Shown piece by piece: positions 1-64,000 of a stretch of DNA of 64,000 nucleotides. The notes beneath the pieces are model-generated. The model saw only the letters and a list, made by a program, of their open reading frames with translations, searched no databases and had not been told where the DNA came from. The first letter of the stretch is position 1. Each line of letters opens with the position of its first letter. Made by a program: the position numbers and the translations under genes. This DNA is from Reyranella sp. (GTDB lineage Bacteria; Pseudomonadota; Alphaproteobacteria; Reyranellales; Reyranellaceae): the NCBI GenBank assembly GCA_021732285.1, contig JAKFVH010000149.1, positions 1-64,000 of the forward strand, written 5' to 3'.

Positions 1-569
1 TGACGCGCGCGCTCCTGCTGCTGCCGTTCATCGTGCCGACCGTGCTGTCGACCATCGCCTGGCAGTGGATCCTCGATCCTGCCTTCAGCGTGGTGAACTG
101 GGTGCTGAAGGCGACCGATATCGCCGATCCCGGGCCGAGCTGGCTCGGCAACCCGCACCTCGCGATGTTCTCGCTGATCATCGTCAATACCTGGCGCGGC
201 TTGCCGTTCTACGCCATCACCCTGCTGGCCGGGCTGCAGACCATCTCGCCCGAGCTCTACGAGGCCGCGACCATCGACGGCGCGGGGCGCTGGGGCCGCT
301 TCCGCTACGTCACGCTGCCGCTTCTGATGCCGATCATCTTCATCGTCACCATGTTCTCGGTGATCTTCACCTTCGCCGACTTCCAGCTGATCTACGTGCT
401 GACGCGCGGCGGCCCGGCCAACACCACCCACGTCTTCGCGACCTACGCCTTCGACATCGCCATGGGCGCCGGCCAGTTCGGCCAGGGTGCGGCGATCGCG
501 CTGTCCATGGTGCCGCCGCTGGCCCTGATCATCCTCGCGATGGCGATCTACATGCGGGCGCCGAAGTGA
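1..569 (+). CDS. Carbohydrate ABC transporter permease, MalF/UgpA type (5' end outside window)
   Basis: Inner-membrane permease subunit of a sugar-type ABC importer; the start lies upstream of the window, and the reading frame is open from base 3. The fragment (about 189 residues) carries the C-terminal membrane segments and the cytoplasmic EAA loop that docks on the ATPase, seen as EAATIDGAGRWGRF followed by VTLPLLMP. The family is about 290-310 residues, so roughly one third is missing. It is followed by a second permease of the MalG class after 160 bp that contain a palindromic repeat, the usual order for this importer class. The substrate cannot be told from the permeases; the binding protein must lie outside the window. 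Confidence 0.9.
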   Translation, partial: TRALLLLPFIVPTVLSTIAWQWILDPAFSVVNWVLKATDIADPGPSWLGNPHLAMFSLIIVNTWRGLPFYAITLLAGLQTISPELYEAATIDGAGRWGRFRYVTLPLLMPIIFIVTMFSVIFTFADFQLIYVLTRGGPANTTHVFATYAFDIAMGAGQFGQGAAIALSMVPPLALIILAMAIYMRAPK

Positions 570-584
570 TGAGGGCAAGCACGC

Positions 585-716
585 CTTCCTCCCCAAGCGA
601 AGCTTGGGGAGGTGTCGGCGTCATACGCCGACGGAGGGGTCATGGGCTTCCGATGGGCCCTCATGACCCCTCCGTCCGCTGCGCGGACACCTCCCCACGC
701 GGAGCGTGGGGAGGAA
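585..716. repeat. Composite palindromic repeat, family A, copy 1
   Basis: The whole element is a large inverted repeat. The ends TTCCTCCCC and GGGGAGGAA are complementary, and the inner arms GGAGGGGTCATG and CATGACCCCTCC are complementary. Within each half are smaller hairpins such as CCCCAAGCGAAGCTTGGGG and GTCGGCG/CGCCGAC. Related copies lie at 5041-5179 and 14768-14894. Here it separates two permease genes of one operon, so it would be transcribed and could form a strong hairpin in the message. Confidence 0.9.
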
Positions 717-729
717 AGAAAGGGAGACC

Positions 730-1578
730 ATGACCGTCGATCGGCGCGGCTGGCGGGTGCGGCTGCTGACGCTGTGGCTGCCGCTCGCCGTGGCGATGTT
801 CTTCGCGCTGTTCCCGTTCTACTGGATGGCGATCACCTCGCTGAAGACCAACCAGGAGCTCTACAGCCGCAAGGTCATGCCGCTGATCGTGCATAACCCG
901 ACCTTGAAGCACTATGTCGACCTGCTCACCGAGACGAGCTTCCTCGAGTGGACCTGGAACACGCTCCTGGTGGCCCTCATCTCCACGGCGATCTCGCTGA
1001 TCCTCGGCGCCATGCTCGCCTATCCCCTGGCGCGGCTGCGCTTCGCCGGTGCGGCCATGGTCTCCTTCGCCATCGCCGCGACCTACCTGGTGCCGCAGCC
1101 GCTCCTGTTCGTGCCGCTGGCCGACCTCATCAACCGGCTCGGCCTCAACGACACCCTGACCTCGGTGATCCTGACCTACCCGACCCTGCTGATCCCGTTC
1201 TGCGCCTGGCTGCTGATGGGCTATTTCCGCACCGTGCCGGTCGAGCTCGAGGACGCCGCCCGCATCGACGGTGCCAGCCGCCTGCAGACCCTGATCAAGA
1301 TCGTGCTGCCCCTGTGCGGCCCGGGCTTCATCTCCGCCGGCATCTTCGCCTTCACCCTGGCCCAGAACGAGTTCCTCTACGCCCTGATCTTCCTGACCAA
1401 GACCGAGGTCCGCACCGTCCCGGTCGGCGCCATCGCCGAGCTGGTGCGCGGCGACGTCTTCTACTGGGGCCAGCTGATGGCGGCGGCGCTGCTGGGCTCG
1501 ATCCCGGTCGCGATCATTTATTCCTTCTTCGTCGAGCACTACGTCGCGGGGCTGACGGCCGGCGGCGTCAAAGGCTGA
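730..1578 (+). CDS. Carbohydrate ABC transporter permease, MalG/UgpE type
   Basis: Second inner-membrane permease of the sugar importer, 282 residues, with about six hydrophobic segments. The EAA loop reads LEDAARIDGASRL followed by VLPL, diagnostic of the MalG class, which pairs with the MalF-type subunit upstream. I chose the ATG at 730 because AGGGAG lies just ahead of it; a GTG 24 bases upstream falls inside the repeat and has no better ribosome site. The gene ends six bases before the convergent acyl-CoA synthetase gene. Substrate unknown. Confidence 0.92.
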   Translation: MTVDRRGWRVRLLTLWLPLAVAMFFALFPFYWMAITSLKTNQELYSRKVMPLIVHNPTLKHYVDLLTETSFLEWTWNTLLVALISTAISLILGAMLAYPLARLRFAGAAMVSFAIAATYLVPQPLLFVPLADLINRLGLNDTLTSVILTYPTLLIPFCAWLLMGYFRTVPVELEDAARIDGASRLQTLIKIVLPLCGPGFISAGIFAFTLAQNEFLYALIFLTKTEVRTVPVGAIAELVRGDVFYWGQLMAAALLGSIPVAIIYSFFVEHYVAGLTAGGVKG

Positions 1579-1584
1579 GACGCC

Positions 1585-3123
1585 TCACGTGCGCGGCAGC
1601 TGGTGTTTTAGCACCTTCCCCGTCGCATTGTGCGGCAGCCCGTCGATGAAGCGCACTTCCTTCGGCACCTTGTAGCGCGCGAGCTGGCCGCCGCAGTGCT
1701 CGATCACCGCGGCTTCGTCGAGATTGGCCCCGACCTTCAGCACCACGAAGGCGCGGCCGACCTCGCCCCATTTCTCGTGCGGCACGCCGACCACGGCGTT
1801 CTCCAGCACGCCGTCGAGCTGGTAGATCACGTTCTCGACCTCGACCGGATAGACGTTCTCGCCGCCGGAGATGAACATGTCCTTCCAGCGATCGACGATA
1901 TAGTAGTAGCCGTCCTCGTCCTGGCGCGCGGCGTCGCCGGTGTGGAACCAGCCGTCGGCGGTGAACGAGGTCTTGTTGGCCTCCGGCCGGTTCCAGTAGC
2001 CCGGCGTCACGGTCGGCCCGCGGATCATCAGCTCGCCGGTCTCGCCCTGCTTCACCTCGTTGCCGTCGGGATCGCATATCTTCAGCCGCACATAGAGCGG
2101 CGGCAGGCCGGACGAGCCCACTTTGGCAAGCGCCATCTCGCCCGACAGCAGCAGCCCGAGCGGCCCGGTCTCGGTCATGCCCCAGCCCTGCTGCAGCTTG
2201 ACGCCCTTGCGGCCGTATTCCTCGATCAACGCCAAGGGGGCTGCCGCGCCGCCGACGCCGATGCAAGCGATGTGCGAGAAGTCGGCGGCGGCGAAGCCCG
2301 GCTCCTGCGCCAGCATGAGGAAGTTGGTCGGCACGCCTAAAAGATGCGTGAGGCCGAGCGCGCGATCGCTGAGCAGCCGCAGGAACACGCCGGGATCGAA
2401 GCTGCGCATCACCACGTTGCAGCCGCCGGTATGGAAGGTCGGGTTGGCGTAGACGTTCAGGCCACCGGTGTGGAAGGTCGGCAGCAACACCAGGTTCCTG
2501 GTGTTCGCGGTCAATCCGATCGTCATCGCGCACTGGACGGCGTTGAACACGCACATCTGGTAGGTGATCTCAGCACCCTTGGGCCGTCCGGTCGTGCCCG
2601 AGGTGTACATGATGGTCCAGATGTCGGCGAGATCGAGGGCCGGAGGATCGAGCGTGCCCCCCTTTCCCGATGATAGGGCCGCCGCCAGGCCCGCCTCGTA
2701 GGCGCAGGGCTTGCCGTTGGCGAGGTCAGCGGTGTGTAAAACGCCCGCCAGGCGCGCCACCTGAAGTGCTGCGTCGGCGAACTCGGTTCCGTGGATCAGG
2801 ACGACCGGACCGGCATCCTTGGCGATGAACTCGAGCTCCGGCACCGCGAGCCGCCAGTTCAGCGGCAGGAAGATCGCGCCCAGCCGCCGGCAGGCGAACT
2901 GCAGCTCGAAGACGTCGGTGTCGTTCATGCTGAGCACCGCCACGCGATCGCCGCGGCGCACGCCGAAGGCGCGGGCAAGCCACAGCGCGGCGCGGGTGAT
3001 GCGCTCGTCGAACTGGGCGTAGGTGAAGCGCCGCCCGGACGCCAGATCGTGCACCGCCTCCGCCCCCGGCGAGAAGCGCGCGTGATGGGCGATCCAATCT
3101 TCTACGGGAATCCCCGACGTCAT
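1585..3123 (-). CDS. Class I adenylate-forming acyl-CoA synthetase (fatty-acid--CoA ligase family)
   Basis: ATP-dependent CoA ligase that would activate a carboxylic acid through an acyl-AMP intermediate; 512 residues, the normal length. The AMP-binding P-loop YTSGTTGRPKG is at about residues 173-183, the adenylate motif GWGMTETGP lies in the middle, the hinge HTGD and SGGENVYP follow, and the C-terminal catalytic lysine region is NATGKVLK. I chose the ATG giving MTSGIP, preceded by AGGGG; the frame stays open upstream but without a ribosome site. It is divergent from a Bug-type solute-binding protein, which suggests, without proving, uptake and activation of the same organic acid. The chain length of the substrate cannot be inferred. 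Confidence 0.93.
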   Translation of the reverse strand: MTSGIPVEDWIAHHARFSPGAEAVHDLASGRRFTYAQFDERITRAALWLARAFGVRRGDRVAVLSMNDTDVFELQFACRRLGAIFLPLNWRLAVPELEFIAKDAGPVVLIHGTEFADAALQVARLAGVLHTADLANGKPCAYEAGLAAALSSGKGGTLDPPALDLADIWTIMYTSGTTGRPKGAEITYQMCVFNAVQCAMTIGLTANTRNLVLLPTFHTGGLNVYANPTFHTGGCNVVMRSFDPGVFLRLLSDRALGLTHLLGVPTNFLMLAQEPGFAAADFSHIACIGVGGAAAPLALIEEYGRKGVKLQQGWGMTETGPLGLLLSGEMALAKVGSSGLPPLYVRLKICDPDGNEVKQGETGELMIRGPTVTPGYWNRPEANKTSFTADGWFHTGDAARQDEDGYYYIVDRWKDMFISGGENVYPVEVENVIYQLDGVLENAVVGVPHEKWGEVGRAFVVLKVGANLDEAAVIEHCGGQLARYKVPKEVRFIDGLPHNATGKVLKHQLPRT

Positions 3124-3235
3124 GCCTTTCCCCTGCTCGTCTCTGGAACCCCAAGCTTCCGGCCGGCGTCGGCTTTTGTCCATCGGCGTGGACCGCTGCT
3201 GCGAAACGGCGCACAAAAGGCGTGGGAGGAACGAG

Positions 3236-4210
3236 ATGAAACTGTTGCGTCGTGGCTTCTACCGTCTCGTCGCGGGCGCAGCCGCGCTGCCAGTCGCCTC
3301 GAGAGGGGCCGCCGCGCAAGCCTGGCCCTCGCGACCGGTGCGCTGGGTCGTCGGCTACGCCCCCGGCGGCGGCAACGACATCGTCGCACGGCTGATGGGC
3401 CAGTGGTTCTCGGACCGCCTCGGACAGACCTTCGTGATCGAGAACAAGCCGGGCGCGGCCACGAACATCGCGGCCGAATTCGTCGTGAACGCGGCGCCCG
3501 ACGGCTACACGATCCTGCTGGTCGGCCAGCCCAACGCCATCAATGCGACCCTCTACGAGACGCTGCCCTTCAACTTCATCCGCGACATCGCGCCGGTCGC
3601 CGGCATCATGACGGTGCCCAACGTGATGGTGGTCAATCCGTCGTTTCCGGCTAAAACCGTCGTCGAGTTCATCGCCTACGCCAAGGCCAATCCCGACAAG
3701 GTCAACATGGCATCGGCGGGCAACGGCAGCGCGGCCCACCTCGCGGGCGAGCTCTTGAAGTCGATGACGGGCACCAGTATGGTCCACGTGCCCTATCGCG
3801 GCCAGGCGCCGGCGATCGCCGACCTGCTGTCAGGCCAGGTGCACGTCCTGTTCGCCACCTCACCCGCCTCGATGGAGTTCATCAAGACCGGCAAGCTCAA
3901 GGCGCTCGCCGTCACCACGGCGGTGCGGGCGGACGCGCTGCCCGACCTGCCGACCGTGGGCGACTTCGTGCCGGGCTACGAGGCGAGCGCGTGGTACGGC
4001 ATCGGCGCGCCGCAGAAAACGCCGGCCGAGATCATCGACAGGCTGAACAGGGAAACCAACGCCGGCCTGGCCGACGCCAAGCTGACGGTGCGGCTGGCCG
4101 ATCTCGGCGGCACGCTGATCCCGGGCTCCCCCGCCGATTTCGGCAAGCTCATCGCCGACGACACCGAGAAGTGGGGCAAGGTCATCCGCTCGGCCAACAT
4201 CAAACTCTAG
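3236..4210 (+). CDS. Tripartite tricarboxylate transporter substrate-binding protein (Bug/TctC family)
   Basis: Periplasmic binding protein of the Bug family, which captures carboxylates; 324 residues. The N-terminus MKLLRRGFYRLVAGAAA carries a twin-arginine with a phenylalanine two residues on and a short hydrophobic stretch ending AAAQA, so a Tat-type signal is likely. The mature start WPSRPVRWVVGYAPGGGNDI is the classic Bug signature, and PDGYTILL and VPYRGQAPA are also typical. GGGAGGAA precedes the chosen ATG. No TctA/TctB membrane genes are adjacent; orphan Bug proteins of this kind are common in these bacteria. Ligand unknown. Confidence 0.93.
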   Translation: MKLLRRGFYRLVAGAAALPVASRGAAAQAWPSRPVRWVVGYAPGGGNDIVARLMGQWFSDRLGQTFVIENKPGAATNIAAEFVVNAAPDGYTILLVGQPNAINATLYETLPFNFIRDIAPVAGIMTVPNVMVVNPSFPAKTVVEFIAYAKANPDKVNMASAGNGSAAHLAGELLKSMTGTSMVHVPYRGQAPAIADLLSGQVHVLFATSPASMEFIKTGKLKALAVTTAVRADALPDLPTVGDFVPGYEASAWYGIGAPQKTPAEIIDRLNRETNAGLADAKLTVRLADLGGTLIPGSPADFGKLIADDTEKWGKVIRSANIKL

Positions 4211-4286
4211 GATCTGGCCTCATGGACAAATGGCCTTGAGACCGCGATCATCGCGCCACAAGCCTTCCATGGAGATCGGAGCTCAA

Positions 4287-5033
4287 ATGACCAATCAGGA
4301 CTTCGGCAGTTTCAATCGTGCCGGCACGATCACCGACCAGGCGGCATTCGATGTCGGCCTGCGCGCCCATATGGTGCGTGTCTACAACTACATGGCATCG
4401 GGCCTTGCCCTCTCGGGCATCGTGGCCTTTGCCGTATTCAACTTCGGCGAAGTCGCCGCCCTGTTCTTCCAGGTCGAGCGCGGGTACGTCGTCGGCATGA
4501 ACGTGCTGGGCTGGGTCGCGATCTTCGCGCCGCTCGGCCTCTTGCTGCTGGTCTCGTTCCGCGCCGCGTCGATGAGCGTCGGCGCGGTGCAAGCCGTCTA
4601 CTGGGCGGTCACGGCACTGATGGGCGTCAGCCTGTCGCTGCTGCTGTTCCGCTACACCGGCGCTTCGGTGGCGCGCACCTTCTTCATCACCGCCGCCGCC
4701 TTCGGTGCGCTCAGCCTCTACGGCTACACCACCAAGCGCGACCTGACGGCGATGGGCAAGTTCCTGTTCATGGGCCTGATCGGCCTGATCCTGGCCGGCC
4801 TGGTCAACATGATCTGGCCGTCGGGCACGATGAGCTTCATCATCTCGGCCGCCGGTGTTCTGATCTTCTCGGGCCTGATCGCCTACGACACCCAGAAGAT
4901 CAAGGAGCAGTACGCCGCGGCCTGGGGCAGCGACACGGCCGAGAAGGTCGCGATCTTCGGCGCGCTCAGCCTCTACCTCGACTTCGTGAACCTGTTCCAG
5001 TTCCTGATGATGTTCCTGGGCCAGAGGCGCTAG
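4287..5033 (+). CDS. Bax inhibitor-1 / YccA family membrane protein
   Basis: Polytopic inner-membrane protein of the Bax inhibitor-1 family, 248 residues with about seven hydrophobic segments. Diagnostic features are ALSLYGYTTKRDL in the middle, GLIAYDTQKIK with the conserved aspartate of the family's pH-sensitive di-aspartyl pair, and the C-terminal ALSLYLDFVNLFQFLM. Relatives are calcium-leak channels or interact with membrane quality control; the role here is not inferable. The start at 4287 is preceded by CGGAG; another in-frame ATG 18 bases upstream is possible. The gene stands alone, ending just before palindromic repeat copy 2. Confidence 0.92.
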   Translation: MTNQDFGSFNRAGTITDQAAFDVGLRAHMVRVYNYMASGLALSGIVAFAVFNFGEVAALFFQVERGYVVGMNVLGWVAIFAPLGLLLLVSFRAASMSVGAVQAVYWAVTALMGVSLSLLLFRYTGASVARTFFITAAAFGALSLYGYTTKRDLTAMGKFLFMGLIGLILAGLVNMIWPSGTMSFIISAAGVLIFSGLIAYDTQKIKEQYAAAWGSDTAEKVAIFGALSLYLDFVNLFQFLMMFLGQRR

Positions 5034-5040
5034 TGAAGCC

Positions 5041-5179
5041 ATTCCTCCCCATCGCGGCCCTCCGCGATGGGGAGGTGCCCGCGTAGCGGGCGGAGGGGTC
5101 ATGAGCACCAGTGACGATGCTCATGACCCCTCCGTCGCCGTATGACGGCGACACCTCCCCAGCTTCGCTGGGGAGGAAT
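5041..5179. repeat. Composite palindromic repeat, family A, copy 2
   Basis: Same architecture as the element at 585-716. The ends ATTCCTCCCC and GGGGAGGAAT are complementary, the inner arms GGAGGGGTCATGAGC and GCTCATGACCCCTCC are complementary, and each half holds its own small hairpins with different loop sequences. It lies in the space after the Bax-inhibitor gene and may also end its transcript, though no U-run follows. Confidence 0.9.
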
Positions 5180-5265
5180 GCAACTCTGTCGCACGAACGA
5201 CGCAAAACCTTCATCGACTCGACAATCGCCGCCGCTAAGCACCCGTCTCGAAAGACGAGGCGCCG

Positions 5266-5451
5266 GTGGCAGCCAAGATTGTCGATGTCTTCCTGAAAGA
5301 CGTTCTTCTCCGCTCCTACACGTTCGATTGGGACGTCACCCACGCACCACTGTTCGAGCAGGATTTCATCGACCGGGCCCGCACGCAGATGCAGGCCGAT
5401 GGCTACACCACCGACCAGATCGCGACAGCCCGCTTCATCGTCAGGGACTGA
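5266..5451 (+). CDS. Small hypothetical protein, 61 residues
   Basis: Short open frame beginning with GTG, preceded at the right distance by GAGG. The product has alternating charged and hydrophobic residues (KIVDVFLKDVLLRSYTFDWD, then a C-terminal half rich in Q, D and T), no membrane segment, no signal peptide and no cysteine. I do not recognise a family. Composition looks like a real soluble protein rather than a GC-rich shadow frame, since it lacks the arginine/alanine bias of such frames. It overlaps the end of the convergent methyltransferase gene by 11 bases. Moderate confidence that it is translated. Confidence 0.55.
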   Translation: MAAKIVDVFLKDVLLRSYTFDWDVTHAPLFEQDFIDRARTQMQADGYTTDQIATARFIVRD

Positions 5452-6496
5452 CCTCGCCCGCGACGCAGGTCAGCTCCCGGTTGACGATCGCGGCCCCCGC
5501 CGCCAGTGCCCGCATCTTCGCCGCAGCCGCCTCGCGGCTGCGCAGGACCAGGCCGCAGTCGGTGCAGGCGAACAGCCGGTGCGGCTCGACATGGTCGAGC
5601 GCGCGGCGCAGTCCGCCGGCGATCTCCTCGGGCGTCTCGACCCGCTCGTCGCCGACATTCACCAGGCCCAGCAGCACGTCCTTGCCGCGCAGCAACTCGA
5701 CCACGCCGATATCGACGCCGACCGCCGCCGTCTCGATCGAAACCTGGTCGATGTCGGTGCGCGCCACCAGCGCCAGGCTCTGCTCGTAGTGGCTCCAATC
5801 TCGGTTGGCCGCCTTCCAGTCGGTGACTTCCGATCCACCGTAGCCGTAGCAGATATGGACGCCCGTCTTGGTGCCGACGCCGGTGCTGGCGCGCGCCAGC
5901 GCGGCGACGCCCCAGTCGCGCGCCTGGTCGAGATAGATGTTGAAGCAGGGCTCGTCGAACTGCACGACGGCCGCCCCCGCCTCGGCCAAAGCCTTGGCCT
6001 CGCGGTTCAGCAGGTCGGCGAAGAGCATGGCGAGGTCTGCCGTCGAATGCCGGCCGACCTCGTCGTGCAGGCTGTCGACCAGCGTCATCGGACCGGGCAA
6101 CGTCACCTTGACCGGCCGGTCGGTCAGCGCGCGCACGGCGCTGAGCGCCTCGACCTGCATCGGCCCGGGCCATTGCGGCTCGCCGGTCAGGCGCGCCACC
6201 GGCGCCTCCTTCTTGAAGCGTTGGCCGCGCGTCGGCCGCATCGACAGGTTGGCGGTGTCGACGGCCGCGATGCCGTCGAGGAAGCCCCAGATGTAATGCC
6301 GCCGCCGCTGCTCACCGTCGGTCACGACATCGAGCCCGGCCGCCACTTGGCTCTCCACGCTGAGCCGCGTCGCATCGGCCAGCGCCTCGGGCAGCTCCGC
6401 CGCCGACACCTTCCAGGGCGCCTGCAGGATGCCCGGCACGGCGAGCCAGCCCGGTTTGGGCAGGCTCCCGACGATGGTCGCGCGGATCGGCCCCAC
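5441..6496 (-). CDS. Cobalamin-independent methionine synthase-like (core-MetE) methyltransferase
   Basis: A 351-residue protein matching only the catalytic C-terminal barrel of MetE. The zinc-thiolate site is visible: H214 and C216 in GVHICYGYGG, and C311/C314 in FACTDCGL. The N-terminus has the substrate-loop motif GSLPKP and, around residue 60, TDGEQRR. Single-domain core-MetE proteins transfer a methyl group to homocysteine or related thiols from donors other than the long-tail folate used by full MetE. The only good start is GTG, sharing one base with the stop of the upstream binding-protein gene (TAGTG), so translation is probably coupled. The partner gene suggests that the substrate or its precursor is imported; this is inference. 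Confidence 0.85.
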   Translation of the reverse strand: MGPIRATIVGSLPKPGWLAVPGILQAPWKVSAAELPEALADATRLSVESQVAAGLDVVTDGEQRRRHYIWGFLDGIAAVDTANLSMRPTRGQRFKKEAPVARLTGEPQWPGPMQVEALSAVRALTDRPVKVTLPGPMTLVDSLHDEVGRHSTADLAMLFADLLNREAKALAEAGAAVVQFDEPCFNIYLDQARDWGVAALARASTGVGTKTGVHICYGYGGSEVTDWKAANRDWSHYEQSLALVARTDIDQVSIETAAVGVDIGVVELLRGKDVLLGLVNVGDERVETPEEIAGGLRRALDHVEPHRLFACTDCGLVLRSREAAAAKMRALAAGAAIVNRELTCVAGEVSP

Positions 6497-7701
6497 TACT
6501 GGCTGGCCTGCTGGGCCGTGGCGCAGCCGCCGTCGCCGATCGGCCGGAAGGCCTCCGCGCCGGACACGCTGGCGATGCGCCGATAGTAGTCCCACGGCGC
6601 GGCGCTCTCGGCCGGCGTCTTCACCTGGTAGACGCCGATGTCGTAGACCACGCGGCCGTCGGCGCGCACGCTTGCCGTCGAGCCGAAGCGGTCGACCGGC
6701 ATCTTGCGCATCGCCGAATTGATGGCCGCAGCGTCGGCCTTGCCCGCTGCCTGCACCGCCTTGAGATAGTGCAGCACCGAGACGTAGACGCCGGCCTGCT
6801 CGCGCGTCGGCATGCGGCCGTGCTCGGCCATGAAGCGGCGCGCCCAGGCGCGCGTGCCGTCGGTCGCGTCCCAGTAGAAGCCGCTGGTGATGATCAGGCC
6901 CTGCGCCGTCGGCAGGCCGATGCTGTTCACGTCGGTGATGAAAGCGTGCAAGGCCGCCAGCCGCTGGCCCCTGGCGTCCAGCTGATATTCCTTGGCCTGC
7001 TTGATGGCGTTCACCGTGTCGGCGCCGGCGCTTGCCAGGCCGACGATCTTCGCCTTGGTCGACTGCGCCTGCAGCAGGTAGGCCGAGAAGTCCTGCGTCG
7101 ACAGCGGATGGCGGGAGCTGCCCAGCACCTTGCCGCCGAGCGCGCGGATGGTGTTGCTGGCGTCGCGCTCGAGGTCGTGGCCGAAGCTGTAGTCGGCCGT
7201 CAGGAAGTACCAGGTCTCGCCCTCGCCCTTGGTCACCGCCTTGGCGGTGGCGTTGGCGAGTGCATAGGTATCGTCGGTCCAGTGCGTGGTGTAGGGCGAG
7301 CAGGACTTGCCGGTGATCTCCACGCTGGCCGCGCCCGACACCAGCAGCGACTTCTGCTTCTCGCGCGCGATGTTCTGCAACGCCAGCACGACGCCGGTAT
7401 GTGGCAGGTCGAAGATCGCCTCGACGCCTTCCGTATCGAACCAGCGCCGCGCGATCGGCGAGGCGACATCGGGCTTGTTCTGGTGATCGGCGACCAGGAT
7501 TTCGATGCGCCTGCCCAGCACCTGGCCGCCGAAATCGGCCACCGCCATGCGCGCCGCCAGCACCGAGCCCTTGCCGCCGACGTCGGAGACGACGCCGCTC
7601 TGGTCGCCCATCACGCCGATGACGAACTTGTCGGGGCTCTGCGCCTCGGCGGTTCCAATCAAGCCCGTCGCCACGATTGCCAAGCCAACGATCAATCGCA
7701 T
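6496..7701 (-). CDS. Branched-chain amino-acid-type ABC transporter substrate-binding protein (LivK-like)
   Basis: Periplasmic binding protein of the type I fold, 401 residues. Signal peptide MRLIVGLAIVATGLIGTAEAQ, then FVIGVMGDQSGVVSDVGGKG, the usual opening of the family. Near the middle, YFLTADYSFGHDLERDA is the classic LivK motif. AGGAGGGG lies just upstream of the ATG. No LivHMGF permease or ATPase genes are near, so it either borrows a transporter or acts as a sensor partner. It forms a two-gene operon with the core-MetE gene and is divergent from a SorC regulator with a strong palindromic operator in between, so the pair is probably controlled by that regulator. Ligand unknown. Confidence 0.9.
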   Translation of the reverse strand: MRLIVGLAIVATGLIGTAEAQSPDKFVIGVMGDQSGVVSDVGGKGSVLAARMAVADFGGQVLGRRIEILVADHQNKPDVASPIARRWFDTEGVEAIFDLPHTGVVLALQNIAREKQKSLLVSGAASVEITGKSCSPYTTHWTDDTYALANATAKAVTKGEGETWYFLTADYSFGHDLERDASNTIRALGGKVLGSSRHPLSTQDFSAYLLQAQSTKAKIVGLASAGADTVNAIKQAKEYQLDARGQRLAALHAFITDVNSIGLPTAQGLIITSGFYWDATDGTRAWARRFMAEHGRMPTREQAGVYVSVLHYLKAVQAAGKADAAAINSAMRKMPVDRFGSTASVRADGRVVYDIGVYQVKTPAESAAPWDYYRRIASVSGAEAFRPIGDGGCATAQQASQ

Positions 7702-7714
7702 GATACCCCTCCTC

Positions 7715-7750
7715 TGGCACATTTGTACTTCTCACGGTACAAATGTGCCA
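7715..7750. promoter_or_regulatory. Palindromic operator between SorC regulator and LivK-MetE operon
   Basis: Perfect 14-bp inverted repeat: TGGCACATTTGTAC, 8-base spacer, GTACAAATGTGCCA. The right arm doubles as the left half of a second, slightly imperfect palindrome, AAATGTGC-CATT-GCGCATTT at 7741-7760. The pair of overlapping palindromes sits midway between the divergent starts, where a SorC-family tetramer would bind to control both directions. Assignment to the adjacent regulator is inference from position. Confidence 0.8.
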
Positions 7751-7800
7751 TTGCGCATTTATGACCGTGTCGCGCCGCCGTGCGAGGTCTTGGGGAAAAG

Positions 7801-8766
7801 ATGAAGTCGGAGAGCGAGTCCGAGGGTCAGCGCGAGGACAGCGCCATCGCGGCGCGCGTCTGCTGGTCGTATTTCAAGGAAGGCCAGACCCAGGAGGCGA
7901 TCGCTCAGCGACTCGGCCTGACGCGCAAGCGGGTCATCCGCATTCTGAACGACGCACGCTCGAGCGGCTTCGTGCAGATCACCATCAACGACCCGATCGG
8001 CGCCTGCGCCGAGCTCGAGGCGCGCCTGCAGTCGGCCTTCGGTCTGCGCCGCGCCATCGTCGTGCCGGTCCCACCCGCCGGGCTCGACGTGCGCGCCGTG
8101 GTCGGCGCCGCAGCGGGCCAGTACGTGTCGACCCACCTCGCCGCCGGCGCCAGCCTTGGCATCACCTGGGGCGGCACGATCAACGCCGCGGCTCAGAACG
8201 TCCGCAACCGGCGCGGCCAGGGCAATACCGTGGTGCTGCTGTGCGGCGGCCTGGCGCGCAGCACGGCGATCAATCCTTACGACAACGCCGCCATGTTCGC
8301 CCGCGCGCTCGACGCCACCTGCTACTACGTGACGGCGCCGATGTTCGCCGATACTGCCGACCTCAGGAAGCTCCTGATGGCGAGCGACCCGGTGCGCGAG
8401 GTGCTGCAGAAGACCCGCCGGCTCGACATGGCGTTGTTGAGCGCGGTCGACCTGTCGCGCGAATCGCACGCCCTGGAATACGGCGTGATCTCACGCGACA
8501 CCTGGCGCTCGCTGCGCACCGCGGGCGCCGTAGGAGACATCTGCGGCCACTACCTCGACACCAAGGGCGCTCTCGTCGACCACCCCATCGCCCGCCGCAC
8601 CGTCAACCCGCCACTTGCCGACCTGCAGGCGGTAAAGGAGCTGGTGCTTGCGGCCGGCGGCGCCCACAAGGCGCCGATCATTCGCGGCGCCATCCGCGCC
8701 AAGCTCTGCCACATCCTGATCACCGACGAGGCGGCGGCGGCGGCGCTGCTCGGCACGACGCGATAA
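7801..8766 (+). CDS. SorC/DeoR-family sugar-binding transcriptional regulator
   Basis: Ligand-responsive DNA-binding protein of the SorC family, 321 residues. The N-terminal helix-turn-helix (about residues 17-55) reads WSYFKEGQTQEAIAQRLGLTRKRVIRIL, given here as its key part EAIAQRLGLTRKRV. The rest is the sugar-phosphate-binding domain, with GITWGGTI near the middle and the C-terminal ILITDEAAAAALL typical of the family. The ATG at 7801 is preferred over one 21 bases upstream. It is divergent from the LivK/core-MetE operon and likely senses the imported compound or a product of it. Confidence 0.92.
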   Translation: MKSESESEGQREDSAIAARVCWSYFKEGQTQEAIAQRLGLTRKRVIRILNDARSSGFVQITINDPIGACAELEARLQSAFGLRRAIVVPVPPAGLDVRAVVGAAAGQYVSTHLAAGASLGITWGGTINAAAQNVRNRRGQGNTVVLLCGGLARSTAINPYDNAAMFARALDATCYYVTAPMFADTADLRKLLMASDPVREVLQKTRRLDMALLSAVDLSRESHALEYGVISRDTWRSLRTAGAVGDICGHYLDTKGALVDHPIARRTVNPPLADLQAVKELVLAAGGAHKAPIIRGAIRAKLCHILITDEAAAAALLGTTR

Positions 8767-8773
8767 CTCATGG

Positions 8774-8850
8774 CTGGGGGCGCGCCACTCCAGTGGCGCG
8801 ATCTTCTCTGGCATCAACAAAGACGCGCGACTGGAGTCGCGCGCCCCCAG
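8774..8850. repeat. Palindromic repeat, family E (GCGCGCCACTCCAGTGGCGCG type)
   Basis: Large inverted repeat: CTGGGGGCGCGCCACTCC at the left pairs with the complement at the right, with a few mismatches. Each arm is itself a hairpin, CGCGCCACTCCAGTGGCGCG and CGCGCGACTGGAGTCGCGCG. It lies between the convergent SorC regulator and the coiled-coil protein gene, so a bidirectional terminator role is plausible, but there is no U-run. A shorter related hairpin is at 46137-46158. Confidence 0.85.
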
Positions 8851-8854
8851 CAAT

Positions 8855-9769
8855 TCAACGCGCTCTTGCGCCGATGACGATGCGGATCGGTGCTTCCGTC
8901 GGGCCGGGCGATTGCGGGCCGGTCAGCGTGCCGCGGAAGCGGCGCCAGTCGGCCGGCCAGTTGCCCTTCGCCGCGTTGAAGCCGGTGGACCGCAGGGCCT
9001 CCAGGATGGCGGACGCGGCCTCGTCCGTCGCCGGGTCGCTGCCGTCCTTGATCAGGACGACCACGCCGACGATGCCGCCGACGCCTGTCCACGTCCAGGT
9101 CAGCGGCGCCCAGCCGGCGTCGCTCAGATAGCCGGAGATCGTGGCTGCGGCGGCCGGCGCGTCGGGCGCTTCGTCGAGGACGTAGAAGGCGGCCTTGGTG
9201 CCGGCATACTTCTTCAGGCTCGCGACCATCGGCGATGGTTCTGCCTCGCGACTGGGCGCGGCGCTTTCCACCTCCTGCCTGGTCGGCGGCGTTTCCGGCG
9301 CAACGGCCGGAGCCGGCTCCGGCGGGCGCGCGGTCGCTTCCCTGACCTGCTTGCCGAGCTCGGCAACGCGTTTGCGCACTTCCTCGGCATCGACCTCCGC
9401 CGTCCGCGCCTTCTCGGCAGCAGCCGCACTGTCGCGCGCCGCTCGTGCCGCCCGCGCGTCGGCGTCGGAAGCGGCTTGTTCGAGCGCCAGCGTCCGCTCG
9501 CGCGCCTTGGAGACTTCCTGCTCGAGCTCGGCGGCATGCTTGCCCATCTCGACCTTGTATCGGTGGATGGCGGCATACTCGTGCGCGCGCACCGCACCGC
9601 TGAACCTGAACGACAGCCAGGTCGTGATGCCGAGCGCCACGACAGCCACGACGGTCGCAACGAGACTGACGACCATGGCCCGGTCCATGAACGTCGCCCA
9701 TCCACGCAGCTGCTCGATATCCATGGTCACCGGCTTGTTGGAGCGCATTCCCGTGACGGTCATCGTCAT
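8855..9769 (-). CDS. Hypothetical single-pass membrane protein with long coiled coil
   Basis: 304 residues, no recognised family. One hydrophobic segment at about residues 31-54 (MVVSLVATVVAVVALGITTW) follows a short charged N-terminus. Then comes an Ala/Glu/Arg-rich stretch, about 70-165, with heptad-like spacing typical of a coiled coil, and a Pro-rich linker. A compact C-terminal region (about 195-304) has beta-alpha character, including KAAFYVLDEAPDAPAAAATI and GGIVGVVVLIKDGSDP. The topology suggests a protein anchored in the inner membrane with a sensor-like terminal domain. The start is uncertain; ATGs at residues 8 and 16 are alternatives and no ribosome site is strong. Flanked by a repeat and by a decayed gene. 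Confidence 0.8.
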   Translation of the reverse strand: MTMTVTGMRSNKPVTMDIEQLRGWATFMDRAMVVSLVATVVAVVALGITTWLSFRFSGAVRAHEYAAIHRYKVEMGKHAAELEQEVSKARERTLALEQAASDADARAARAARDSAAAAEKARTAEVDAEEVRKRVAELGKQVREATARPPEPAPAVAPETPPTRQEVESAAPSREAEPSPMVASLKKYAGTKAAFYVLDEAPDAPAAAATISGYLSDAGWAPLTWTWTGVGGIVGVVVLIKDGSDPATDEAASAILEALRSTGFNAAKGNWPADWRRFRGTLTGPQSPGPTEAPIRIVIGARAR

Positions 9770-10127
9770 TGTGCTCGGCCTATGCGCGTTCGTGTCTGCA
9801 TGTCGGGGTGCAGTTTAATGCGTCACGACTGTGCGTCGCTGATTTCTTAATCAACAGGCGTGGACAGCCCGCCTCGACAGTCGCTGTGATATTTGGGTGG
9901 CGCGGCCCTTTAGGCTTGGCGCGCCGCGCACCAGCCGGCCGGGCAACGCCTCGGTCGGCTGGCCGTGCCGGTACACCACGGCACCCGACACGATCGTCGC
10001 ATCGAAGCCGTCGGTGCGCTGGACCAGGCGCTTGCCGCCGGCCGGCAGATCGTAGACCACCTCTTCGACTGTCGATGCCGCCGCGACCTGTGATAACAAA
10101 GGCTCTCGTCGTACAGAGGAGTCTTCG
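9770..10127. other. Intergenic stretch with only a gene remnant
   Basis: This 358-bp space holds the amidohydrolase tail described at 9851-10075 and, at its right end, the ribosome site AGAGGAG of the next gene. I see no other gene, RNA or repeat in it. Confidence 0.6.
9851..10075 (-). pseudogene. C-terminal remnant of an amidohydrolase (D-aminoacylase-like)
   Basis: The minus strand encodes VVYDLPAGGKRLVQRTDG followed by ATIVSGAVVYRHGQPTEALP and GRLVRGA. This is the characteristic last strand-and-tail region of amidohydrolase-3 / N-acyl-D-amino-acid deacylase proteins. Nothing upstream in this frame resembles the catalytic barrel, and a complete plus-strand gene begins 50 bases away, so only about the last 60 residues of a roughly 500-residue enzyme remain, followed by about 20 unrelated residues before the stop. 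I read it as a deletion remnant. Based on remembered family motifs, not a search. Confidence 0.55.
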
Positions 10128-10970
10128 ATGACGGTCATCGATTCGCAGGTCCATGCCTACGAGGCGAACACGCCGAAGCGGCCTTGGCATACCGTGCCGA
10201 ACTGGCCCCCTCACGTCACGGGCGACGAGATGGTCGCGGCGATGGACAAGGTCGGCGTCGACGGTGCGATATTCATCTCCGCGTTCTCCATGTACCGCTA
10301 CGACGCCAGCTATGCGGTGGAAGTGCAGCGAGCCCACCCCGGTCGATTGGCCATCGTCAAGCCGGTCGACCCGGACGATCCGGCGGTGGCCGATGTCGTC
10401 GCCTACTGGAAGAAGACGCCGGGCACGGTCGGCATCCGCATCATGATGACGAAGGAGGCGGGCCGCGAGCCGACCGATCCGGGCCTCGACCGCATCCTGC
10501 GCGCGGCGGTGCGCCACGACTTTCCGGTCAACATGCTGTGCTGGGGCAATCTCGACGCCGGCGTGGCCATCGTCGACCGCCATCCCGAGACGCGCTTCAT
10601 CATCGATCACCTCGCCATCCTGCAGCCGCGCGTACCGCCGGCGCCGCCGCAGCCCTGGGCCGACCTGCCGAAGGTGCTGGAACTCGCCAGGCGCCCGAAC
10701 GCGGTGATCAAGGTCAGCGGCGCCTGTACGTTGTCGCGCGAACCGTACCCGTTCGCGGACATATGGGATCCGCTTGCCCGTGTCTTCGATGCCTGGGGAT
10801 TGGATCGTTGCCTGTGGGGCACGGACTGGACGCGCGCGTTCGCCGTCGTCAACTACGAGCAGGCCGTAAAACCCTTCCTCGAGACCAGCCGACTGAACGA
10901 CGCCGAGCGAGCCATGCTGATGGGCGGCGCCTGCGCCAAGGCCTATGGCTGGTCGCCGAACAAGGGCTAG
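10128..10970 (+). CDS. Amidohydrolase family protein (TIM-barrel metal-dependent hydrolase, amidohydrolase-2)
   Basis: 280 residues, cytosolic, of the amidohydrolase-2 group that includes lactone hydrolases and decarboxylases. The N-terminus MTVIDSQVHAYE carries the family's DxxxH metal site, with Q in place of the first histidine, as in many members of this subgroup. NMLCWGNLD, RFIIDHLA and LWGTDWTRAF mark the later barrel strands, the last with the catalytic-site aspartate. AGAGGAG is well placed before the ATG. It is next to the remnant of another amidohydrolase on the opposite strand, hinting at a larger catabolic locus that has been trimmed. Substrate unknown. Confidence 0.9.
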   Translation: MTVIDSQVHAYEANTPKRPWHTVPNWPPHVTGDEMVAAMDKVGVDGAIFISAFSMYRYDASYAVEVQRAHPGRLAIVKPVDPDDPAVADVVAYWKKTPGTVGIRIMMTKEAGREPTDPGLDRILRAAVRHDFPVNMLCWGNLDAGVAIVDRHPETRFIIDHLAILQPRVPPAPPQPWADLPKVLELARRPNAVIKVSGACTLSREPYPFADIWDPLARVFDAWGLDRCLWGTDWTRAFAVVNYEQAVKPFLETSRLNDAERAMLMGGACAKAYGWSPNKG

Positions 10971-10989
10971 TGCACCGGAGGCGGCGCGC

Positions 10990-11682
10990 TTACGTCTTCG
11001 GCCCGAGGATCTCGACGTAACTGCCCTCGCCTTCGAAGCTGCCGACTTCGATGCGTGCCTTGACCTTGGCGTCGATCAGGTAGGCGCGCACAACCAGGGC
11101 TCGCGCCAGCGCGACCTTGCGGCCGTCGATGCCGCCGAAAGCGTAGCCGCGCAGCTCGATCTGGCGCACGCCGAGCTCGGCGATGCGCTTGGCGATCTGG
11201 TCGAGCTCCGCCCGTGTGGCGTCGGTCAGGTTCGCCGACTGGCCGGCGAAGCCGATGATCGCCAGAGGCGTGCCGGGGGTCGAGGCTGCAGGCTCGGCGG
11301 GCCGGCTCGCGGCGACGGCCGGCCCGGATGGTGGCGCCAGCGATTGCACCGGAGGGGTGGCGAAGATCGGCGCCGAAACCGGCGCGCTGTTCGGGGGAGA
11401 CGCTGCGGAAGCCGCCGGCGGCTCACTGCGCGTATCGCGCGGCGCGCGCGAGCTGCCGTCGGGAACGGACAGCAGGCGGCTTTCGATCGGACCGGGCGGC
11501 GGCGGGCGCAGGCTCGCACTGCGCGCGGCGGCTTCTGGCGAACCGGGGACCGGGACGCGCGCCGGCTGCACCGTCACGACACCAGGCTCGTTCGACTGTG
11601 CTTGCTGCGCGAAGGCCGGTGCAGCGCCGATGATCAGCGCGGCGAATGCCACACGGCCCATGGCGACCGCAGACGATGACAT
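10990..11682 (-). CDS. OmpA-family C-terminal domain protein, secreted
   Basis: 230 residues. Signal peptide to about residue 25 (VAFAALIIGAAPAFAQ), then about 110 residues very rich in Pro, Ala and Ser forming a flexible linker. An OmpA/MotB-like peptidoglycan-binding domain occupies about residues 138-230: LTDATRAELDQIAKRI, IELRGYAFGG, and RKVALARALVVRAYLID with the conserved arginine-alanine-arginine pattern. Members of this family tether the envelope to peptidoglycan. The domain is rather divergent, so peptidoglycan binding is likely but unproven. AAGGAT precedes the start; an ATG seven codons downstream is an alternative. Confidence 0.82.
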   Translation of the reverse strand: MSSSAVAMGRVAFAALIIGAAPAFAQQAQSNEPGVVTVQPARVPVPGSPEAAARSASLRPPPPGPIESRLLSVPDGSSRAPRDTRSEPPAASAASPPNSAPVSAPIFATPPVQSLAPPSGPAVAASRPAEPAASTPGTPLAIIGFAGQSANLTDATRAELDQIAKRIAELGVRQIELRGYAFGGIDGRKVALARALVVRAYLIDAKVKARIEVGSFEGEGSYVEILGPKT

Positions 11683-11854
11683 GACCGATTATCCTTACGA
11701 CGTGGCTAGGCAGGCGATGGCGCCTTGTTAGCAACAACGAGCCGCATTGCGAAGTCCGAAACGATTTCCGCCAGCACCATGCAATCAGCACCGCAGCCGA
11801 TCTCCGGGCGCCTTCGCGGTCGGCCCAGATGCCGCGCCAGACATTGCAAGCCCC

Positions 11855-13102
11855 CTACCGTTCGGCATTCACCAGCTGATAGGTGCCGCGCTCGAACGCA
11901 TCGTAGACGGCCAACGCCTTGGCGTCGGCAAACGGCAGGTACTGCATCATGATCACGCCCGCGATGCCGCGCGTGGGATCGATCCAGAAGAACGTGTTGT
12001 TGATGCCGCCCCAGCTCAGGCTGCCGGGAGAGCGCTTGCCGGGCACCTGATCGACCGTGATGAGGAAGCCGAGCCCCCACTTGTCGCGGCCGTCGGCGAT
12101 GAAGGTGAAGTCGGCGCTGCGCGGCAGCGCGGACTTGAGCGCGGGGACCGAGATCGCGCCGATGTGGTTCTGGCCCATCAGCGCCACCGTCTCGGCTTTG
12201 AGGACACGCACCCCATCGAGCGCGCCGCCGTTGAGCAGCATGCGTACGAAGCGCCCGTAGTCGCTCGCGGTCGAGGCAAGGCCGCCGCCGCCAATCGGCG
12301 CCGCTATGGTGAGCCCGGGCTGTGTTTTTTGCAGTTCAATAGCACCGTCCATGCGCTCGCCGGCGCGCTGCTGTTGCGCGACGAGGCGCGGCCCCTTTGG
12401 CTCCGCCACATTGTAGGACGTGTCATCCATCTTGAGCGGCGCGAAGATGTGCTGGCGGAAATAATCCTCGAGCTTTTGGCCGGACACCACCTCGACCAGC
12501 CTGCCGACGACATCGGTGCTGGTGCTGTAGTGCCAGCGCTCGCCGGGATCGAACAGCAGCGGTCCGCCGAACAGATAGGTTTCGCCGGGCCGCGGCTTGA
12601 AATCGCGCCAGGTCGCGCTGGTGAACGCATAGGCCAATCCCGACGTATGCGTCAGGAAGTGTCTGATCGTCGCCGGTCTCGATGCCGGGCGGACCTGGTA
12701 GGCTCCGGTCGCCGCGTCGAATGATTCGAAGACTTTCAGTCCCGCAAGCTCCGGCAGGTATTTCTCGGCCGGGTCATCGAGACCGAGGCGGCCCTGCTCG
12801 ACGAGTTGCATCAAGGCAAGCGAGGCGACCGGCTTGGTCATCGACGCGATACGAAACAACGCGTCGGTTGTGAGCGGACGCCCGGTCGCGACGTCCGCCA
12901 CGCCGAATACGCCCTGATAGAGCACGCGCTCGCGATCGGTGATCAGCGCGACCACGCCCGGCACGTCCTTGCGCTCGACAGCGCCGCGCAGGCTCGCGTC
13001 GAGGGCCGCACTCCCTGGCGAATTTTGTGCGCTCACGCTACCGGCCAACGCAGCAACCACAACGCCCGTAGTGAAGACAAGTCCAGCGGTCCTTCGATTC
13101 AT
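11855..13102 (-). CDS. Serine hydrolase, class C beta-lactamase / esterase fold
   Basis: Secreted or periplasmic serine hydrolase, 415 residues. Signal peptide MNRRTAGLVFTTGVVVAALA ends SVSAQ. The catalytic SxxK tetrad is SMTK with Ser87 and Lys90; the second motif lies in HYSTSTDVVG; the third conserved region is SWGGINNTFFW, in which GG replaces the KTG box, as in EstB-type esterases. FLTHTSGLAY is typical of the family. It is therefore more likely an esterase or D-aminopeptidase-like enzyme than a true beta-lactamase. A GGGGG stretch precedes the ATG; a 44-codon upstream extension has no signal character. Confidence 0.9.
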   Translation of the reverse strand: MNRRTAGLVFTTGVVVAALAGSVSAQNSPGSAALDASLRGAVERKDVPGVVALITDRERVLYQGVFGVADVATGRPLTTDALFRIASMTKPVASLALMQLVEQGRLGLDDPAEKYLPELAGLKVFESFDAATGAYQVRPASRPATIRHFLTHTSGLAYAFTSATWRDFKPRPGETYLFGGPLLFDPGERWHYSTSTDVVGRLVEVVSGQKLEDYFRQHIFAPLKMDDTSYNVAEPKGPRLVAQQQRAGERMDGAIELQKTQPGLTIAAPIGGGGLASTASDYGRFVRMLLNGGALDGVRVLKAETVALMGQNHIGAISVPALKSALPRSADFTFIADGRDKWGLGFLITVDQVPGKRSPGSLSWGGINNTFFWIDPTRGIAGVIMMQYLPFADAKALAVYDAFERGTYQLVNAER

Positions 13103-13230
13103 GGAAGCCCCCTGCTGTCGTGCATTGCCGGAACTTCTTCGCAAGCATGTTCTTGTCTTCAGGTGTAGAGGGGTCTCGCGCAGGTTCGCGATTCGCTGTG
13201 GCAGAGTCAATGCGTCGGCGGAAAGTTTCC

Positions 13231-14758
13231 TCATTCCAGCACTGCCGCCGCCCCTGGTTGCGCTTTGGCGCGCTTCAGCAGGAAGATCAGCGGCAACGCA
13301 ATCAGCGCCACCACCATCATCAGCTTGAAGTCATTGGCGTAGGCCACGACCGCAGCTTGCTTGGTCACCTCGGCGTTGAGCGCAGCGCGGCCGATCGTCG
13401 TCGCCATGTCCCAGATACGTCCCGGGGCGAGCGCCGCCAGCGCATCGTTGAACGGCGTCACTCGGCCCGCCAGCTCGGCATGCACGAGCTGCGTGTTGCG
13501 CGTCAGCAGGAAGATCACCAGCGAGATGCCGATGCTCGAGCCGAGGTTGCGGACCAGGCTGTAGAGTGCCGTACCCTGGGTGCGCAGGTTGCCCGGCAAG
13601 GTGGCGAAGGTGATGGTGCTGAGCGGCACGAACATGAAGCCGAGACCCAGCCCCTGCAGGATACCGGTGCGGATCAGGGTCCACTCCGAGACGTCGGGCG
13701 TGAAGCCCGTCATCTCCCACAGCACCGCGGCAGTCAGCAGCAGGCCCGACGCCAGCAGCACGCGCGGATCGATCGAGGCGGTTGATCAGGCGGCCCACGA
13801 TCATCATGGCCACCATGGTGCCCACGCCGCGCGGCGCCAGGACCAGCCCGGCAGTCACCACGGGATAGCCCACCAGGTTCTGCAGGTAGGGCGTGATCAG
13901 CGCCAGCGAGGCCAGCAGGATGATGCCGACCACGAAGATGAAGCAGAGGCCGACGGTGAAGTTGCGATCCTTGAAGATCGCCGGGTCGATGAAAGGCTGC
14001 TTCACCGTGAAGGTCTGAACGAGGAAGAGATAGAAGGCGAGTGCGGCCAGCACGGCCTCGATCCAGATCTCGGTCGAGGAGAACCAGTCGAGCTGCTCGC
14101 CGCGGTCCAGCATCATCTGCAACGAGCCGATGGCGAGCGAGAGCATGGCGAAGCCGAACCAGTCGAAGCCGGTCTTGCTGGTCTTGGTTTCGCTCAAATA
14201 GGCGGAGAGGCCGGCGAAGGTCAGGATGCCGATCGGCACGTTGATATAAAACACCCAGCGCCAGTTGTAGGCCTCGGTCAGCCAGCCGCCCAAGGTCGGG
14301 CCCAGGATCGGGCCGACCATGACGCCCATGCCCCACATCGCCATGGCCGAGCCATGCTTCTCCTTCGGATACGAATCGAGCAGCACGGCTTGGCTCAGCG
14401 GCACCAGCGAGGCGCCGAACAGGCCCTGGATCAGGCGGAACGCCACCATCTCGGGCAGGCTCATCGCGATACCGCACAATACGGAGGCCGCGGTAAAACC
14501 CGCGACGGCGATCAGGAACAGCCGCTTGCGGCCAAGCCGCGCCTCGAGGAAGCCGGTGACCGGCGTCGCGATGGCAGCCGCCACGATATAGGAGGTCAGC
14601 ACCCAGTTGATCTGGTCCGCCGTCGCCGACAGCGAGCCCTGCATGTAGGGCAGCGCCACGTTGGCGATGGTCGTGTCGAGCGCCTGCATGATCGTGGCGA
14701 GCATGATGCACACGGTCAGCAGGGCGAGGTGTTTGGGTTTGGATGCGGTGCTGGTCAT
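13231..14758 (-). pseudogene. DHA2-family MFS multidrug transporter (EmrB-like), frameshifted
   Basis: Fourteen-segment drug:proton antiporter of the EmrB/QacA type, broken by a frameshift. The first part is intact from MTSTASKPKHLALL through motif A (GRLGRKRLFL-like ARLGRKR), motif C (MGVMVGPILGPTLGGWL) and on to MMIVGRLINRLD. The frame then changes and homology resumes as LLASGLLLTAAVLW and continues to the stop. At the junction the DNA reads GATCGATC (13767-13774); removing one GATC restores a single 507-residue frame. Either a tandem-duplication mutation or a sequencing/assembly error. Upstream AGGAAGGA fits the start. Would pair with the EmrA-like protein upstream to form a tripartite efflux pump. 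Confidence 0.9.
13767..13774. other. GATC tandem duplication that breaks the EmrB-like gene
   Basis: Two adjacent GATC units. In the coding direction CTC-GAT-CGA-TCC replaces the expected CTC-GAT-CCG, a 4-base insertion that shifts the frame. No slippery heptamer or stimulatory structure suggests programmed frameshifting. Confidence 0.75.
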
Positions 14759-14767
14759 GTCTTTATC

Positions 14768-14894
14768 CTTCCTCCCCAGCTTCGCTGGGGAGGTGGCCCG
14801 CAGGGCCGGAGGGGTCATGGGCTCCAAACGCGGCGCTCATGACCCCTCCGCCCGCTACGCGGGCACCTCCCCAACGCTGAGCGTTGGGGAGGAA
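14768..14894. repeat. Composite palindromic repeat, family A, copy 3
   Basis: Same plan as 585-716 and 5041-5179: outer TTCCTCCCC / GGGGAGGAA, inner GGAGGGGTCATGGGC pairing with GCGCTCATGACCCCTCC, and small hairpins CCCAGCTTCGCTGGG and CCCAACGCTGAGCGTTGGG. It lies inside the marR-emrA-emrB operon, between the EmrA and EmrB genes, directly before the EmrB ribosome site. Confidence 0.9.
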
Positions 14895-14898
14895 TTCG

Positions 14899-16026
14899 TT
14901 AGATCCCAACGAACTGCTTCGCCGCCTCGAACAGGTCGCCGAGATGGCGGCGATGGCCGGTGTCGATTTCGACGGTGGCGCTCATGCCGGTGCGCAGCGG
15001 CGGCGCGTTGGCCGGCATCTGCACGGCGAGCCGGATCGGCACGCGCTGCACCACCTTCACCCAGTTGCCGGTGGCGTTCTGCGCCGGCAGCACGGAGAAC
15101 TCGGTGCCGGTCGCCGGCGCAAGGCTGGTGACGGTCGCCTGCCAGTCGCGGCCGGGATAGGCGTCGATGGTGACGACCGCCGGCGCGCCCGCCTTCAGGT
15201 GGGCGAGATCCGACTCCTTCGGATTGGCCTCGATCCAGACGTCGGCCGAGGAGACCAGGCTGGAGGCGGGCTGTGCCGCCGGCAGGTACTCGCCAACCTG
15301 CAGGGCATCGACGTTGGTGACGATGCCCGGGATCGGCGCCAGCACGGTGGTGCGTGTCAGATCGCGCTTGGCCTTGTCGACCTGCGCCTGGGACGCGAGA
15401 TAGCTCGCGTTCTGCTCGATCGGCGCATCGGCCTTGCCGCCGAGCTGCGCCAGGGTGGCGTCGGCATCGCTCTGCGCCATGACCACGCGCTCGCGCGCCG
15501 CGTCGAGGTCGCGCTTGGCCTGGTCGTAGGCCGCCTGCGAGGCGACGCCGCGCTTCAGCAGGTCCTGCTGACGCTGGAAGCCGGTCTCGTAGAACGCGAC
15601 GTCGGTCCTCGCCTGCGCGACCTGCGCCTGCTTCTGCCGCCACGTCGCCTGCAAGGTGACGAGCTGGTTGCGCACGATGCCGAGATTGGCCTCCGCACCC
15701 GCCAGGGCGATGCGAAACGGCTCCTGGTCGAGGGTGAACAGCACCTGGCCCTTCTCGACCTTCTGGCTCTCCTTCACCGCGACGTCGGCCACGATGCCCG
15801 AGACGTCGGTGGCGACCGTGAGCTTGCCGGCATGGACGTACGCATTGTCGGTCGAGACGTAGCGGCCGCCGCCTGTGTAGGCGACGAGGCCGCCCGCCAG
15901 CACGACGAGCGGGCCGAGCGCCAGCAGCAGGCGGCGCAGGGTCTTGGGTTGCCTGAGCTTGGCCAGCGTCGGGGCGGCGACTTCGTCGGCCAGCCCCAGC
16001 CGCCGGAAGAAATCGCGGTTAGCCAT
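14899..16026 (-). CDS. HlyD-family efflux periplasmic adaptor (EmrA-like)
   Basis: Membrane-fusion protein linking an MFS pump to an outer-membrane channel, 375 residues. One membrane segment at about residues 31-50 (LLLALGPLVVLAGGLVAY), then the lipoyl half-motif VSTDNAYVHAGKLTVATDVSG. A long alpha-hairpin (about 110-220) is rich in Gln/Ala/Arg. The second lipoyl half TTVLAPIPGIVTNVDALQVG and the beta-barrel domain follow. Its start overlaps the end of the MarR gene by 8 bases and it precedes the EmrB-like transporter, the standard marR-emrA-emrB order. If the transporter really is frameshifted, this adaptor lacks its partner. Confidence 0.92.
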   Translation of the reverse strand: MANRDFFRRLGLADEVAAPTLAKLRQPKTLRRLLLALGPLVVLAGGLVAYTGGGRYVSTDNAYVHAGKLTVATDVSGIVADVAVKESQKVEKGQVLFTLDQEPFRIALAGAEANLGIVRNQLVTLQATWRQKQAQVAQARTDVAFYETGFQRQQDLLKRGVASQAAYDQAKRDLDAARERVVMAQSDADATLAQLGGKADAPIEQNASYLASQAQVDKAKRDLTRTTVLAPIPGIVTNVDALQVGEYLPAAQPASSLVSSADVWIEANPKESDLAHLKAGAPAVVTIDAYPGRDWQATVTSLAPATGTEFSVLPAQNATGNWVKVVQRVPIRLAVQMPANAPPLRTGMSATVEIDTGHRRHLGDLFEAAKQFVGI

Positions 16027-16492
16027 GGCTTGCTCTCCTCTGGCCGGCTGTCGCCAGCCGGCCCAACAGATTGGTCTTCATGCTGCTCAGGATATCGAAC
16101 AGCCGATCGCGGTCGTCCTCCGAGACGCCGTCGAGCGCCTCGCCTCGGGTCACGGCGCCGATGGCGAAGATGTCGTCGATCAGCGGGTGCGCCGCCGCAG
16201 TGAGCCGCAGCAGGCGGACGCGGCGATCGCCGCGATACAGCAGCCGCTCGACCAGCCCCGCCTCCTCCAGCCGATCGACGATGCGGGTGAGCGTGATCGG
16301 CTCGATCTCGAGCAACTCGGCCAGCGAGCCCTGCTGGATGCCTTCGTTGCGCGCCAGATGCGCCAGCACCTGGCACTGCGACCGGGTCAGGCCGAGCTCG
16401 CGCGCATTCTGCTCGAAGCGCTTGCGCATCAGGCGGGCCACGTCGTGCAGCAGGAAGCCGAGATTGCGGTTCAGATCATCCATTTTTTCCAT
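16019..16492 (-). CDS. MarR-family transcriptional regulator of the emrAB-like operon
   Basis: Winged-helix repressor, 157 residues. The recognition region includes LTRSQCQVLAHLARN, GSLAELLEIEPITLTRIVDRL and the wing VERLLYRGDRRVRLLRLT, all typical of MarR. First gene of the efflux operon, overlapping the adaptor start by 8 bases, so it probably autoregulates by binding the ATAAGC palindrome just upstream. The start may be three codons further in (MDDLN). Confidence 0.93.
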   Translation of the reverse strand: MEKMDDLNRNLGFLLHDVARLMRKRFEQNARELGLTRSQCQVLAHLARNEGIQQGSLAELLEIEPITLTRIVDRLEEAGLVERLLYRGDRRVRLLRLTAAAHPLIDDIFAIGAVTRGEALDGVSEDDRDRLFDILSSMKTNLLGRLATAGQRRASHG

Positions 16493-16495
16493 TCC

Positions 16496-16524
16496 ATAAG
16501 CTCACCTAATATAAGCTTGCTTAT
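16496..16524. promoter_or_regulatory. Probable MarR operator
   Basis: A perfect palindrome ATAAGC-TT-GCTTAT at 16511-16524, with a further half-site ATAAGC at 16496-16501, lies 4-32 bases ahead of the MarR start codon. AT-rich 6-bp arms with a short spacer are usual for MarR binding. Assignment by position. Confidence 0.65.
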
Positions 16525-16590
16525 CATTTCTGCAAGGTGGGGACTGATCCACTCCAAGTCATTGATATTACGCCATCATCTGGACCCTGC

Positions 16591-16631
16591 CGTGCCCTGC
16601 CGAAAGTCGACTTTCGGCGCCCTACGGCACG
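16591..16631. terminator. Nested palindrome, possible terminator of the HMA-protein gene
   Basis: A perfect 20-bp palindrome GCCGAAAGTCGACTTTCGGC (16599-16618) is enclosed by outer arms CGTGCC and GGCACG. It lies downstream of the minus-strand metal-binding protein gene and upstream of the MarR promoter. A long stem is certain, but no U-run follows on either strand, so termination is only a guess. Confidence 0.45.
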
Positions 16632-16727
16632 CAGAAATACCCCCGCTGAGCACGCGCACAGCGGTACGCACCACGGCTAAAAGGCCTGGCCTTCGTTCGC
16701 CGTCTGTTCTATACTGGAGTTATTGGC

Positions 16728-16928
16728 TCAGGAGGCGACGCCGAACCCTGCGCGCTGGATCGCCTTGGTGATCGCAGGCAGATCGGCGCCGGCCGGCAGG
16801 CGCATTTCGCCGCTCTTGAGATCGACGGAAAGGGGCGCGGTGCCCGCACCCGTGGCGGCACGCGTGACGGCCTTTACGCAGCCGTCGCAATCCATGCCGG
16901 TGACCTTGAGGATGAGTTCTTGAGCCAT
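16728..16928 (-). CDS. Heavy-metal-associated domain protein (CopZ-like metallochaperone)
   Basis: 66 residues, a single ferredoxin-like HMA domain. The metal site GMDCDGCVKAV places Cys14 and Cys17 in the family's CxxC loop. The remainder (LSVDLKSGEMRLPAG and AITKAIQRAGFGV) matches the strand-helix pattern of copper chaperones. No P-type ATPase or copper regulator is adjacent, so the partner is elsewhere. Divergent from trpD with 60 bases between them. Confidence 0.88.
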   Translation of the reverse strand: MAQELILKVTGMDCDGCVKAVTRAATGAGTAPLSVDLKSGEMRLPAGADLPAITKAIQRAGFGVAS

Positions 16929-16988
16929 GTGATATAGCTACGCGCCCACCGGCCCGGCCGGCAAGGGGCAAAATGTGACGGGGTTTTG

Positions 16989-18014
16989 GTGAGCGGCGAC
17001 ATCGACGACTTTCGCGGTCTTTTGGCCAAGGTGGGCAACGGCGAGACGCTTTCCATCGGCGAAGCCGAGCGCGCCTTCGACATCATGACCTCGGGCGACG
17101 CCACTCCGGCCCAGATGGGCGCCTTCCTGATGGGCCTGAAGGTGCGCGGCGAGACCGCCCAGGAGCTGGCCGGCGGCGCCCGCGCGCTGCGCGCCAAGAT
17201 GCAGGGCGTGAAGGCGCCGGCGGGCGCCATCGACATCGTCGGCACCGGCGGCGATCACCATGGCACCTACAACGTCTCCTCCTGCTCGGCTTTCGTCGTC
17301 GCCGGCGCCGGAGTCCCGGTGGCCAAGCACGGCAACCGCGCCTTCACGTCCAAGTCGGGTGCGGCCGACGTGCTGTCGGCGCTGGGCATCGGGCTGGAGC
17401 TGCCAATCGAGAAGCTCGAGCAGGCCCTGGTCGAAGCCCGGATCTGCTTCCTGATGGCGCCGCGCCATCACGGCTCCATGCGCAACGTCGCGGGCCCGCG
17501 CGTCGAGCTCGCGCCCTCGCGCACCATCTTCAACCTGCTCGGCCCGATGTCGAACCCCGCCTCGGTGAAGCGCCAGCTCGTGGGCGTGTTCGACCGGCGC
17601 TGGCTGAAGCCGGTGGCCGAGGCGCTGAGCCAGCTCGGGCTCGAGCGCGCCCTGGTCGTGCACGGCCAGGACGGCATGGACGAACTCACCACCACGGCCA
17701 AGAGCTGGGCCGCCTCCCTCGAGGACGGCAAGGTGCGCGAGATCGAGATCGCGCCCGAGGACGTCGGCGTGAAGCGCGCCTCGATGGCCGAGCTCAAGGG
17801 CGGCGACGCTCCGCACAACGCCGCGGCCATCAAGGCCGTGCTGGCCGGCGAAAAGAACGCCTTCCGCGACATCGTCGTGCTGAACAGCGCGGCGGCGCTG
17901 ATGGTCGCGGGCAAGGCTTCCGACCTCAAGCAGGGCGCGGCGCTGGCCATCCAATCGATCGACAACGGCAAGGCGGCGCACGCGCTCGCCACCCTGCAAA
18001 GGATCTGCGCATGA
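16989..18014 (+). CDS. trpD: Anthranilate phosphoribosyltransferase
   Basis: Second step of tryptophan synthesis: transfers phosphoribosyl from PRPP to anthranilate. 341 residues. The PRPP/phosphate loop GTGGD is at residues 85-89, [17 protein letters not shown] follows, and the anthranilate-contacting region is [25 protein letters not shown] at 16989 is taken as the start; the adjacent TTG is an alternative, and GGGG lies upstream. It leads an operon with trpC, moaC and moeA, each overlapping the next by 4-8 bases. The anthranilate synthase genes trpE and trpG are not adjacent. Confidence 0.96.
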
Positions 18015-18808
18015 GCGACACGCTCGACAAAATCGTCGCCCGCAAGCGCAGCCACGTCGGCGGCCGCATGGCGCAGAGGCCGTTGCGCATGGTCGAGGCA
18101 TTGGCGCGCGACACCGATTCGCCACGCGGCTTTGCCAAGGCGCTCAAGGCCACCATCGCCGCGGGCCATTACGGCCTCATAGCCGAGATCAAGAAGGCCT
18201 CGCCCAGCAAGGGCCTGATCCGCCCCGACTTCGACCCGCCTGGCCTTGCCCGCGCCTACGAGCGCGGCGGCGCCACGTGCCTGTCGGTGCTGACCGACGA
18301 GCCTTACTTCCAGGGCAAGGACGAGTTTTTACGCCAGGCGCGCGACGCCACGGCGCTCCCCGTGCTGCGCAAGGACTTCATGATCGATCCCTACCAGGTG
18401 GTCGAGGCGCGGGCGCTGGGCGCCGACTGCATCCTGCTGATCATGGCCTGCCTCGACGATCTCCTGGCCGCCGAGCTGGCCAAGCTCGCGCACAAATGGG
18501 GCATGGACGTGCTGGTCGAGGTGCACGATGCCACCGAGCTCGAGCGAGCGCTCAAGATCGACAGCGACCTGATCGGCGTCAACAACCGCAACCTCAAGAC
18601 ACTGGCGGTCGACCTCGCCATCACCGAGCAGCTCGCCCCGATGGTGCCCAAGGACCGCGTGCTGGTGGCCGAGAGCGGGCTGGGCTCGCCGGCCGACCTT
18701 TTACGCATGGCCAAGGTCGGCGCCTCGGCCTTCCTGATCGGCGAAAGTTTCATGCGCAAGCCCGACGTCGAAGCGGCCGTGCGCGAGATCCTGGCGAAGG
18801 CGGCATGA
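18011..18808 (+). CDS. trpC: Indole-3-glycerol phosphate synthase
   Basis: Closes the indole ring of CdRP in tryptophan synthesis; 265-residue TIM barrel of the monofunctional type. Visible active-site motifs: [11 protein letters not shown] near residue 60, [21 protein letters not shown] and VAESGLGSP. Translation is coupled to trpD through a 4-base ATGA overlap, and its own stop overlaps moaC in the same way. It contains two of the YTT-TTA codon pairs noted separately (near 18329 and 18701). Confidence 0.97.
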
Positions 18809-19287
18809 GCAGGAAGAAGACGCTCACGCACTTCGACGAGCGCGGCAACGCGCACATGGTCGATGTCGGCGCCAAGGAGATCACCGAGCGCGTCGCCGTG
18901 GCGCGCGCCAGCGTCACCATGCAGCCGGCGACCTTGAAGCTCATTGCGACCAAGAAGGCCGCCAAGGGCGACGTGCTGGCGGTGGCGCAGCTTGCCGGCA
19001 TCATGGCTGCCAAGAAGACGCCCGACCTGATCCCGTTGTGTCATCCGCTGGCACTGAACTCGGTCGACGTGAAGCTCACGCTCGATAGCAAGCGCAACGC
19101 CGTCGACATCGAGGCGACCTGCAGGCTCAAGGGCCGCACCGGCGTCGAGATGGAGGCGCTGACCGCCGCCTCTGTCGCGGCGCTGACCGTCTATGACATG
19201 TGCAAGTCGGTCGACCGCGGCATGGTGATTTCCGACGTCCGGCTCCTCCATAAGTCGGGCGGCAAATCGGGCACGTGGAATGGCTAG
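18805..19287 (+). CDS. moaC: Cyclic pyranopterin monophosphate synthase
   Basis: Molybdenum-cofactor enzyme that, after MoaA, forms cyclic pyranopterin phosphate. 160 residues, full length. Conserved regions [17 protein letters not shown] and [20 protein letters not shown], then [11 protein letters not shown] with the catalytic lysine. A 4-base overlap with trpC and an 8-base overlap with moeA indicate one transcript. The fixed link of trpDC with moaC-moeA is usual in Rhodospirillales and relatives. Confidence 0.97.
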
Positions 19288-20503
19288 CCCGCTTCTCTCC
19301 GTTCGCGACGCCCATGCCCGCGTGATCGCGGCGTTCGACAAGCTGCCGGCCGAGATGGTGTCGGTGGCCGACGCGGCCGGCCGCGTGCTGGCGCAGTCTC
19401 CTCAGGCACGCCTCACCCAGCCACCCGCCGATCTCTCGGCCATGGACGGCTACGCCGTGCGCGCCGAGGACGTGCCGGCCGCACCGACGACGCTGAAACT
19501 GGTCGGCCAGGCGCCGGCCGGCGGCTCGTACGACCACGCGCTGAAGCCTGGCGAGACCGTCCGCATCTTCACCGGCGGCCCGCTGCCCATGGGCGCCGAT
19601 GCCATCGTCATCCAGGAAGACACCAAGGCGGACGGCCAAAAGATCACCATCCTCGAGGCGCCGCGCATCGGCCGCCATATCCGCAAGGCCGGGCTCGACT
19701 TCACCGCCGGCGACCGGCCGTTGGCCGTGGGCCGCACGCTCACGACGCGCGACGTGGCGCTGGCGGCAGCCATGAACCTGCCGTGGCTGTCGGTGCATCG
19801 AAAGCCCCGCGTCGCAATCCTCTCGACCGGCGATGAGCTGGTGATGCCGGGCGAGCCGGTCGGCCGCAACCAGATCGTCTCCTCTTCCGGCATCGCCGTG
19901 GCCGCGCTCGTTCGCGCCTGGGGCGGCGACCCCACCCTGTTCGACATCGCGCGCGACGACGCGGCGCTGATCCAGGACCGCATCGCCGCCGGCGCCCAGC
20001 ACGACCTTCTGATCACCCTGGGCGGCGCCTCGGTGGGCGACCACGACCTCGTCCAGGCCGCGCTCAAGGCGCAGGGCTTCACCATGGATTTCTGGCGCAT
20101 CGCCATGCGTCCGGGAAAGCCGCTGATGTTCGCCGCCAAGGATCGCGCCCGCGTGCTCGGGCTGCCGGGCAACCCGGTCTCGACCATGGTCTGTGCGCTC
20201 CTGTTCCTGAAACCCGCCATCGACCGCATGCTGGGCCAGCCCGGCGACCTTGTAGGCACCGAGCCGGCGCGCCTTGCCGTCGATCTGAAGGCCAACGACA
20301 CCCGCGAGGACTATGTGCGGTCCAAGCTCGCCCACACGGCCGACGGTCTTTTAGTGGAACCCCATCCCGTCCAGGACAGCTCCATGCTGTCGGTGCTGGC
20401 ATGGTCGTCCGGGCTGCTGGTCCGGCCGGCGCACGACCCGGCGCGCAAGGCGGGCGACACCGTGCAGGTCATCGATCTTTCTGTTCTCCCCGGCGCCTAC
20501 TGA
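19280..20503 (+). CDS. moeA: Molybdopterin molybdenumtransferase
   Basis: Inserts molybdate into adenylated molybdopterin. 407 residues. Family landmarks: [17 protein letters not shown] near the N-terminus, [19 protein letters not shown], the MoCF-domain loop [26 protein letters not shown], and the LPGNPVSTM loop. The MoaB/MogA partner is not in this window. Last gene of the trpD operon; lexA follows with its own promoter. Confidence 0.97.
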
Positions 20504-20545
20504 TCCTCACTGTCCCTGCACGATCCCCGGTATCCTCGGGATAAG

Positions 20546-20574
20546 TTGACATTGTGAAAGAACTAAACTAGAAC
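20546..20574 (+). promoter_or_regulatory. lexA promoter with SOS box
   Basis: A -35 TTGACA (20546-20551), a 17-base spacer and a -10 TAGAAC (20569-20574). The alphaproteobacterial SOS box GAAC-TAAACTA-GAAC (20560-20574; consensus GAAC-N7-GAAC, or GTTC-N7-GTTC) covers the spacer and -10. LexA would therefore block its own promoter. The sequence match is direct; the consensus is established for Rhodobacter, rhizobia and Caulobacter. Confidence 0.85.
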
Positions 20575-20631
20575 ATGTGCCGGGTTTCAGGATTTGTTCC
20601 GAAATCTGGTAGGCAGTCTGGGGAGAAGACG

Positions 20632-21372
20632 GTGTTAACCCGCAAGCAAAACGAACTGCTGATGTTCATCAACAAGCGCCTCAACGACGACGGCGTGTCG
20701 CCCTCGTTCGACGAGATGAAGGAGGCGCTGCGCCTGAAATCGAAGTCGGGCATCCACCGGCTGATCACCGGCCTGGAGGAGCGCGGCTTCCTGCGCCGCC
20801 TGCCGCATCGTGCGCGGGCCCTGCAGGTTCTAAAACTGCCCGACGCCGCGGCGATGCCGGCGGCCAACGTCACGCCCCTGCTCAGCCGGCCCGGCCTGGC
20901 CGAGAGCCGCGAAGGCTTCGTGCCGCAGATCATCCGCGGCGAGAAGGTGCCGCTCGCCGGCGCCATCCAGGTGGCCAACGAGGCCCAGGCGCTCAGCCTG
21001 CCGCTCTATGGCCGCATCGCTGCCGGCACGCCGATCGAGGCGCTGCGCGACAACTCCACGACCGTCGACGTGCCCGTCACCTTGCTGAGCTCGGGCGCGC
21101 ACTACTGCCTGGAAGTGCAGGGCGATTCGATGGTCGAGGCCGGCATCCACAACGGCGACATCGCCATCATCAAGAGTTCCGACACCGCCGAATCGGGCGA
21201 GATCGTCGTCGCCTTGATCGACGACTCCGAGGCCACGCTGAAGCGCCTGCGCAAGAAGGGCGCCTCGATCGCGCTCGAGCCCGCCAACGCCGCCTACGAG
21301 ACGCGGATCTTCGGACCCGACCGGGTCAAGATCCAGGGCAAGCTGGCCGGGCTGTACCGCCGCTACAACTAA
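20632..21372 (+). CDS. lexA: LexA repressor, SOS regulator
   Basis: SOS-response repressor with self-cleaving serine protease domain, 246 residues. The N-terminal winged helix begins [15 protein letters not shown] and continues [13 protein letters not shown], with the alphaproteobacterial recognition helix [17 protein letters not shown]. The cleavage site Ala-Gly is in [10 protein letters not shown]; catalytic Ser is in [11 protein letters not shown] and Lys in [12 protein letters not shown] start at GTG (20632) because GGGGAG precedes it and LTRKQ matches the family start; the frame runs 19 codons further upstream but into the SOS box. Autoregulated. Confidence 0.97.
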
Positions 21373-21380
21373 GACACACC

Positions 21381-21449
21381 TGTCACCCCGAGCGTAGCGA
21401 GGGGCCTTTCAGGCAACAGGAAAGGCCCCTCGCTACGCTCGGGATGACA
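21381..21449. repeat. Palindromic repeat, family C, copy 1 (GAGCGTAGCGAGG type)
   Basis: Left arm TGTCACCCCGAGCGTAGCG with GGGGCC, and right arm GGCCCC with CGCTACGCTCGGGATGACA, form a near-perfect hairpin of about 30 bp. A second copy is at 47278-47348. It lies between the convergent lexA and comEC genes, so it could stop transcription from both sides. Confidence 0.9.
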
Positions 21450-21496
21450 GTAGTTGCCTTTCTATATAACTGTGGTAATTTACCATGGATGTCCTC

Positions 21497-23626
21497 TCAC
21501 GCTCCTGGCGCCTTCACAGGCCCGGCCTGGCGGCTCGGGCTGCCCGGCACCCACGGCCGGTCGCCGCGGCGGGCATTGGCGGTCTCGCGACGGACGCCCT
21601 GCTCGTCGAGCCACACCGCCTGGGCGCCCTCGCGCCAGGCGTCGCGCCGGTCGATCACCAGCCGCGGCCCGCGGCAGCGGTTCTGGGCATCGACGGTCGA
21701 CAGCACGATGTCGGCGTTGGCGCAGGCCTCGGCGAGCCGGCGGTCGTCGCTCACGAGCGCGATGCGCCACGGCCCCTTGCGCCAGCGGCAGAGCCCGGTG
21801 CGGCAGCCGAGGCCAGCCGCCTCCTCGTCGGCGCTGGCGAGCCAGCGCTTGGCACCCTCCTGGCCGCTGCGGCGCGCCCAGGTGTCGGCGACGAAGCGGT
21901 CGGTGCGCGAGGAAGCGACATGGACCACGCCCTTCTCATCGCGCAGGCCGAGCACGCGGCCGTCGTCGCTCATCAGCAGGTCGGGTGCCGTTGGCGGGCC
22001 GAGCAGCAGGCCGATCACGACGACCGGCAATCCGGCCAAGCGCCAGCGATGCCGCCACAGGCAGAACCACAGGCCTCCAATGGTGATCAGCCACAGGCTG
22101 GCGCCCGGCATCGACGGCACCAGGGTCGCGGCGTCCGGCCAGCTGCCGACATACTTGGCGATGGCGTTCAGGCCCTCGACGCCCCAGCCCATGGGCACCA
22201 GGGCAAAGCGCTCCAGCCCCAGCGGCATCAGCAGCATGGCCAAAAGGCCCCACGGCATGATCCAGAAGCCGGTGAGCGGCACGCCCAAAAGGTTGGCGAC
22301 GACGCCGAGCAGCGACAGGCGGTTGAAGTGGTAGGCGGCGAAGGCGCCGGTCGCGATCGAGGCGATCAAGGTGGTGGCGAGGCTGGCCGCGATGGCCGCC
22401 GCCAGACGCCACAGCCAGCGATGGCGCGCGCGGTCGGCGCGCTCGTGCAGGCGCCGCCGCCAGCCCGCCGCCGCCTCCCAGGCGGCGATCAGGGCGACCA
22501 CGGCGGCGAACGACATCTGGAACGAGGCGCCGGTCAGCGATTCGGGCGCGACGGCCAGCACGATCACCGCCGACCAGGCGACCAGCCTGAGCGACAAGGC
22601 CGTGCGGTCGAGCAGGATGGCGAGCAGCGCGAAGCCCGCCATGGCGCAGGCGCGCTGCGCCGGAACGGGAGCGCCCGCGAGCGCGGTGTAGAACAGCGCC
22701 GCCATCAGCGCGAGCACGGCCGCGATCTTCTTGGCGTCGATGCGCAAGGCGAGCGGCGGCACCAGCGCGATGGAGTAGCGCACCAGGCCCATCACCAGGG
22801 CGACGACGAACACGATGTGCAGGCCCGAGATCGACAGGATGTGGGCCAGGCCCGAATCGCGCATCGCCTGGGCGATGTCCTTGTCGACCGCGGTCTGCTC
22901 GCCGGCAAGGAGGGCTGCGACCACGCCGCCTTCGGGACCGGGCAGCGCCTTCATGATGCGCTCGACCACGTCGGCACGCAGCGCATCGATGGCGCGCACG
23001 AAGCCATCGGGCTTTCCGGGCTCGATCACCGCTGCCGGCGCCAGCGCATAGCCCACGGCGCCGAGCTGCTGGTACCAGGCGACGCGCTGGAAATCGAAGG
23101 CGCCGGGGGCCGCCGGGCCAGCGGGCGGCGAGATGTTGGCCAGCACCAGGATGCGGTCGCCGACATGCAGCGGCGGTGCGCCCTTGCTGAGCGACACACG
23201 CAAGCGCACCGGCGTCATCTCGACCGGCGGCGCGCCATTGCCCTTGAGCCGTACGGCCTCGAGCACGACGCGCACGCCCTCGGGCAGGCGCTGGATGTCG
23301 GCGATGCGGCCTTCGACGTTGATGTTGAACAGGGGCCGGCTGAGCGCCGGCGCAGCGAGGCTTGTAGTGCGCCAAGCGATCAGGCTGAAACCCACGGCGG
23401 CGGCGACAAGGCCGATGGCCACGGCGCGGGCGAGGCTGCCGGCCGGCGCGAAGAAGACCAGTCCGAGTGCAGCGGCAGCGAGCGCCGGGCCCAGCCACAC
23501 GGCGGGCTCGCTCGGCAGTTCGAAGTAGATCGCGATGCCAAGGCCCAGCGCCACCGGCAGCCACAGCATCCACCGGCTGCGCTCTGCATCGAGCTGGTCC
23601 AGGATACAGGCACGCGCCCCCGCCAC
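21497..23626 (-). CDS. comEC: ComEC/Rec2-family DNA-uptake channel protein
   Basis: Large inner-membrane protein of the ComEC family, 709 residues. N-terminal hydrophobic segments are followed by the OB-like DUF4131 region (EGRIADIQRLPEGVRVVLE). The core competence domain follows, with LLAGEQTAVDKDIAQAMRDS and the diagnostic SGLAHILSISGLHIVFV, then about eight more membrane segments. The C-terminal part is soluble but lacks the HxHxDH motif of a working metallo-beta-lactamase domain, as is common in alphaproteobacteria. Start is GTG with GGGGGAG upstream. The position between lexA and gltX is conserved in the group. Whether the cell is naturally transformable cannot be told. Confidence 0.93.
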   Translation of the reverse strand: MAGARACILDQLDAERSRWMLWLPVALGLGIAIYFELPSEPAVWLGPALAAAALGLVFFAPAGSLARAVAIGLVAAAVGFSLIAWRTTSLAAPALSRPLFNINVEGRIADIQRLPEGVRVVLEAVRLKGNGAPPVEMTPVRLRVSLSKGAPPLHVGDRILVLANISPPAGPAAPGAFDFQRVAWYQQLGAVGYALAPAAVIEPGKPDGFVRAIDALRADVVERIMKALPGPEGGVVAALLAGEQTAVDKDIAQAMRDSGLAHILSISGLHIVFVVALVMGLVRYSIALVPPLALRIDAKKIAAVLALMAALFYTALAGAPVPAQRACAMAGFALLAILLDRTALSLRLVAWSAVIVLAVAPESLTGASFQMSFAAVVALIAAWEAAAGWRRRLHERADRARHRWLWRLAAAIAASLATTLIASIATGAFAAYHFNRLSLLGVVANLLGVPLTGFWIMPWGLLAMLLMPLGLERFALVPMGWGVEGLNAIAKYVGSWPDAATLVPSMPGASLWLITIGGLWFCLWRHRWRLAGLPVVVIGLLLGPPTAPDLLMSDDGRVLGLRDEKGVVHVASSRTDRFVADTWARRSGQEGAKRWLASADEEAAGLGCRTGLCRWRKGPWRIALVSDDRRLAEACANADIVLSTVDAQNRCRGPRLVIDRRDAWREGAQAVWLDEQGVRRETANARRGDRPWVPGSPSRQAGPVKAPGA

Positions 23627-23728
23627 GCCGTCTCCCCCGTTGCGTTGTTTGACAGTGCGGAGACGCTCGCCTACCTACGGCGCGCTTTTTTGGCCGAAAT
23701 GCGGCAAAACCCGCGCGAACCCTGAACA

Positions 23729-25132
23729 ATGACAATCGTCACCCGCTTCGCCCCCTCGCCCACCGGCTACCTGCACATTGGCGGCGCGCGCACCGCGCTC
23801 TTCAACTGGCTGTATGCCCGCCATCACGGCGGCAAGTTCCTGCTGCGCATCGAGGACACCGACCGCGCGCGCTCCACCCAGCCCGCCGTCGAGGCCATCC
23901 TGGACGGCCTGTCGTGGCTCGGCGTGCAGTGGGACGGCGATCCGATCTTCCAGTTCCCGCGCGCCGAGCGTCACGCCGAGGTGGCGCGCAAGATGCTGGC
24001 CGAGGGCAAGGCCTACCACTGCTACGCCTCGCCAAAGGAGCTCGAGGAGATGCGCGAGGCGCAGAAGCGCGCCGGCGTGCCCATGCGCTACGACGGCCGC
24101 TGGCGCGATCGCAAGCCCGAGGAGGCGCCTGCCGGCGTGGCCCCGGTCGTCCGGCTGAAGGCGCCGCAGAACGGCCAGACCGTCATCCAGGATGCCGTGC
24201 AGGGCGAGGTCAAGGTCGAGAACGCCCAGCTCGACGACATGATCCTGCTGCGCGCCGACGGCACGCCGACCTACATGCTGGCGGTCGTGGTCGACGACCA
24301 CGACATGGGCGTGACGCATGTGATCCGCGGCGCCGAGCATCTCAACAACGCCTTCCGCCAGCTCCAGATCATCAACGCCATGGACTGGCCGCGGCCGGTC
24401 TATGCCCACATCCCGCTGATCCATGGCGATGATGGCGCCAAGCTCAGCAAGCGCCATGGCGCGCTCGGCGTCGATGCCTATCGCGACATGGGCTTCCTGC
24501 CGGCGGCGCTGCGCAACTACCTGCTGCGGCTCGGCTGGGGCCACGGCGACGACGAGATCATCTCGACGGCGCAGGCAATCGAGTGGTTCGACCTGCCGGG
24601 CGTCGGCCGCTCGGCCTCGCGCTTCGACATGGCCAAGCTCACCAACCTCAACGCGCACTACCTGCGCGAGACGCCCGACGCGGAGTTGCTGCCGCTGGTG
24701 CTGCCGCGCATCGAGAAGGCGCTCGGCCGCGCCGTCGACGCCGCCGGTCTGGCACGCATCGAGCGCGGCATGAACGGCGTGAAGCCGCGCTCGCGCACCG
24801 TGATCGAGCTCGCCGACAACCTGGCCTTCTATGCCCGCGACGGCGCGCCGCCGATCGCCGACGACAAGGCGCGCGCCCAGATCACGCCCGACAGCAAGGC
24901 GCTGCTCGCCCGGCTCGCAACGGCTTTCGACGGCATCAACGACTGGAGCGAGAAGACGCTCGAGGAGGCGGTGCGTCGCTTCGCCGAAACCGAGAACGTG
25001 AAGCTGGGCCAGGTCGCCCAGCCATTGCGCGTCGCCCTCAGCGGCTCGACCGCGTCGCCCGGCATCTTCGAGGTCGTGGCGGTCCTGGGTCCGGCAGAGA
25101 CCAAGGCGAGATTGCTCGCCGCCGGCGGATAG
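23729..25132 (+). CDS. gltX: Glutamyl-tRNA synthetase
   Basis: Charges tRNA-Glu (and possibly tRNA-Gln for amidation). 467 residues, class I. The HIGH signature is [20 protein letters not shown] and the KMSKS-type loop is [26 protein letters not shown] and [19 protein letters not shown] are also typical. The zinc-binding cysteines of the E. coli enzyme are absent, as in many relatives. In the conserved comEC-gltX-gltA neighbourhood. Confidence 0.97.
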
Positions 25133-25165
25133 AAGCCATGGACGTCCGGTCGTCACACTGCCGCG

Positions 25166-26047
25166 ATGGAATTGCGCGTCTGGCTCTGGCTGCTGTCGCT
25201 GTCCGTCCTGTGGGGCGGCTCGTTCTTCTTCGCCAAGGTGGCGGTGGGCGAGCTCGGCCCGTTCACCGTGGTGTTCGCGCGGGTGTCGCTTGCCGCACTG
25301 GCGCTTGCCCTGGTCGTGCCGCTGCGGCGGGACGCGCGGTGGCCCACCTACTTCGCCATGGGCTTTCTGAACAACGCCCTGCCCTTCAGCCTGATCTTCT
25401 GGGGCCAGACCGAGATCGCCTCGGGACTGGCATCGATCCTCAACGCTACGACGCCGCTCTTCACCCTGGTCGTCGCTCACGTCCTGACGCCCGACGAGAA
25501 GATCGACCGCACCAAGATCGCGGCCCTGCTGACAGGCCTCCTGGGCGTCGTCATGCTGATCGGCCCGGACGCCCTGGTCGGCGGCTCGGCATTGTGGGGC
25601 CAGGCGGCCTGCCTGGCGGCGGCCCTCTCCTACGCCTTCGCCGGGGTCTACGGCCGCCGCTTCCGGCGCATGGGCATCGCGCCGGCCGAGGCCGCGGCGG
25701 GTCAGGTCACGGCCAGTGCAGTGTTGATTCTGCCGATCATGCTGATCGTGGACCAGCCGTGGCTGCTGCCCGGGCCGCCGTCACTCGCGGTCTGGCTGTC
25801 GCTCGCGGGGCTGGCGCTGCTGTCGACCGCGCTGGCCTACGTCCTCTATTTCCGCATCCTCGAGGCTGCGGGCGCCACCAACCTGCTGCTCGTCACCTTC
25901 CTGATCCCGGTCACGGCGATCCTGCTGGGCGCGATGGTGCTGGGCGAGCGACTGGAGCCCCGGCAGTTCGCCGGGATGGCCCTGATCGGGGTCGGATTGG
26001 CGCTGATCGACGGCCGCGTTACAGGCCTGCTGCGGGCCGCGAAATAG
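25166..26047 (+). CDS. EamA/DMT-family transporter
   Basis: Inner-membrane drug/metabolite transporter, 293 residues, ten predicted membrane segments in two EamA repeats. First repeat: LSVLWGGSFFFAKVAVGELG and NNALPFSLIFWGQ. Second repeat: YAFAGVYGRRFRRMGI and STALAYVLYFRILEAAGA, then FLIPVTAILLGAMVLGE. Substrate unknown; relatives export amino acids or metabolites. It separates gltX from gltA, which are usually neighbours, so it may be a local insertion. Confidence 0.92.
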   Translation: MELRVWLWLLSLSVLWGGSFFFAKVAVGELGPFTVVFARVSLAALALALVVPLRRDARWPTYFAMGFLNNALPFSLIFWGQTEIASGLASILNATTPLFTLVVAHVLTPDEKIDRTKIAALLTGLLGVVMLIGPDALVGGSALWGQAACLAAALSYAFAGVYGRRFRRMGIAPAEAAAGQVTASAVLILPIMLIVDQPWLLPGPPSLAVWLSLAGLALLSTALAYVLYFRILEAAGATNLLLVTFLIPVTAILLGAMVLGERLEPRQFAGMALIGVGLALIDGRVTGLLRAAK

Positions 26048-26082
26048 CGGCCGGCCGGCACAATTGCGCCTCCGGAGGGGGC

Positions 26083-26111
26083 TTGTTAGGGTGCCCCTGA
26101 ACCCGTGAAAT
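26083..26111 (+). promoter_or_regulatory. Possible gltA promoter
   Basis: TTGTTA, a 17-base spacer and TGAAAT lie 20 bases ahead of the gltA start. The match to sigma-70 is moderate; the position is right. Confidence 0.3.
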
Positions 26112-26130
26112 CGAGCTGAAAGAGTGTCCT

Positions 26131-27429
<1,299 letters not shown>

Positions 27430-27463
27430 AAACTCGGATCGCTGTCCTGGGAGGAAGCGAGAC

Positions 27464-27664
27464 ATGGCAAGATCATCGCGAGGGCCGCGCCAGGCAACGA
27501 CCTGGGCGGCCGAGCAGAACTCCCGACCGCTGCCGCGCATCGTGCGGCTCGGCCGGCCGGCCAACGACAATGTCCGGCAGCTCGGGCCTCTGACGCTGGC
27601 GCTCTACGGCACGTTCGCCGCCGTCGTGGTCGTGCTCGCCATGGTGCACTGGCAGGTCATCTAG
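27464..27664 (+). CDS. Small hypothetical protein with C-terminal membrane segment, 66 residues
   Basis: Basic N-terminal half (MARSSRGPRQATTW, RIVRLGRPANDNV), then one hydrophobic helix at about residues 43-62 (LALYGTFAAVVVVLAMVHW) and a very short tail. GGGAGGAAG is ideally placed before the ATG, strong support for translation. The RPANDN motif resembles other short uncharacterised alphaproteobacterial proteins. It overlaps the end of the convergent amidohydrolase gene by 8 bases. Function unknown. Confidence 0.72.
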   Translation: MARSSRGPRQATTWAAEQNSRPLPRIVRLGRPANDNVRQLGPLTLALYGTFAAVVVVLAMVHWQVI

Positions 27665-28931
27665 GCGCGCCGCGGGTCCGCTGCTGGCGCGCCAGCGCCG
27701 CCTCGTCATCCCAGGTCAATTTGCCGTCGCGCACCAAGAGCGCGCCGTCGACCAGCACGTCGCGCACCGCACGGGGATTGAGCGAATAGATCAGGTTCGC
27801 CGCCGGATCGTGCGCCGGTGTTGCCTCGAGCTTGTTGCCGTCGAACACGACGAGATCGGCGCGCTTGCCGGTCTCGATGCTGCCCACAAGCCCGTCGAGC
27901 CCGAGCGTGCGGGCGCCGTCGATGGTCAGCATGCGCACCATCTGCTGGACCGGCAGCACCTCGGGATCGTCGGCCCGCATCTTGCCGACCAGGGCGGCCA
28001 GCCGCGCCTCGGCCAGCATGTCCATGGCGTTGTTCGAGGCGGTCCAGTCGGTGCCGAGCCCGATCGGCACGCGGCCCACTAGGCGCGCCAGCGGCAGCGT
28101 CCGCGCCTCGATCTTGAGGTTGCTCGCGGGGCAATGGGCGATGGCGATGCCGCGGGCCGGCCAGGCATCGAACTCCGCGTCGCTGAGATAGATCGCGTGC
28201 GCGGCGACAGTGCTGGGCGTCGCAAGGCCGGTCGCGACCAGGCAGGCGAGCGCACCGTCATGGCCGCGCTGCCGGACGGCGGCGACCTCCGGCTCGTTCT
28301 GCGCGACATGGATGAAGACCTTGGCGCCGGTCTTCTCGGCGCGGCGCGCGCACTCCTTCAGGAGGGCGTCGGAGCAGGTGTCGAGGGCGTGCGGGGCGAT
28401 GCCGGCGAAGACGCGACGGCGTGGGTCCGTGCCATAGCGCTCGAGGACCGCGTCCGCCGTCTTCCAGTCCGCCGGCGCCCGGGCATCGACCAGCGAATGG
28501 CCGACCACGGCGCGGATGCCCGAGGCCTCGATGCCCGGGGCGATGCGATCCATGTTGCCCAGCCGGTCGGCGATGCAGGTGACGCCGTTCAGCAGGAATT
28601 CCGCGCAGGCGGCGCGCACGGAGAGGACATGGTCCTCGACCGTGAACCTTTCCTGGCCGGGCATGGCATAGCCCGCCGACCAGAATTCGCGCGGCTGGTC
28701 CTCGGTCATGCCGCGATAGAAGGCGGTCGCGGCATGGGTATGGACATTGACCAGGCCGGGCGTGATCAGCGCCTCGCTGCAGTCGATCAGCGTGTCGCCG
28801 GGCCGCGCCAGGCTGCCCGTGGGCCCGAGTGCCACGATGGCATCGCCTTCGATCCGGATGTCGGCCGACGGCAGGAATTCGTTGGCGGCGTTGACCGTGA
28901 GGACGGCGCCGCCCGTGAGAACGATCGACAT
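27657..28931 (-). CDS. Amidohydrolase / aminohydrolase of the ATZ-TRZ (cytosine deaminase-like) family
   Basis: Metal-dependent deaminase or hydrolase acting on a C-N bond, often in an N-heterocycle; 424 residues, cytosolic. Metal ligands H64 and H66 in NVHTHAATAFYRGM; further histidines in IAPHALDTC and AHAIYLSD; the catalytic aspartate in IGLGTDWTASNNAMDM. GKRADLVVFDG is the family's C-terminal landmark. Relatives include S-adenosylhomocysteine/methylthioadenosine deaminases and triazine hydrolases. It starts one base after the LysR stop codon, so the two form an operon divergent from the ABC-transporter/CoA cluster, suggesting a shared pathway. Confidence 0.9.
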   Translation of the reverse strand: MSIVLTGGAVLTVNAANEFLPSADIRIEGDAIVALGPTGSLARPGDTLIDCSEALITPGLVNVHTHAATAFYRGMTEDQPREFWSAGYAMPGQERFTVEDHVLSVRAACAEFLLNGVTCIADRLGNMDRIAPGIEASGIRAVVGHSLVDARAPADWKTADAVLERYGTDPRRRVFAGIAPHALDTCSDALLKECARRAEKTGAKVFIHVAQNEPEVAAVRQRGHDGALACLVATGLATPSTVAAHAIYLSDAEFDAWPARGIAIAHCPASNLKIEARTLPLARLVGRVPIGLGTDWTASNNAMDMLAEARLAALVGKMRADDPEVLPVQQMVRMLTIDGARTLGLDGLVGSIETGKRADLVVFDGNKLEATPAHDPAANLIYSLNPRAVRDVLVDGALLVRDGKLTWDDEAALARQQRTRGAPR

Positions 28932-28932
28932 A

Positions 28933-29877
28933 TCAGCCCCTGTTCCGCCGTTTAGGCCGACGGGGCGGCGCGGCTAAAAAGTCGGCGAACGCGCCCAGGC
29001 GTTCGCTGATGTGGTTGATCATCAGCCGAGCGGGCGGCGACAGGCGGCGGTAGCGTGGCACCAGGATGCCGATGCGGCTTTGCGCCAGCCCCGGCTCGGC
29101 CAGCGGCACGTGCACCAGCTCGCCGCGGCGGATCTCCTCGATGAAGCCGATCGGCGTGAAGAAGCCGATGCCCAGCCCCGAGCGGATCACCTGGCGCATG
29201 AATTCGATGGAGTTGGAGACGACGCGCGGCGAGAGCCGCGCGCCCGAGCCCGAGAACTCCATCGCCATGATGGCGTCGAGCAGCCAACGGTCCTGCAGCA
29301 TGACCACCGGATGGCCGACGCACTCGGTCAAGGTCAAGGACTTCCGCCCGGCCAGCGGATGGTCGGGCCGCATCAGCGCCCCGACCGAAGTCGGGAATTC
29401 GGCGATGACGTCGACGCCGCGGTGGCGGGCATCGACGAACAGCACGCCGAAGTCGTTGTCGCCCGAACGCAGCGCCTCGCCGATCTCGCTGGGGTGCACC
29501 GCAAGGACGGTGAAGGTCACCTTGGGATGGCGTGCCGACACCTCGTCGACGACCTGCGGCAGGAAGCGCACCAGCATCGATTCCAGCGAGATGATGCGGA
29601 CGTCACCGCTCACCGTGCCGCCGAGGCTCGCGATCTCCGCCCGCGTGCGCTGGTATTCGTTCTGCGTCTCGCGCACATGGCGCAGCAGCAATTCGCCGGC
29701 CGCCGTCGGGCGCACGCCGCTGCGGCCGCGCTCGAACAGGGCCACGCCCATCTCGTCCTCGAGCCGCAGGATCTGCCGGTTGACCGCCGACGAGGCGACA
29801 CTCAGCGCATCGGCCGCCTTGCGGATCGAGCCGTGGCGCGCGACATGGTCGAAGTAGCGCAGGACCGCGGCGTGCAT
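28933..29877 (-). CDS. LysR-family transcriptional regulator
   Basis: 314 residues. N-terminal winged helix-turn-helix from MHAAVLRYFDHVARHGSI through RKAADALSVASSAVNRQI to VALFERGRSGVRPTAAG; C-terminal effector-binding domain. Chosen start MHAAVLRYF; the frame extends 15 codons upstream without LysR character. It is divergent from the SsuABC-type operon (122-bp gap) and cotranscribed with the amidohydrolase; it is the obvious candidate regulator of both. I could not pick out a convincing T-N11-A site in the gap. Confidence 0.92.
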   Translation of the reverse strand: MHAAVLRYFDHVARHGSIRKAADALSVASSAVNRQILRLEDEMGVALFERGRSGVRPTAAGELLLRHVRETQNEYQRTRAEIASLGGTVSGDVRIISLESMLVRFLPQVVDEVSARHPKVTFTVLAVHPSEIGEALRSGDNDFGVLFVDARHRGVDVIAEFPTSVGALMRPDHPLAGRKSLTLTECVGHPVVMLQDRWLLDAIMAMEFSGSGARLSPRVVSNSIEFMRQVIRSGLGIGFFTPIGFIEEIRRGELVHVPLAEPGLAQSRIGILVPRYRRLSPPARLMINHISERLGAFADFLAAPPRRPKRRNRG

Positions 29878-29999
29878 GGCGATTTTGGCCTCCGGACGGG
29901 CGATGCCGAAATGGCAGCACACCGTGCGAATTAATGTTCTTTTCTAGAGCACCGCGCGTCAATAGCGTTTCACCGGGGAACGACGAAGGGGAAGTCGCC

Positions 30000-31037
30000 A
30001 TGCGCCAGCTCGGTTCCAGCATCCGCCGCCGCTCATTGCTCAAGACCGGAGCCGCCGCCACCGGCTTCGCGGCCTCAGGCCTCCTGCCCTCGGGCGGCTT
30101 CGCCCAGGCCAAGACCCAGACCGTCAATCTCCAGCTCGGCTGGCTCGCGGGCAACAACCAGATCGGCGAGGTCGCCGCCAAGCATCTCGGCTATTTCGAG
30201 GAAGAGAAGCTCAACGTCGTGATCCATCCCGGCGGGCCCAGCATCGACGGCGTCGCCATCGTCGCCTCGGGTCGCCACGACATCGGCCAGGTCTCGTCCA
30301 GCCCCTCGCTGATGCTGGCGGCCTCGCAGAAAATCCCGGTGATGTGCTTCGCCACCGGCCTGCAGCAGCATCCCTACGCCTATTTCTCGCTGCCCAAGAA
30401 GCCGGTGCGCACGGCCAAGGACCTTGTAGGCAAGAAGGTCGGCATCCAGGCGACCGCCAAGGTCCTGCTGAACGCCCTGATGAAGAAGCACGGCATCGCC
30501 GAGAAGGACGTCGAGATCGTGATCATCGGCTCGGAGATGACGCCGATCCTGACTGGCCAGACCGACGTGGTGAGCGGCTGGATCACCAATACCACGACCC
30601 TGAAGCCGCTCGGCCCCGACCGCATCGATCTCCGCCTGTGGGACGCCGGCGTCCGGCTCTATGCGCTCCCCTACTACGCCACCAAGACCACCATCGAGAA
30701 GAAGCCCGAGATGCTGGCCGGCTACGTCCGCGCCGCTTCGCGCGGCTGGGAGTATGCCCTCAAGAACCCCGACAAGGCCGCTGCCTTGCTGGTCAAGGAG
30801 TACTCCAACCTCAACCTCGCCGACGAGGTCGAGGGCAGCAAGGTGCTGCTCACCTTCGCCTTCAACGCCAACACGCAGGCCAACGGCTGGGGCGCCTTCG
30901 ACCCGGCGATCTGGCAGGAACAGATCGCCCTCTACGACGACCTGAAGCAGTTCTCCGCCGGCGCTCCCAAGCTCGAGGACGTGATCACCACCAAGATCCT
31001 CGAAGCCACCAAGGGCGCCCGCGCCAAGGTCGGCTGA
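30000..31037 (+). CDS. ABC transporter substrate-binding protein, SsuA/NMT1-THI5-like, Tat-exported
   Basis: Periplasmic binding protein, 345 residues. N-terminus SSIRRRSLLKTGAAATGFAA is a twin-arginine signal, ending near GGFAQA. The mature part begins VNLQLGWLAGNNQIGEVAAK, matching the NMT1/SsuA group that bind aliphatic sulfonates, nitrate, pyrimidines or aromatic acids. AAGGGGAAG precedes the ATG at 30000. First gene of a seven-gene operon with its ATPase, permease and four metabolic enzymes, so the ligand is probably the substrate of that pathway. Confidence 0.9.
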   Translation: MRQLGSSIRRRSLLKTGAAATGFAASGLLPSGGFAQAKTQTVNLQLGWLAGNNQIGEVAAKHLGYFEEEKLNVVIHPGGPSIDGVAIVASGRHDIGQVSSSPSLMLAASQKIPVMCFATGLQQHPYAYFSLPKKPVRTAKDLVGKKVGIQATAKVLLNALMKKHGIAEKDVEIVIIGSEMTPILTGQTDVVSGWITNTTTLKPLGPDRIDLRLWDAGVRLYALPYYATKTTIEKKPEMLAGYVRAASRGWEYALKNPDKAAALLVKEYSNLNLADEVEGSKVLLTFAFNANTQANGWGAFDPAIWQEQIALYDDLKQFSAGAPKLEDVITTKILEATKGARAKVG

Positions 31038-31041
31038 CCCG

Positions 31042-31806
31042 ATGGCGGTCGCCGTCCAGTGCGAGCGGATCACCGTGCGCTTCACGACGGAGCGCGGCAC
31101 GGTCACGGCGCTGGAAAACATCGACCTCGCGATCCCGCGCGGCAGCTTCCTCACGCTGCTTGGCCCCTCGGGCTGCGGCAAGTCGACGTTGCTGCGCGTG
31201 ATGGCCGATCTGATCGAACCCAGCGGCGGGCGGATCTCCGTGCTGGGCGATGCGCCGGCGACAGCGCGGCTCAACCGCGAGATCGGCTTCGTCTTCCAGG
31301 ATGCAGCCCTCCTGCCGTGGCGCACGGTGCTCGAGAACATCACGCTCCCGCTCGAAGTCGGCGGCGGCAAGGCCCTGCCCGGCGCGCGCTCGCCGCAGGA
31401 CCTGCTGGCCCTGGTCGGCCTCACCGGCTGGGAGCAGGCCTATCCGCATGAGCTGTCGGGCGGCATGCGCCAGCGCGTGGCGATCGCCCGCGCCCTGGTC
31501 TCGGGCCCGCGGCTGCTGCTGATGGACGAGCCGTTCGGCGCCCTCGACGAGATCACCCGCGATCGCCTGAACGAGGAATTGCTGCAGGTCTGGGAATCGA
31601 CCGGGACCACGATCGTGTTCGTCACTCACTCGATCTACGAGGCGGCTTTCCTCGGCCAGAAGGTGCTGCTGCTGGCGGCGCGACCGGGCCGGGTTCGCGA
31701 GCTGGTGCCGGTCACCCTGCCGACGCCGCGGCGGCTGGCCATGCGCGAGACGCCGGAGTTCGTGGCTCTCGCCGGCCATCTGCGCCGCGTGCTGGAGACC
31801 TGCTGA
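31042..31806 (+). CDS. ABC transporter ATP-binding protein (SsuB/TauB-like)
   Basis: Cytoplasmic ATPase, 254 residues. Walker A GPSGCGKST, Q-loop FVFQDAALLPWRTV, signature [15 protein letters not shown], Walker B LLLMDEPFGALDE and the H-loop VTHSIYEA are all present. Starts four bases after the binding protein and ends sharing one base with the permease start (TGATG), so translation is coupled. Confidence 0.95.
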   Translation: MAVAVQCERITVRFTTERGTVTALENIDLAIPRGSFLTLLGPSGCGKSTLLRVMADLIEPSGGRISVLGDAPATARLNREIGFVFQDAALLPWRTVLENITLPLEVGGGKALPGARSPQDLLALVGLTGWEQAYPHELSGGMRQRVAIARALVSGPRLLLMDEPFGALDEITRDRLNEELLQVWESTGTTIVFVTHSIYEAAFLGQKVLLLAARPGRVRELVPVTLPTPRRLAMRETPEFVALAGHLRRVLETC

Positions 31807-32651
31807 TGGCCAACCAGGCCGAACCCGTCACCATGGCCTCCGCCTTTGTCGAGGATGCCGAGGCCCAGGCGCGTTTCCTGGCCCGCAAACGCTACCTCGC
31901 CTGGCGCGGCCGCCTGCTGCCCGTGGCGGCCGTGATCGTCTTCCTGCTGGTGTGGTGGCAGGCGGTCGAGATCTTCGACATCAAGCCGTTCATCGCCCCC
32001 TCGCCGGTGGCGGTCGGGCAAGTGCTCTACGACCGCTTCGACATGTTGATGGCCAACCTGCTGCCGACGGCGATCGAGGCCATCTCGGGCTTCATCCTGG
32101 GCAACGTGGCCGCCATTACGCTCGCCACCGCCTTCGTCTATCGCAAGACCATGGAAGAGGCGCTGTTCCCCATCGCGGTCATGGTCAACACCATCCCGGT
32201 CGTCGCCAAGGCGCCGATCCTGGTGCTGCTGCTGGGCAACGGCATGGAGCCCAAGATCGCCATCGCCGCCATCATCTGCTTCTTCCCGACCTTGGTGAAC
32301 ATGACGCGCGGCCTGCGCGACGTGCGCGCCGAGCAGCTCGAGCTGATGCGCATCCTGTCGGCCACGCCAAGCGAGGTCTTCCTGCGCATTCGCGTCCCCA
32401 ACGCGCTCCCCTACCTGTTCTCCGCCCTGAAGATCGCCGCGTCGACCGCCGTGATCGGCGCCATCGTCGGCGAATGGATCGGGTCGACCAAGGGCATCGG
32501 CGCGCTGATCATTCAGTCGACCTACAATTTCGATTCGCCCCTGCTCTACGCCACCATCGTTGTCGGCTCGACCTTCTCGGCCCTGTTCTTCGGCGTCATC
32601 TCGCTCGCCGAGAAACGCCTGCTGCGCTGGAACGTGACGCACAACGCCTGA
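31806..32651 (+). CDS. ABC transporter permease (SsuC/TauC-like)
   Basis: Inner-membrane permease, 281 residues, about six segments. The ATPase-docking region ILSATPSEVFLRIRVPNALP follows the EAA-loop pattern of this class, and VIGAIVGEWIGSTKGIGALI is typical of SsuC/TauC. A charged 40-residue N-terminal tail precedes the first segment. The next gene starts 25 bases downstream, with AAGGAGG ahead of it. Confidence 0.94.
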   Translation: MANQAEPVTMASAFVEDAEAQARFLARKRYLAWRGRLLPVAAVIVFLLVWWQAVEIFDIKPFIAPSPVAVGQVLYDRFDMLMANLLPTAIEAISGFILGNVAAITLATAFVYRKTMEEALFPIAVMVNTIPVVAKAPILVLLLGNGMEPKIAIAAIICFFPTLVNMTRGLRDVRAEQLELMRILSATPSEVFLRIRVPNALPYLFSALKIAASTAVIGAIVGEWIGSTKGIGALIIQSTYNFDSPLLYATIVVGSTFSALFFGVISLAEKRLLRWNVTHNA

Positions 32652-32676
32652 TCCCCTCATCTGCCAAGGAGGCCCT

Positions 32677-34032
32677 ATGACCTCGACACCCCAGTTCATC
32701 AGCGAGCCGGCCGGCCGCGTACCCGTTGCGGCGACGTCCGACCTCGTGGTTGTGGGCGGCGGTCCGGCCGGGATCGCCGCGGCGCTGGCCGGCGCGCGCA
32801 ATGGCCTCAGCGTCACCCTGCTCGAGCGCTACCCTTATCTCGGCGGCCTGGCCTCCGGCGGCATGGTCCTGGTGCTCGACGACATGTGCAATGGCCAGGA
32901 GATCGCCGTGCGCGGCCTCTGCGCCGACCTTATAGCGCGGCTGGAGCGCCTCGGTCTCGCGGTCACACCGCCCGAAGCCGATCGCCGGTCCGATGCCGCC
33001 ATGTGGCGCAAGTGGTCGCGTTGGGGTGTCTTCGACTTCACCTCGCACCTGAAGCCCCAGCCGATCGTCTACGCCGCGGCCTTCGATCCCGACGGCTTCA
33101 AGCGCGTGTCCAACGACATGATCGCCGAGGCCAAGGTCAACCTGCGCCTGCACAGCTGGTTCAGCCGAGCCATCGTCGAGGACAGCGCGGTCAAGGGCGT
33201 CGTCTGCGAGAGCAAGGAAGGCCGCCAGGCCATCCTCGGCAAGATCGTCGTCGATGCCACGGGTGATCTCGACGTCGCCGCCTCGGCCGGCGCGCCGTTC
33301 ATCGAAGGCGCCTACATCGTCACCACCGTGTTCCGCCTGGGCGGCGTCGACGTCGAGGCGGCGGAGCGTTTCGAGTACGAGGAGCCCGAGGCGTTCAAGG
33401 CGATCGACCGCGAGGCCAAGCGCCTGATCGGCGGCTCGTGGGACAAGTGGTGGCTGAAGACGCCGCTGCCGGGCGTCGTCTGGTGCAACTGCCCGCACAT
33501 GGCCAACTACAACGGGCTGAAGGTCGACGACCTGACGCGCGCCGACTTCGAAGGCCGCAAGCGGATCGCCAAGCTGGTCGATTACCTGCACGAGAAGATG
33601 CCGGGCTTCCGCGACTGCTTCGTGATCGACGTGGCGCCCCAGCTCGGCATCCGCCAGACCCGGCTGCTCGAAGGCCTCTATGTCGTGACCAAGGAGGACG
33701 TGACCGAGCGCCGGCACTTCGCCGACAGCGTGGCGCGCGGCCGCGACTACTACACGCCCTACCGCTCGCTGCTGCCGCGCGAGGTCAAGGGCCTGATCGT
33801 CGCCGGACGGCACTATTCGGCGACTTCATCGGCCCAGCGCATGTCGCGCGAGATCCCGCCCTGCATGGCCATGGGCGAGGCCGCGGGCGAAGCGGCGGCG
33901 CTGGCGCTGGAAGGCGGCGTGACGCTCGATCGCGTCGACGTCGGCAAGCTGCAGGCCCGCCTGCGCGAGCGCGGCGCCGATCCGGGCGACCGGCCGGCGG
34001 CCAACGCCACCGCCCTGAGGGCCGCCGAATGA
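32677..34032 (+). CDS. FAD-dependent oxidoreductase (FAD_oxidored family)
   Basis: 451 residues. The dinucleotide fold DLVVVGGGPAGIAAALAGAR begins at residue 23 or so; GLASGGMVLVLDD, VVDATGDLDVAASAGAPF and the C-terminal GLIVAGRHYSATSSAQRMSR with MAMGEAAGEAAAL place it in the FAD_oxidored (PF12831-like) group. Most members are uncharacterised; some reduce or oxidise CoA- or heterocycle-linked substrates. A CNCPH sequence mid-protein could be structural. Located between the transporter and a CoA transferase, with a 7Fe ferredoxin at the operon end that might supply or accept its electrons. Confidence 0.87.
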   Translation: MTSTPQFISEPAGRVPVAATSDLVVVGGGPAGIAAALAGARNGLSVTLLERYPYLGGLASGGMVLVLDDMCNGQEIAVRGLCADLIARLERLGLAVTPPEADRRSDAAMWRKWSRWGVFDFTSHLKPQPIVYAAAFDPDGFKRVSNDMIAEAKVNLRLHSWFSRAIVEDSAVKGVVCESKEGRQAILGKIVVDATGDLDVAASAGAPFIEGAYIVTTVFRLGGVDVEAAERFEYEEPEAFKAIDREAKRLIGGSWDKWWLKTPLPGVVWCNCPHMANYNGLKVDDLTRADFEGRKRIAKLVDYLHEKMPGFRDCFVIDVAPQLGIRQTRLLEGLYVVTKEDVTERRHFADSVARGRDYYTPYRSLLPREVKGLIVAGRHYSATSSAQRMSREIPPCMAMGEAAGEAAALALEGGVTLDRVDVGKLQARLRERGADPGDRPAANATALRAAE

Positions 34033-35225
34033 CCGTCGCCCAGCCTCTCACCGGCATAAAAGTGCTCGATTTCACGCAGGTCATGATGGGACCCTGCGCC
34101 ACACAGATGCTGGCCGACTACGGCGCCGACGTCATCAAGATCGAGCGGCCGGGCGCCGGTGACCTGTCGAGAACCTCGCTGGCCGACGATCCGGATGGCC
34201 TCAACAATCCGGTGTTCAGAAGCCTCAATCGCAACAAGCGATCGATCGCGCTCGACCTTCGCGGCGAGGCGGGCAAGGCGGTGATCTACGACCTGGTGAA
34301 AACCGCCGACGTCGTGGTGAACAATTTCCGCGCCGGCGTCATGGACCGCATGGGTTTCGGCTACGAGGCGCTCTCCAAGATCAACCCGCGCATCATCTGT
34401 GCCTTCGGCTCGGGCTTTGGCCAGAGCGGGCCCCTGTCGCACAAGGGCGGCCAGGACATCCTGGCCCAGGCGCTGAGCGGCGTGATGGCGCGCAAGCCCG
34501 ATCAAAGCCTGCCGACGTCGGTCTATGCCACGGCGCTGGCCGACTACTCGGCCGGCATGCACCTCGTGCAGGGCATCCTGCTTGCCTTGATGCAGCGCGA
34601 GAAGACCGGCGTCGGCCAGTCCCTCTCGGTGTCGCTCTACGATTCCATGCTCGCCATGCAGATGCAGGAAGCGGCGATGTGGCTGCAGCGCAAGCGCGAG
34701 TTGAACTGGGGCGCTTTCCCCCTGACCGGCGTGTTCGCGACCACCGACGGCGCGGTGGTGATCGTGGGCGCCTTCAAGGCCAATCCGCTGCAGGATATCT
34801 GCCGTGCACTCGGCCTGCCCGACCTGTCGGCCGATCCGAACTACGCCACCTTCGCCAAGCAGGTCGAGAACAAGGCGGAACTGCACCGCCTGTTCCGCAG
34901 CAAGCTCTCGACCGACACGACGGCGCACTGGCTCGCCAGGCTCGAGGAGCAGGATCTTTTATGCGCGCCGCTGCAGACCCTGGGCGAAGCACTGGCGTCG
35001 GAGCAGACCGCCGCGAACAACATGATCGTGTCGCTCGACACCAACGGCAGCGGCCGCAACGAGCCGCTGAAGCTGGTCGCCTCGCCGATCACCATGGATG
35101 CCTCGGCGTTCCGGCTGCGCCATGTGCCGCCAAGCCTCGGCGAGCATGGCGCGGAGATCCTGGGTGAGATGGGCTATGCGCCTGACCGCATCGCCGAGCT
35201 GCGCAAGGGCAAGGTGCTGTCATGA
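34029..35225 (+). CDS. CaiB/BaiF-type (class III) CoA transferase
   Basis: Transfers CoA from a donor thioester to a carboxylic acid without free intermediates; 398 residues. Start of fold: [30 protein letters not shown], shown here as its key piece [13 protein letters not shown]. The catalytic aspartate is in [12 protein letters not shown], the class III signature. [15 protein letters not shown] and [15 protein letters not shown] are also typical. Four-base overlaps on both sides (ATGA) couple it to the oxidoreductase and the hydratase. Likely activates the imported acid or an oxidised product of it. Confidence 0.94.
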
Positions 35226-35998
35226 CCATCCGCTTCGCCGTGGACAACCACGTCGCGCGCGTCACGATCGACCGGCCCGACCGCATGAACGCCATCGACG
35301 AAGCGTCGGAAGGCGAGCTGATGCGCATCTGGTCGGCCATCGAGCGCGACGACCAGGTCCGCTGCGTCGTGCTCACCGGCGCCGGCGAGCGCGCCTTCTG
35401 CACCGGCGCCGACATGAAGCAGAGCGGCAACAAGACCGGACTGGAATACTGGGCGGCAGCGCGGCCCGGCGGCTTCGGCGGCCTGGCGCTGCGCGAGACC
35501 CTCGACGTCCCGGTGATCGCCCGCGTCAACGGCCACGCGCTGGGCGGCGGCATGGAGATGGTGCTGGGCTGCGACATCGTCATCGCCGCCGAGAATGCCA
35601 GCTTCGGCCTGCCCGAACCGCGCGTCGGCCGCTTGGCGCTGGACGGCGGCATCGCCATCCTGCCGCGACGCATTCCCCACGTCTGGGCGATGGGCATGCT
35701 GCTGACCGGCCGGCGCGTGCCGGCCGCCGAGGCGCTGCGCCTTGGCCTGGTCAACGAAGTCGTGCCGCAGGCCGGCCTCGATGCGGCGGTCGAGCGCTGG
35801 CTTGCCGACGTCCTTGCCTGTGCGCCGCTTTCGGTCAAGGCGATCAAGCAGATGGTGCGCAGCGGCGCCGGCCTCTCGCCGCGCGAGGCGCAGCAGCTGC
35901 GCCTGCCGGCCCTGGTTGCTGCCCTGCAGTCGACGGACCAGGACGAGGGCGTACAGGCCTTCATCGAAAAGCGTCCGCCGCAGTGGCAAGGCCGCTGA
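35222..35998 (+). CDS. Enoyl-CoA hydratase/isomerase family protein
   Basis: Crotonase-fold enzyme, 258 residues, acting on an acyl-Co[14 protein letters not shown] and [20 protein letters not shown] form the oxyanion hole; [17 protein letters not shown] covers the catalytic loop, where a glutamate is present but the surrounding sequence differs from standard hydratases, so the exact reaction (hydration, isomerisation, hydrolysis) is open. Coupled by overlaps to the CoA transferase before and the ferredoxin after. Confidence 0.93.
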
Positions 35999-36330
35999 TG
36001 ACCTACGTCGTCACCTCGACCTGCATCGATGTGAAGGACGGCATCTGCCAGAAGGTCTGCCCCGTGGAATGCATCTACGAGGGCGGCCGCATGATGTACA
36101 TCCAGCCCGACGAATGCATCAATTGCGGCATCTGCGTCTCGGTCTGCCCGGTGCAGGCGATCTATGAGGATGTCGACGTGCCGGCCGCGGAAGAGGCCTT
36201 CATTGCCGCCAACGTCGAGTTCTTCGCAGCCGGCGTCACCGGCTGGGGAAGCCCGGGTGGCGTCACGTCGGACCATGTCAGCACGCTCGACGTGCCCTTG
36301 GTGAAGGGCTTCCGCGCAACCAGTGCCTGA
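35998..36330 (+). CDS. Ferredoxin, [3Fe-4S][4Fe-4S] type (FdxA-like)
   Basis: 110-residue electron carrier. Cysteines at 9, 17, 21, 25, 40, 43, 46 and 50 reproduce the 7Fe-ferredoxin spacing, and the C-terminal tail after about residue 60 ([14 protein letters not shown]) is also that of FdxA proteins. Its start shares one base with the hydratase stop. Ending a catabolic operon, it probably serves the FAD oxidoreductase of the same operon; this is inference from linkage. Confidence 0.93.
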
Positions 36331-36366
36331 GGCCGCGGTGTTGGTGAATTCGAGATCAGAGTCTTC

Positions 36367-36425
36367 CGGACCGCGCGCATTCTGCGCGCCTCATGATCAT
36401 GAGCGCGCAGGATGCGCGCGGTCCG
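36367..36425. repeat. Palindrome at convergent gene ends (GACCGCGCGCATTCTGCGCGC type)
   Basis: Arms GGACCGCGCGCATTCTGCG and, inverted, GCGCGGTCC with a central TCATGATCATGA form a hairpin of nearly 30 bp with one or two mismatches. It lies between the ferredoxin and glyoxalase genes, which converge, so it may stop transcripts from both sides, though no U-run is present. Confidence 0.8.
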
Positions 36426-36438
36426 AAAAAGCATGAGG

Positions 36439-36843
<405 letters not shown>

Positions 36844-36854
36844 CGTCCCCTCCT

Positions 36855-37334
36855 CTACCTGATCATGGCGGCGAAGGTCGCCTCGGCCGCGACCTTGCCT
36901 TCGACAATCCCCTTGCCGGAGAACTTCCAGACGTTGGCGCGGCTCTGGATCTTCTCGACATGCAGCTCCAGGCGGTCGCCCGGCACGACCGGCCGGCGAA
37001 AGCGCACGCCGTCGATCGACATGAAATAGACGAGCTTGCCGTCCGCCTCCTGCCCGAGGCTCGACATGACCAGCACGGCTGCGGTCTGCGCCATCGCCTC
37101 GATGATCAACACGCCCGGCATCACCGGCTCGGACGGGAAATGGCCCTGGAAGAACGGCTCGTTGATGCTGACGTTTTTGATGCCGACGGCGCTGCTGTCG
37201 AGTCGCATGTCGGTCACGCGGTCGACCATCAGCATGGGATAGCGGTGCGGGATCAGCTGCAGGATGCGCTTGATGTCGGCCACGGTCGCCGTCGCGGTCC
37301 TCGCCATGCTGGTTTTGTCGGTCTGCATGTTCAT
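36855..37334 (-). CDS. fabZ: 3-hydroxyacyl-[acyl-carrier-protein] dehydratase
   Basis: Dehydrates 3-hydroxyacyl-ACP in fatty-acid synthesis. 159 residues. Catalytic region [20 protein letters not shown] contains the active histidine and glutamate; [14 protein letters not shown] is the usual N-terminal motif. I start at MNMQTDKTS, 16 bases after bamA; the frame extends upstream inside bamA. The lpxD gene that normally separates bamA from fabZ is absent. Confidence 0.96.
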
Positions 37335-37350
37335 GTCGCCGCCATCCCCA

Positions 37351-39654
37351 CTAGAAGCGCGTGCCGAAGCTGAAGCGGATGTTCTCCGTCCTGTCCCACG
37401 GGTCCTTCTGGATAGGGACGGCATAGTCTATACGGATTGGCCCGAATGGCGACATCCATTGGACGCCGACGCCGGTCGAGACGCGCATGGTGTTGCTGGT
37501 CAGAACCGTGTTGCTGTACGCGGCCGGCCCGCCCAGGCCCCACAGCGATCCGACATCCATGAAGGCCTTGCCGAAGATGCCGATCTCCTTGGGCAGCCCC
37601 AGCGGGAAGCTGAGCTCGGTCGTGGCGCTGTAGAAGTACGTGCCGCCGAGCGCGTCGGCAGTGATCGAATCGCGCGGCCCGATACCGCCGACCTGGAAGC
37701 CGCGCAGCGTGTCGCCGCCGATGAAGAACAGGTTGTTCAGCCTGAGCGACGAGCCGTTGTAGGGAAACACCGCGCCGATCGAGCCGCCGACCGAGGCGAC
37801 GACGTCCTCGATGATGCTCTGGTAGTAAACCGCGTCGGCCGTCGTGCGGTAGTACTGCTCGGTGCCGATCAGGCCCGCCACCGCCATCGAGTTGCGCAGC
37901 AGGAAGCCCTTGGTCGTGTTGAGACGGGTATCGCGCGTGTCCCAGGCCAGCGTCTCGGAGATTTCCGACACCACCGACGTGCCGGCGTTGAGCTGCACGA
38001 TCTGCGAGGCAAATGGCTGCACGTTGTAGATGTCGGTCTGGCGCAGCGTATAGCGGACGTTCTGGCGCAAGTGCTCGGTGTAGGCCCAGCCGGCACGCAG
38101 CGCGAAGCCGATGCTGCGGTCGCTGTACGACGCCACCGCCTGGCGGTCGTTGGAGGTGCGGAAGATGTCGAAGCCCGCCGCCATCGAGCGATCCAAGAAA
38201 TAGGGCTCGGTGAAGCTGAGGTCGATCAATGTGCTCAGGGTGCCGATCGACAGGCCGAGCCTCAGCTCCTGGCCCTTGCCGAGCAGGTTGCGCTCCTTGA
38301 TCGAGATATCGCCCAGCACGCCCGACGTCGTCGAGAAGCCGGCGCCGAACGAGATGTCGCCGGTGCTCTGCTCGACCACCTGGACCTCGAGGTTGGTCTT
38401 GTCCGGCGCCGAGCCGGGCTGCGCCGAAATGTCGACCTTCTCGAAGAAGCCGAGGTTCTTCAGGCGCTGCTGGCTGCGCCGCACCTTGGCGGTCGAGAAG
38501 GCATCGCCCTCGGCCAGGCGGAACTCGCGGCGAATCACCTTGTCCAGAGTACGCGTGTTGCCCGAGATGTTGATGCGCTCGACGTAAACGCGCGGGCCTT
38601 CCTGGATGTCGAAGGTGACGTCGACGGTGAGGTTGTCCTTGTTGCGCCGGATGTTGGGGCGGACCTCGACGAAGGCGTAGCCCAGCGAGCCCACGATGTC
38701 CGACAGCGCCGTCACCGTCTTCTCGACCTCGTTGGCGTCGTACCACTCGCCTTCCGACATGGTCAGATAGCTCTGCAGCACGTCGACATCGAGGCCCTGG
38801 AAGCGGGTCGACACCTCGACCTTGCCGAACTTGTAGCGCTCGCCTTCGCTGATCGTGAAGGTGATGAAGAAGCCCTCGCGGTTGGGCGCGAGCTCGGCCA
38901 CCGCCGACACGACGCGGAAGTCGGCATAGCCCTCCGAGAGGTAGAACTTGCGCAACAGCTCGCGGTCGAGATTGAGGCGGTCGGGATCGTAGCGGTCGTC
39001 GGACGACAGGAAGCGGTACCAGGCGCTCTCGCTGGTCCTGATCTTGCCGCGCAGCGTGCCGTCGCTGAACGCCTCGTTGCCGACGAAGCTGATGCGCTGC
39101 ACGCCCGTCACGTCGCCTTCGTTGATCTCGAAGACGAGATCGACGCGGCCCTGGTCGAGCTTGATGACCTTGGGCTCGACCGAGGCGTTGTAGCGGCCAC
39201 TGCGGCGATAGATCGTCAGGATACGCTCGACGTCAGCCTGCACGCGCGCGCGGGTGAAGACCTGGCGCGGCTTGGACTGCACCTCGTCGCGCAGCTTGTC
39301 GTCCTCGATCTTGCGATTACCCTCGAAGGCGACGCGGTTGATGATGGGATTTTCCGTGACCTTCACGACCAGGGTCGAGCCCTGCATGTCGATCGAGACG
39401 TCGGAGAAGAGTCCGGTGCCGAACAGCGCCTTCAGCGAGCGGTCGGCCGCGGCGTGGTCGTAGGGCTGCCCTTCCTTGAGCTGCAGGTAGGAGCGGATGG
39501 TCTCCGGCTCGGCACGCACGTTGCCCTGGATCTGCACACCAGTGATCGTGCCGCCAACGGCCGCAGCGCCAGGACCACGCTGGGCATGCGCCGTCGTGCC
39601 GAAGGTCAGAATTGCCGCAACGGCCAGAACAGCCCAACGAAAGATCAAACTCAC
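37351..39654 (-). CDS. bamA: Outer-membrane protein assembly factor BamA
   Basis: Central component of the beta-barrel assembly machinery, 767 residues. Signal peptide [18 protein letters not shown] ending TAHAQ; five POTRA domains to about residue 420 (for example [62 protein letters not shown]). A 16-strand barrel follows, with [12 protein letters not shown] in the loop-6 position (VRGF/Y motif) and the C-terminal phenylalanine of FSFGTRF. I start at the GTG 8 bases after AAGG; an earlier GTG three codons upstream is possible. Downstream of rseP, in the usual order. Confidence 0.97.
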
Positions 39655-39790
39655 CCCCGGCACCTTCCCAGACGACCTGCCGGCCAGTTTCAGGACCGCA
39701 ATTTCATAGACCGGCAATACGGACTTAGCTACCCCTTTGTCCCCGGTTGTCCGCACCCCGGAGATCGCGTCATGTCACCGCAGCAAGGCC

Positions 39791-41167
39791 TTAGGTGAAC
39801 ATGCGCAGGATCTGCTTTATGTCGTTGAAGGTCGCCAGCAGGGCGAGGCCGATCACCAGGCTGAATCCGACCTTCAGCCCGAGCTCTTGTGCACGCAGGC
39901 TGAGCGGCTTGCCGCGCACCGCTTCATACAGATACATCGCGAGATGGCCGCCATCGAGCATCGGTACCGGCAGCAGATTGAAGATGCCGAGCACGACCGA
40001 CAGCGCGATCACGAGATTGAGGATGCCCGTCCAGCCGGCATAGGACGCCTCGCCCGCCGCCTTGGCGATGCGGATCGGCCCGCCCAATTCATCCACAGGT
40101 CGCGCTGCGGTCAGGATCTGGCCCATCGACGTATAGAACATCGAGGTCATGCCCCACACCGCGCGCACGCCGGCGCCCATGGCGCCGAGCAGACCGTGGT
40201 TACGGACCTCGGTGACGTTCGCCGGACGGATGCGCAGGCGGCCGATCGTGTATTCCTTGCCGGCGCAATCCACCGCCTTGTCGGCGATCGGCGTGACGGT
40301 GGCCTCGCCGCGCTTGCCGTCGCGGTCGTAGGTGATGGTGACGGGGTTGCCCGCGCGGTCGCCGATCAATTCCGGGATGCGCGAGAAGTAGTCGACCGGC
40401 TTGCCGTCGATCTGCAGCAGGAGGTCGCCGACCTTGAGCCCGGCCGCCTCGGCCGGACTGTCGGTCGTGAAGCCGCCGACCACGGGACGGACCAGCTGGT
40501 CCATGCCGTATTCGCCGAGCCGCATGGTGTTGCTGAAGCGATCGGTCCGCTCGCAGTACTTGGGAACGATCACGCCCTTCAGGAGCTGATTGCCGCGTCG
40601 ATACTCGACGGGCATCGGCTTGCTGAGATGGAGGAATTGCGCCTCGGTGATGTCCTCGTAGCGATTGACCCGGCTGTCGCCCAACCGCACGACCTCATCG
40701 CCCGTGCGCAGTCCCGCCTTGGCCGCCGGCCCGTCGACCTGCACGGCGACCGTAGTCGGCGTGTAGGGCTCGCCGGCGACGAAGAAGACGGCGGTCAGCA
40801 CCACGAAGGCGAAGATCAGGTTGGCGAGCGGCCCGCCCAGCACGACGGCGGCACGGGCATAGAGCGGCTGGCTGAAGAAGGCCCGTTTGCTCTGTTCGGG
40901 CGTCAGCGGCTCGCCCGACGGTGTGGCGCTGGTGGCATCACTGTCACCCAGGAACTTCACGTAACCGCCGAGCGGCACGGCCGAAATCTTCCAGCGCGTC
41001 CCGTTGCGGTCGGTCCAGCCGATCAGCTCGGGTCCGAAACCGATGGAGAAGACCTCGGCATGGATGCCGAAACGGCGGCCCACCCAGTAGTGTCCGTACT
41101 CATGCACGAACACGAGCAGGGTCAGCACCAGGACGAAGTACGGCAGGTAGGTCGTGAACAACGACAT
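39791..41167 (-). CDS. rseP: RIP zinc metalloprotease RseP
   Basis: Site-2 intramembrane protease of regulated proteolysis. 458 residues, four membrane segments. The zinc site HEYGH starts at His22 in the first segment; two PDZ domains follow (VDGPAAKAGLRTGDEVVRLG and DSPAEAAGLKVGDLLLQIDG). The third zinc ligand is in NLLPVPMLDGGHLAMYL near the C-terminus. Two PDZ domains and conserved location between dxr and bamA fit RseP/YaeL. Confidence 0.97.
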   Translation of the reverse strand: MSLFTTYLPYFVLVLTLLVFVHEYGHYWVGRRFGIHAEVFSIGFGPELIGWTDRNGTRWKISAVPLGGYVKFLGDSDATSATPSGEPLTPEQSKRAFFSQPLYARAAVVLGGPLANLIFAFVVLTAVFFVAGEPYTPTTVAVQVDGPAAKAGLRTGDEVVRLGDSRVNRYEDITEAQFLHLSKPMPVEYRRGNQLLKGVIVPKYCERTDRFSNTMRLGEYGMDQLVRPVVGGFTTDSPAEAAGLKVGDLLLQIDGKPVDYFSRIPELIGDRAGNPVTITYDRDGKRGEATVTPIADKAVDCAGKEYTIGRLRIRPANVTEVRNHGLLGAMGAGVRAVWGMTSMFYTSMGQILTAARPVDELGGPIRIAKAAGEASYAGWTGILNLVIALSVVLGIFNLLPVPMLDGGHLAMYLYEAVRGKPLSLRAQELGLKVGFSLVIGLALLATFNDIKQILRMFT

Positions 41168-41197
41168 GGTTCAGTACACCACGAATTTCTTTTCGCT

Positions 41198-42412
41198 TCA
41201 ATTACTTAGCGAGCGACCCTGTACAGCCTTCTCGGCCCGGCTACGGGCCTCCCGATCAGCGGCCTGGACCTGTTGGACCGATTCCACCCGCTCCGACGAC
41301 AGGCTGCTGGCCGCCATCACGTCCTCGACCACCCGGGCGATGTCGAGAAAGCCGATACGGCGCGCCAGGAACGCTGCCACAGCCACCTCATTGGCTGCGT
41401 TCAGCACCGTCGGTGCGAATCCACCCAAAGCCAGGGCCTCTCGCGCCAGACGTAGCGAAGGAAAGCGGCCGGAATCGGGCCGCTCGAAGGTGAGCGGCGC
41501 CAACGTCGTGAAATCGAGCCGCTCGGCCGGGCTGTCGATGCGCGACGGCCAGCCGAGGGCATGGCTGATCGGCACGCGCATGTCCGGCGTGCCGAGCTGC
41601 GCCAGCACCGAGCCGTCGCGGTAAGCCACCATGGAATGGATCACCGATTGCGGATGCACAACGATCTCGATCTGCTCGGCCGGCAGCCCGAAGAGCAGAT
41701 GGGCTTCGATCAGCTCGAGGCCCTTGTTCATCATGGTCGCCGAATCGATGGAGATCTTGGCGCCCATGTCCCAATTGGGATGAGCCAGCGCCTGCTCAGG
41801 CGTGGCCTCGGCCATGTCGGCCAGCGCCCAGTTGCGGAACGGCCCGCCGGACGCCGTCAGGATCAGCCGGTCGATGGCATGGCGATGACGCGGCTCGAGC
41901 ACCTGGAAGATGGCGTTGTGCTCGGAATCGACGGGCAGCAGCGCCCCGCCCGATTCCTCGATCGCCTCGATCAGCAGCCTGCCGGCGCAAACCAGCGTCT
42001 CCTTGTTGGCCAGCGCCACCATGGCGCCGCGCCGGGCCGCCACCAGGGTCGATTCGAGGCCGGCGAAGCCCACCACGGCCGCCATCACCCACTCGGCAGG
42101 CCGTGCCGCCGCTTCGATAACGGCGGCTGGCCCCGCTGCAGCCTCAATCGAGGTTCCGACGAGGGCATCCTTGAGGGCCCGATACCGCTGCTCGTTGGCC
42201 ACCACGGCCATGCGGGCCCGCAGCCGGCGCGCCTGTTCGGCCAAAGCCTCGACGGAGTTGCCGGCGACCAGGGCCTCAACGCGATAGCTCTCAGGATCGC
42301 GCGCAATGAGATCGACAGTGCTCTGACCGACCGACCCGGTCGATCCCAGGATCGTCACGCCGCGCGGCCGCTCGGCCGAAGGGGCATGCCAGCCCGTCAT
42401 GTCCATGGCCAT
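41198..42412 (-). CDS. dxr: 1-deoxy-D-xylulose 5-phosphate reductoisomerase
   Basis: Second step of the MEP isoprenoid pathway, NADPH-dependent. 404 residues. NADPH-binding [17 protein letters not shown] near the N-terminus; [25 protein letters not shown] with the metal-binding Asp and Glu; LTASGGPF; and [20 protein letters not shown], all diagnostic. A 16-base overlap with cdsA couples them. Confidence 0.97.
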
Positions 42413-43092
42413 CCTCCGCCCACGATCAGCCTAGTCAACGCCACGGCGACGAGGATGGCCAGGAGCCCATCGACGCGGTCCAGCAGCCCGCCATGGCCCG
42501 GGATCAGCGCTCCGCTGTCCTTTACCCCGGCCCGGCGCTTGGCCGCCGATTCGAAGAGGTCGCCGATCTGCCCGACGACCGCCAGGCCCGCGCCAATCGC
42601 CGCCAAGGTGAATGTGTGGCCGAGGCCAAAGGCATAGCCCACGGCCGAGCTGGCGACGGCCGCCCAGGCCATGCCGCCGAACAGCCCCGACCAGGTCTTC
42701 CCCGGGCTGATGCGCGGCGCCAGCTTGGCGCCGCCCGCCGCACGGCCGACGGCGTAGGCGCCAATGTCGGTCGCCCAGATGCAGGCCACGATCCAGATGA
42801 CGGTCTCCCGGCCGTCACCCGGCTGATGACGTAGCCACAGCAGGGCGACAATGGCGGCCAGGGTGTAGGCAATGGTGAGGAGGCGCAGCAGCGGTCGTCC
42901 GCGCGTCAGGCCGATCCATTCCGAGATCAGCAGCGGCGCCGCCACGGCAGCCACGAGATCGATCCAGGGAAAGCCGATCCAGATCGCCGCCAGCAGCAGC
43001 GGCCCCAGGACCACCGCCGACAGGATGCGCAGCACCAGGCCTCGATGCCGCCTGAAACGCCCGACCGGGGCGTCAGCCGCCGACGCCGCCAT
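42397..43092 (-). CDS. cdsA: Phosphatidate cytidylyltransferase
   Basis: Makes CDP-diacylglycerol for phospholipid synthesis. 231 residues, about seven membrane segments. The PROSITE-type signature is seen as [20 protein letters not shown] followed by GLLDRVDGL. Shorter than the E. coli enzyme (285) but normal for alphaproteobacteria. Start [10 protein letters not shown] lies inside the end of uppS (20-base overlap). Confidence 0.95.
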
Positions 43093-43813
43093 ATCGCCGT
43101 TCACGCCGACGGAACTCGGCGATCGCCTGTTCCAGGTGGTCCTTGCCGAAATCCGGCCACAGCGTGTCGACGAACACCAGCTCGGCATAGGCACACTGCC
43201 AGAGCAGGAAATTGCTGATGCGCTGCTCGCCGCTGGTGCGGATCAGCAGGTCGGGATCGGGCACGCCCGCCGTCAGCAGCTCCTGCTCGAAGCGCGCCTC
43301 GTCGATGCCGTCGGCCGCGAGCTCGCCGGCGGCAACGCGGCGCGCCAGGTTCCGCGTCGCCTGCAGGATCTCGTCGCGCGCGCCGTAGTTGATGCAGATG
43401 TTGACGTCGATGCGGCCATTGGCGTGCGTCATCTTCTCCGCGTCGGCGATGTCGCGCACGATGTCGGGCGCCAGGCCCTCGCGGTTGCCGATGACGCGCA
43501 GGCGCGCGCCGTTCTTGTGCAGCTCCTCGAGCTCGTTGCGCAGATAGTGGCGCAGCAGGCCCATCAGGTCGTTGACCTCGTCGGCCGGCCGCGTCCAATT
43601 CTCCGTCGAGAAGGCAAAGAGCGTCAGCACGGGAATGCCGAGCTCGCCCGCGCCGCGCACCACGCGGCGCACGGCATCGGCGCCGCGCCGATGTCCGGCC
43701 ACCCTCGGCAGGCCGCGCGCCTTCGCCCACCGCCCATTGCCATCCATGATGATGGCGACGTGGTGGGGACCTGGCGAGGGGTCCGCTGTGGCGGGCAGCG
43801 ACGCAGTCGACAT
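43073..43813 (-). CDS. uppS: Isoprenyl transferase (undecaprenyl diphosphate synthase)
   Basis: Builds the C55 carrier lipid for peptidoglycan. 246 residues. Catalytic IIMDGNGRWAKARGLPRVAG places Asp24 at the active site; FAFSTENWTRP and LLIRTSGEQRISNFLLWQCA are the other hallmark motifs. Its ATG shares one base with the frr stop (TGATG). Confidence 0.97.
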   Translation of the reverse strand: MSTASLPATADPSPGPHHVAIIMDGNGRWAKARGLPRVAGHRRGADAVRRVVRGAGELGIPVLTLFAFSTENWTRPADEVNDLMGLLRHYLRNELEELHKNGARLRVIGNREGLAPDIVRDIADAEKMTHANGRIDVNICINYGARDEILQATRNLARRVAAGELAADGIDEARFEQELLTAGVPDPDLLIRTSGEQRISNFLLWQCAYAELVFVDTLWPDFGKDHLEQAIAEFRRRERRYGGVGG

Positions 43814-44367
43814 CAGACCGTCTTGATCTCTTTTTCCTTGTGGGCCAGCACTTCGTCGACCTGCTTGACGTACCGGTCGGTGAGCTTCTGCACCTCGTCG
43901 GACTTCTGACGATGCTCGTCCTGCGAGATCTTGTGATCCTTTTCCGCCTTCTTGAGCGCTTCCATGCCGTCGCGCCTCACGTTGCGCACGGCAACGCGGC
44001 CATGCTCGGCATATTTGTGCGCGAGCTTGGCAAGCTCGGCGCGCCGCTCGGCGGTGAGCTCGGGAATCGGCACTCGCACGAGCTGTCCGTCGGGCGCAGG
44101 ATTGAGGCCGAGGCCCGCCTCGCGGATCGCCTTGGCGACCGAGACGACCAGGCCCTTGTCCCAGACGTTGACGGCGAGCAAGCGCGGCTCGGGCGCACTC
44201 ACCGTGCCGACCTGGTTCAGCGCCATGCGCTGGCCGTAGGCGTCGACCATGACCGGGTCGAGCAGGTTCACCGAGGCGCGGCCGGTCCTGAGACCGCCCA
44301 GCTCCTTCTTGAGGGCGTCCATGGCGCCCTGCATGCGTTTCTCGAGCTCTTTCAGATCGGCCGTCAT
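43813..44367 (-). CDS. frr: Ribosome recycling factor
   Basis: Releases post-termination ribosomes with EF-G. 184 residues, as expected. [20 protein letters not shown] at the N-terminus, [18 protein letters not shown], and [18 protein letters not shown] with [11 protein letters not shown] near the C-terminus are conserved. Two bases after pyrH; part of the rpsB-tsf-pyrH-frr-uppS-cdsA-dxr-rseP-bamA-fabZ series. Confidence 0.97.
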
Positions 44368-44369
44368 CT

Positions 44370-45095
44370 TCAGCCCTCGTCTCTGATGATGGTGAAGGTC
44401 CCTTCCCCGCGCATCGTGGCAGCGAACGCGCCGGGCTTGTGGATATCGAACACGATGATCGGGATGCGGTTCTCGCGGGCCAGAGAGATCGCCGAGGCGT
44501 CCATGACCTGCAGGTCGCGCGACAGCACGTCCATGTAGTTGAGCTGGTCGTAGCGCTTGGCGTTCTTGTCCTTCTTGGGATCCGACGAGTAGACGCCGTC
44601 GACCTGAGTGCCCTTCAGCATGGCATCGACGCTCATCTCGGCCGCGCGCAGGGCGGCAGCCGTATCGGTCGTGAAGAACGGATTGCCGGTGCCGGCGGCG
44701 AAGATCACCACGCGCCCCTTCTCCATGTGGCGCGCGGCGCGGCGGCGGATGTAGGGCTCGCACACCGTGGTCATGGGAATAGCGGACTGCACACGGGTCT
44801 GTAGGCCATGGCGCTCGAGCGAGCTCTGCATAGCCAGTGAATTGATGACGGTCGCCAGCATGCCCATGTAGTCGCCGCTCGCCCGGTCCATGCCCGATGC
44901 GGCAGCGGACACGCCACGGAAGATGTTGCCGCCGCCGATCACCAGGCAGACCTGCACCCCCATCTCGTGCACGGTCTTTATCTCCTGGGCCACCATGGCA
45001 ACCATGGTGGGATCGAGCCCATATTCCCGACTCCCCATGAGCCCCTCGCCCGAGAGCTTCAGCAATACGCGGCGATAGCGGGGGCTCGACGGCAT
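44370..45095 (-). CDS. pyrH: Uridylate kinase
   Basis: UMP to UDP kinase, hexameric, 241 residues. [44 protein letters not shown] and [20 protein letters not shown] are the standard motifs, and [15 protein letters not shown] follows. A 72-base gap with a stable hairpin separates it from tsf. Confidence 0.97.
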
Positions 45096-45128
45096 CAGAT
45101 GCCTCAGACTCCAGTTTTCTTGGGCAAC

Positions 45129-45146
45129 GCGGGCCCGAAGGCCCGC
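45129..45146 (-). other. Stable hairpin with UUCG loop between tsf and pyrH
   Basis: In the transcript direction GCGGGCC-TTCG-GGCCCGC, a 7-bp GC stem with the exceptionally stable UUCG tetraloop. No U-run follows, so it may protect or attenuate the tsf-pyrH message rather than end it. Confidence 0.6.
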
Positions 45147-45167
45147 GCGCCAGTGTTCGTTGTCATA

Positions 45168-46094
45168 CTACTTCTTGAGCTGGGCAGCCACCTCTGCCGC
45201 GAAATCCTCGGACTTCTTCTCGATGCCTTCACCCAGGCCGAAGCGCAGGTAGCCCGCCAGACGGACCGGGGCGCCGACCTGCTTGGCGGCGTCGTCGACC
45301 ACCTTCGAGACCTTGGTCTTGCCGTCCATGATGAAGGCCTGCTCGAGCAGGACCCACTCCTGATAGGCCTTGCGAATGCCGCCCTCGACCATCTTGGCGA
45401 TGATGTCGACGGCCTTGCCGCTCTGGGCCGCCTTCTCGGTCAGCACGCCGCGCTCGCGCTCGACCTCGGCCTTGTCCAGCGCGTCGACGGTCAGCGACTT
45501 GGGATTGGCCGAAGCCACGTGCATGGCGAGCTGCTTGGCGAGCGCCTCGAGCTTCGCCTTGTCGCCGGTCGATTCGAGCGCCACCAGCACGCCGATCTTG
45601 CCGAGATCGGGTGTCACCTTGTTGTGTATGTAGCTGGCAACGACACCGTCGGAGACCGACAGCATGGCGGCGCGGCGCAGCGACATGTTCTCGCCGATGG
45701 TGGCGATCAGGTGCGTGAGCTCGCCCTGCACGTCGCGGCCGGTGCCCGGATAGGGCGCCGCCGCGACCTTGGCCAGGTCGCCGCCGTTGTCGAGCGCGAG
45801 CTTCGCGGCATCGCCGACGAACTTCTGGAAGATGTCGTTGCGGCCGACGAAGTCGGTCTCGGCATTGACCTCGATGACGGCGCCGCGCGTGCCGTTGGCG
45901 ACCACGCCGACCAGGCCCTCGGCCGCGACGCGGCCGGCCTTCTTGGCGGCCGCCGACAGGCCCTTGGTGCGCAGCCAGTCGATCGCCTTCTCGAGATCGC
46001 CCGCGACCTCGCCCAGCGCCTTCTTGCAATCCATCATGCCCGCGCCGGTCTTCTCGCGCAGTTCCTTGACCAGGGAGGCCGTGATCTCAGCCAT
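45168..46094 (-). CDS. tsf: Elongation factor Ts
   Basis: Nucleotide-exchange factor for EF-Tu. 308 residues. N-terminal [20 protein letters not shown] (a UBA-like fold), then the contact motif [12 protein letters not shown], and later [13 protein letters not shown]. Follows rpsB as nearly always in bacteria, though here with a 197-bp gap containing two palindromic elements. Confidence 0.98.
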
Positions 46095-46136
46095 GTGTCA
46101 CTCCGTATCGCGCATCGTGCGCATTCATTGATCGAA

Positions 46137-46158
46137 GCGCGCCACTCTAGCGGCGCGT
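46137..46158. repeat. Short palindrome, family E-like
   Basis: CGCGCC-ACTCTAGC-GGCGCG hairpin immediately upstream of tsf, resembling the arms of the element at 8774-8850 (CGCGCCACTCCAGTGGCGCG). Confidence 0.6.
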
Positions 46159-46172
46159 CATGACTCTCATGT

Positions 46173-46273
46173 TCCTCTCCCCCTCGGGGGAGAGGTTAGG
46201 TGAGGGGGTGCAACACGAAGGTTGCCTCCGGCGTCACCCCCTCACCCAGCCTCTCCCCCAAGGGGGAGAGGAG
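46173..46273. repeat. Palindromic repeat, family D (CCTCTCCCCC type)
   Basis: Left part CCTCTCCCCCTCGGGGGAGAGG, cited as two arms of one hairpin (CCTCTCCCCC / GGGGGAGAGG), then GTGAGGGGGTG; the right half repeats this in inverted order (CACCCCCTCAC, CCTCTCCCCC / GGGGGAGAGG). Two hairpins within one larger inverted repeat, in the rpsB-tsf gap. Similar elements are common in alphaproteobacterial genomes (from memory). Confidence 0.85.
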
Positions 46274-46291
46274 CATGAAGAAGTGCAGCGA

Positions 46292-47086
46292 CTATTCGGC
46301 CGGCGAGGCCTCGGCGCCCGCACCGTCCGTATCGGAAGCGGGAACTTCATCGGCCGGCGGCTCACTCAGCTCGCCGACGTCGCCGCCGGAAGCGGCGATC
46401 TCGGCACGGATGCCGTCGAGCACCGCACCCGACAGCAGCTCGCAGTAGAGCGAGACCGCGCGGATGGCGTCGTCGTTGCCCGGGATCGGATAGTCGATGC
46501 CGTCGGGATCGGAGTTGCTGTCGAGCACCGCCACGATCGGGATGCCGCGCTTGCGCGCTTCCTGGACCGCGATCGCTTCCTTGTTGGTGTCGATGATGAA
46601 CAGCATGTCGGGCGTGCCGCCCATTTCCTTGATGCCGCCCAGCGAGCGCTCGAGCTTGTCGCGCTCGCGCGTCAGGTCGAGCTGCTCCTTCTTGGTGAGG
46701 CCGACGACGTCGCCCTTCAGGCGGTCGTCAAGCTCGCGCAGGCGCTTGATCGAGGCAGAGATGGTCTGCCAATTGGTGATCATGCCGCCGAGCCAGCGGT
46801 GGTTGACGTAGTACTGGCCGCAGCGCTTGGCCGCGTCGGCGATGCGCTCGGCGGCGGCAGCCTTGGTGCCGACGAACAGCACGCGGCCGCCGTTGGACAC
46901 GACCTGGCGGACCTGCAGCAGCGCCTGCTCCAGCAGCGGCACGGTCTTGGTGAGATCGATGATATGGACCCCGTTGCGCACCCCGAACAGGTACGGCTTC
47001 ATCTTGGGGTTCCAACGCCGGGTGTGGTGGCCGAAATGGACACCCGCTTCCAGCAACTGACGCATCGTAAATGTCGGCATAGCCAT
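46292..47086 (-). CDS. rpsB: 30S ribosomal protein S2
   Basis: 264 residues. [56 protein letters not shown] and [18 protein letters not shown] are the signature regions. A C-terminal acidic tail of about 40 residues ([11 protein letters not shown]) extends beyond the E. coli protein. AAGGAG precedes the ATG. Followed by tsf. Confidence 0.98.
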
Positions 47087-47213
47087 GCCGTTTCTCCTTT
47101 TCCGGTTGGGCCTCCGCGGGCGTCGCTCTCCCAAGCCGAGGCTTCGGAGGGCACCGGAGCGAGCGGCGGGATGTCTCCCCGTCGACCGCAAACCCGCGTG
47201 CGAAGTGGGCGTG

Positions 47214-47242
47214 GTTCTAAAGGCTTATGGGTGGGAATGCAA
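47214..47242 (-). promoter_or_regulatory. Possible rpsB promoter with long leader
   Basis: On the minus strand TTGCAT, 17 bases, TAGAAC: a fair sigma-70 type match. Transcription from here would give an rpsB leader of about 120 nt (47087-47207), long enough for S2 autoregulation, with a CG-rich fold including CGAAGCCTCGGCTTGG. Inference from sequence match only. Confidence 0.4.
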
Positions 47243-47277
47243 GTGCCAGTAAAATCAATGGGTTAGGACGCACCCTC

Positions 47278-47348
47278 TGTCATCCCGAGCGTAGCGAGGG
47301 ACCCTTCGTTCACCCGTTCAAAGGTCCCTCGCTACGCTCGGGATGACA
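47278..47348. repeat. Palindromic repeat, family C, copy 2
   Basis: TGTCATCCCGAGCGTAGCG with AGGGACC at the left and GGTCCCT with CGCTACGCTCGGGATGACA at the right form a near-perfect hairpin of about 27 bp; same family as 21381-21449. Located just past the end of the DUF72 gene and upstream of the rpsB promoter, so it may insulate the two. Confidence 0.9.
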
Positions 47349-47358
47349 GCATCCGGAG

Positions 47359-48372
47359 CTAAGCAACCAACTTGGCGATTTCCTCGGCCAGTTTGACCAG
47401 CGAAAGCGGCGCGCTCCCCTCGGCCTTGTTGTTGGCCGTGATCCAGACCTTCTGGCCGGCCTTGAAGGCGTCGGCTGCCATGCGGGCAAGAATGAGCCGG
47501 CTTTCACTGTCCTCATCGACAAGCCGGTCAAACGGCTCGTAGCGCTGCTTGGCCGCCTGGTAGAGGAACCCACGGTGCAGGTTCCAGCGCACCACCAGCG
47601 GCCCCGACGTTTCGCCGTCGAGCGCCTTGAGGGCGACCTCCTGCCGTTCGACCTCGGGCATGCGGTCGTGCAGGCCGACGCAATATCGCACGCCGGCCGT
47701 CGCCAGCATCTTCATCAGGCGCGGCGTCAGCAGTTCGGCATTGCGCAATTCCAGGGCGTAGATCGGCCGATGCCGGCCCAGCTCCTGCGGCAAGGCGGCG
47801 AAGAACGCCGCCAGCCGCTCGATCAGGGTCGCCGCCTCCTCGACCAGGCCGCGCGGCAATGGCGATACCTGGAAGACCAACGGTCCCGCCTTGGCGCCCA
47901 GACCTTCGAGGCAAGGCACGACAAACTCGCGGGCGGCGATGGCGGCGTCGAGGAAGTGCGGGTTGGGCACCTTTCCCCGCCCCTCCTCGTCGCGCATCAC
48001 GGCATCGCAGACCAGCGCCGGCGCCTTCACGACGAAGCTGAAATGATCCGGCACCTGTTGCGCATAGCGCTGGTACTGCACCGTCGTGATCGGCGCATAG
48101 AAGGTCCGGTCGAGGCTGACCGTGCGCAGCAACGGGATCTGCGCGTAGGCCGCCAAGCCCTGCTTGCTGAGCGCGACTTGCGGATAGACGCCGTCATAGA
48201 CGAGGCCGCGCCAGCCGGGAAAGAACCACGAGGAAGTGCCGAGCCTGATGTCGGCCGGCAACATCGGCGCACTGAGCAAGGGTGAATCCCAGGCCGGCCT
48301 GACGTCGCCCGCCGGAGCGCGCCGCCGAGGCGGAGGTGCGGATTGTTCGAACAGGCCGGGTTGCCGGCTCAA
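47359..48372 (-). CDS. DUF72 domain protein (YecE-like)
   Basis: 337 residues of the DUF72 / YecE family, TIM-barrel-like, function unknown. IRLGTSSWFFPGWRGLVY, RTFYAPITTVQYQRYAQQVP, FSFVVKAPALVCDAV and the C-terminal VWITANNKAEGSAPL match the family. I favour a TTG start that overlaps the dnaE stop by four bases (TTGA), because GGAGGAG lies at the right distance; the alternative ATG at 48264 would drop a Pro-rich 36-residue N-terminus but would still leave the domain intact. Confidence 0.88.
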   Translation of the reverse strand: MSRQPGLFEQSAPPPRRRAPAGDVRPAWDSPLLSAPMLPADIRLGTSSWFFPGWRGLVYDGVYPQVALSKQGLAAYAQIPLLRTVSLDRTFYAPITTVQYQRYAQQVPDHFSFVVKAPALVCDAVMRDEEGRGKVPNPHFLDAAIAAREFVVPCLEGLGAKAGPLVFQVSPLPRGLVEEAATLIERLAAFFAALPQELGRHRPIYALELRNAELLTPRLMKMLATAGVRYCVGLHDRMPEVERQEVALKALDGETSGPLVVRWNLHRGFLYQAAKQRYEPFDRLVDEDSESRLILARMAADAFKAGQKVWITANNKAEGSAPLSLVKLAEEIAKLVA

Positions 48373-51300
48373 ATCTCCTCCACCTGCGCGATGCCCGGCA
48401 GGCCGCCGATGGTGTCGCGCAGGCCGGCGGCGATCGAATAGCTGCCGGGCAAGGTCACCTCGGCCTCCGAGTCATCGGGCATCGGCACGACCAGCGTGAC
48501 GCGGCTGCGCCCACGCTTGCCTTCCAGCGCCTTGCGCAACGGCTCGAGCGCGGTGGGATCCGAGAGCTCGATGCGCAGGCCGGCAGCGGCGTTGGCGACG
48601 GCATCGTCGAGCTTCTCCACCGTCTGCGCCGTCAGCTTGACCTGCTCGCCGTCGAGCCGTCCGTCGGCCGAGACCAGGATCGCCTGCCCGGGTTCAAGAA
48701 GATTGCGCTTGCTGCCCAAAAGCTCGCTGAAGACGGTGAGCTCGAAGGCACCGGACTGGTCGGAGCACTGCACGAAGGCGAAGCGGTTCCCCTTGGCCGA
48801 GGTGCGTTCCTGGCGGTCGATGACGGTGCCGGCGAGCTTGATGCGGCCGGGCACACCGCGTGTCAGCAGCGCAGCCAAGTCGGCCGCGCGCGTCACGCGC
48901 AGGCGTTCGAGGCTGCGCTCGTAGGCGGCCAGCGGATGCGAGGAGAGATAGAAGCCGATGGCCGAGAACTCGTTCTGCAGCCGCTCCATCGGCGCCCAGT
49001 CCGGCACCTTGGGCAGCGGCGGCCGGCGCTGCGCCGTATCGTCGCCGAACAGGCTGTTCTGATTGCTGCCGCGGGACTCGTGCGTGGCCTGAGAATGGCG
49101 GGTCAGTGCCTCGACCGCGCCGAAGGTCTGGGCGCGGTTCTTGTTCAGCGAATCGTAGGCGCCGGCCTTCACCAGGCTCTCCAGCAGGCGCTTGTTGATC
49201 ACACGTTGGTCGAGCCGCTCGGCGACGTCGAACAGGTCCTTGAACGGACCGTTGGCCGCACGCTCCTCGGCCAGCCGGTTCATGGCGTCGCGGCCGACGC
49301 CCTTGATCGCCGCCAGCGCATAGCGCACGCCGAACTTGCCGTCGTCCGCTTTCTCGACGGCGAACTCGGCCATCGACTTGTTGATGTCGGGCGGCAGCAG
49401 CGGGATCTGCAGGCGCTCGAGCTCGCGGCGGAAATTGCCGAGCTTGTCGGCGTTGCCCATGTCGAGGGTCATCGACGCGGCGAAGAATTCGACCGGATGG
49501 TTGGCCTTCAGATAGGCCGTCTGGTAGGCGACCAGCGCATAGGGCGCGGAATGGCACTTGTTGAAGCCGTAGCCAGCGAACTTCGCCACCTTGTCGAAGA
49601 TCATCGAGGCGCGTGCATTCTCGACGTTGTTCTTGGCCGCACCGTCGACGAAGTTGGCGCGCTGGGCGTCCATCTCGGACTGGATCTTCTTGCCCATGGC
49701 GCGACGCAGGAGGTCGGCGCCGCCCAGCGAATAGCCCGACAGGACCTGGGCGATCTGCATCACCTGTTCCTGGTAGACCATGATGCCGTAGGTCTCTTCC
49801 AGGATCGGCTTCAGCGAGGGGTGCAGGTAGTCCGGCTTCTCCTGGCCGTTCTTGACGCTGATGTAGGTCGGAATGTCGTCCATCGGGCCGGGGCGATAGA
49901 GCGCCACCAGCGCGATCAGGTCCTCGAAGCGGTTGGGTTTCAGCTTGGCCAGGATGTCGCGCATGCCGCTGCCTTCCATCTGGAAGACCCCGTAGGCATC
50001 GCCCTTGGCCAGCATCCTGAAGGTCGGCTCATCGTCGAGCGGTATCTTGGCGATGTCGATCTTGCCCTTGCCGACCAGATCGCAGGCCTTCTCGATCACG
50101 GTCAGCGTCTTGAGGCCGAGGAAGTCGAACTTCACCAGGCCCGCCGTCTCGACCCATTTCATGTTGAACTGGGTCGCCGGCAGCGATTCCTTGTTGTCGG
50201 TATCGCGATAGAGCGGCACCAGCTCGTCGAGCGGCCGGTCGCCGATCACCACGCCGGCGGCATGGGTCGAGGCGTTGCGGTAGAGGCCTTCCAGCTGCAG
50301 CGCCAGATCGATCAGGCGCTTGATCTCCTCGTCGGCCGAATACTGCTCCTTCAGGAGCTGCTCGCTCTCCAGCGCCTGCGCCAAGGTCACCGGCTTGGCC
50401 GGGTTGTTGGGCACCAGCTTGCAGATGCGATCGACCTGGCCGTAGGGCATGCCGAGCACGCGGCCGACGTCGCGCAGCACCGCCCTCGCCTGCAGCTTGC
50501 CGAAGGTGATGATGGCCGCGACGCGGTCGTGGCCGTACTCGTCGCGCACGTAGCGGATGACCTGGTCGCGCTTGTCCTGACAGAAGTCGATATCGAAGTC
50601 CGGCATCGACACGCGCTCGGGGTTGAGGAAGCGCTCGAAGATCAGGCCCCAACGCAAGGGATCGAGATCGGTGATCTTGAGCGACCAGGCGACCAGCGAG
50701 CCCGCACCCGAGCCGCGGCCCGGCCCGACCGGGATGTCGTGGTCCTTGGCCCACTGGATGAAGTCGGCAACGATCAGGAAGTAGCCCGAGAAGCCCATCG
50801 TCTCGATCATGTCGAGCTCGTAGCTGAGCCGATCCTGATAGGCCTTGAACTCGATGTCCGACGACAGGCGGCCGCCGTCCTTGAGGGCCATCAGGCCTGT
50901 CTCGGCCATCTCCTTCAGCGCGTCCTTCTCGGCGCGGCCGCCGAGCTTGGTGTAGCGCGGCAGGATCGGCTTGCGCGGCACCGGCATGTAGGCGCAACGG
51001 CGGGCGATCGTCAGGGTATTGTCGCAGGCCTCGGGCAGGTCGGCGAAGGCCGCCCGCATCTGGGCGGCGGACTTGAAGTAGTGCTCGGGCGTCAGCCGGC
51101 GACGGTTGGGATCCTCGATGTGGGCGCCCTGCTCGATGCACAGCAGCACGTCGTGCGCCTCGTACATCTCGGCCTTGGGGTAATGCACGTCGTTGGTGGC
51201 GACCAGCGGCACGCCGCGCTCGTAGGCGAGATCGATTAGCGCCGGCTCGATCCGCCGCTCGGCATCCTCGCCGTGGCGCTGCAGCTCGAGATAGAGCCGG

Positions 51301-51815
51301 CCGTCGAACAGGGACTGCAGGCGCTCAAGCTGATGGGTCGCGGCGGGCGTCTGGCCGGCCAGCAACAGGCGGCCGAGCGCGCTGCCGGCATAGCCGACCA
51401 GCGCGAGCAGGCCCTCCGTGTTGCCCTCAAGCTCCGACAATGGCAGGGCCGACAGCGAGCCGGCCTTGAATTCGAGGTGCGCTCGGCTCACCAGGCGCAT
51501 CAGGTTGCGATAGCCTGTCTCGTTCTGGACAAGCAGCGTCAGCCAGTCAGCCGGGACGATCTTGCCCGGCGGCGCATTGCCGGTGCCCTCCTCGCGGCGG
51601 ATGCCGAGCTCACAGCCGGTGATCGGCTGGATGCCGCCCTTGGCCGCGTACTGTGCGAACTCCAGGGCGCCGAAGAGGTTGTTGCGATCGGTGACGCCGA
51701 CAGCCGGCATCGCGTTCGCCTTGGCGAGCGACACGATGGCGTCGACCTTGTTCGCTCCCTCGGTGAGTGAATAGGCGGACCGGACTTTGAGATGGACGAA
51801 ATCGGCGATGGCCAC
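48369..51815 (-). CDS. dnaE: DNA polymerase III subunit alpha
   Basis: Replicative polymerase catalytic subunit, 1148 residues. PHP domain at the N-terminus (HLKVRSAYSLTEGANKVD), then palm catalytic motifs GPGRGSGAGSLVAWSL and MPDFDIDFCQDKRDQVI, HAAGVVIGDRPLDEL, the helix-hairpin region near residue 830, and the OB domain (KLAGTVIDRQERTSAKGNR). Full length and intact. Upstream of it on the same strand lies the toxin-antitoxin pair, downstream the DUF72 gene, translationally coupled. Confidence 0.98.
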   Translation of the reverse strand: MAIADFVHLKVRSAYSLTEGANKVDAIVSLAKANAMPAVGVTDRNNLFGALEFAQYAAKGGIQPITGCELGIRREEGTGNAPPGKIVPADWLTLLVQNETGYRNLMRLVSRAHLEFKAGSLSALPLSELEGNTEGLLALVGYAGSALGRLLLAGQTPAATHQLERLQSLFDGRLYLELQRHGEDAERRIEPALIDLAYERGVPLVATNDVHYPKAEMYEAHDVLLCIEQGAHIEDPNRRRLTPEHYFKSAAQMRAAFADLPEACDNTLTIARRCAYMPVPRKPILPRYTKLGGRAEKDALKEMAETGLMALKDGGRLSSDIEFKAYQDRLSYELDMIETMGFSGYFLIVADFIQWAKDHDIPVGPGRGSGAGSLVAWSLKITDLDPLRWGLIFERFLNPERVSMPDFDIDFCQDKRDQVIRYVRDEYGHDRVAAIITFGKLQARAVLRDVGRVLGMPYGQVDRICKLVPNNPAKPVTLAQALESEQLLKEQYSADEEIKRLIDLALQLEGLYRNASTHAAGVVIGDRPLDELVPLYRDTDNKESLPATQFNMKWVETAGLVKFDFLGLKTLTVIEKACDLVGKGKIDIAKIPLDDEPTFRMLAKGDAYGVFQMEGSGMRDILAKLKPNRFEDLIALVALYRPGPMDDIPTYISVKNGQEKPDYLHPSLKPILEETYGIMVYQEQVMQIAQVLSGYSLGGADLLRRAMGKKIQSEMDAQRANFVDGAAKNNVENARASMIFDKVAKFAGYGFNKCHSAPYALVAYQTAYLKANHPVEFFAASMTLDMGNADKLGNFRRELERLQIPLLPPDINKSMAEFAVEKADDGKFGVRYALAAIKGVGRDAMNRLAEERAANGPFKDLFDVAERLDQRVINKRLLESLVKAGAYDSLNKNRAQTFGAVEALTRHSQATHESRGSNQNSLFGDDTAQRRPPLPKVPDWAPMERLQNEFSAIGFYLSSHPLAAYERSLERLRVTRAADLAALLTRGVPGRIKLAGTVIDRQERTSAKGNRFAFVQCSDQSGAFELTVFSELLGSKRNLLEPGQAILVSADGRLDGEQVKLTAQTVEKLDDAVANAAAGLRIELSDPTALEPLRKALEGKRGRSRVTLVVPMPDDSEAEVTLPGSYSIAAGLRDTIGGLPGIAQVEEI

Positions 51816-51897
51816 GGGTCACTATCGCGCCGCAAACTTGTGGAAAGCGAGGCGGAATCTCACGCCGTCGGTCACAATTCGGCACTGCCGCCGCCGT

Positions 51898-52341
51898 TCA
51901 GCGGCTATATGCGCTGAGCTGCAGGATTTTCAGGTTAGGGATCGATGGCAAACGCCGATCGTTGGTGACGAAAGTAGAGCACTGGGCTGCAAGGGCAGCA
52001 GCCAACTGCAGTGCATCGGGAGTCGCTACTCCACTAGATGCGCGTAGTTGTGCCGCCCTCCGCAGATGATCTCGGCTGAGATCGACCATCCGTATGCCGC
52101 GACCACGACTCAGGACCGCTTCATAACGTTCTGCCAGTCCGACATCGCCGGCGCGATAGGGAACAACAAGCACTTCGAGCAGGGTAAGTGCCGAGGTCAC
52201 TATCTCGATCTCTCCGGCATCTGCAGCTTCAAACAGCGGCGCGATCGTCGATATGTATCTTCCGTCTTCTTCGATGAAGTATATGAAGATCGCCGTATCG
52301 ATGCCTACGGATCCGGCACCGACATCGTCGATCAGCGCCAT
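51898..52341 (-). CDS. PIN-domain ribonuclease toxin (VapC/FitB type)
   Basis: 147-residue toxin of a type II toxin-antitoxin pair. The PIN acidic tetrad is complete: Asp15 in VGIDTAIFIYFIEE, Glu56 in ALTLLEVLV, Asp109 in ATPDALQLAAAL and Asp128 in FVTNDRRLP. Such toxins cleave specific RNAs, often tRNA. The start overlaps the antitoxin end by ten bases. It sits between dnaE and lolD, normally near neighbours, so the pair looks like a local insertion. Confidence 0.9.
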   Translation of the reverse strand: MALIDDVGAGSVGIDTAIFIYFIEEDGRYISTIAPLFEAADAGEIEIVTSALTLLEVLVVPYRAGDVGLAERYEAVLSRGRGIRMVDLSRDHLRRAAQLRASSGVATPDALQLAAALAAQCSTFVTNDRRLPSIPNLKILQLSAYSR

Positions 52342-52562
52342 CCCGCGCGCTCGTTCTTGACGTGGGTTGCCGCGTCAACGCCCTTCCACAGCTCTTTGCC
52401 AAGGCCACGGAGCTCCAGAATCGAGACCGGAGGGGCGGGCTCCAGAGCTTGCGCCAGCAAGACCGTGACTTCCTGGGCGACTGAGCGGCGCTCACGTTTG
52501 GCCCGCGCCTTCAACTTGCGGTACAGCCCGTCAGGAAGGTTCTTGACGTTGAGGGTCGCCAT
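52332..52562 (-). CDS. Ribbon-helix-helix antitoxin (FitA-like)
   Basis: 76 residues. The N-terminal ATLNVKNLPDGLYRKLKARA is the FitA/Arc-type beta-strand and helix, followed by KRERRSVAQEVTVLLAQAL; the C-terminal tail would block the toxin. Two tandem ATGs; the second fits the GGAGG spacing better. The RHH dimer should bind the repeated half-sites overlapping its promoter and so autoregulate. Confidence 0.88.
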   Translation of the reverse strand: MATLNVKNLPDGLYRKLKARAKRERRSVAQEVTVLLAQALEPAPPVSILELRGLGKELWKGVDAATHVKNERAGWR

Positions 52563-52563
52563 C

Positions 52564-52611
52564 ATTCCTCCACTATTCCTCCATTTTGGAGGACAAGGCT
52601 AGGGCCGTCAA
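52564..52611 (-). promoter_or_regulatory. Toxin-antitoxin promoter and triple half-site operator
   Basis: Minus-strand -35 TTGACG (52606-52611), 17-base spacer, -10 CAAAAT (52583-52588). The -10 lies inside the palindrome TCCTCC-ATTTT-GGAGGA (52577-52593). A further direct copy of the half-site, ATTCCTCCA, is found at 52564-52572, exactly 11 bp from the one at 52575-52583. Helically phased half-sites are what a ribbon-helix-helix antitoxin needs. The nearer half-site also contains the ribosome site. Confidence 0.6.
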
Positions 52612-52638
52612 CATCGCTCGGCCATACTGCGCCTTGGG

Positions 52639-53319
52639 CTAGGACAGCACGCCGTCCTTCAAGACAACAGTGCGGTCCATGCGCGACGCCAGCTCCGGAT
52701 TGTGCGTCGCTACCAGTGCCGCCATGCCGGTCTCGCGGACCAACCCAAGAAGCTGGCGGAACACGGCGTCGGCAGTCGAGGCATCGAGGTTGCCCGTCGG
52801 CTCGTCCGCCAGCAGCACGCGCGGGGCGTTGGCCACGGCGCGGGCGATCGCCACGCGCTGCTGTTCGCCGCCCGATAGCCTGCCAGGACGATGGTCGGAG
52901 CGCTCCTTGAGCTGGACCATGGCTAAAAGCTCGACGGCGCGGCGGCGCGCCTCGGCGCGCGAGTGGCCGTTCAGCATCTGCGGCAGCATCACGTTCTCGA
53001 TCGCCGAGAACTCCGGCAGCAGGTGGTGGTACTGGTAGACGAAGCCTAAAAACTGGCGGCGCATCACCGTGCGCTCGCGGTCGCCCGCCGCGCCGGCCGA
53101 CTTGCCGTCGATCACGATGTCGCCCTCGTCCGGCCGCTCCAGCAGGCCGGCGATATGCAGCAAGGTCGACTTGCCGCTGCCCGACTGGCCGACCAGGGCG
53201 ACGATCTCGCCCGGCTTGAGGTCGAGGGTGATGCCCTTCAGCACCTCCAGGCGGCGGTCGCCCTGCACGAAGGTGCGCTTGATGTCGCGCAGCGACAGCG
53301 GGAACAGCGAATCACTCAT
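52639..53319 (-). CDS. lolD: Lipoprotein-releasing system ATP-binding protein
   Basis: ATPase of the Lol complex that extracts outer-membrane lipoproteins from the inner membrane. 226 residues. Walker [10 protein letters not shown], signature [15 protein letters not shown], Walker [13 protein letters not shown], and [29 protein letters not shown] is the LolD-specific region after the Q-loop. Overlaps the second permease gene by eight bases. Confidence 0.96.
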
Positions 53320-54580
53320 GACGCAGCCCTTCGACCGGTTCGACGCGCGTACTGCGCCAGGCAGGATAGGCCGCCGCCGCCAGCGACAGCAGGATGGCGA
53401 TGGCGATGATGGAAAGCACCTCGGCCGGCTGGACGCGGACCGGCGCCGAGGTGATGAACTCGACTTCGCTCCAGCCTGCGCCCGGCCCGCCGGCATTGGT
53501 CAGCAGGACCAGCAGGTGCGCGATGCCCTGCATATTGGCGCAGACCAGCAGGCCAAGGCCGGTGCCGACGGCCGTGCCGACCAGGCCAACCGCGGCGGCC
53601 GACAGGAAGAAGGCCCGCACGATGGTGCCCGGCGTAGCCCCCATGGTGCGCAGGATGGCGATGCTGCCGCGCTTGACCCGCACCAGCATGGTGAAGCTCG
53701 CCACCACGTTCATCGCCGCGACCACGACGATCAGGGTGAGGATGATGAACATCATCACGCGCTCGACCTGCAGGGCGCCGACGAAGCGGGCATTGAGGCC
53801 AAGCCAGTGCGCCACCCGGAGATTGTCGCGGCCGAGCGCCTTGCGCAGGTCCTCGGCGAACTGCGGCGCCGTCGCCGGATCGGCGATGTCGAGGTCGATC
53901 GAGCTCACCGCCTCGTGGCCGTATTCGAGGTCGTCCTGCAGCATCGGCAGCGGCACGAAGACCAGCCCGTTGTCGAACTCGTAGCGTTTCGTCAGGAAGC
54001 TCCCCAGCACCTCATAGTCGGAGTAGCGCGGTGAGATCGTGCCGTTGTCGTTCACCCGATGCGTCACCAGGGTGATCTTGTCGCCCGCCCTGAGGTTCAG
54101 GGCCTGGCGCAGGCGCTCGCCGATGACGACGCCGGGACGCGTGCCGAAGGCGCCGAGGTCGCCATGCACCATGGTCTTCGCGACCATTTCCTTCGCCTGG
54201 AGGTCCTCCGGCCGCACGCCGCGCACCAGGGCGCCGCGGGTCTGGTTGCCGGCCGTGACCAACGCCTGGCGTTCCAGGGTGAGATTGACGGCGCGCACGC
54301 CGGGGAAGGCCTTCAGCTTGGCCAGCAGCTCGGGCGTGGCCTGCGCCATGCCGCCGTCGCGGGCCGTGATCACGATGTGGCCGTTCAGCCCGATGATGCG
54401 GCCGAGAAGCTGCTGGCGGAAGCCGCCCATCACCGACAGCACGATGATCAGGGTCGCGACACCCAGAGCCACGCCGATCAGGGAGAAGATCGCGATGAAG
54501 GAGACGAAACCTTCGCGCTGGCGGGTCGCGAGATAGCGCCAGGCCAGCCAGCGTTCGACGGCGCGGACGGGGCTACTCAC
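53312..54580 (-). CDS. Lipoprotein-releasing system permease, LolC/LolE family (second copy)
   Basis: 422 residues, four membrane segments with a large periplasmic domain after the first. [20 protein letters not shown] at the N-terminus, [15 protein letters not shown] and the C-terminal [18 protein letters not shown] are the family landmarks. Starts with GTG, overlapping the first permease gene by 8 bases. It differs from the first copy throughout (for example MGGFRQQLL for MNGFRFEML), so this is not a recent duplicate. Most alphaproteobacteria have one such gene that forms a homodimer; here two could form a LolC-LolE heterodimer. Confidence 0.92.
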
Positions 54581-55886
54581 GGTGCAGGCCCTCGACCGGG
54601 TCGAGCCGTGCGGCGCGCGCCGCGGGATAGAGCGAGGCCAGCAGCGCGAAGACCAGCGCCATGACGGCGATGAAGACGATCTCACCCCATTCGATGCGCG
54701 AGGGCAGCTCGGCCAGCAGGTAGAGCGTCTCGTCGAACAGCACGATGTCGAAGGTGCGCTGCAGCCACTGGCGGATGGCCTCGATGTTGCGGGCGAAGGC
54801 CAGGCCCAGCACGACGCCGAGCAGCGTGCCGATGCCGCCGATCGCCATGCCGTCGAGCAGGAAGACGCGCATGATGGCGCCGCGGGTCGCGCCCATGGTG
54901 CGCAGGATCGCGATGTCGGCGGTCTTGGTGCGCACCAGCATGACCAGGCTCGACACGATGTTGAAGGCCGCGACCAGCACGATCATGGTCAGCACGATGA
55001 ACATGACGTTGGTCTGGCCCTGGATCGCGGCGAAGAAGCCGATATTGGCCTGCCACCAGTCGAACACCCAGGCCTGCGTGCCGACGATCTGCGACAGCTG
55101 GCGGCGCGCGGCGGCGAGCGAGGCGTCGTCGGCCACGAAGACTTCTATGCCCGTGACCTTGTCGCCGAAATTGAGCAGGCGCTGGACGTCCGGCAGCGGC
55201 GCGTAGACGAAGTTGGCGTCGTAGTCGTACATGCCGGCGCAGAAGACCGCCGCGACCCTGGCCTGCACCGAGCGCGGCATGACGCCGAGCGGCGTGGCGA
55301 CCTCGACCGGCGAGACGAGCTGCAGGCTGTCGCCGACCTTGAGCTTCAGGAGATCGGCCAGGCGGCGGCCGATCACGATCGAGAAGTCTTTGCCGAAATC
55401 TTTCAGCGCCCCCCAGTCGATCGGCTTGTCGTCCTCCGCGCGGCAGAGCCCGCGATAGCGGTCGCGCTGGTCGGCCGGCCCCTCGATCGAAGCCGAGAGC
55501 GGCGTGCGCGCCCTGAAATCCTCCGGCCGCACGCCGCGCAGGACCACGCCCCTCACCTTGTCGCCGGCCACGGCCATGACCTGGCCCTCGGCCGTCGGCG
55601 TGGCGCTCAGCACGCCCGGCACCTTCTTCATGTCGGCCAAAAGCTCGGGTGTGGCGTCGATGCCGGCGCGGTTGCCCTGCACGCCGAGCTGGCCCGAGAT
55701 GCTCGACATCTGGCGCAGCATCTCGAAGCGAAAGCCGTTCATGACCGACATGACGACGATCAGGGTGCCGACGCCCAGGGTGATGCCGATCAGCGAGAAG
55801 GCGGCGATCACCGAGATGAAGCCCTCCTCGCGGCGGGCGCGCAGATAGCGGAAGGCGATGAGGCGTTCGACGGCGGCGAAGGCCAT
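54573..55886 (-). CDS. Lipoprotein-releasing system permease, LolC/LolE family (first copy)
   Basis: 437 residues. LIAFRYLRARREEGFISVIA at the start and GVGTLIVVMSVMNGFRFEML in the first segment; the periplasmic domain lies between about 50 and 285; [19 protein letters not shown] and [18 protein letters not shown] at the C-terminus. It precedes a second permease and lolD in one overlapping operon. Immediately follows proS with three bases between them. Confidence 0.94.
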   Translation of the reverse strand: MAFAAVERLIAFRYLRARREEGFISVIAAFSLIGITLGVGTLIVVMSVMNGFRFEMLRQMSSISGQLGVQGNRAGIDATPELLADMKKVPGVLSATPTAEGQVMAVAGDKVRGVVLRGVRPEDFRARTPLSASIEGPADQRDRYRGLCRAEDDKPIDWGALKDFGKDFSIVIGRRLADLLKLKVGDSLQLVSPVEVATPLGVMPRSVQARVAAVFCAGMYDYDANFVYAPLPDVQRLLNFGDKVTGIEVFVADDASLAAARRQLSQIVGTQAWVFDWWQANIGFFAAIQGQTNVMFIVLTMIVLVAAFNIVSSLVMLVRTKTADIAILRTMGATRGAIMRVFLLDGMAIGGIGTLLGVVLGLAFARNIEAIRQWLQRTFDIVLFDETLYLLAELPSRIEWGEIVFIAVMALVFALLASLYPAARAARLDPVEGLHRE

Positions 55887-55889
55887 ATT

Positions 55890-57203
55890 TTAGCCGAAGC
55901 GCTGGACGACCTGGTCGAACGGCACTTCCTCGCGCTTGCCGGTCCGGCGGTCCTTGACCTCGGCCTTGCCGGCCGACACGCCCTTGGGTCCGACGATCAC
56001 CTGCCAGGGCAGGCCGATCAGGTCCATGTCGGCGAACTTGGCCCCCGGCCGCAGGTCGCGATCGTCGTGCAGGACGTCGATGCCCTTGGCTAAAAGGCCG
56101 TCATAGAGCTTCTGGCAGGCGCCGGAGACCGCGCCGTCGTCTGGCTTGAGGTTGACAATCGCCACTTTGAACGGCGCCACCGCTTCCGGCCAGACGATGC
56201 CCGCCTCGTCGTGGCTCGCCTCGATGATGCCGCCGACCAGGCGCGACACGCCGATGCCGTAGGAGCCCATCTCGACCGTGATCTGCTCGCCGCCAGGGCC
56301 GGTCACGACCGCCTTCATGGGCGCCGAATAATTGGTGCCGAAGTAGAAGATATGGCCGACCTCGATGCCGCGCGCGGCAAGCCGCTCGCCCTCGGGGATC
56401 TTCTCGAAGGCGGCCTTGTCGTGCATGTCGTCCGTCGCGGCGTAGAGCGACGTCCACTCGTTCACGATCGGCTGCAGGTCGGAATCGTAGTCGATCTTGC
56501 GGCTGAGGATGTCCTTGTCGACCAGGCCCTTGTGGCAGAACACGGCGCTTTCGCCGGTGTCGGCCAGCACGATGAACTCGTGGCTGAGGTCGCCACCGAT
56601 CGGGCCGGTATCGGCGCGCATCGGGATCGCCTTCAGGCCCATGCGCGCGAAGGTGCGCAGGTAGGTCACGAACATCTTGTTGTAGGAGTGAATGGCGCCC
56701 TTCTTGTCGAGGTCGAAGGAGTAGTTGTCCTTCATCAGGAACTCGCGGCCGCGCATCACGCCGAAGCGCGGGCGGACCTCGTCGCGGAACTTCCACTGGA
56801 TGTGATAGAGATTCCTCGGCAGGTCGCGGTAGCTCTTCACGCCGTCGCGGAAGAGCACGGTGATCACCTCCTCGTTGGTCGGCCCGTACAGCATCTCGCG
56901 GTCGTGGCGGTCCTTGAAGCGCAGCATCTCCGGGCCGTAGGCGTCGTAGCGGCCGCTCTCGCGCCACAGGTCGGCCGACTGGACGGTCGGCATCAGGACT
57001 TCCTGGGCGCCCGAGCGGTCCTGCTCCTCGCGCACGATGCGCTCGATGTTCTTCAGCACCCGGAAGCCAAGCGGCAGCCAGGCATAGATGCCGGCCGCCG
57101 TCTGGCGGATCAGCCCGGCGCGCAGCATCAGGCGGTGCGAGACGATCTGCGCCTCTGCCGGGTTTTCCTTCATGGTCGGCAGAAAGTACTGACTCATCCG
57201 CAT
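55890..57203 (-). CDS. proS: Prolyl-tRNA synthetase
   Basis: Class II synthetase, 437 residues. This is the short alphaproteobacterial type that lacks the editing insertion of the E. coli enzyme. Motif regions: [41 protein letters not shown] and [21 protein letters not shown]-terminal anticodon-binding domain from about residue 330. Start at MRMSQYFLP as in relatives. Confidence 0.96.
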
Positions 57204-57345
57204 TCTGGTTCGATCCTTGCTGGGCAGGCGGGGTGGCCGCGGACTGTAGGAAACGGGGGATATAAAGGCAAACGTGCGGCCCAACGGCTGGTTTTACACA
57301 GGCGTATGCCCGCACACTTCACGCGACAACCGGGGGAGAACAACA

Positions 57346-58638
57346 ATGCTCGAGCAGGTCTTCAAGCTCAGCGAGAACAAGACCAACGTCCGGACCGAGA
57401 TCGTGGCCGGGATCACGACCTTCCTGACCATGGCCTACATCATCTTCGTCAACCCGGCGATCCTGGCCGAGGCCAAGATGCCGTTCGGCGCGGTGTTCGC
57501 GGCGACCTGCGTGGCCGCCGCCATCGGCTGCTTCCTGATGGCCTTCCTGGCCAACTACCCGATCGCGCTCGCGCCCGGCATGGGGCTCAACGCCTACTTC
57601 GCCTTCGGCGTGGTCGGCGGCATGGGCCATAGCTGGCAGGTGGCGCTGGGCTGCGTCTTCATCTCGGGCGTCATCTTCTTCATCATCAGCGTGCTGCCGC
57701 TGCGCGAATGGATCGTCAACGCCATCCCGATGTCGCTCAAGATGGCGATCGCCGCCGGCATCGGCCTGTTCCTGGCCCTGATCGCGCTCAAGAACTCCGG
57801 CATCGTCGTCGCCCATCCGGCGACCCTGGTGACGCACGGCAACCTCACCAGCTTCCCGGTCGTCATGGCGACCCTGGGCTTCTTCCTGATCGTCGCCCTC
57901 GAACGCTTCCGCGTCATGGGCGGCGTGATCATCGGCATCCTGGTCGTGACCATCATCGCCATCGCCGCCGGCCAGCAGAAGTTCGGCGGAATCTTCGACA
58001 CGCCACCCTCGCTCGCGCCGGTGTTCCTGCAGATGGATCTCGCCGGCGCGATGAAGGTCGGGCTGGTGACCGTGGTCTTCGCCTTCCTGTTCGTCGACCT
58101 GTTCGACAACACCGGAACGCTGATCGCGCTCGCCCATCGCGGCGGCTTCATGCGGCCGGACGGCACGGTGCCGCGCCTGCGCGGCGCCCTGGTCGCCGAC
58201 AGCGGGGCGGCGATGATCGGCGCCGCCGTCGGCACCTCGACGACGACGAGCTACATCGAGAGCGCCTCGGGCATCAACTCGGGCGGCCGGACCGGCCTCA
58301 CCGCGGCGACCGTCGCCATCCTCTTCCTGCTGGCGCTGTTCGTGGCGCCGCTCGCCGGCTCGATCCCCGCCTACGCCACGGCGCCGGCGCTGTTCTACGT
58401 CGCCTGCCTGATGGTGCGCAGTCTCACCGAGGTGGACTGGGACGACATCACCGAGGCAGCACCCGCCGTCGTCACGGCGATCACGATGCCCTTCACCTTC
58501 TCGATCGCCGAAGGCATCGCGTTTGGATTCATTTCGTACGGCGCGATCAAGGTCGCGACCGGACGCTATCGCGACGTTCATCCGGCAGTCGGAATTCTCG
58601 CTGTGTTGTTCGTGATCAAGTACGTGGTCATCGGATGA
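57346..58638 (+). CDS. NCS2-family permease (AzgA-like purine transporter)
   Basis: 430 residues, about 13 membrane segments. The AzgA subgroup is shown by TEIVAGITTFLTMAYIIFVN, APGMGLNAYFAFGVV, LFDNTGTLIALAHRGGFM and SGAAMIGAAVGTSTTTSYIE. Such proteins import adenine, guanine or hypoxanthine by proton symport. GGGGGAG lies ahead of the ATG. It is the only plus-strand gene in the last 27 kb and is divergent from proS, so it may be a later arrival in the conserved block. Confidence 0.92.
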   Translation: MLEQVFKLSENKTNVRTEIVAGITTFLTMAYIIFVNPAILAEAKMPFGAVFAATCVAAAIGCFLMAFLANYPIALAPGMGLNAYFAFGVVGGMGHSWQVALGCVFISGVIFFIISVLPLREWIVNAIPMSLKMAIAAGIGLFLALIALKNSGIVVAHPATLVTHGNLTSFPVVMATLGFFLIVALERFRVMGGVIIGILVVTIIAIAAGQQKFGGIFDTPPSLAPVFLQMDLAGAMKVGLVTVVFAFLFVDLFDNTGTLIALAHRGGFMRPDGTVPRLRGALVADSGAAMIGAAVGTSTTTSYIESASGINSGGRTGLTAATVAILFLLALFVAPLAGSIPAYATAPALFYVACLMVRSLTEVDWDDITEAAPAVVTAITMPFTFSIAEGIAFGFISYGAIKVATGRYRDVHPAVGILAVLFVIKYVVIG

Positions 58639-58663
58639 TCACATCGCGAGCGCGGACATTTGT

Positions 58664-58693
58664 TTGTTGTCGAACGATCTCCGCGCTTACAAT
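58664..58693 (+). promoter_or_regulatory. Promoter of the candidate ncRNA
   Basis: TTGTTG (58664-58669), 18-base spacer, TACAAT (58688-58693), a good -10. Transcription would start near 58700, 62 bases past the end of the permease gene. Confidence 0.55.
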
Positions 58694-58699
58694 TGTTCT

Positions 58700-58868
58700 A
58701 ATTGAAAGCGGGCGATCGAAAGAAAAGGTCTTGGCAAGACGCTGGCTTCCGGCTAAGTAGCCTGGGTCTTGGGCACAGCCCGAGTTTAGGGAGGAGAGCA
58801 GCGCAAGCTGCCTGTGACGAGTTTCGGGGGTAGAGGGACGGCGGGCCAAGAGCCCGCTGTTTCTTTTT
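58700..58868 (+). ncRNA. Candidate structured small RNA, about 165 nt, class unassigned
   Basis: No open frame, but dense hairpins in order: GTCTT-GGC-AAGAC (58728-58740), GGCT-AAGT-AGCC (58751-58762), CTTGGGC-ACA-GCCCGAG (58768-58784), GCAGC-GCAA-GCTGC with a GNRA loop (58798-58811), and a terminator stem (58841-58857) followed by TGTTTCTTTTT. The 5' end AGCGGGC (58707-58713) can pair with GCCCGCT (58852-58858), which would close the whole molecule and compete with the terminator hairpin. Length and end-closing stem recall 6S RNA, but I do not recognise conserved 6S sequence, and it is not next to the usual 6S neighbours. SRP RNA, tmRNA and RNase P RNA motifs are absent. Confidence 0.6.
58841..58868 (+). 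terminator. Intrinsic terminator of the candidate ncRNA
   Basis: GCGGGC-CAAGA-GCCCGC followed by TGTTTCTTTTT, a textbook GC stem and U-run. The clearest rho-independent terminator in the window. Confidence 0.85.
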
Positions 58869-58887
58869 GCGCAATGGCTTAGGGATT

Positions 58888-58912
58888 GATCTTAAGAGAT
58901 TGGATTAAGATC
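58888..58912. other. AT-rich inverted repeat at the end of the DUF1467 gene
   Basis: GATCTTAA-GAGATTGGA-TTAAGATC, perfect 8-bp arms, overlapping the stop codon of the DUF1467 gene. It may help stabilise or end that transcript; no U-run follows. Confidence 0.4.
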
Positions 58913-59153
58913 ACTCGACCATCCGGCGGAAGCTGAAAACGTCCGCCTGATGGAGAAAATAGAACCCGATCCACAGCACGGCGGCGACGATCGAGGTGAT
59001 GATGGCCTTGCGCAGCAGCTGCGGCCGCTCGGGAGCGCCCCGCTCCTCGCCTTTGCCCGGATTTTCCACGCGACGCACGCCCAATGGCAGGACGGCAAAG
59101 AGGATGGTCCACCAGATCACCAGGTAGACCATGACGCCGGTGGCCCAGTTCAT
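58911..59153 (-). CDS. DUF1467 family membrane protein
   Basis: 80 residues, two membrane segments (MNWATGVMVYLVIWWTILFA and IITSIVAAVLWIGFYFL) separated by a charged loop (RRVENPGKGEERGAPERP). The conserved small alphaproteobacterial DUF1467 protein, found next to mce and proS in many genomes. Function unknown. Palindromic repeat family B separates it from mce. Confidence 0.9.
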   Translation of the reverse strand: MNWATGVMVYLVIWWTILFAVLPLGVRRVENPGKGEERGAPERPQLLRKAIITSIVAAVLWIGFYFLHQADVFSFRRMVE

Positions 59154-59164
59154 GGCCCCTCATT

Positions 59165-59311
59165 CTCCTCCCCCGTCATACGGGGGAGGATACAGGAGGG
59201 GGAAAGCCGCAAAGGCGATCTCTCGACAGATGAGATCATGATCTGAAACTTGCCTACGCCCGGTCTGTGGCTCGCCCCCTCCTGTATCCTCCCCCGCAAG
59301 CGGGGGAGGAA
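59165..59311. repeat. Palindromic repeat, family B (CTCCCCC type)
   Basis: TCCTCCCCC at the left pairs with GGGGGAGGA at the right; inner arms GGAGGATACAGGAGGGGG and CCCCCTCCTGTATCCTCC are perfectly complementary over 18 bases, with about 70 bases between. Small hairpins (CCCCCGTCATACGGGGG, CCCCCGCAAGCGGGGG) lie in each arm. Architecture parallels family A with different sequence. Confidence 0.88.
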
Positions 59312-59327
59312 AAGAAGGATGACGTGA

Positions 59328-59732
59328 TCAGACCTGCTCCAATTCGATCAGCGTGCCCGTGAAATCCTTGGGATGCAGGAACAGCACGGGCTTGTCGTGG
59401 GCGCCGATCTTGGGCTCGCCGTCGCCCAGCACGCGCGCACCCTGCGCTTTGAGCTTGTCCCGGGCGGCGTAGATGTCCTCGACCTCGTAGCAGACGTGGT
59501 GGATGCCGCCGTCGGCATTGCGCGCCAGGAAGTTGGCGATGGGCGATTTCTCGCCCAGGGGATGTAAAAGCTCGATCTTGGTGTTGGGCAGATCGACGAA
59601 CACCACGGTGACGCCATGGGCCGGCTGCGCCTTGGGCGCGCTCACCTTGGCGCCCATCACGCTGCGATAGAGCTCGGCCGCCTTGGCGAGGTCGGGCACG
59701 GCGATGGCGATGTGGTTCAGGCGTCCGATCAT
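59328..59732 (-). CDS. mce: Methylmalonyl-CoA / ethylmalonyl-CoA epimerase
   Basis: Interconverts the 2R and 2S acyl-CoA epimers in propionate or ethylmalonyl-CoA metabolism. 134 residues, vicinal-oxygen-chelate fold. RLNHIAIAVPDLAKAAELYR with the metal His, KIELLHPLG, GGIHHVCYEVEDIYAA with His, and GTLIELEQ with the last Glu. Start at MIGRLNH with GGAGAG ahead. Seventeen bases upstream of it is the end of rnj. Confidence 0.94.
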   Translation of the reverse strand: MIGRLNHIAIAVPDLAKAAELYRSVMGAKVSAPKAQPAHGVTVVFVDLPNTKIELLHPLGEKSPIANFLARNADGGIHHVCYEVEDIYAARDKLKAQGARVLGDGEPKIGAHDKPVLFLHPKDFTGTLIELEQV

Positions 59733-59748
59733 CAGGCTCTCCAAGGCT

Positions 59749-61401
59749 TTAGATGCGGACGATGTGCACGTCCGTCAACGGCTTCTTGCCGAGGTGCGCG
59801 CGGACGACGCGCCGCACGGCCTGGCGTGCCGCCTCCTCGATGCGACCATCGTCGCGCCGTTCGGCGGCGCTCAAGTCGGCCAGCATCTCGCTGAGGCCCG
59901 CCGTAATCGCCTCGCCCAGCGCCCCATCGCCGTCCTCGATGCCGCGCAGCGACACCTGGGGCGGCGCCATGGCCCGGCCACCCTTGTCGATCACCAGCGT
60001 GGCCGCGGCCGACCCGTTCCACAGAAGCTTGCGCCGCTCGCGCAGCGATTCGCCGTCGAGCGGCACCAGCCCGTCGCCGTCGCGCGCCAGCCGGCCGGCA
60101 TGGACGTGGTCGATGATCTCCGCCGGGCCGGGCGCCAGGCGGACCAGGCTGCCGTTGGGCGCCACGACCGTCTCCGGCACCTGGCAGGTCCGCGCGAGTG
60201 CCGCGTGCTCCACCATGTGGCGGATCTCGCCATGGACCGGCAGGGCGATCTTGGGGCGGATCCATTGGTAGACCCGCACCAGCTCGTCGCGCGCCGGATG
60301 GCCGGAGACGTGGATGTTGGCCTCGCTGTCTGTGATCACCTCGACGCCGCGCCCTAAAAAAGCGTTCTGCAGGCGTCCGACCGACCGCTCGTTGCCCGGG
60401 ATCACGCGCGAGGAGAAGATCGCCGTGTCGCCCTCCTCCAGCACCAGGTCGCGATGATCGCCGTTGGCGAGCTTGGCCATCGAGGCGCGTGGCTCGCCCT
60501 GGCTGCCGGTGCAGATGAACAGGACCTTTTCGCGCGGCAGGTAGCCCGCCTGCTGCTCGGGGATGCATTGTGGGAAATCGAGCAGGTAGCCGCATTCCTG
60601 CGCCGCATCGACCATGCGCTGCAGGGCACGGCCCGACAGCACGGGATGGCGGCCCGCGGCCACGGCCGCCAGCGCCACGCTCTCGACGCGGGCGAGGTTG
60701 GAGGCAAAGCAGGTGACGGCAACGCGGCACTTGGCGGTCTTCACCAGCTTCTCGAGGTTGGCGCGCACGGTCGATTCCGACCCTGCCTCGCCCTCGACGA
60801 AGACGTTGGTGCTGTCGCACACCATGGCGAGTGCCCCCTCCTCGCCGATGCGCCTGAGCACGGCTTCGTCAGTCACCTCGCCTAAGAGCGGCTCGGGGTC
60901 GATCTTCCAGTCGCCGGTGTGGAACACCGTGCCGAGCTTGGTGCGGATCGCCAGCGCATTGGGTTCTAGGATCGAGTGCGTCATGGTGATCAGCTCGAGC
61001 TCGAACGGCGGCAGGCTGAACTTGCCGCCCAATGGGATCTCGGTGATCGGCACGGCGTCCAGCAGCCCTGCCTCGGTGAGCTTGCGGCGCAGCACCGAGG
61101 CCGCGAACGGCGTGGCATAGACGGGTGCCTTCAGCCGTGGCCAGAGGTCGGCGACGGCGCCGAGATGGTCCTCGTGGGCGTGGGTCAGCACGATGCCCAA
61201 AAGGTCGGCGCGGCGTTCCTCGATGAAGGCGGGGTCGGGCATCACGACCTCGACGCCGGGCATGGTGTCGTCGGCGAAGCCGATGCCGAGGTCGATCATC
61301 AACCACTTGCCGGCATGTCCGTAGAGATTGAGGTTCATGCCGATCTCGCCCGCGCCGCCCAGCGCGAGGAACAGGAGCTCGTCTTTGCCTGGGACGGTCA
61401 T
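59749..61401 (-). CDS. rnj: Ribonuclease J
   Basis: Exo/endoribonuclease of the metallo-beta-lactamase/beta-CASP family, 550 residues. Metal site THAHEDHLGA; further ligands in VFHTGDWKIDPEP; beta-CASP motifs VSGHPARDELVR and LPVHGEIRHMVEHA. In alphaproteobacteria RNase J trims the 5' end of rRNA and some mRNAs. Start MTVPGKDELLFLALGG overlaps the coaX stop by four bases. Confidence 0.96.
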   Translation of the reverse strand: MTVPGKDELLFLALGGAGEIGMNLNLYGHAGKWLMIDLGIGFADDTMPGVEVVMPDPAFIEERRADLLGIVLTHAHEDHLGAVADLWPRLKAPVYATPFAASVLRRKLTEAGLLDAVPITEIPLGGKFSLPPFELELITMTHSILEPNALAIRTKLGTVFHTGDWKIDPEPLLGEVTDEAVLRRIGEEGALAMVCDSTNVFVEGEAGSESTVRANLEKLVKTAKCRVAVTCFASNLARVESVALAAVAAGRHPVLSGRALQRMVDAAQECGYLLDFPQCIPEQQAGYLPREKVLFICTGSQGEPRASMAKLANGDHRDLVLEEGDTAIFSSRVIPGNERSVGRLQNAFLGRGVEVITDSEANIHVSGHPARDELVRVYQWIRPKIALPVHGEIRHMVEHAALARTCQVPETVVAPNGSLVRLAPGPAEIIDHVHAGRLARDGDGLVPLDGESLRERRKLLWNGSAAATLVIDKGGRAMAPPQVSLRGIEDGDGALGEAITAGLSEMLADLSAAERRDDGRIEEAARQAVRRVVRAHLGKKPLTDVHIVRI

Positions 61402-62168
61402 TTGCGGTTGCGGCGCCAGACCTCGAGCAGGCCGAGTGACATCAAGTCGGGCTCGATCGCATCGAACAGCCCGATCTCGTCCTTGAACACGTTGGCAAGG
61501 CCACCGGTCGCAATCACCTTCATGGGCTCGCCGTATTCGGCACGGATGCGCCGGAGCAGGCTGTCGATCAGACCGACATAGCCCCAGAAGATGCCCGACT
61601 GCATGGCCGAGACGGAGCCTTTGCCGATCACCTTGGCGGGCTTCTCGACGCGGATGCGCGGCAGGCGCGCAGTCATGAGATAGAATGCCTCGACGGTGAG
61701 CTCGACCCCCGGCGCCAGCACGCCGCCGACGAAGTTTCCGTCCTTGTCGGCAATGTCGAAGGTCGTGGCGCTGCCGAAATCGACGGTGATCAGCGGCCCG
61801 CCGTACTTGGTGTGGCCCGCGATCACGCCTACAAGGCGGTCGGCGCCCGCCTCCTGGGGCCGGTCGATCAGCACCTTGATGCCGAGTTCGCAATCGGGCT
61901 CGCCCACGATCAGTATCCCGTTGCCGAAGTAGGTCTCGCACAGGCGGCGGATGTGCTGGTTCACCGGCGGCACGACGCTGGCCAGGATCGCTCCGCTGAT
62001 AGACTTGGGATCGAAGCCCTGCACATGCATGAGCTGCGTCAGCCAGGCGGCGTACTCGTCGGCCGTGCGCTTGGCCTCGGTGCGCAGCCGCCACTGCGCC
62101 ACGATGTTGTCGCCGTCGAATACGACGAACTTCGAATTGGTGTTGCCGACGTCGATCGCAAGCAGCAT
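61398..62168 (-). CDS. coaX: Type III pantothenate kinase
   Basis: First step of CoA synthesis, 256 residues. ASKHA fold: phosphate-1 MLLAIDVGNTNSKFVVFDGD, catalytic GADRLVGVIAGH with Asp, phosphate-2 TVDFGSATTFDI, adenosine motif KVIATGGLANVF. Type III enzymes are not feedback-inhibited by CoA. Between birA and rnj, the conserved order. Confidence 0.96.
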   Translation of the reverse strand: MLLAIDVGNTNSKFVVFDGDNIVAQWRLRTEAKRTADEYAAWLTQLMHVQGFDPKSISGAILASVVPPVNQHIRRLCETYFGNGILIVGEPDCELGIKVLIDRPQEAGADRLVGVIAGHTKYGGPLITVDFGSATTFDIADKDGNFVGGVLAPGVELTVEAFYLMTARLPRIRVEKPAKVIGKGSVSAMQSGIFWGYVGLIDSLLRRIRAEYGEPMKVIATGGLANVFKDEIGLFDAIEPDLMSLGLLEVWRRNRK

Positions 62169-62177
62169 ACGCCCTCC

Positions 62178-62912
62178 TCAGGCCGCGCGGCCCAACAGCT
62201 CGCCCGACACGATCCGGCGCGGGCCGGACGATGTCTCCAGCAGCAGGGCGCCCTCGTGGTCGACGCCGCCGAAGCGGCCGCGCACCAGTTCGTCGCCCAG
62301 CTTCACGTCCACTTCGGTGCCGAGCGGGCCGGCCTTGGCCAGCCAATGGGCGCGCACCGCCTCGAAGCCTTCGCGCCGCCATTCGGCCAAGCGCTGGGCA
62401 AGTGCCGCCGTGAACGCCTCGAGGGCCGCCTCGACCGAGCCGCCCAGCGCCGCGCCGGGATAACGCATCTCGGGCAGTTGGGGAGCGAATCCGACATTGA
62501 TGCCGATGCCGGCGATGACGTGCTGTACCACGCCGGTCTGGGCGATGGCGCTCTCGAGCAGGATGCCCGCGACCTTGCCGCCGTCGACCAGCACGTCGTT
62601 GGGCCATTTCACGCGCACCGCCCGGTCGGATGGCACGATGTCGGCTACGGCAAGGGCCGAGACGAAGCCGAGCTCAGCGGCACGAGCAGCCGGACAGTCG
62701 GGCCGCAGGATGGTCGAGGTGTAGAGGTTGCCCACGGGCGAGGCCCAGGCGCGGCCGCGGCGGCCCCTGCCCCCGGTCTGCTCGCGCGCCCACACGACGG
62801 TGCCCTCGGGAGCGCCGGCGTCGGCCAGGCGTGCGGCCTCGTCGTTGGTGCTGCCGACGCTTTCAAGCGCGACCAGCCGCCACCCGTCCGGCAGGACGGG
62901 CGTGGAACTCAC
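62178..62912 (-). CDS. birA: Biotin--[acetyl-CoA-carboxylase] ligase
   Basis: Attaches biotin to carboxyl-carrier proteins, 244 residues. [16 protein letters not shown], the biotinoyl-AMP loop [40 protein letters not shown] and GIGINVG are diagnostic. It lacks the N-terminal DNA-binding domain of E. coli BirA, so it is not a repressor. GTG start overlaps the nuoN stop by four bases (GTGA). Confidence 0.96.
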
Positions 62913-64000
62913 GGGAAGAGGCCCTTGGCAGCGGCGGCAGCGACGAGGCTGAGCGGCTGCGGCGCCAGCGAGAACACCGCCACGATGACGGCGGCGGCGA
63001 AGGCCACGACGCGGTTGACGCCGAAGACCGGCTGGTCGAGCGCCTCGCCCGGCTCGTCGAAGTACATGACCTTGACGATGCGCAGGTAGTAGTAGGACGC
63101 CACCACCGAGGCCAGCACGCCCAGCACGGCGGGCCAGTACAGCTTGGCCTCGACGGCCGCGATGAAGATGTAGAGCTTGCCCCAGAAACCGGCGAGCGGC
63201 GGGATGCCGGCCAGGGAGAACATGAAGAGCAGCAGCGCGAAGGCCATCATCGGCTGGCTGCGCGCCAGGCCGGCGAGGTCGTTGACGCCTTCGACCATGA
63301 CGCCGCGGCGCTTCATCAGCAGGATGGTGGCGAACACACCCAAGGTCATGACCAGATAGATGGCCAAATAGAAGACCACCGCCTGGATGCCCTTCTCGCT
63401 GCCGCTCGCCAAGCCGAGCAGGATGTAGCCGACATTGCCGATCGAGGAATAGGCCATCAGGCGCTTGATGTTCTGCTGGCGCAGCGCGGCAAAGGCGCCG
63501 AGCGCCATCGACAGCACCGAGGCCACGACGATGATCTGCTGCCACTGCGCGAACAAGGGCTTGAACGGGCCCATCAGGACCGAGACCAGCAGCGACATGG
63601 CGGCGATCTTGGGCGCCACGGCGAACAGCGCCGTCACCGGCGTCGGCGCGCCCTCGTAGACGTCGGGCGTCCACATGTGGAAGGGCACTGCCGAGACCTT
63701 GAAGGCGAGGCCCGCGACCACGAAGACCAGGCCGATCACGGTGCCGACCTCCGCGCCCTTGCCGTCGATCAGGGCCTTGGAGATCTCGACGAAGGCGGTG
63801 CCGCCGCAGAAGCCGTAGATCAGCGAGGCGCCGAACAGCAGCATGCCCGAAGCGACCGATCCCAGGACGAAGTATTTCACGCCCGCTTCGGTCGAGCGCA
63901 CGCTGTCGCGCTGGAAGGCGGCGACGACGTACAGAGCCAGCGATTGCAGCTCGAGCCCGACGTAGAGCGCCATCAGGTCGTTGGCCGAGATCATGAGCAT
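62909..64000 (-). CDS. nuoN: NADH-quinone oxidoreductase subunit N (5' part outside window)
   Basis: Antiporter-like proton-pumping subunit of complex I. The 363 residues present are the C-terminal part; about 110-120 N-terminal residues lie beyond the right edge. [20 protein letters not shown] contains the conserved membrane Glu; [19 protein letters not shown] and [18 protein letters not shown] are typical. Last gene of the nuo operon, coupled to birA. Confidence 0.96.

Follow-up and report, generated by a model that had tools for sequence, protein, structure and literature searches.

Introduction

The MmgR/alpha-r8 RNAs are among the most widespread small RNAs (sRNAs) of the Alphaproteobacteria and have been associated with carbon storage and the uptake of nutrients. 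A proven sponge of alpha-r8 has so far been found for one species, Caulobacter. There, a G/A-rich stem-loop of the RNA CrfA pairs with the UUUCCUCCCU seed of the alpha-r8 sRNAs SisA-D and, with the help of Hfq, CrfA lowers the levels of SisA-D and relieves their targets (PMC12559287); alpha-r8 genes usually adjoin an FGase gene (PMC12559287), and crfA starts at position 3,781,500 of Caulobacter crescentus NA1000 (PMC5988900). A second described RNA is SmelC289/ar9, which the available part of PMC3927594 describes from Rhizobiales as adjoining prolyl-tRNA synthetase and to which that part of the source gives no function; elsewhere SmelC289 is catalogued as an sRNA in its own right, transcribed from a sigma-70 (RpoD) promoter (PMC7143759). 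The equation of ar9 with S. meliloti SmelC289/sra32/smrC9 rests on number, length and locus rather than on sequence comparison.

Here we describe a small RNA encoded beside the prolyl-tRNA synthetase locus of Reyranella sp., in a stretch of 64,000 nucleotides referred to as the window (contig JAKFVH010000149.1, positions 1 to 64,000). Judging from its sequence and by analogy with CrfA, we propose, at a probability of about 0.7, that this RNA is a trans-acting base-pairing antagonist (sponge) of MmgR/alpha-r8.

Results

The RNA gene, of 168 nt, is contained in the intergenic stretch 58639-58910, within the gene order proS - permease - RNA - DUF1467 - mce [Table 1]. The preliminary description had named proS and mce as its flanks; both are there, one gene further out, but the immediate neighbours are the permease and DUF1467 genes. 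Between DUF1467 and mce, at 59167-59315, two copies of GC-rich inverted repeats (CCTCCCCCG...CGGGGGAGG, with CTCCTGTATCCTCCCCC common to both) stand face-to-face and resemble a REP or small repeat element.

Table 1 Features of the RNA gene and its immediate neighbours in the window.
Feature	Positions	Strand	Remarks	Basis
Xanthine/uracil permease family gene (PF00860)	57343..58638	+	upstream neighbour; at this locus in some lineages only	
Possible -35 element TTGTTG	58664..58669	+	18-nt spacer	sequence and inference
-10 element TACAAT	58688..58693	+	conserved there in most genus sequences aligned; relatives have TAACAAT or similar	
Small RNA	58701..58868	+	~168 nt; predicted +1 ~7 nt after the -10, 3' end at the end of the U-run	sequence, alignment, 61/65 genus genomes
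Conserved 5' segment GATCGAAAGAAAAGGTCTTGGCAAG	58714..58738	+	nearly invariant in 30 genus sequences	
Closing stem, 5' side, UCGAAA	58716..58721	+	nearly invariant	
Hairpin CUUGGGC-ACA-GCCCGAG	58768..58784	+	one G-C pair covaries to A-U; G-U at other pairs	
Anti-alpha-r8 site GCCCGAGUUUAGGGAGGA	58778..58795	+	18 nt; perfect complement of this genome's MmgR UCCUCCCUAAACUCGGGC	
Hairpin GCAGC-GCAA-GCUGC	58798..58811	+	compensatory changes at two pairs	
Closing stem, 3' side, UUUCGG	58822..58827	+	nearly invariant	
Terminator hairpin and U-run	58836..58868	+	three pairs changed on both sides	sequence
DUF1467 gene	58911..59153	-	downstream neighbour, convergent with the RNA; linkage conserved	

A DNA search of 61 genomes recovered the RNA in 34, all of the host genus, and the sequences of 30 of these served to build a genus covariance model (R1). 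At E<=1e-18, the model located the RNA in 61 of the 65 genus genomes and, beyond the genus, in one other genus of the same family. As to the four genomes left over, the RNA of one is truncated at the end of a contig, and two of the other three assemblies are at most 84% complete. A plasmid collection searched for the RNA gave no match. Outside the order, the matches that the genus model gave at 25-37 bits fell mostly on look-alike terminators (L079, L080, L040, L041).

The RNA folds slightly better than its shuffled counterparts (z -2.1; 5 of 200 shuffles as good). The consensus helices of the genus alignment are a UCGAAA/UUUCGG closing stem, CCUA/UUAGG, CUUGGGC/GCCCGAG, GCAGC/GCUGC and the terminator. 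Pairing is kept in 98.8% of cells, both-sided changes occur in 6 of the 33 consensus pairs, and none of 500 shuffles and no slid control reaches the observed covariation score. The closing stem is the conserved long-range pairing and, being nearly invariant, is neither supported nor refuted by covariation. The hairpins on which the preliminary description had based a structured intergenic RNA are confirmed, and the covariance analysis on relatives that it had suggested brought out compensatory changes in these stems. The TACAAT -10 and the terminator stem with its U-run, both singled out in the same description, are also present, the former conserved and the latter with covarying pairs. The reported GNRA loop exists as a GCAA tetraloop (58803-58806) but lacks conservation in relatives, and the proposed mutually exclusive fold, in which AGCGGGC would capture the 3' arm of the terminator, did not hold up: AGCGGGC falls in the variable 5' part of the RNA, and across 30 relatives 54% of the cells of the competing helix AGCGGGC/GCCCGCU are paired, no more than in shuffles.

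The sequence TTTGTTTGT..CGAACGA around the possible -35 element is conserved in the genus alignment. A simple consensus scan found neither a sigma-70 promoter nor a terminator above its thresholds, with the -10 element also below threshold; the promoter call therefore rests on conservation, and the RNA is presumably transcribed from its own promoter in this organism.

No Rfam family reached threshold in a scan of the window, and no meaningful score was obtained near the locus. The 6S RNA family (RF00013; threshold 46.4 bits), which the preliminary description had put first among those to be checked, had no match in the window, and the genome's own 6S was found on contig C120 (51.1 bits), upstream of a ygfA-like ORF whose sequence seems to read like a 5-formyl-THF cyclo-ligase. 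On these two grounds the window RNA is not 6S; together with its conservation, they uphold the earlier view of a structured small RNA, distinct from 6S, with its own promoter and terminator. The epithet "novel" is only partly justified, as the catalogued ar9/SmelC289 occupies the same locus in rhizobia. The conserved closing stem and conserved 5' segment, like the five hairpins ascribed to the rhizobial counterpart (PMC3927594), would suit a structured RNA that binds a protein or acts as an effector itself (6S-like or similar) and whose match to MmgR is secondary. With a true 6S elsewhere in the genome, and with mainly the anti-alpha-r8 core and the terminator kept in the wider family (see below), we hold this to be highly improbable.

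The most constrained segment of the RNA in the genus alignment is (G)CCCGAGUUUAGGGAGGA, the core of which is invariant while the flanks vary. The pattern RRGTTTAGGGAGGA was found in 94 of 385 alphaproteobacterial genomes, where it is commoner than the same pattern reversed, and many of its sites are the opposite strand of suhB/MmgR (alpha-r8, RF00519); the window RNA is therefore exactly complementary to the seed of MmgR. The MmgR of this genome, encoded on contig C239 beside the FGase gene, matches the window RNA perfectly over 18 nt, the main feature of the RNA and one that the preliminary description had overlooked. Alpha-r8 is present in 71 of the 76 genomes of the order, and the window RNA is complementary to the alpha-r8 10-mer, as expected of a sponge of the CrfA kind. 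Membership of the window RNA in alpha-r8 itself was rejected, RF00519 having no match on the transcribed strand and the sense being opposite. The predicted duplex with the 20-nt MmgR core amounts to -38.9 kcal/mol, compared to a mean of -15.9 (sd 2.9) for segments of the window, the next best of which reaches -26.9; the full-length duplex energy (-101.2) is not exceptional, being equalled by several random window segments, and the seed alone stands out. In the predicted fold the site is partly self-paired (mean unpaired probability 0.11 for GAGUUU and 0.48 for AGGGAGGAGAG), with GGGAGGAG its most exposed part; half of the site is masked by the 5' arm of the hairpin at its upstream edge, an arm that resembles CUCGGGC of MmgR.

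Other resemblances to MmgR were noted in the same RNA. Segment GATCGAAAGAAAAGGTCTTGGCAAG (58714-58738) includes GUCUUGG, as does MmgR's own GUCUUGGGC, and GAGUUUCGGGG at 58819-58830 resembles an imperfect second copy of the anti-MmgR core. One genome of the genus harbors a divergent second suhB copy (L148; G030:C3:52254-52332) with the same seed and a different terminator.

Covariation between the two RNAs was scored in 36 genomes over stretches of 21 nt, one from the RNA and one from an alpha-r8 of the same genome, mostly the best-scoring copy. Cognate partners paired at 19.4 of the 21 positions versus 18.3 (sd 0.13) for shuffled partners, none of 20,000 shuffles being as high, in a test that shared ancestry inflates; upon removal of the Rhizobiales the values were 19.4 and 18.6, again with none of 20,000 as high and with kinship not removed by the shuffling. 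At one position of the seed the pair reads U-A in 27 genomes, C-G in seven (six Rhizobiales and Ferrovibrio) and U-G in two, and four lineages show matched changes outside the seed (Terasakiella, a Rhodospirillaceae MAG, Telmatospirillum and Nitratireductor). These repeated changes in separate lineages are a stronger part of the between-gene evidence than the shuffled-partner test. In the Rhizobiales, a U.U or C.U mismatch interrupts the seed at one position. A different reading of the site is that GGGAGGA, which resembles a consensus Shine-Dalgarno sequence, mimics one and binds several sRNAs bearing an anti-Shine-Dalgarno stretch, or 16S rRNA, the fit to MmgR being the commonest case; CCUCCUCCC-type loops are found in some rhizobial sRNAs (PMC3927594). 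Conservation and between-gene covariation, however, reach into GCCCGAGUUU, which is not Shine-Dalgarno-like and fits alpha-r8, and no start codon lies at Shine-Dalgarno distance downstream in the genus. Such a mimic is in our opinion unlikely. A small ORF following the Shine-Dalgarno-like stretch was set aside as well, given the missing start codon at that distance in the genus and indels across relatives.

On loci of other orders, the genus model R1 yielded weak matches only (E 0.05 or worse), and the delineation of a wider family is thus based on locus, strand, core and covariation instead of a full-length model. One of the 25-37-bit matches outside the order, in a distant AT-rich alphaproteobacterium (L048), is real by synteny: it falls exactly between DUF1467 and proS and has the same core. 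Named genomes were scanned by way of mce, giving 80 loci, of which 21 carry the relaxed core on the RNA strand downstream of mce; two further matches, one per strand, look accidental. Core-bearing loci include those of Azospirillum, Oceanibaculum, Thalassobaculum, Marivibrio, Tistlia, Telmatospirillum, Terasakiella, Ferrovibrio, Ancylobacter, Nitratireductor, Mesorhizobium and Rhizobium; among these 80 named loci, no such RNA was seen at those labelled Rhodobacteraceae. Locus and core thus recur in many alphaproteobacterial families. The core is there oriented convergently to DUF1467 and is mostly accompanied by a -10-like box and a terminator, and it is chiefly the core and the terminator that the wider family has retained.

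The same comparison speaks to the origin of the transcript. As the permease gene, which has the same orientation, stops 62 nt before the RNA, and the next terminator is that of the RNA, the RNA might be a 3' UTR, or a fragment derived from the 3' UTR, of the permease mRNA, with no promoter of its own. Yet in lineages devoid of the permease at this locus, where proS is divergent, the RNA persists with its own terminator; the -10 element is conserved; and the rhizobial counterpart is listed as a separate sRNA that has a sigma-70 (RpoD) promoter (PMC7143759). A 3'-UTR origin is accordingly improbable, and we retain an independent sRNA.

The ar9 model (RF02343; threshold 45 bits) scored 132 bits in Rhizobium and 120 bits in Mesorhizobium at this locus. 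It gave no match at E<=10 in window positions 58500-59000 or in the whole genome, for which reason we do not assign the window RNA to ar9. Based on locus, strand, core and covariation, the window RNA is a highly diverged, uncatalogued syntenic counterpart of ar9. In families that have AUCGCCACCAGGCG after the core, the opposite strand resembles a suhB paralogue with its own T-run and scores weakly as suhB (at most 44 bits; L106, L110, L188, L189, L192, L201, L204). Either this strand is an antisense look-alike or both strands are transcribed; it could confuse the annotation of alpha-r8.

Discussion

In the proposed mechanism, the RNA would be made from its own promoter between permease/proS and DUF1467, and its exposed GGGAGGAG would start pairing with the unpaired UUUCCUCCCU of MmgR. 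Strand exchange would next extend the duplex into the hairpin CUUGGGC/GCCCGAG, to a total of 18-20 base pairs, whereupon the paired MmgR would be kept off its Shine-Dalgarno-like target sites on mRNAs; one or both RNAs may be degraded after pairing. That Hfq assists, and that control runs from the RNA to MmgR, we likewise infer, and by analogy the physiological signal may be carbon status. A sponge role for the RNA of the proS locus appears to be a new, testable prediction. Should it prove general, ar9 would gain a role, and an sRNA-sponge pair would be co-evolving across much of a class.

Set beside known RNAs, that of the window is similar to 6S in its length and in having a closing stem, but differs in that the 6S model does not match it. 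With ar9 it shares its place beside prolyl-tRNA synthetase, an orientation convergent with DUF1467 on the same strand (L268, L239), a terminator, the core AGUYUNGGGAGGA and, at the matching place, AGUCUUGGGAGGA; the two probably work the same way. Like CrfA, it has a G/A-rich segment complementary to the alpha-r8 seed, the sequestration of alpha-r8 being for the window RNA a prediction only. It seems to differ from CrfA in its locus, since proS in NA1000 probably lies far from the start of crfA. Altogether, and with somewhat less assurance than for the sponge role itself, we favor the view that MmgR/alpha-r8 and a dedicated sponge at the proS-DUF1467 locus form an ancient, mostly uncatalogued, co-evolving pair, of which ar9 would be the rhizobial form, and to which CrfA would be a second, possibly independent, Caulobacter solution.
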